Shown piece after piece: positions 1 to 20,827 of a stretch of 20,827 bases of DNA. The DNA comes from a virus, in IMG/VR virus record IMGVR_UViG_3300001533_000729, positions 1 through 20,827 of that record; one strand, written 5' to 3'. Below the pieces are notes generated by a model that made no database searches, was not told the DNA's origin, and was given only the letters and a program-made list of their open reading frames with translations. A program made the translations under genes and the position numbers. Position 1 is the first letter of the stretch. Each line of letters begins with the position of its first letter.

Positions 1-1
1 G

Positions 2-232
2 TTTTGCTGGGAATTGTACCCTGAAGCCCACCAGGAGTTTAAATATGGCAAGTTTGTCAACAAAACACATAATGAGGTTACAGAGTTTGACATTACCCCC
101 AGTGGTAGCGTTATAATCCCTTATTATGAGGGTGTTAACGATTATGATGCATATTTTTATACAGGGGAAACGGTGGGATTATTGGAGTTTGACCTATTCG
201 ATCCCCTTATTTTATATGTGGAGGTGTATTGA
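2..232 (+). CDS. Unknown phage protein, 5' end outside window
   Basis: The reading frame is open from the left edge to a TGA at 230-232, so this is the C-terminal part (about 76 residues) of a longer gene. An in-frame TTG at 14 exists, but it has no well-spaced ribosome binding site and the frame stays open upstream of it, so I do not treat it as the start. The visible part is acidic and rich in Tyr and Phe, with no motif I recognise and no membrane segment. Its stop overlaps the next start by one base (TGATG), which places it in the same operon as the MazG-like and dUTPase genes. Function unknown. Confidence 0.6.
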   Translation, partial: FCWELYPEAHQEFKYGKFVNKTHNEVTEFDITPSGSVIIPYYEGVNDYDAYFYTGETVGLLEFDLFDPLILYVEVY

Positions 233-540
233 TGCCAAAAAAAGAAACGATGCTAACCGTTTGTGATATATTTAAGCAATGCCAAGACCTATACGAGCGC
301 AAAAGAGCTGAGTATCAAAATACAGATGATCGCTTTGAGAATTTTCGCCAAGGGGCAAAACTAAACCAAACAAACTCCATCAATACACTCTGGGGATACG
401 TTACAAAACAAATTGTATCCCTTGCAGCCCTTGTCAATAAAGTTCCTCATGACAAAGACTTAATGCACGAAAAAGCACAAGATATTCTCGTATACATGGC
501 AATACTCATGGTGCTGCTAGAAGAGGAGGATGGCGAATGA
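232..540 (+). CDS. MazG/DUF1599-like all-alpha nucleotide-pool protein
   Basis: This is a 102-residue all-helical protein. Visible signatures are KRAEYQNTDDRFENFRQGAK near residues 23-44, then a hydrophobic helix with GYVTKQIVSLAALV, then HEKAQDILVYMAIL near the C-terminus. This pattern (K..Y....D.F.NF, later E/D-rich DI.YMA) is typical of small phage proteins related to MazG/DUF1599, which are thought to act on nucleotides. A GGAGG at 220-224 lies seven bases before the ATG at 232; an in-frame TTG at 229 is less likely. A dUTPase lies three genes downstream, which fits a role in nucleotide-pool control. The exact substrate cannot be read from the sequence, and the family assignment is from pattern memory. 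Confidence 0.6.
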   Translation: MPKKETMLTVCDIFKQCQDLYERKRAEYQNTDDRFENFRQGAKLNQTNSINTLWGYVTKQIVSLAALVNKVPHDKDLMHEKAQDILVYMAILMVLLEEEDGE

Positions 541-749
541 ATCAATCCCTAGTGGGCAAACGGGTACGTATGTTGAATGACTTCGGAAGTTGCCACATCA
601 AAGACAAGATTGGCACCTGTATATATGACAATGGGTACCTTCTTTCCGTTGAGTTCGACGACCCCATAGAACTGGGGCACAACTGCAACGGACGAGGCAA
701 GGACGGTTATTGCTGCTACGTATATCACAACAGTGTGGAAGCACTATGA
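537..749 (+). CDS. Small Cys-rich phage protein, SH3/KOW-like
   Basis: This 70-residue protein starts at an ATGA overlap with the preceding gene, six bases after an AGAGGAGGA site (522-530). The N-terminus (VGKRVRMLNDFG) and the central stretch KIGTCIYDNGYLLSVEFDDP look like a small beta-barrel of the SH3/KOW type. The segment GHNCNGRGKDGYCCYVY holds three of its five cysteines and a histidine, which could bind a metal. Similar short proteins with a G-H-x-C-N-G motif occur in phage accessory regions, but their role is not known to me. The antisense ORF over 598-840 is a shadow of this gene and its neighbour. Confidence 0.65.
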   Translation: MNQSLVGKRVRMLNDFGSCHIKDKIGTCIYDNGYLLSVEFDDPIELGHNCNGRGKDGYCCYVYHNSVEAL

Positions 750-901
750 TTCTCCTTGGTGCTGGCAAGGTCTTGCTGTTCATTTTTGCCGTTGTGTGTT
801 TTGTCTTTGGCAGCAGTGTAGATAAAGACTTATTCCCCATAATTAAAATAGCCCTCTATGGCGTGGGTTGCCTTTTCTTAATTTTATGCTTTTCTATTTA
901 A
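746..901 (+). CDS. Small membrane protein with two transmembrane helices
   Basis: This is a 51-residue protein starting at the ATG at 746, which overlaps the previous stop (ATGA, 746-749). A frame extension to a TTG at 710 would lie entirely inside the upstream gene, so I reject that longer form. Residues about 6-22 (AGKVLLFIFAVVCFVF) and about 31-49 (IIKIALYGVGCLFLILCF) are hydrophobic helices joined by a short charged loop (SSVDKD). It is likely inserted in the inner membrane as a hairpin. Small two-helix phage proteins include holins and superinfection-exclusion proteins, but nothing here identifies either, and no endolysin lies nearby. It is probably translated by coupling to the upstream gene, since its own ribosome binding site is weak. 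Confidence 0.6.
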   Translation: MILLGAGKVLLFIFAVVCFVFGSSVDKDLFPIIKIALYGVGCLFLILCFSI

Positions 902-914
902 CAGGAGGAGTTAT

Positions 915-1406
915 ATGAATATTAAACAATGTTCGTTTTTATGGACAAAAACAGCACATGTGGCTGATCCAGCAAAGGCGCATAACTCAGACGCTGGATA
1001 TGATTTACACGTTCCACACAAGACCGCAGTCGGCGATGCGATTGATATAATAGTACTCAACCCAGGTCAACGGGTGATTCTCCCACTTGGAATCAAGGTG
1101 ATACTCCCAGAAGGATGCTTTGCCATGCTTTGTCCAAGGTCGGTTCTTGCGGCCTCTCACGGGATAGGGTTTGTTAATGGGGTTGGGATTATTGACAACG
1201 GGTACTATGGCGAGCTGTCTGTAATCGTCTGCAACTACTCCAAGGAGGCATTCGCAATTATACCAGGTATGCGAATTGCTCAACTTGTCTTGGTTGCAAT
1301 GGCAGAACAAGGGAAAGATGCGCACCACATATCCGACGACCTTTTTAACGAAATAGCTCAACAGTCTGACCGAGGAGAGAATGGCCTTGGGAGCACCGGT
1401 CTATGA
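915..1406 (+). CDS. dut: Trimeric dUTP diphosphatase (dUTPase)
   Basis: The 163-residue protein has all five motifs of homotrimeric dUTPases: DAGYDL at residues 26-31, PRSVLA at 74-79 (usual form PRSS/PRSG), GIIDNGYYGEL at 91-101, GMRIAQL at 118-124, and the C-terminal arm RGENGLGSTG at 153-162. The enzyme hydrolyses dUTP to dUMP and pyrophosphate, keeping uracil out of phage DNA and supplying dUMP for dTTP synthesis. Asp94 in motif 3 matches the catalytic water-activating aspartate, and Tyr97 is the expected uracil-pocket tyrosine. The usual Tyr-Arg pair is Tyr-Tyr here. AGGAGGAG at 902-909 precedes the ATG. The length is normal for phage enzymes. It shares the operon with a MazG/DUF1599-like gene. 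Confidence 0.95.
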   Translation: MNIKQCSFLWTKTAHVADPAKAHNSDAGYDLHVPHKTAVGDAIDIIVLNPGQRVILPLGIKVILPEGCFAMLCPRSVLAASHGIGFVNGVGIIDNGYYGELSVIVCNYSKEAFAIIPGMRIAQLVLVAMAEQGKDAHHISDDLFNEIAQQSDRGENGLGSTGL

Positions 1407-1834
1407 AGAAGCCTAATGGTCGCAAGAATCTCATGAAGCAGGCCGATGACCTGTGGAGAGATTGTGTGAAATTGCGTGACCTTGGGTGCTCTATTAAGTC
1501 TGGGTTCCCACATCGGGAGCCAAATAAAGATGACTTCTCGAAATTAAATGCTCACCATATTTTCACAAGATCAAACCTTGCAACAAGGTGGAATCTCGAC
1601 AACGGCGTTACACTAACATCTGGAGAACATATCTTTTGGGCTCACAAGCAAGCCGTAGAGTCCACCATGTTCTTTAAAGAGCACCTTGGGGAAGATCGCT
1701 TTAATAAACTCGTGGAGACTTCTCGTGCGATTGTTAAATGGGGAGTCCCTCAGCTTATTGAACTTGTAGAACAACTTAAAAAAGAAAAAAAAATACTCCA
1801 ATCGAGCTATGATGAATATTGGAATAACCATTAA
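1403..1834 (+). CDS. HNH-type nuclease, NinG/Rap-like
   Basis: This is a 143-residue protein starting at an ATGA overlap with dut (1403-1406). The core is HNH-like: His51-His52 in AHHIFTRSN, then WNLDNGVTL with Asn67, then GEHIFWAH with His76 and His81. This matches the beta-beta-alpha metal layout in which the first His activates water and Asn and the last His shape the metal site. The flanking zinc-knuckle cysteines usual in NinG and in many phage HNH proteins are missing; only isolated Cys21 and Cys29 are present. The C-terminal third is a charged helix with a Lys-rich run. Related proteins act in recombination (NinG/Rap) or assist DNA packaging next to terminase. Which role applies is unknown, as no terminase is in the window. 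Confidence 0.7.
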   Translation: MKKPNGRKNLMKQADDLWRDCVKLRDLGCSIKSGFPHREPNKDDFSKLNAHHIFTRSNLATRWNLDNGVTLTSGEHIFWAHKQAVESTMFFKEHLGEDRFNKLVETSRAIVKWGVPQLIELVEQLKKEKKILQSSYDEYWNNH

Positions 1835-1837
1835 TCA

Positions 1838-1898
1838 GGGAGGTGTCCGTGCGTTCTAACACAATTCGCCAAAAGTCCACAGTTGCCTCCCGCTGTGG
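1838..1898 (+). other. Candidate leader structure pairing the micro-ORF ribosome binding site
   Basis: The ribosome binding site GGGAGG (1838-1843) is exactly complementary to CCTCCC (1886-1891). That CCTCCC lies in the ten-base loop of a six-pair hairpin, CCACAG (1877-1882) with CTGTGG (1893-1898). The spacing makes both pairings at once sterically hard, so they would be alternatives: hairpin formed with the binding site free, or binding site masked. This is read by eye; no folding energy was computed. Confidence 0.3.
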
Positions 1899-1929
1899 CA
1901 CAAGCGTCCCCATTCCTTTCAAACCATAA
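1849..1929 (+). CDS. Possible 26-codon micro-ORF
   Basis: A GTG at 1849 lies five bases after GGGAGG (1838-1843) and opens a 26-codon frame ending at TAA 1927-1929. The predicted peptide is basic, with a Ser/Thr-rich first half and the ending SVPIPFKP. It lies between the HNH gene and the terminator and fills otherwise empty sequence. Support is only the good ribosome binding site and position; I recognise no family. It could instead be the remnant of a longer gene, or the ribosome binding site may belong to a leader RNA structure described separately. Confidence 0.3.
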   Translation: MRSNTIRQKSTVASRCGTSVPIPFKP

Positions 1930-1960
1930 TACCCTGCTTTTCGTATGATGTGATTCTCTT

Positions 1961-1997
1961 AGGCCTAGGATGGGACGCCCTAGGCCTCTTTTTTATT
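1961..1997 (+). terminator. Rho-independent terminator
   Basis: A nine-base-pair perfect stem, AGGCCTAGG (1961-1969) with CCTAGGCCT (1979-1987), closes a nine-base loop and is followed by CTTTTTTATT. This is a strong terminator for + strand transcription and closes the dut-HNH operon. On the - strand the same stem has no following T-run, so it should be weak for the convergent gene ending at 1993. Confidence 0.9.
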
Positions 1998-2331
1998 CTA
2001 TAAAAGAACAACCAACAACTTCAACGTCTTGATAATATTCCTGCAAGTCTTCAGCCCGTTGTCTTGCAGCATCGTATGTGGTATAATACTCTCCGTTTCC
2101 TCCATGGCGCACCTCAAAGAACTCAATCTCTGGGGTGCACTTTTCATTTATGGGAACAAGAAACTTTTCCTTCAACTCTTCATACGAACCCGTAAGTTGA
2201 ATTGCGTTTTTCATGCAAACAACGCACTCGGAGCAAGATGTTGCCTTCCCCTCTGATAGTAAAACTTTAATGAGTGAATTTGAAAGATTGTCAAGTATGT
2301 CTTGGCGTAAAATTGGTAAATATTTTGGCAT
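1993..2331 (-). CDS. Reversed hypothetical gene with Cys cluster (moron-like)
   Basis: This is a 112-residue protein read opposite to every other gene in the window. Its ATG (2329-2331) is preceded on the - strand by AAGAGGA about four bases upstream, and further upstream by a near-consensus promoter. The N-terminal third is helical (ILRQDILDNLSNSLIKVLL). It is followed by a C33-x2-C36-x2-C39 cluster (SCSECVVCMKN) that could hold a metal, with further cysteines at 66 and 108. The C-terminal part (EYYTTYDAARQRAEDLQEYY then DVEVVGC) looks like a short helix-strand unit. I recognise no family. Its own promoter, opposite strand and position beside a terminator fit a moron: cargo expressed independently, perhaps in a lysogen. 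A + strand ORF at 2029-2256 is its shadow. Confidence 0.7.
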   Translation of the reverse strand: MPKYLPILRQDILDNLSNSLIKVLLSEGKATSCSECVVCMKNAIQLTGSYEELKEKFLVPINEKCTPEIEFFEVRHGGNGEYYTTYDAARQRAEDLQEYYQDVEVVGCSFIE

Positions 2332-2380
2332 TTTTCCTCTTTTCTATACCAAATGGTACGGATAATATGGCTACCATACT

Positions 2381-2409
2381 ATTATATTCTCTACAACGTG
2401 TTATATCAA
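2381..2409 (-). promoter_or_regulatory. Sigma70-type promoter for the reversed gene
   Basis: Read on the - strand, TTGATA (2404-2409) and TATAAT (2381-2386) are separated by exactly 17 bases, that is 11 of 12 consensus positions at optimal spacing. It lies about 50 bases upstream of the reversed gene's start. The -35 box ends five bases before the portal ATG at 2414, so polymerase bound here would cover the portal start region. Confidence 0.85.
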
Positions 2410-2413
2410 TAGC

Positions 2414-3982
2414 ATGTTATACAATTTAAAGGATAAATTATGGCCCGATAGTTACGAATACGAGCAGTACAAACAAGAAGAAGCATACACATGGTATCAA
2501 GGCGACCCAAGCGCCCTACAAAGACTTTATCTACTTTCAGAGCATAGGCTATACCAAGATGCTACCTTTTGGGGCACCAAGCACGACAACGGTGACACAC
2601 CAAGGGTTCACGTAGACATAGCAGGAGACATAGCACAAACGTCTGCGGCTCTTTTATTTTCTGAGCCACCGGCCATTGCAGTAGACCAAGAAGACATTAG
2701 CACGCATGGCTCATACAAGGAGATTATCGACATAACAGATCTGCACTGTGTGTTGGAAGAGGCGGCAGAGATATGTGCAGCCTCCGGTGGCGTCTATATC
2801 AAGCTTAATGGCACAGAGGACTCTCTATATCTAGAGGCAGTTCCTCCACATAGTGTATTCCCAATTTATGAAGGAAAGGTATTAACCGAGGTATATTTTT
2901 ATACTCGGATCGGAACCGATATAAATAACCAAAGTGAACAACCTACTGCATATTCTGTGTTCTTACGAGAACATCGCTATATAAGCGAAGAGGGACTCGT
3001 TATAGAGTCTGACTTTGTTCGTGCAAGCGGGAATGCTATTGTTGGATACGACTCTATATCTGATCATCCTGGTTATTCGTACATTATTCCACACGTGGTT
3101 GTGCAAAGATATGAACACCTGGGTGTGGTCTATGTGCCAAACCTCAAGCCAAATGCTGTAAATCCGGCATCTCCACAGGGTCGACCAGATTATATCAAGT
3201 GTTATACCATGTTTGACTTTCTTGATGAAACCGCAACAAACTGGAGGAGAGATATTCGACTTGGAAAGTCCACAAACTTCATTTCTTCTAGTCTATTAGA
3301 AATAACAAAATCAACAGATAGCCCACAAGAAACGTTACACAAATATCGCCACAATACAGAGAACTTTGTTGCCATTAACATGGAACAAGATATGATGTTT
3401 CTAAGCGGAGGGAAGGGTTGGCAACCCATGACACACATACAGGCTGACATTCGATCCAAAGAGTTTATTGATACATATCTTGAAGTTGCGAAAGATCTTG
3501 TACGTAAAGCAGGATATTCTCCTCAAACCTTTGGATTTGAAACAAGCAACTATGTGCAAACCGGAGTTTCGGTAACAAAAATGGAGCGCAGGACGTTCCA
3601 AACCAAACAGAAGAAACAGCGTTACTGGGCATCTGGTATTAAAAACCTTTTGGAAGCAATTCGACTTTATGGACAGGCTATCGGTATATCCATCCCAGAT
3701 AGTCCCATAACGGTTGACTTCGCAGACGGGGCTTCTTCTTCTGATATTCAGCTCACCTCTGATGCTGTTCGTAACTTTAGACAGGTACGAGCAATGTCAA
3801 CTTACGCTGCCATCAAGTTACAACATCCATCATGGACAGATGCTGAAATTCAAGAAGAGGTAAAGCTCATCAAAAAAGAGCTGGAAGGCTCGAATGATCT
3901 CGCTGGTCGGGACATGAACTTTAATCAACAAACACCAGAACAGGACGATGGTGCAGAAGAGGAGGCACAGGATGCCGAATGA
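2414..3982 (+). CDS. Portal protein (SPP1 gp6-like family)
   Basis: This is a 522-residue protein of normal length for portals of siphophages. It forms the dodecameric ring at the capsid vertex through which DNA is packaged and ejected. Support includes the N-terminal helical region, the segment DIAQTSAALLFSEPPAI near residues 72-88 (the A-x-L-LFSEPP motif is common in this family), the wing region with EAAEICAASGGVYIK, and the clip/stem region containing KAGYSPQTFGFE, a Thr/Val stretch and MERRTFQTKQKKQRYW. The C-terminus is a long acidic tail (PEQDDGAEEEAQDAE) that overlaps the scaffold start by 11 bases. The ATG at 2414 has no good ribosome binding site, and the frame is closed by TAA at 2363-2365, leaving no better in-frame start. 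It follows the reversed gene; no terminase is seen directly upstream. Confidence 0.9.
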   Translation: MLYNLKDKLWPDSYEYEQYKQEEAYTWYQGDPSALQRLYLLSEHRLYQDATFWGTKHDNGDTPRVHVDIAGDIAQTSAALLFSEPPAIAVDQEDISTHGSYKEIIDITDLHCVLEEAAEICAASGGVYIKLNGTEDSLYLEAVPPHSVFPIYEGKVLTEVYFYTRIGTDINNQSEQPTAYSVFLREHRYISEEGLVIESDFVRASGNAIVGYDSISDHPGYSYIIPHVVVQRYEHLGVVYVPNLKPNAVNPASPQGRPDYIKCYTMFDFLDETATNWRRDIRLGKSTNFISSSLLEITKSTDSPQETLHKYRHNTENFVAINMEQDMMFLSGGKGWQPMTHIQADIRSKEFIDTYLEVAKDLVRKAGYSPQTFGFETSNYVQTGVSVTKMERRTFQTKQKKQRYWASGIKNLLEAIRLYGQAIGISIPDSPITVDFADGASSSDIQLTSDAVRNFRQVRAMSTYAAIKLQHPSWTDAEIQEEVKLIKKELEGSNDLAGRDMNFNQQTPEQDDGAEEEAQDAE

Positions 3983-4499
3983 AGAAAAAGACGTAGCATT
4001 ACAAGAAGAGCAAGAGACCGGAGAAACAGCAACCGAAGAAGAAACTGAAGAGCAAAATGCTTCAGAGAAAAAAGACAACGACTCGGAAGCTATTATCTCA
4101 AAACTCCGTAAAGAGAACGCCAGACGGAGGATTGAGGCAAAGGAGCTTAAGTCTCAATTAGAAGGCCTACAGGGAAAAACGAAAGAAACGCCCGATGTGA
4201 GGCAATCTGATGACCGCATTGAAATGTTACAGCGAAAGATCAACGCTCTGCAAATCAACAGCCTAGCAGAGAAAAAAGGCGTAGACTCTGAGGTTTTAGA
4301 GGCCCTAATCTCCAAACGAGGGATTGACCTTGCAGACCCAGATGCCGCCGAGCTTGTTGATGATCTCATCAAGGAAAAGGGGCTTGTCAAAAAACGACAA
4401 TCCTTTGGCAATTCTGTGCAAGGAACAGAACCACCAGGACAAAAGCCAAAGACCATTGATGAGTACCTCAAGATACAAGCTGAACGACTAATGAACTAG
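3972..4499 (+). CDS. Capsid scaffolding protein
   Basis: This 175-residue protein begins at ATG 3972, chosen because GAGGAGG (3958-3964) sits seven bases upstream; an in-frame ATG at 3948 lies inside that binding site's own upstream region and is unlikely. The first 35 residues are very acidic. Residues about 38-100 are a coiled coil with ISKLRKENARRRIEAKEL, a pattern usual in phage scaffolds. The C-terminus (PKTIDEYLKIQAERLMN) is amphipathic and is where scaffolds commonly bind the capsid protein. It guides procapsid assembly and is then lost. Its place between portal and capsid genes supports the call. No separate protease gene accompanies it, so it probably exits intact rather than being digested. 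Confidence 0.85.
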   Translation: MPNEEKDVALQEEQETGETATEEETEEQNASEKKDNDSEAIISKLRKENARRRIEAKELKSQLEGLQGKTKETPDVRQSDDRIEMLQRKINALQINSLAEKKGVDSEVLEALISKRGIDLADPDAAELVDDLIKEKGLVKKRQSFGNSVQGTEPPGQKPKTIDEYLKIQAERLMN

Positions 4500-4512
4500 A
4501 AAGGAGTATTAC

Positions 4513-5469
4513 ATGTCGAGAGTTACTCGTGCAGATGTATTGGCTTTACAAGATGATATACTTTTAAAGCCGATTTTTAAAGAATTAGAATCTAGTACCA
4601 TTGCGCTTCCACTTATGAGGCGGGTACAAGATATTCCGTTGTACAAATCAAAAATTGCCGTTCAAGATACACTGGCTACGGCAACCTGGATTGATCCACC
4701 TGAGCAGTCAACAACTGAAGACAATGAACCTGGGTACAAAACGCAAACCAAAATTTCTTGGGAAAACAAGTACTTGGAGATTGCAGAAATTGCCGCTGTG
4801 TGTGTAATTAACGATTACACCTCTACCGACATTTCTCAGCTCTGGTCTTTAAACCAAGAGGCCATTATGAACGCTATCCGTGCAGAAATAGACAAGGCCA
4901 CCTTAGTTGGAGATAAACCCAGTACCACTTGGCCAGACCCTGTTATCACAACTGCCGCCGCAAAGAGTGCTTATGGTTTTAAAGTAATCCGTGGTACGAA
5001 TGCTGACTTTTTAGAAGATATTTCCTCCGCTATGGGAGCAATCGAAGACTGTGGCTATATGCCATCAGACGCCATTGTTCTCCCTGCTATGAGACAACAT
5101 CTTCGTGATCTTCGAGACTCTAACGGTCAACCACTTGTTATTGGTGCCACCGGTAACGGAACTCCACAGGTGTATGGTATGAATCTTCATTACTGTAGAA
5201 ATGGTTCATTCTCTGCCGCTGACGCAGAAATGATTATCGGAGACTTTTCCCAAGCTATTTATGCATTCCGTAACAAGATGACCGTTCGTATGTTTGATAC
5301 CGGTACCGTCGAAGATTCAGTTGGGACAACAAAGACCAACCTCTTAATGCAAGATGCTATGGCATTGCGTGTTACGTTTGAAATGGCTTGGCAGATTCCA
5401 AATCCTATCAACCGAGTTCAAGAAACCGCAGCAGAGCGTTATCCCTTCTCAATTATCACCGCATCGTAA
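4513..5469 (+). CDS. Major capsid protein, HK97 fold
   Basis: The 318-residue protein forms the icosahedral shell. The N-terminal arm is short (TRADVLALQDDILLKPIFKE), followed by an E-loop-like region with ATWIDPPEQSTTEDNEPGYK and SWENKYLEIAEIAAVCVIND. The spine-helix-like region is near NQEAIMNAIRAEIDKATLVG. The P/A-domain region contains NADFLEDISSAMGAIEDCGYMPSDAIVLPAMRQHLRDLRD, GNGTPQVYGMNLHYC and IGDFSQAIYAFRNKMTVRMFD, which is the classic HK97-family sequence arrangement. AAAGGAG lies before the ATG. The gene ends with two tandem stops, TAA TAG. Absence of a long N-terminal delta domain agrees with a separate scaffold gene upstream. Confidence 0.93.
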   Translation: MSRVTRADVLALQDDILLKPIFKELESSTIALPLMRRVQDIPLYKSKIAVQDTLATATWIDPPEQSTTEDNEPGYKTQTKISWENKYLEIAEIAAVCVINDYTSTDISQLWSLNQEAIMNAIRAEIDKATLVGDKPSTTWPDPVITTAAAKSAYGFKVIRGTNADFLEDISSAMGAIEDCGYMPSDAIVLPAMRQHLRDLRDSNGQPLVIGATGNGTPQVYGMNLHYCRNGSFSAADAEMIIGDFSQAIYAFRNKMTVRMFDTGTVEDSVGTTKTNLLMQDAMALRVTFEMAWQIPNPINRVQETAAERYPFSIITAS

Positions 5470-5481
5470 TAGGAGGTCAAA

Positions 5482-6072
5482 ATGGCTAGATACCCAAGAT
5501 CGGACAAAGACAACCTGTTTGTACCGGTGGGAGCAGCAGATTACACGGTTTTACCCTCAAAAGATGTTGCTCAATATGAGATTGCTCCCCTCGCAGATGG
5601 TGCAGAGGCATTTTTAGAAGAAACCGCTCTCACTGCAGAAGTTCAAACAATTACCGCATTTGACGGAGAAGTCGATGTACCTCGGCAGATACTAATTACG
5701 ACCGACAATGATTCTATGGCTGGAGATATTGTATTGACCGGTACTGACTTCAACGGAGACACACTCACAGAAACCGTATCTATGGTTGAAGATGGTGGAC
5801 TAACCGAGTATCTGGCAACGAAAATGTTCGCCAGCATCACACAGGTTGTATTGCCAATCCAAACTGCACCAGGCGACACAGTTGCCATCGGTAGCACAGA
5901 TGTTGTTGGTTTTCCCTTTATTTATTCAGAGAACACCGTATTCCTTGTGACACACGACGGAACAATAGATTCAACGTACACCATGGCTGCTAATGCAGAC
6001 AAAAACAAGTGTACCTTTGAGCCTACATCGGCGCTGGACGGGAATACTATTAACGTTTACTTTTTAGCATAG
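5482..6072 (+). CDS. Beta-rich putative head decoration protein
   Basis: A 196-residue protein directly after the capsid gene, with TAGGAGG before its ATG. The N-terminus (MARYPRSDKDNLFVPVG) is polar. The middle, residues about 55-140, is a beta-sandwich-like domain: RQILITTDNDSMAGDIVLTG, DFNGDTLTETVSMVEDGG, MFASITQVVLPIQTAPGDTV and AIGSTDVVGFPF. The GTD.NG.T.TETV and VGFPF elements recur in phage virion proteins found next to capsid genes. I infer that it coats the capsid exterior, or builds a head fibre, to stabilise the shell. It has no membrane segment or enzyme motif. Position and fold type support a virion structural role more strongly than the precise decoration function. Confidence 0.6.
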   Translation: MARYPRSDKDNLFVPVGAADYTVLPSKDVAQYEIAPLADGAEAFLEETALTAEVQTITAFDGEVDVPRQILITTDNDSMAGDIVLTGTDFNGDTLTETVSMVEDGGLTEYLATKMFASITQVVLPIQTAPGDTVAIGSTDVVGFPFIYSENTVFLVTHDGTIDSTYTMAANADKNKCTFEPTSALDGNTINVYFLA

Positions 6073-6082
6073 GAGGCCACAT

Positions 6083-6400
6083 ATGCCGCAATTAGTTGTA
6101 ATCGACAAGAACACCAGGTGGATTTCCCCCTCTGGTGGTATTCGCTTAACAAAGGGGAAACGTCTTCCCGTTGACGAAGATACTGCCGCCAGGTGGATGA
6201 ACAGGGGAATCGCTCACATCTACGACCAAAGCACAGACGGAGCCGCAGACCTCACAACCGACGACCCTGGTTATGCAAAGCGTGTGAGTAGGATGAAAAG
6301 ACCCGATTTAATGCGAGAGTGCAAAAATCTCGGAGTTAAATTTAATCCCACTGACACAAATGATGTTTTAATTGAACGAATTCTCAACGAAAGGAGGTAA
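6083..6400 (+). CDS. Small virion-region protein with HeH/LEM-like C-terminus
   Basis: This is a 105-residue protein with AGGAGG just before its ATG. The N-terminal half (RWISPSGGIRLTKGKRLPVDEDTAARWMNRGIAHIYD) looks like the short beta-helix proteins coded between capsid and connector genes. The C-terminal 35 residues (MKRPDLMRECKNLGVKFNPTDTNDVLIERI) match the HeH/LEM/SAP-like pattern of a short helix, a G-(I/V)-x-F-(N/D)-P turn and a second helix, a fold that often binds DNA or protein. It may be a head completion or DNA-contacting structural protein. This is inferred from motif and position; the exact role is unknown. Confidence 0.6.
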   Translation: MPQLVVIDKNTRWISPSGGIRLTKGKRLPVDEDTAARWMNRGIAHIYDQSTDGAADLTTDDPGYAKRVSRMKRPDLMRECKNLGVKFNPTDTNDVLIERILNERR

Positions 6401-6406
6401 TAACAC

Positions 6407-6766
6407 ATGGCAGAAGCCAAACTTGATGTAGTTGAAGTTGAGGGGAATACCCCTCTTGATATGGAGGCTAATTTAACGGCAGCAAACGCAGACGGCAACT
6501 ATTGGTTGCTAAAGGGCACAAATGCTCTTATTATTAAAAACGCCTCCGGTGCAACCATTACTGCTACTTTGAAAATGGTTGGCGAGTCAAACACAGGGCA
6601 GGTAGATGATGTAGAGGTGGAAGTCCCCACTCTAAACACGTACATTTGCAACCCGTCTGATCATTGGAGATTTGCAGATACCGTTGGTTCGTATTTTCAC
6701 GTCGAATATGATGACGTAACGACCCTTACCGTAGGGCTTTTCAGGTTGTCTTACGCATCCCGATAG
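6407..6766 (+). CDS. Putative decoration protein, tandem paralogue A
   Basis: A 119-residue beta-rich protein with AAGGAGG (6391-6397) before the ATG. It lacks signal or membrane segments. Shared features with the next gene are DGNYWLLKGTN, KMVGESNTG, VDDV and NPSDHWRFADTVGSY, giving 71 identical residues of 119 in a gapless alignment counted by hand (about 60%). The fold is probably a compact beta-sandwich. Its position between capsid and connector genes suggests a capsid surface or cement protein, but a spike or hub role is possible. The Asn-Pro-Ser-Asp-His-Trp-Arg segment is the best conserved stretch, so it may be the interface or core. Confidence 0.65.
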   Translation: MAEAKLDVVEVEGNTPLDMEANLTAANADGNYWLLKGTNALIIKNASGATITATLKMVGESNTGQVDDVEVEVPTLNTYICNPSDHWRFADTVGSYFHVEYDDVTTLTVGLFRLSYASR

Positions 6767-6780
6767 AAAGGAGATAACAC

Positions 6781-7140
6781 ATGGCAGAAGTTAAGTTAGA
6801 TGTAGTAGAGCTAGAAGCTAATATCCCGCTGGAGGCAGACGATCAGTTAGAGGCGGTTGCCGAAGATGGTAATTATTGGCTTTTAAAGGGTACGAACATT
6901 TTGTTTGTCAACAACGGTTCTGACTCCCCCATTACCGTAACAATGAAGATGGTTGGAGAATCCAACACCGGTGAAGTGGATGATGTTGCACAAGACGTTC
7001 CTGCTGGGGAATTATGGATGTTTAATCCTTCTGATCACTGGAGGTTTGCAGACACCGTGGGATCATATCTGCACGTTACCTACTCTTCGCACACTACCGT
7101 TACCGCAGCTATGATTAGAATTGGACATGCTTCACACTAA
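6781..7140 (+). CDS. Putative decoration protein, tandem paralogue B
   Basis: A second 119-residue copy of the preceding gene, same length and gapless to it, with AAAGGAG before the ATG. The ribosome binding region plus the first codons (ACACATGGCAGAAG) are shared with copy A, so the duplication included the translation start. Divergent positions cluster at residues 11-28, 70-80 and 101-119, perhaps exposed surfaces. Both copies keep intact frames and separate ribosome binding sites, so both are probably made, either as two related capsid-surface proteins or as a hetero-oligomer. Its stop overlaps the next start (TAATG). Confidence 0.65.
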   Translation: MAEVKLDVVELEANIPLEADDQLEAVAEDGNYWLLKGTNILFVNNGSDSPITVTMKMVGESNTGEVDDVAQDVPAGELWMFNPSDHWRFADTVGSYLHVTYSSHTTVTAAMIRIGHASH

Positions 7141-7517
7141 TGGCACCCCCAGTATATATTACAAGCTCAGAATATAATACCTATACCGGACGATCAGCGG
7201 CCGAGGCAGCAACACACAGGATTGCTGTAGCCTCTAGAATGCTGGATGCTCGTGTTGTTAATGAGAAAATGTTGGACGAGGACGAAATGGACTTACTAAC
7301 AGAAGAACAACAATATGCAGTAAAATATTGGGTTTCTTGTATGGTGGCATTTCTTTATGACAACAAAGATCGACAACCAGACAAAACCTATGTTCGATTG
7401 GGTAGATTTGAGCAACGTAATAACACGGGTAGTACGACCTTGTTTGGAGGCTTAGCCTTCGCAGACAAGCTTCTTCAGCAAGCTGGACTGTGTGGGAATG
7501 TGAGGGCACGTCTATAA
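7140..7517 (+). CDS. Head-tail connector, adaptor (HK97 gp6-like)
   Basis: This 125-residue mainly helical protein starts at a TAATG overlap with paralogue B. ITSSEYNTYTGRSAAEAATHRIAVASRMLDARV at the N-terminus is the typical opening of adaptor proteins (Y...G.......Ri..Asr.iD), followed by EEQQYAVKYWVSCMVAFLYD and GRFEQRNN. Adaptors form a ring under the portal and receive the stopper. Its position as the first gene of the four-gene connector set, and the length, agree. The C-terminal GLAFADKLLQQAGL is a helix often seen at the end of this family. Confidence 0.75.
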   Translation: MAPPVYITSSEYNTYTGRSAAEAATHRIAVASRMLDARVVNEKMLDEDEMDLLTEEQQYAVKYWVSCMVAFLYDNKDRQPDKTYVRLGRFEQRNNTGSTTLFGGLAFADKLLQQAGLCGNVRARL

Positions 7518-7843
7518 TGTTTAATCTTTTAATGAACGATACCTGTCAAATTTACGAAACAACAACGGACTACAATGGACAACGTGTTACAGAGGCAACC
7601 CCAACAGAAATTAGAGCTGCTTTTGACTACGACCATCGGACATATCCAAAGTATAACACAGAACAGGAAGTTTATGATGTTACCATCTATCTTCCTCCTG
7701 AGGCAGATTTGGACATGAACACAGTAAACCGTTATCAGTTTCAAAGAAAAGGAGATAGCCGTTTGCTTCAGGATTACGAAATAGAGGCAACACGAGACCA
7801 CATGACCGGGGCTATCCACCACTATGAGGTGGTTTGTAAATGA
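7517..7843 (+). CDS. Head-tail stopper / head completion protein
   Basis: This is a 108-residue protein. I choose ATG 7517 because it overlaps the previous stop (TAATG) and GAGGG lies about ten bases upstream; extension to 7490 would lie within the adaptor gene. The content is beta-rich: DTCQIYETTTDYNGQRVTE, then IRAAFDYDHRTYP, EVYDVTIYLPPEADL and YQFQRKGDSRLLQDYEIEA. This matches the small beta-barrel stopper family (SPP1 gp16/HK97 gp7-like) that closes the portal channel until the tail attaches. Gene order adaptor then stopper supports this more than any single motif. Confidence 0.65.
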   Translation: MFNLLMNDTCQIYETTTDYNGQRVTEATPTEIRAAFDYDHRTYPKYNTEQEVYDVTIYLPPEADLDMNTVNRYQFQRKGDSRLLQDYEIEATRDHMTGAIHHYEVVCK

Positions 7844-8289
7844 TAAGCACAATAAGAACTGGAGCTGCAAAGCAAAGATTTATCGAATGTACCAAAAGGT
7901 GCGTTGGCAAAGCTGGCTCTGAAATACTTTCATATGCGAATGTACACCTTACACCAATTAGAACGGGCAGGCTTCAAAACACGGCCTGGGTTGAAACCAA
8001 GGGAAAACAAGCGGACAGTGTGTCGGTTTTAATCTCTTACGGTAAGGCCCAAGGACTCCGTGGTTTGAACCCTTATGCAGGAGCAATCCGTACGGCAGAG
8101 CCAGTTTCTGCTGGTGGTGATTTAATCTCTAGACAAAAAAGTTCATATGGAGGTTTAACCTATGCTTTAGATGTTCACGAAACAGACCTCAATTATCGTT
8201 TTGGTAGACAATGGCACTATCTATCAGATGCAGTATCTTTAATCGGAGAAATGGCATTTCTGATAGGAGTACAGGATGGTTTTAGATGA
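7840..8289 (+). CDS. HK97 gp10-like neck/tail completion protein
   Basis: This 149-residue protein begins at an ATGA overlap. LTPIRTGRLQNTAWVE (residues about 37-52) is the hallmark P-x-x-TGxL-xxS/T motif of the HK97 gp10 family, and YGGLTYALDVHETDLNYRFGRQWHYLSDAV is the matching C-terminal Y-A-x-x-V-E/H-E region. Proteins of this family sit at the neck and are needed for tail joining or completion. A possible membrane-like stretch at the C-terminus (SLIGEMAFLIGV) is probably just a buried helix. Confidence 0.8.
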   Translation: MISTIRTGAAKQRFIECTKRCVGKAGSEILSYANVHLTPIRTGRLQNTAWVETKGKQADSVSVLISYGKAQGLRGLNPYAGAIRTAEPVSAGGDLISRQKSSYGGLTYALDVHETDLNYRFGRQWHYLSDAVSLIGEMAFLIGVQDGFR

Positions 8290-8729
8290 TATGTGACCAC
8301 GTTGGATGGTTTTTACAATACAAAGGATACGGGACAATGGGGACAGACATTCACGTTGGCTATCAACCACAAACAGCCGTAGATAATGCTACGTCTTGGA
8401 TGACGATGAGCGGTGACGGTCTTCCCTGTATATACTCGGATGCATATAACCATGATCACGAATACGTTGAAGTATTTGTTCGTGGCATTGGAACAGTTGT
8501 AAAACCTTTGCTTGTAGAAGTGAGAGACCTCCTTTTGGGGAATACATCTTCTCAGCTTCATCCTTCAACACCGGCTCTCACATATCCAATCCCCTGTCCC
8601 ATCATCTACTCAATACGACCACATGGCCCTCCTAGAGAAGAATATCGAGACAATAAAAATAGAGCTACGTATGCATTCCGCATACGTATTGAATATAGGC
8701 TTTTGTCTTCCATAAGAGAAGACTATTAG
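8286..8729 (+). CDS. Tail terminator protein
   Basis: This is a 147-residue protein starting at an ATGA overlap (8286-8289). It follows the gp10-like gene and precedes the tail tube, the usual place of the terminator (lambda gpU-like or minor capsid protein family), which caps the tail tube and joins it to the head. Seen: an N-terminal helix (MICDHVGWFLQYKGYG), ITMSG-like DGLPCIYSDAYNHDHEYVEVFVRG, and C-terminal RNKNRATYAFRIRIEYRLL-type strands, giving an alpha-beta layout typical of terminators. Assignment rests mostly on gene order and predicted fold. Confidence 0.6.
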   Translation: MICDHVGWFLQYKGYGTMGTDIHVGYQPQTAVDNATSWMTMSGDGLPCIYSDAYNHDHEYVEVFVRGIGTVVKPLLVEVRDLLLGNTSSQLHPSTPALTYPIPCPIIYSIRPHGPPREEYRDNKNRATYAFRIRIEYRLLSSIREDY

Positions 8730-8745
8730 CTAGAAAGGATAGCAC

Positions 8746-9183
8746 ATGGCTTTAGTACCATTAAAATTCGCTCGCTCTCAATTGTATGTAAACGGAGTTT
8801 TGCTGGCAAAAGTTACATCTCTTGCCCATAACGTTAACAACAGCACCGCTGAAACCACAGCAGCAGAAGACACCATATCTGGTTCTGATGTACTTTCCGA
8901 ACAGCAAACCGTTACAAAAACCTCGAATGAGCTCACAATGGAGTTCATTGCGATGTATGATGATACGTCAAACGAAGAGGATGACGGACAGGCTGAATTG
9001 TTCCGAAAAGCAATTCGTGGTGAAGAAAACGTTGTCATTGAACGATGGCAACAGAACGGAAAAGGCTATCAGTATCGAGGCATTTTCACCTCTTGTTCCA
9101 AATCGTCTTCAGTTGGAGATGGTATTTACAAGTATTCTGCTAACTACCACGCCAACGACGAACCTACAACTCTTTCCCATTAG
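8746..9183 (+). CDS. Major tail tube protein
   Basis: A 145-residue protein with AAAGGA before its ATG, placed just before the chaperone and tape measure genes. LYVNGVLLAKVTSLAHNVN at the N-terminus, acidic loop TTAAEDTISGSD, TKTSNELTMEFIAMYDD and the C-terminal RYQYRGIFTSCSK-like region (GKGYQYRGIFTSCSKSSSVGD) match the beta-sandwich tube fold: V.S...N, then YxGxxT near the end. The protein stacks as hexameric rings to make the long flexible tail tube. There is no extra C-terminal Ig-like domain, so the tube is likely smooth. Confidence 0.75.
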   Translation: MALVPLKFARSQLYVNGVLLAKVTSLAHNVNNSTAETTAAEDTISGSDVLSEQQTVTKTSNELTMEFIAMYDDTSNEEDDGQAELFRKAIRGEENVVIERWQQNGKGYQYRGIFTSCSKSSSVGDGIYKYSANYHANDEPTTLSH

Positions 9184-9199
9184 ATAAAGGAGACTTAAT

Positions 9200-9643
9200 A
9201 TGAGTAACGAATCGTTAGAGCAAAGAAACCGTAAGGTCGATGCCAAACTAGAAATGGCTGCGGCAAAAATGGCGAAAGACGCTGAACAGCGATTAGCTTA
9301 CGACTTTGATAAAGCATTAGAAGAATACCAAGAGGAGGTGGGGTTTGTATATGTCCGCATATGCGATGAGGATGTTAAAATTGCAAAGAACCCACCTCTT
9401 CGAGTGCTCAACGCTGTTCTCCAGCTCACAAGAGACCAGGGAGCTACAGACCAAGTCACTCGTTATACTAAATTCTTAACTAAGATTTTAAACGACCGGC
9501 TTACACAAAAAATCCTTCAATCGGAAGCCTCTTTTGAGTTTATTGTCGAGCGTCTTGTCCCTCAGCTTTTTAAAATTTGGGGAATGGACGGCGTCCAAAA
9601 AGAAGAATCCGAATCGGGGGAGCGGAAGGTCTCTGGCTCTTAA
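9200..9643 (+). CDS. Tail assembly chaperone, short form
   Basis: A 147-residue helical acidic protein with AAAGGAG before the ATG, located between tail tube and tape measure genes. This is the lambda gpG-equivalent position. Such proteins bind the tape measure and keep it soluble during tail assembly but are not in the virion. The N-terminus is charged and helical (KVDAKLEMAAAKMAKDAEQR), then RVLNAVLQLTRD and helices to the end. The last 13 residues, EESESGERKVSGS, lie after a slippery sequence and are replaced by a new C-terminus if a -1 shift occurs (see the extension). Confidence 0.8.
   Translation: MSNESLEQRNRKVDAKLEMAAAKMAKDAEQRLAYDFDKALEEYQEEVGFVYVRICDEDVKIAKNPPLRVLNAVLQLTRDQGATDQVTRYTKFLTKILNDRLTQKILQSEASFEFIVERLVPQLFKIWGMDGVQKEESESGERKVSGS
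9596..9602 (+). promoter_or_regulatory. Putative -1 frameshift slippery site
   Basis: The frame-0 codons here read CAA AAA G, within C-CAA-AAA-G. The A-site AAA can re-pair perfectly after a one-base back step; the P-site CAA would move to CCA with one mismatch, so this is not a canonical X-XXY-YYZ heptamer. A second weaker candidate is G-GGG-GAG at 9616-9622. The slip must lie between 9574 and 9643, because the -1 frame has TAA at 9571-9573. Confidence 0.55.
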
Positions 9644-9834
9644 TATATGGCTGGGGATATTTGGAGGCAGACTTTATGAGATTTTATAAGTTAGACATGG
9701 GCATTCTTGTACGAGAAAATACAATGTCATTACGCATGTTTCAAAACCTCATCAAGGGTCTTCCTGCAGAATCCGCATACGCTCGATTCATTGGCAATCG
9801 AGAGAATTACCAGGATGGTTTAATTAACAAATGA
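9601..9834 (+). CDS. Tail assembly chaperone extension (-1 frame, gpGT-like)
   Basis: This frame is -1 relative to the short chaperone and overlaps its end. If ribosomes slip at 9596-9602, the product is a fusion of 134 residues from frame 0 plus 77 from this frame, about 211 in all. It plays the gpGT role, where the T-part recruits the tail tube protein. The segment GLWLLIYGWGYLEADFMRFYKLDM is typical of T-like parts: aromatic residues then LE-x-DF..-F/Y-x-x-D. Coding character before the first ATG supports the fusion. An ATG at 9676 has GGAGG (9663-9667) eight bases upstream, so an independent 52-residue product is possible too. The stop overlaps the tape measure start (ATGA). Confidence 0.7.
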   Translation, partial: RRIRIGGAEGLWLLIYGWGYLEADFMRFYKLDMGILVRENTMSLRMFQNLIKGLPAESAYARFIGNRENYQDGLINK

Positions 9835-12800
9835 TAGATGTACAAGTAGGAGCCGTATCTGCTGAGATAAAAGCTAATATAAAGCCGCTTTTAACATCAA
9901 TTGACCAAATTGAGCAAAAGTGTGTTGCTTCTGTTAAGCGCATTGAATCTGAATACGGCTCGGTATTTAAAAAGGTTGAGTCAATTATCCAGCAATCAGA
10001 AAGCAGGGTAGAATCAACAACCAAGGCACACGTATCCCGTATGAATACATACGTGGAAGGGTTTGCTACTAAATATCGTGCAGCTATGCAGACTATGGGC
10101 ACTACGGCAAAGTCTAGTGCAGATAAAGCATCCAAAGAATTTCAAGAAGTTGCCAGAGACCTAAACGCAACAGCTACGGCTGCAAAAAAAGCAAAAGCAG
10201 CAGTAAAAGAAGTTGGAACAGCAGCTGGAGGATCATCTCGTAGTAGCGGTGTACGAGTTGGAACAGAGGGCGTTAAGCCAGATACTGCTCCGTTATATAA
10301 AGAGATGTGGACACTCCCATATCGAATGGAGCATATTGGTCGAGCCATGTATTTCTCCATGTCAAGACCAATCCAATATGCACTAGGTGAATTGAAGTCT
10401 GTTGTAGTTGAATTTGAAGACTCCTTACTTTCCGTACAGGCCATTTTAGGCAAAACGGGGAAAGAGTTTAAGAAGTTTGAGCAACTAGCGGTAAATATTG
10501 CCAAAAACAGCTACGGGAAAATAGCTGAAGCAGCAGGCGTTATGGAGGTGTTGGCCAAGGCTGGTATGGACGATTCCTCCATTCTAACAATGACCGAATC
10601 TCTTGTCAACCTTAGTATTGCCATGGACATGAATGCAAACCAAGCCAGCTCTATGTCAATACAGATTGCAAATGCATTTAACGCTCCTGCGTCTGCGATT
10701 GAACAATACACCAACATTATGGCTAAGGGCGTAAACTCTGCAAACATGCAGCTCGACGATCTCTTATCGGGGATGTCATACGTGGCTCCCGTTGCCTCAT
10801 TGGCAGGGACAAGCATTGAGGAATTAACTGCAATTTTTGGTGTTTTAGCAAACTCTGGCATTAAAGGGTCAAAGGCTGGAACCACGCTGCGGAATATGTT
10901 CACACGGCTACTAAACCCAACCTCTAGTATGAAAAGGGTACTGGATGAATATGATATTAGTTTAAGAAATTCATCTGGTAGCATGAAGTCGCTGGTCGAG
11001 ATAATTCGAGAATTTGAGGTAAAGGGGGTAAGTTTACAAAGCATAATGGGCTCATTTGCACAACGTGCAGGCCCTGGCATGTCTAAGTTAATAGGAGAAG
11101 GGGCAGACTCCATTGAAGCTCTCAAGGAAACAGTTGGGGACGCAGGTGGATATATCGATGAGCTAGTTAATGTCAAAATGTCTGGGCTAACAGGTAGTAT
11201 GCGTAAAATTGCGGGGGCAAAAGAGCGCATTGGCAAGGCCTTGTTTGAAAAGGTCTTTGAAGAACAATTAGCAAGCGTTGCCAAGTTATTAGAAAAAGTT
11301 GCAAACGGTATCGAGAACATGGACGAGAGAGTCGTAAAGGCAATCGGATATACCGTTGAACTTGGGGCTGCCCTCGGTGGACTTGCTATGGCAGCGGGCA
11401 TTTCGGCTCGTGCTTTTAAATTACTAAAATCTCTTGTCGCAACAGCGACAACCTTCTTCTCGGCGACGGCGGGGGGTGCAACTGCAGCAACGGCCGCTAC
11501 AACAAAAACAACAGCCTCTACCGTAGCGCTTGGCGCAAAAATGTCCAAGACAATTAGTATTATGTCGAAGCTTAGCTCATCCGCAAAAGGGCTTGCTCTG
11601 GCATTTTCTGGTACTGTTGGAGCATTTGCAGCTGGTGCTACCACACTAGCCGGATTCATCGCATTTCTTTATCGATACGACACGGTATCTAAGGAGAGAA
11701 TGGATAACATTGCCGCATCTGCTAAAGACATGAGCCAGAAAATGAGTGACGGCTTTGCTGGTTTTGCCAAAAACGCAACCACATCCACAAAAGAGTGGTG
11801 GCAGGCATTTGGGGTTATTACCAAGAGGGCACTAGCCGATGCAGACGAAAACATTCAGGACTGGTGGAATGAAAGAAGAGGGGGCATTGACAAGCAAAAG
11901 GATTACGAAAGTAAAATGCTTGACGAAACAGAAGCCCAGCTTACCGAGTACTACGAAGCGGCCAAAAAAATTGCATCCGATGCCATAGACAATATAAAGG
12001 AAAAATACCCAGAGCTAACGACTAAATCTGCCGAAGCGTGGAGTATAATGTCTGGGCATGTCTCACAATTCGCAAGCGATGCGTGGGCGTCTATATCTGA
12101 CTTGTGGGTAAAAACAAGCGCCTTTTTTGATTCTTTGTGGGCAAAAATTTCCCTCACCAACACAAGACAGCTTCTGCAAGACGCAAAGGCCGGTGCAGAT
12201 ATTTTTAATAAACTACGAGAACGGAATGAGGGGACAGACGTTCCACTTTATGCGCTGAAGAGACCAAGCGGCTCTTTGTTCGATACAATGAAGGGCAACA
12301 TGGGCTATCCTGTTCCGAAAGGCATAGAGGCATTTGATAAGTATGCCGAAGAAACTAAAAGACTAATTGATGATACTTTCCCATACCTGGGGATGACCGA
12401 GTTAGAAAAAGACTTAGAAAAACTAGACGAGGCTTACGCTGAACACTATGCGCAAATTAAACAATATGCAGGTATGGATCAAGAATTTAGACTAAAACAA
12501 CTAGATGAGTGGAAGCAAGAAGAGCTTGCCGCCATCTATGAACGTGGACAGGCAGTAGGCAGTGGCAACGCTGGTGTTGAGAAGTCAATCTCTAGAATGT
12601 ATGATGAAATTTACGAGATGACCCATACAGACACCGAGGTTAAGCGACGGGAAATAGGAAAACAAGCTGCTGACTACTATGCAGCTACAAAAGATATAAT
12701 TGGCGTAGAAACGTGGAAGTTCCACAAGATAAAAGAGCTCAACGAAGAAAACGCCAAAAAGATGATGGAGTCAACAGCAAAAGCTGTTACGCAAACCATA

Positions 12801-14615
12801 GACTTCTTTATTGAGGCATCTAAAAATAGAATTGACACCTATTATGGCAACCTCATTAAATATATAGAGGAAATGCAAGAACAAAGTGAAGAATGGTACG
12901 ATAGCGCAACAAAGGCAGAAGAAGAGCTTCATGAAAAAACCATGGACAACATTCAAGAGCATTATAATGGTATTATTGATCAAATTGATGCTGCTCGTGA
13001 ATTTCGTCAAGAACAAGAGGAAATGGAAAATGCATGGCAGTCTATTCGTGATGCAGCAGAAGACGTTAGTGACCTAATCAATCAAAAAAATCAAAACCAA
13101 TATAACGTTGCAATGGAAAAAGCCAAAGAGCTTTTCCTTTACAACGAGGCGGTTAAAGAATCTCTCAATAAACAAAACGAGCAAATACTTGAGCTGAATG
13201 CATCTGGCCAAAAAGAGCTTGACGCCCTAGACAAGAAGAGAAGATTGGCAGAAGAGAATTATCAAATTGCCAAAAAAGAATATGAGCTAAAGAAAACAGA
13301 AGAGTCCCTTAGAGAAGACAAGTCACTTTCAGACGTTATGGGTGTTGAAGGTAGCGGGCAACAAGTAAAAGCCATGCTCAATGAGTTTATGTCCATCCGA
13401 CATCCTAATCTACAATACGACAGAGACGATCCTATGAGCGAGGGACGCATTTATGGGGTATTACAAGAGTTTACTCAAAGATATCATCTTCCTCAAACTG
13501 GTGGCTCTCTAAGTTCTTTGTATGAGTACTTTACTGGCAAGCAAGAAGAGAAGAGGGGGGAAACTCCTGAGGAAGAACTGCAAAAAGAGATGGAAGAAAT
13601 TGCACAAGAGGAGAAAGATGCCCTTCAAACATTTGAGGAGAAAAAACAAGAGATTCTCTCAGAAACACAAGAGACTCTTACCTCATTAAAAGATGACATT
13701 AACAAGCGTCTTCAAGACGCCGATACCAATGCTGCAATTCGAGATGCAGACATTAGCAATGAGATAGCAACTGCAAATACAGAATTAGATGAAGCAAACG
13801 AACAGCTAAAGAAGATAATACTAGAAAAAACAATCGATGACCACCTCACATTTGTTCGGGGACAGCTCGCCACCGCAGAAGAACAAGAAAAAGCAAGAAA
13901 CCAATTGCGCCAACAAGCTCTTGATGATATGAACAAAAACACCAAGCAGATTGCAGATAACACACTTATGGCGCTAGGTGCTGGCAAAGAAGTAGACGAG
14001 CGTGCAATCGAAGACAATGCAATCAACGCATTCTTACAACTTGATCCTTCCGAGGTAGAGGACTTTTTAGACCAATGGCTTCCAACGTGGAAGACCTATG
14101 GACAAACAGCTGGAGAACAGCTTATCCAGGGTATGACGAATGCAATAGACGATGACGGTGCGTTAATGACGGCTATTGACAATCTGACCAATCGCATTAT
14201 CAACAAAATCAAAGAAAACTTTGATATTCACTCGCCTTCTAAGAAAACAGAAGAGATTACAAAGAACCTACTTGCTGGTCACACGAAACCGCTTCGAGTT
14301 GGCAGTGCCGATGCTGAAAGAACAATAGACCAGTTTGCCCTCTATGCAAACAGGATGTCTGACGCTATAGCAAACAATATAGATAATAGCCCTACACAAA
14401 AAAGCATTACAGAGCTATTTAACAGTGCACCGTTAACGGCGAATAGAATGATGGGCGGGTTGGTTCAGCAACCCAGCGTTAAGGAAACGACTGCTCAATC
14501 AATCTATAACCAACAGCGAGATATGCAGTATAAAATTTATGTCAATACATCGGACAACATGGCCGTCAATGATATAGAGCGCATGATGCGCAAGACAAGG
14601 TTGAGTGCAATATGA
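9831..14615 (+). CDS. Tail tape measure protein
   Basis: At 1594 residues this is the longest gene. It sets tail length, fills the tube and helps DNA cross the host envelope. The start is ATG 9831 in an ATGA overlap. Residues about 160-480 carry the TP901-type tape measure core (HIGRAMYFSMSRPIQY, EDSLLSVQAILGKTGKEF, EVLAKAGM, ANAFN, ELTAIFGVLANSGIKGSKAG). Hydrophobic segments near 501-545 and 588-617 could insert in the host membrane. Long coiled coils fill about 980-1165 and 1247-1385. Near 1463 the motif FDIHSPSKKTEEI, usual at the end of tape measures, appears. At about 0.15 nm per residue, the tail is about 240 nm. I see no peptidase or lysozyme motif. A 382-codon antisense ORF at 10511-11659 is its shadow. 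Confidence 0.95.
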   Translation: MIDVQVGAVSAEIKANIKPLLTSIDQIEQKCVASVKRIESEYGSVFKKVESIIQQSESRVESTTKAHVSRMNTYVEGFATKYRAAMQTMGTTAKSSADKASKEFQEVARDLNATATAAKKAKAAVKEVGTAAGGSSRSSGVRVGTEGVKPDTAPLYKEMWTLPYRMEHIGRAMYFSMSRPIQYALGELKSVVVEFEDSLLSVQAILGKTGKEFKKFEQLAVNIAKNSYGKIAEAAGVMEVLAKAGMDDSSILTMTESLVNLSIAMDMNANQASSMSIQIANAFNAPASAIEQYTNIMAKGVNSANMQLDDLLSGMSYVAPVASLAGTSIEELTAIFGVLANSGIKGSKAGTTLRNMFTRLLNPTSSMKRVLDEYDISLRNSSGSMKSLVEIIREFEVKGVSLQSIMGSFAQRAGPGMSKLIGEGADSIEALKETVGDAGGYIDELVNVKMSGLTGSMRKIAGAKERIGKALFEKVFEEQLASVAKLLEKVANGIENMDERVVKAIGYTVELGAALGGLAMAAGISARAFKLLKSLVATATTFFSATAGGATAATAATTKTTASTVALGAKMSKTISIMSKLSSSAKGLALAFSGTVGAFAAGATTLAGFIAFLYRYDTVSKERMDNIAASAKDMSQKMSDGFAGFAKNATTSTKEWWQAFGVITKRALADADENIQDWWNERRGGIDKQKDYESKMLDETEAQLTEYYEAAKKIASDAIDNIKEKYPELTTKSAEAWSIMSGHVSQFASDAWASISDLWVKTSAFFDSLWAKISLTNTRQLLQDAKAGADIFNKLRERNEGTDVPLYALKRPSGSLFDTMKGNMGYPVPKGIEAFDKYAEETKRLIDDTFPYLGMTELEKDLEKLDEAYAEHYAQIKQYAGMDQEFRLKQLDEWKQEELAAIYERGQAVGSGNAGVEKSISRMYDEIYEMTHTDTEVKRREIGKQAADYYAATKDIIGVETWKFHKIKELNEENAKKMMESTAKAVTQTIDFFIEASKNRIDTYYGNLIKYIEEMQEQSEEWYDSATKAEEELHEKTMDNIQEHYNGIIDQIDAAREFRQEQEEMENAWQSIRDAAEDVSDLINQKNQNQYNVAMEKAKELFLYNEAVKESLNKQNEQILELNASGQKELDALDKKRRLAEENYQIAKKEYELKKTEESLREDKSLSDVMGVEGSGQQVKAMLNEFMSIRHPNLQYDRDDPMSEGRIYGVLQEFTQRYHLPQTGGSLSSLYEYFTGKQEEKRGETPEEELQKEMEEIAQEEKDALQTFEEKKQEILSETQETLTSLKDDINKRLQDADTNAAIRDADISNEIATANTELDEANEQLKKIILEKTIDDHLTFVRGQLATAEEQEKARNQLRQQALDDMNKNTKQIADNTLMALGAGKEVDERAIEDNAINAFLQLDPSEVEDFLDQWLPTWKTYGQTAGEQLIQGMTNAIDDDGALMTAIDNLTNRIINKIKENFDIHSPSKKTEEITKNLLAGHTKPLRVGSADAERTIDQFALYANRMSDAIANNIDNSPTQKSITELFNSAPLTANRMMGGLVQQPSVKETTAQSIYNQQRDMQYKIYVNTSDNMAVNDIERMMRKTRLSAI

Positions 14616-15463
14616 TCTCAATAAAATATACGTCTCCGCTAGATACCGAAATGTCTTTCTCTGGTGCTCAAAAATATGTTTCCACAAACAATCTTTTTGG
14701 GTTTGCCAATAATGTTATTCTCTCACAATCTCCTGGTTCTTCTTTTGGAACATTGCGAGAAATATATCAACGACCCCAACAGTTTACCGTAGAACTAGTA
14801 TTAACCGGAACTGGTTCTGAGATTGCAAATACCCGAAGCAATTTGGGGGCTGTTTTAGCAGAGAAAGATGGTTCTACTGAAGGATATATCACCATAACTA
14901 CAGAAAACGCCAAAAAGAGGCTATATTGCAGCGTGCTAGATTATTACCCATCTCATTCATTAGGGGAAGGGAAAAAATACCAGAAAGTCGTTATCGAGTT
15001 TATTGCATCTTGTGGGTTTTTCGTATCCGATGATGGGGAAGTTAGCTCTGGGGCATTAGCCGTATCTTCCAATGGATATACACTACCAGGCACCCTACCA
15101 ATGAGCACTATACAATATGGGGGCGTATATTCAATCACAAACGATGGCGACGTTGCTTGCCCTATGAAGATTTATATTCATGGTCAAACATATCCTCCAA
15201 AGGTTGTTACCGTAAAAACCTTCGCATGTAAAGAATGGATTTATACCACAGAGGACTTGTTCGTAAACACAGACCCACAAGACCTCGACGTTGTAATAAC
15301 CAAACTGGGGGTTACAGACGTTAATGGATTCTATAAGACAATGCCAAATACTCAATATCCACTCCTTCCTCCTGGTACATCCGACGTGGAGGTCTGGTTA
15401 GAAAAGATCGATACAAACACTACACTAGAATTGAGGTGGACTCCCTATTATGCCAGCATATGA
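14612..15463 (+). CDS. Distal tail protein (Dit)
   Basis: A 283-residue protein starting at an ATGA overlap with the tape measure gene, the usual position of Dit. The N-terminal part holds FANNVILSQSPGSSFGTLREIYQRPQQFTVELVLTG, the typical start of the siphovirus Dit ring domain, then RLYCSVLDYYPSHSLGEGKKYQKVVIEFIASCGFF. The second half is a galectin-like beta domain with GGVYSITNDGDVACPMKIYIHG, a pattern common to Dit proteins (i.N.GD..t.P.i.i.G). Dit forms the ring at the tail tip that joins tube, hub and fibres. Confidence 0.85.
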   Translation: MISIKYTSPLDTEMSFSGAQKYVSTNNLFGFANNVILSQSPGSSFGTLREIYQRPQQFTVELVLTGTGSEIANTRSNLGAVLAEKDGSTEGYITITTENAKKRLYCSVLDYYPSHSLGEGKKYQKVVIEFIASCGFFVSDDGEVSSGALAVSSNGYTLPGTLPMSTIQYGGVYSITNDGDVACPMKIYIHGQTYPPKVVTVKTFACKEWIYTTEDLFVNTDPQDLDVVITKLGVTDVNGFYKTMPNTQYPLLPPGTSDVEVWLEKIDTNTTLELRWTPYYASI

Positions 15464-16601
15464 TGAATATCCAATATCTGTTTATAGAGAAGGAATGATT
15501 AAGATTGACGACTTTGTGACCTATAATCAGATTCGTATTCAGCATAGCTGTTTTGGATTTCGCACAATTGAAATCGACCTACAGGCAAATGTGGATGGGG
15601 CAGACAATCTTGTCCCGCCAAACTATATAGCGGTAACAACCCCTACTGGCACATGGGGAGGCGTTATATACTCAACAAACTATGTAGACTCCATAAGGGG
15701 TGGAGCACGCACAAAGACCCTTTCGGTGCTTGCCTGTTCTCCTGTCGGGTTTTTCAAGAAAAGATATGTCAAAGATCACAATCAGCCAGGAGACGTGGAG
15801 ACGCAGTATTACAAAATATCTGGTACACAAGAGTTTGTGATTAAACATTTCGTCAACCTCTGTATGTCGGGAGACCGCAAATTCCCCGACTTTGTTGTGG
15901 CAAAGAATCTTAACAGGGGAGATGATGTTGAATATATTACCCAATTTGAAAGCCTTTATCAGATCGTTGATACGATCATAAACCAGAGCAACGATCTATT
16001 CTATGATGTTGATTTTGATGAGACCGATGGGTTTACGTTTGATTTAAAACTTGGCAACGATTTATCCGATACTATTTACTTGGCATCCGAGCAAGGAATT
16101 TTTTCTGAGTTTATAAGAAATATAAACTTCCTAGAGGGTACGAATCATCCTATGGTTTTAACAGACTATTACAGCGCATTTGGGCAGAAGGGCACACGAC
16201 TTCTAGAAAAGACGTCAACTGCAACGGGTTACAATCTATTAGAAACCGTTCTTGGTGTTAATATTCGATATAACCACGCAGAGACGCTGGGAGCAGCACT
16301 TGGACAAGCAGTGCCGTATATTGATGCATATAACAGAGAAAATCCTGCTACGGCATATGATAGTGTTGTCAATACAGATCGACAAAAATATATCTTCAAC
16401 CAAGACTTTTATCTTGGTGATACAATTGGAATTTATTATGATGCAGAGGATATTAGTGTGAATACAACCGCCGTTGTTGCGGGAGCAACAGAGGTGGTGT
16501 CAAATGGAAGTGTATATACGATAGGCTACCAGTGGGAACAAATTCCAAAGGGTCTTTCGTTTGAAAATATGAAAAAACAGATTGAAAGGAGCATGCGCTA
16601 A
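15450..16601 (+). CDS. Tail-tip hub protein, ReqiPepy6 Gp37-like
   Basis: This is a 383-residue protein whose ATG overlaps the Dit end by 14 bases. PISVYREGMIKIDDFVTYNQIRIQHSCFG, GTWGGVIYSTNYVDSIRGGARTKTLSVLACSPVGFFKKRYV and later FEFIRNINFLEGTNHPMV-like sequence (IFSEFIRNINFLEGTNHPMV) match the siphovirus Gp37-like family first described in phage ReqiPepy6. It replaces the larger Tal protein as the tail-tip hub, forming the closed end of the tube. It has no visible hydrolase motif. The closing LSFENMKKQIERSMR is a helix, also common in this family. Confidence 0.8.
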   Translation: MPAYDEYPISVYREGMIKIDDFVTYNQIRIQHSCFGFRTIEIDLQANVDGADNLVPPNYIAVTTPTGTWGGVIYSTNYVDSIRGGARTKTLSVLACSPVGFFKKRYVKDHNQPGDVETQYYKISGTQEFVIKHFVNLCMSGDRKFPDFVVAKNLNRGDDVEYITQFESLYQIVDTIINQSNDLFYDVDFDETDGFTFDLKLGNDLSDTIYLASEQGIFSEFIRNINFLEGTNHPMVLTDYYSAFGQKGTRLLEKTSTATGYNLLETVLGVNIRYNHAETLGAALGQAVPYIDAYNRENPATAYDSVVNTDRQKYIFNQDFYLGDTIGIYYDAEDISVNTTAVVAGATEVVSNGSVYTIGYQWEQIPKGLSFENMKKQIERSMR

Positions 16602-18397
16602 TGCCAACAACAGTACAAGAATATGGAATGTTAAACTCTGGGGCTTGGGGTGACAGAATTGTATCTCAAACCTTTTGGATGAACCTTTTAAATAACATGT
16701 TACAAAACGGAGTTGTCGTAGAAGACGGGACAGAGGCGCAATTGAGTGCCACTACTCCCGCTGGGATGTCTTGTAAAATCTCAAACTTTGATGCAGCAAT
16801 CGAAGGCGTTTTCTACACATATGAAGAGGACGAAATTGAGCTTACATTTGATGCCCCCGATGCTCAGCCAAGATACGATCTAATTGTTCTAAAGCTAGAT
16901 CGACTTGTAGATCACGATGTGGAGGTTTATGTCCTCAAAGGAACCCCAGCGGCAGCTCCTGAATATCCAGCATTGACCAGAACAGACGATGGAATCTATG
17001 AGCTTGCACTCTGGGCAATTCCTGTTGATCCAGGCGATGTTGTTCTTGATATAGGGAATGCCATTTCTCTTATTGAAGACACAGACTATTGTGGACTATT
17101 CGACCTCAACTATAGAGCCGTTGCAGGCGGAACGCTAATCCCCTACGCGACCGACTATACGTACTATGATCCCGCATACTACAACATGGATACTCCTGGT
17201 GCAGCAAGTTGGGCTGATTGTCCAAAGTGGTTGTGTAAAGATGACGACTATATTGTTGGAGTGGCCCATGGAATCTATCTTTTTGTTCACGATAGAGCAG
17301 CAGATACAACTGTTTACAAAAACCCAACCCATGCGACATATACTCTTTCGCTGCAGTCAACGAGCATAAACAGGCCAATTATCGTAGACGGAAAAGTGTT
17401 CATCCCCAATGGGAAAATCAACCTAGATGCAACATATAAGAGGCTTTTAATCTACGATATTGCAGGAGACACAATAACCTACAGTGCCCAAATCCCAACT
17501 ACAAATACGAGTCCTTTCTCACTAAACGTACGAATGGTAGAGTATGATGGAGATATTTACGCCATTGGGAACAAAACGCCATCTTATGATGGATATATAT
17601 ATAAATACGACATAGCAGCAGATACGTGGACTTTGGTTGACACGCTCACAATGGCATACGTCAACGACACTTGGGGTGGGACAACGAATTACTACACCTT
17701 TGTTGCGGCCGCCGACCAAACTACTGGCTTAATTTATCTATACGCATATTCAGGCGCGTGGTTCAGTACATATACGTTTGCTATTTCAACAAAAACACTA
17801 ACTAGACACGTAGGTCGAGTATGCTCTCCCATTAACAACTTGGGCGATTATCTTAATCCCGGAACAAATCCGTCTGTATATTATCAAGATGGCATAATGT
17901 ATATAACCTGTGGCAGTAAAGGATTTTATGGGTATTCTTCTGACACCAACACTTGGACACCAACCCTCAGTTCAACATATGGAGTTGGTGCAATTAACAT
18001 CCTAACTGGGCATCAATCTGCGGGCCCAATTTATTCCCTTGCTAACAATAGCGCATTGGGATATGACCGCATATTTTTGGACAGTTCAGACATTCTTGGG
18101 TTAAGCTATCTCACAAATTACCCCACCACAGGTTATCAAAACAAAATGGTCTACTTCAATCCAATGCCAATCCTTGGTAGCTCTGATCGGACACTATTGT
18201 GTCAACTGCAAAGGTCCTCAACGAACATAACTTTCAAGAACTTTACCACAGGCCAAGGGTATCTCGGTGGAAGAGATGCTGTCCCTATAAAAGCATCCGA
18301 CCAATATGGATGCACCGTGTATGACAAAACGCTTGCAGAGATAAGCACGTGGGACGACGTTATCACGTTTAATCTAGAAGTAATAGGAGCAAACTAA
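16601..18397 (+). CDS. Tail-tip receptor-binding protein with Kelch-like repeats
   Basis: A 598-residue protein starting at TAATG with the hub stop. Residues 1-165 are a phage attachment domain: WMNLLNNMLQNGVVVEDG, AGMSCKISNFDAAIEGVFY, QPRYDLIVLKLDR and IYELALWAIPVDPGDVVL, an N-terminal anchor common in siphophage fibres and upper baseplate proteins. Residues about 210-480 contain five Kelch-like blade units, each with a strand, a G/Y-rich turn and a Y-x-x-D/T-x-x-T-x-T/W ending, e.g. YDGDIYAIGNK with YIYKYDIAADTWT near 315 and QDGIMYITCG with YSSDTNTWT near 430. These suggest a beta-propeller that could bind a surface glycan. The C-terminus is unrecognised. Position beside the fibre genes supports adsorption. 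Confidence 0.75.
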   Translation: MPTTVQEYGMLNSGAWGDRIVSQTFWMNLLNNMLQNGVVVEDGTEAQLSATTPAGMSCKISNFDAAIEGVFYTYEEDEIELTFDAPDAQPRYDLIVLKLDRLVDHDVEVYVLKGTPAAAPEYPALTRTDDGIYELALWAIPVDPGDVVLDIGNAISLIEDTDYCGLFDLNYRAVAGGTLIPYATDYTYYDPAYYNMDTPGAASWADCPKWLCKDDDYIVGVAHGIYLFVHDRAADTTVYKNPTHATYTLSLQSTSINRPIIVDGKVFIPNGKINLDATYKRLLIYDIAGDTITYSAQIPTTNTSPFSLNVRMVEYDGDIYAIGNKTPSYDGYIYKYDIAADTWTLVDTLTMAYVNDTWGGTTNYYTFVAAADQTTGLIYLYAYSGAWFSTYTFAISTKTLTRHVGRVCSPINNLGDYLNPGTNPSVYYQDGIMYITCGSKGFYGYSSDTNTWTPTLSSTYGVGAINILTGHQSAGPIYSLANNSALGYDRIFLDSSDILGLSYLTNYPTTGYQNKMVYFNPMPILGSSDRTLLCQLQRSSTNITFKNFTTGQGYLGGRDAVPIKASDQYGCTVYDKTLAEISTWDDVITFNLEVIGAN

Positions 18398-19077
18398 TGA
18401 AAATTGAATTAACTACTTCAAGCACCGGAGAGACCATGTATGCCATTATCCAACGTGCATACGATGGGTATTGGTACAACACCGTAGACTCCGGCTTTGA
18501 TCCATCAGATACAACCATAGATGGTTCATTTGACCCCTATTTTGACCTACTAGAGGCCGAATCCTATAAGTATTCCAACACACTCGACCTCCCCAACGGT
18601 CAATATGTTGTGTTCCTATATGAATACAGAGGAAGCGGGGACAAAGACCATACCCTAGACACCGAAATCCCTGTTAAAAATCCACTTATGGATGCACTTT
18701 ACATTGCAGATGAGGTTACATCTGGTGATCCAGCAACCCTCGTCTATGGCCCATTTACCGACGAAAGACTCGAAGACGTAGAAACAGAGCTGCCAGACAA
18801 ACTAGAAAGCTCAGACGTAGATGGAGCCTCTATTGGACAATTTATTACAAACTGCGCATCCGTACAAGTCCCCGACGGCATAATAACAGACTATACCTTT
18901 ACGGGAGCAACCGGCATTATCGCTGGAAGCGAGCTGGTTACGATAGACGGCGTTCAAAAGATTAGAGGCACTAGTTACACCATTAGCGGAGATACGGTAA
19001 CATTTTTACCAGGACACGAACCTCAAGTGGGAGAGGTTGTTATTATGAATTGTTGCATCGAAGCTACGTGGGCATAA
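18397..19077 (+). CDS. Tail-tip protein, shared N-terminal domain (first)
   Basis: A 226-residue protein starting at TAATG with the preceding stop. Residues 1-95 (TSSTGETMYAIIQRAYDGYW, then the YNTVD turn and PNGQYVVFLYEY) match the N-terminus of the next gene, so this is a common anchor domain. The C-terminal 85 residues (GIITDYTF, ELVTIDGVQKIRGTSYTISGDTVTFLPG, GEVVIMN) form a beta domain in phage tail fibres, with the ...DG.....G..Y...G..v.F...P..G..v pattern. I infer a role in the tail tip, probably binding the hub through the N-terminal domain and carrying the variable C-terminus outward. The function is not proven. Confidence 0.65.
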   Translation: MKIELTTSSTGETMYAIIQRAYDGYWYNTVDSGFDPSDTTIDGSFDPYFDLLEAESYKYSNTLDLPNGQYVVFLYEYRGSGDKDHTLDTEIPVKNPLMDALYIADEVTSGDPATLVYGPFTDERLEDVETELPDKLESSDVDGASIGQFITNCASVQVPDGIITDYTFTGATGIIAGSELVTIDGVQKIRGTSYTISGDTVTFLPGHEPQVGEVVIMNCCIEATWA

Positions 19078-19087
19078 GGAGGCATAC

Positions 19088-20116
19088 ATGTCAGTAAACT
19101 TGAGAATTAAAACCAGACAGACCGGACTTACCGTATATGGGTTTATCCGAAGGGTAAACGATGGATACATATACAGCACGGTTGAAGGAGATTTTGTCTC
19201 TCCAGTGGCACTGGATGTCGCTGATTACATTTTAGACTTTACAGAAGACGCTATTAGTAAAAAATCATACGTATATACAAACTCCGATGACTGGGTCATT
19301 GGACGCTATATCCTAGAGGCATATTTCCAAGCAGGAGGATCGCCAAACCCAGCATTAGACAATATTGTTTGCCCGTATGGCAAATTTAATATCCAAAACC
19401 GAGGCGTTTATACGGGGTATATTCAAGCCCCAGACAGCCACGACGATCTGGGTAACCTATTGAATGAATTTGTAACAGCCCCTCTTGCAGAACGGTTAAA
19501 TACCACAGTTGGGACACTTGTTGGATCAACGGCTACAGATGGCTCTACAACTACACTAGAAGACACAACTCACTCGTGGGCAGTAGATAGCTTGATAGAC
19601 GCCTGGATCATCATCACATGTGCAGCAAGTGGGATAAGTTACCCTCGTAAAATTACAAGCAATACAGCCGACGAATACACTTTCTCGCTATTACCAGAAT
19701 CTGTTGTGGTAGGAGATGAATACGTTATTCTCTCTACTATTGCGGCATACGACCTTGTAAGGGTTGGAGGCACTACACAAACCGGAGCAGACCTAACTCC
19801 ATACGTACTAGGTTCTCTCCAATCCTCCACAACCCATGTAGCAGATGACGTTACCGTTTTAGCAGACACGCAGGGTTCTTATGTATTACCATCTAATACC
19901 AAAATGATCCAACTCACCATGATTGACGGCTCAGACGCAGATGAATATATTACTTCGTTCACAACTGGAAACGTAGCACCCAGGGGCACAGAAGGTGATC
20001 AACATTATGGTGGTCACAAAACCTGTATGTTTGGATTAAACATTACGGGCAAAACGCTTTACTTCGCAACCTCCAAGGTAGGAGGCGCAACATTCCACAT
20101 TGAGGTTTGGTCATGA
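19088..20116 (+). CDS. Tail-tip protein, shared N-terminal domain (second)
   Basis: A 342-residue protein with AAGGAGG before its ATG. Residues 1-95 (TRQTGLTVYGFIRRVNDGYI, YSTVEGDF, IGRYILEAYF) repeat the N-terminal domain of the previous gene, but the remaining 245 residues do not resemble its C-terminus. Residues about 143-215 (DGSTTTLEDTTHSWAVDSLI, AWIIITCA, SYPRKITSNTADEYTF) form a beta domain common in phage tail and fibre proteins. The last 90 residues include IQLTMIDGSDADEYITSFTTG and are likely a beta tip. It probably attaches to the same tail-tip site as its paralogue. Its stop overlaps the next start (ATGA). Confidence 0.65.
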   Translation: MSVNLRIKTRQTGLTVYGFIRRVNDGYIYSTVEGDFVSPVALDVADYILDFTEDAISKKSYVYTNSDDWVIGRYILEAYFQAGGSPNPALDNIVCPYGKFNIQNRGVYTGYIQAPDSHDDLGNLLNEFVTAPLAERLNTTVGTLVGSTATDGSTTTLEDTTHSWAVDSLIDAWIIITCAASGISYPRKITSNTADEYTFSLLPESVVVGDEYVILSTIAAYDLVRVGGTTQTGADLTPYVLGSLQSSTTHVADDVTVLADTQGSYVLPSNTKMIQLTMIDGSDADEYITSFTTGNVAPRGTEGDQHYGGHKTCMFGLNITGKTLYFATSKVGGATFHIEVWS

Positions 20117-20827
20117 GCGGGGTTTTAGACGTTAAAATTAGAGATCTGTTTGGGTATGTTGCTGGGACAGATACGATCAAAAGCATCTTTAATCGAATCA
20201 ACATTAGTGAGTCCACTGCAAAATTTGAATTAAAACCAGATGGCTCAAACACAAAAACAACAATGAATCCCAATGCAGCGGATGGTACTACTGCATATAT
20301 ACTTGATACAGAAAATGAACAAACAAGTGGAAATCTGTTTAACCTATTAAATGACGGTGCAAGCAAATTCTCCATTGACTACACAGGTGGAATAACAGCA
20401 GCATCTTTAACATCTCCTCAACTATATGTAGATTACATCGACAACACTTCAAATGATCACGGAGTACGATTAACATTCGCAACATCAGGCTTAACACTTT
20501 CTCACGATCAGGCAACAGGAAAACCTTTAGTTGTGAATCAAGTAGATGCTACGAATACAGATGGTGTGTTTGAATTACAGGTTAATAGTGTTGCAAAAAC
20601 AACAATGAATCCTAATGCAGGAGCTACAGATACGCCTTACGTGTTAGATACAGAAATTACTCACACTGGTGGGAACTTGTTTGATGTGAAAAATAACGGG
20701 AAAATTTATTTCAATGTCCGTAAAGATGGAGTAACGGACATTAAGAACGATATAAACCTTTACGAAAACGCAGATGACACAGACGCTATGGCTCTCGAAC
20801 TACGGAAATCTCGTGGGACATATGATA
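20113..20827 (+). CDS. Tail fibre protein, truncated by window edge
   Basis: ATG 20113 overlaps the previous stop (ATGA) and opens a frame of 238 codons with no stop before the window ends, so the gene continues to the right. The N-terminus is a short alpha segment (VLDVKIRDLFGYVAGTD). After that come repeats: TKTTMNPNA from residue 47 and KTTMNPNA from residue 162, each followed by an L/V-DTE stretch and GNLF, then a K/F-rich strand with a DG/GG turn (FSIDYTGGI, FNVRKDGV). This repeated G-x-LF-x-x-x-N-x-G-x-x-x-F pattern is usual in triple-stranded fibres of phage tails. I infer a host-binding fibre; tip and any chaperone domain lie outside the window. Confidence 0.8.
   Translation, partial: MSGVLDVKIRDLFGYVAGTDTIKSIFNRINISESTAKFELKPDGSNTKTTMNPNAADGTTAYILDTENEQTSGNLFNLLNDGASKFSIDYTGGITAASLTSPQLYVDYIDNTSNDHGVRLTFATSGLTLSHDQATGKPLVVNQVDATNTDGVFELQVNSVAKTTMNPNAGATDTPYVLDTEITHTGGNLFDVKNNGKIYFNVRKDGVTDIKNDINLYENADDTDAMALELRKSRGTYD
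20252..20620 (+). repeat. 27-base direct repeat in the fibre gene
   Basis: A 27-base direct repeat at 20252-20278 and 20594-20620 is 26/27 identical, 342 bases apart (114 codons), and encodes KTTMNPNA in both copies. The surrounding protein is only loosely similar, so this short block has been kept or copied recently. It marks the domain period of the fibre and may also serve as a recombination joint. Confidence 0.85.

Follow-up and report, generated by a model that had tools for sequence, protein, structure and literature searches.

A lineage-conserved reversed gene for an unclassified small protein next to the portal gene of a phage genome fragment

Introduction

The DNA analysed here, referred to below as the window, is a virus record of 20,827 bases (IMGVR_UViG_3300001533_000729), a 20.8-kb fragment of a phage genome. 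Its 24 main open reading frames all lie on the plus strand, as the original prediction had stated for every gene but one. The exception is a 112-codon gene on the minus strand (1993-2331), located in the gap between a replication and nucleotide-metabolism operon and the head operon, and the question raised by the locus is what a gene read against all of its neighbors does at this junction. The original prediction regarded it as a moron by layout, a self-contained gene inserted between two operons. Morons are exemplified by the superinfection exclusion gene gp15 of phage HK97 (PMC9936078), and the term is defined in the glossary of PMC7380047.

On the favored reading the feature is of an ordinary kind, a moron-like accessory gene, and its unclassified protein is conserved within the phage lineage. 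We give an even chance to the reading that it is a lineage-conserved, moron-like, host-directed accessory gene which is read apart from the late operon. Here we present the properties of the gene, its signals and its product, together with a comparison to other portal loci and the functions that may be considered.

Gene order and coding properties

On the left of the reversed gene the plus strand encodes a phrog_6802 protein, a dUTPase (phrog_135) and a NinG/Rap-like endonuclease (1403-1834; phrog_5034, 1.1e-8), the last clear gene of the left operon. On the right, the portal gene (2414-3982, plus strand; PF05133, 1.9e-15; phrog_533, 6.7e-69) opens the head operon and is followed on the same strand by the capsid gene (4513) and the tail genes, with the tape measure gene at 9831-14615. 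A scan of viral contigs based on the portal delivered one close relative, IMGVR_UViG_3300001533_002206 (hereafter L007), which also has a homologue of the NinG-like gene; scans of genome contigs with the portal and tape measure proteins as queries gave no match.

Two further features of this region were noted. A 26-codon frame with a GTG start (VRSNTIRQKSTVASRCGTSVPIPFKP) lies at 1849-1929 on the plus strand, past the NinG-like gene and ahead of the terminator described below; it has a strong ribosome site (-13.2 kcal/mol), and a search found no relative of it. The start of the portal gene lacks a Shine-Dalgarno sequence in the window (2394-2413, -2.0 kcal/mol) and in L007 (4396-4415, 0 kcal/mol), whereas this signal is strong at most other genes; the late transcript of the portal gene may be leaderless or begin very close to the ATG.

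The minus-strand gene, which starts with ATG and encodes 112 amino acids, is real, as its codon use resembles that of its neighbors and L007 carries a homologue of equal length; the prediction of a gene of this size is thereby borne out. Its codon score is 0.22; the 24 other genes, each omitted from the training set when scored, range from -0.06 to 0.34. The remaining five frames of the segment score between -0.25 and -0.02, and none of 2,000 off-frame segments attained 0.22. The GC content at third codon positions is 0.35, a value inside the 0.30-0.60 span of the backbone genes, most of which have 0.35-0.45, and the base composition does not differ from that of the flanking backbone.

Conservation in a related phage

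Between L007 and the window, sequence identity amounts to 45% for the portal, 51% for the capsid, 38% for the NinG-like protein and 68% for the N-terminal part of the tape measure protein. The homologue of the reversed gene (4014-4352, minus strand) encodes 112 amino acids with 37% identity (E 2e-15). It starts 63 bases 5' of the portal gene and ends beside a plus-strand terminator (3977-4012), so that length, place and orientation, with a terminator on one side and the portal on the other, are shared by both phages, as is the CxxCxxC motif. The alignment of these two sequences has forty invariant columns, among them Cys33, Cys36, Cys39, His76 and a C-terminal IEFFE...EYY...A..RA..LQ block. 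Differences at the first, second and third codon positions number 52, 40 and 72, a pattern that fits selection on this reading frame. Unlike the window protein, the L007 homologue has a fourth and a fifth cysteine (26 and 28) N-terminal to the motif, and its ribosome site is the stronger of the two.

Judged from these sequences, the gene is part of this phage lineage rather than a one-off insert, because the relative has it in the same position. The view of a unique, recently inserted and strain-specific moron was accordingly given up, in accordance also with the third-position GC content. The original prediction had named carriage by close relatives within a conserved head operon as the arrangement that would speak against it; L007 does carry the gene, yet outside the head operon. 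L007 was the sole close relative found, and more distant portal relatives lack the reversed gene. Viral-contig scans in which the alignment, or its C-terminal half alone, served as query returned L007 only, and a tblastn search of phage and plasmid sequences with the window protein found nothing. The best matches of the L007 homologue (Enygma gp52, MT836753) were rejected as chance (E 2).

Transcription and translation signals

The reversed gene is preceded by a promoter sequence (2381-2409, minus strand) with TTGATA at -35, a spacer of 17 nt and TATAAT at -10, matching 11 of the 12 sigma-70 positions. A promoter of at least this quality occurred in 14 of 3,000 random 100-mers of similar composition, about 0.5% by chance per 100 nt, and this is one of only two 11/12 sites in the whole window, both strands counted together. 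As far as sequence evidence goes, the consensus-like promoter proposed for the gene is thus present above chance. Its -35 element ends 5 nt from the ATG of the portal gene. In L007 the corresponding promoter is weak (9/12) and not above chance. The ribosome binding site (AAGAGGAA, 2332-2345, minus strand), likewise predicted, lies directly 5' of the ATG and is moderate, with a duplex energy of -6.3 kcal/mol.

The terminator next to the end of the gene had been counted as part of the same unit and has to be assigned differently. On the plus strand, CTTTTTT comes after the hairpin AGGCCTAGG/CCTAGGCCT (1961-1987), whereas TAAGAGAATC comes after it on the minus strand; the plus-strand T-run overlaps the stop codon at which the reversed gene ends. 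As the T-run occurs on the plus strand only, this intrinsic terminator (1961-1997) stops transcripts arriving from the direction of the NinG-like gene and serves the upstream operon, not the reversed gene. Near the end of the gene no terminator that could stop leftward transcription was found, so that a self-contained unit is not supported. The L007 hairpin differs in having a short T-run on both strands. A plus-strand terminator separates the left operon from the reversed gene in both phages.

Other signals were considered in the same region. A match to an SdsR-like RNA (1896-1993) scored 28 bits, below the 38-bit cut-off, and was attributed to the terminator hairpin. A plus-strand promoter at 2059-2087 was rejected and seems to be a by-product of Glu-Tyr-Tyr codons. 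The blocks ACCATAATA and TA(T/C)GATGTGAT occur 5' of the terminator in the window (1923-1955) and in L007 (3911-3945); the statistically weak similarity is possibly that of a promoter and leader RNA, by analogy to lambda pR'-tR'.

Protein features

The protein is acidic (pI 4.6; 4.6-4.9 across both homologues) and is predicted to consist of a helical N-terminal part, the Cys33-x2-Cys36-x2-Cys39 cluster described in the original prediction and a C-terminal beta-beta-alpha-beta unit. From their invariance in the two sequences, the three cysteines and perhaps His76 may form a metal site. AlphaFold models based on the two-sequence alignment reached a pLDDT of 60 for the whole protein, at which a Foldseek search is not meaningful, and of 81 for the C-terminal 49 residues, with beta-beta-alpha-beta at about residues 69-110. 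The product is a small, acidic, soluble protein, its beta-beta-alpha-beta unit probably serving to bind a partner.

Scans of the window protein and its L007 homologue against Pfam, PHROGs, NCBIfam and PADLOC returned nothing, in the case of PADLOC at E values up to 10 and with a library of mainly defence rather than anti-defence models. A sequence search of the PDB gave chance matches only, and Foldseek searches of PDB and BFVD with the C-terminal unit gave nothing at E 0.001. The statement that the cluster resembles no nameable family was thus upheld in profile and structure searches, in which no family, solved structure or fold was matched.

The predicted fold of the C-terminal 49 residues is like that of many tiny beta-beta-alpha-beta phage proteins in BFVD (such as A0A6J5KW59, 46 aa, and A0A1S5R1Q3, 51 aa), with TM scores of 0.7-0.8 and probabilities of 0.98-0.99, but E values of 0.4-0.7, so that kinship is not proven. 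These proteins are uncharacterised and too short to contain the cysteine part. By eye, the helix and following cysteine-rich, CxCxxC-like stretch of the L007 homologue were taken by us to resemble the ComFB family (PF10719). This candidate was rejected, as neither protein matched the family at E values up to 10 while control genomes did; the results of the PDB sequence search held no ComFB entry.

The portal junction in other phages

Of 73 portal loci examined, 69 have a plus-strand open reading frame of terminase size directly 5' of the portal gene. The observation that the reversed gene occupies a place where a terminase is often found was therefore correct, and such a frame is absent there from the window and from L007. 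A TerL search detected no terminase before the portal or elsewhere in either record, both of which are fragments of about 20 kb, and the terminase could be in the missing part. The portal and other head genes are present in both records. In this lineage the terminase seems to be located away from the portal.

Among 61 portal loci, a reverse promoter of at least 11/12 within 150 nt of the portal was found in the window and in one more distant phage only, IMGVR_UViG_3300042731_007552 (L100), whose portal protein is 31% identical. L100 keeps the terminase about 2 kb upstream of the portal and has two reversed small genes between them, each with a perfect TTGACA-17-TATAAT promoter. These resemble the window gene in junction, orientation, consensus promoters of their own and small products; they differ in being two and in not being homologous to the window protein (hhalign probability 0.1%). 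A minus-strand match of L100 to our profile (E 0.12) lies in another frame than the likely gene and was rejected. The two genes (1060-1770) share a duplicated control region with near-identical copies, and between them lie many repeats of TTAGTACTAACA, which look like an operator array. In another locus (L015), terminase and portal are separated by additional plus-strand genes spanning about 3 kb (2091-5398). By eye these include a RAMP/Cas superfamily-like and a PAPS reductase-like protein, possible defence cargo in a phage. Taken together, the window, L100 and L015 indicate that additional genes, some of them reversed, are accommodated at this junction in more than one lineage.

Possible functions

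If the gene is moron-like, its own sigma-70 promoter would be used by the host RNA polymerase for leftward transcription. Such transcription would be independent of the late genes, owing to that promoter and to the gene pointing away from the head operon, and the product could appear in the early phase of infection or in lysogenic cells. The protein would most likely act on a host protein or process, its cysteine-rich helical part perhaps binding a metal and its beta-beta-alpha-beta unit probably a partner. The coding statistics and codon differences, the L007 homologue in the same place and strand, the 11/12 promoter, the terminators that set the left operon apart in both phages, and the acceptance of independently transcribed reversed genes at the L100 junction all favor this reading. 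Like morons such as HK97 gp15, it is a single small gene between modules with its own promoter, presumably transcribed apart from the flanking late genes; it differs in lacking its own terminator, in its unremarkable base composition and in its conservation in a close relative. Morons are typically patchy among relatives. Here the sole close relative has the gene, and its divergence tracks that of the backbone, as would that of a backbone gene. The weak L007 promoter and the absence of a functional family or fold match also count against the reading, as does the fact that no integrase was recognised in the 20.8-kb fragment, which leaves a temperate lifestyle unproven. Of the moron proposal, a reversed unit transcribed separately at the boundary of two modules, without a family match, was supported; a self-contained gene and a recent, strain-specific insertion were not.

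Unlikely, although the strongest of the alternatives, is a role in regulating the switch to late transcription, with the protein produced early from the promoter facing away from the portal. It would bind the 83-nt divergent region or RNA polymerase, repress itself, and activate or hold back the head operon. Its place directly beside the first late gene is conserved in both phages, and in both the head operon is cut off from the left one by the terminator, so that late transcription must begin or be let through near the reversed gene. The closeness of the -35 element to the portal ATG and an imperfect TACCA/TGGTA palindrome (2347-2358), with another TACCA at 2372, are consistent with such control, and the conserved cysteines could form a metal site that contacts DNA or polymerase. 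However, short palindromes are expected in this region by chance, the divergent regions of the two phages have no significant sequence in common, the protein is acidic, and no helix-turn-helix, sigma or antitermination family was matched. The more specific form of this idea, in which a new small cysteine-cluster family is the divergently transcribed, metal-dependent switch controlling the late operon of head and tail genes and the terminase of the lineage has moved away from the portal, is distinctly less probable.

Comparably improbable is an anti-defence or host-takeover protein that is made as lytic infection begins, such as one inhibiting a host defence enzyme, rather than a lysogeny gene. 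A small, acidic, soluble product, a strong host-type promoter and the lack of a known family are the usual traits of early phage inhibitors, and all are found here; the ninG-like, dUTPase and phrog_6802 genes would suit an early or middle region. Against it stands the negative PADLOC result, weakened by the composition of that library. A packaging or head role, such as a small terminase-like subunit, would suit the missing terminase at a site where most portal loci have one, but it is very unlikely for a reversed gene of only 112 aa with its own promoter and no terminase-family match, in records whose missing parts can hold the terminase. That the frame is spurious and the sequence signals alone matter is practically negligible: a 112-codon frame appears in 2.7% of shuffled regions, but the equal-length homologue in the same place and the in-frame codon signal oppose it.

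Implications

If the moron-like reading is true, the terminase/portal junction gains an unclassified phage protein family of two members, and this junction, with extra genes in several lineages, would be a useful place to seek host-directed proteins. If instead the product is a regulator, it would explain how these phages switch on their late genes once the left operon has been terminated.
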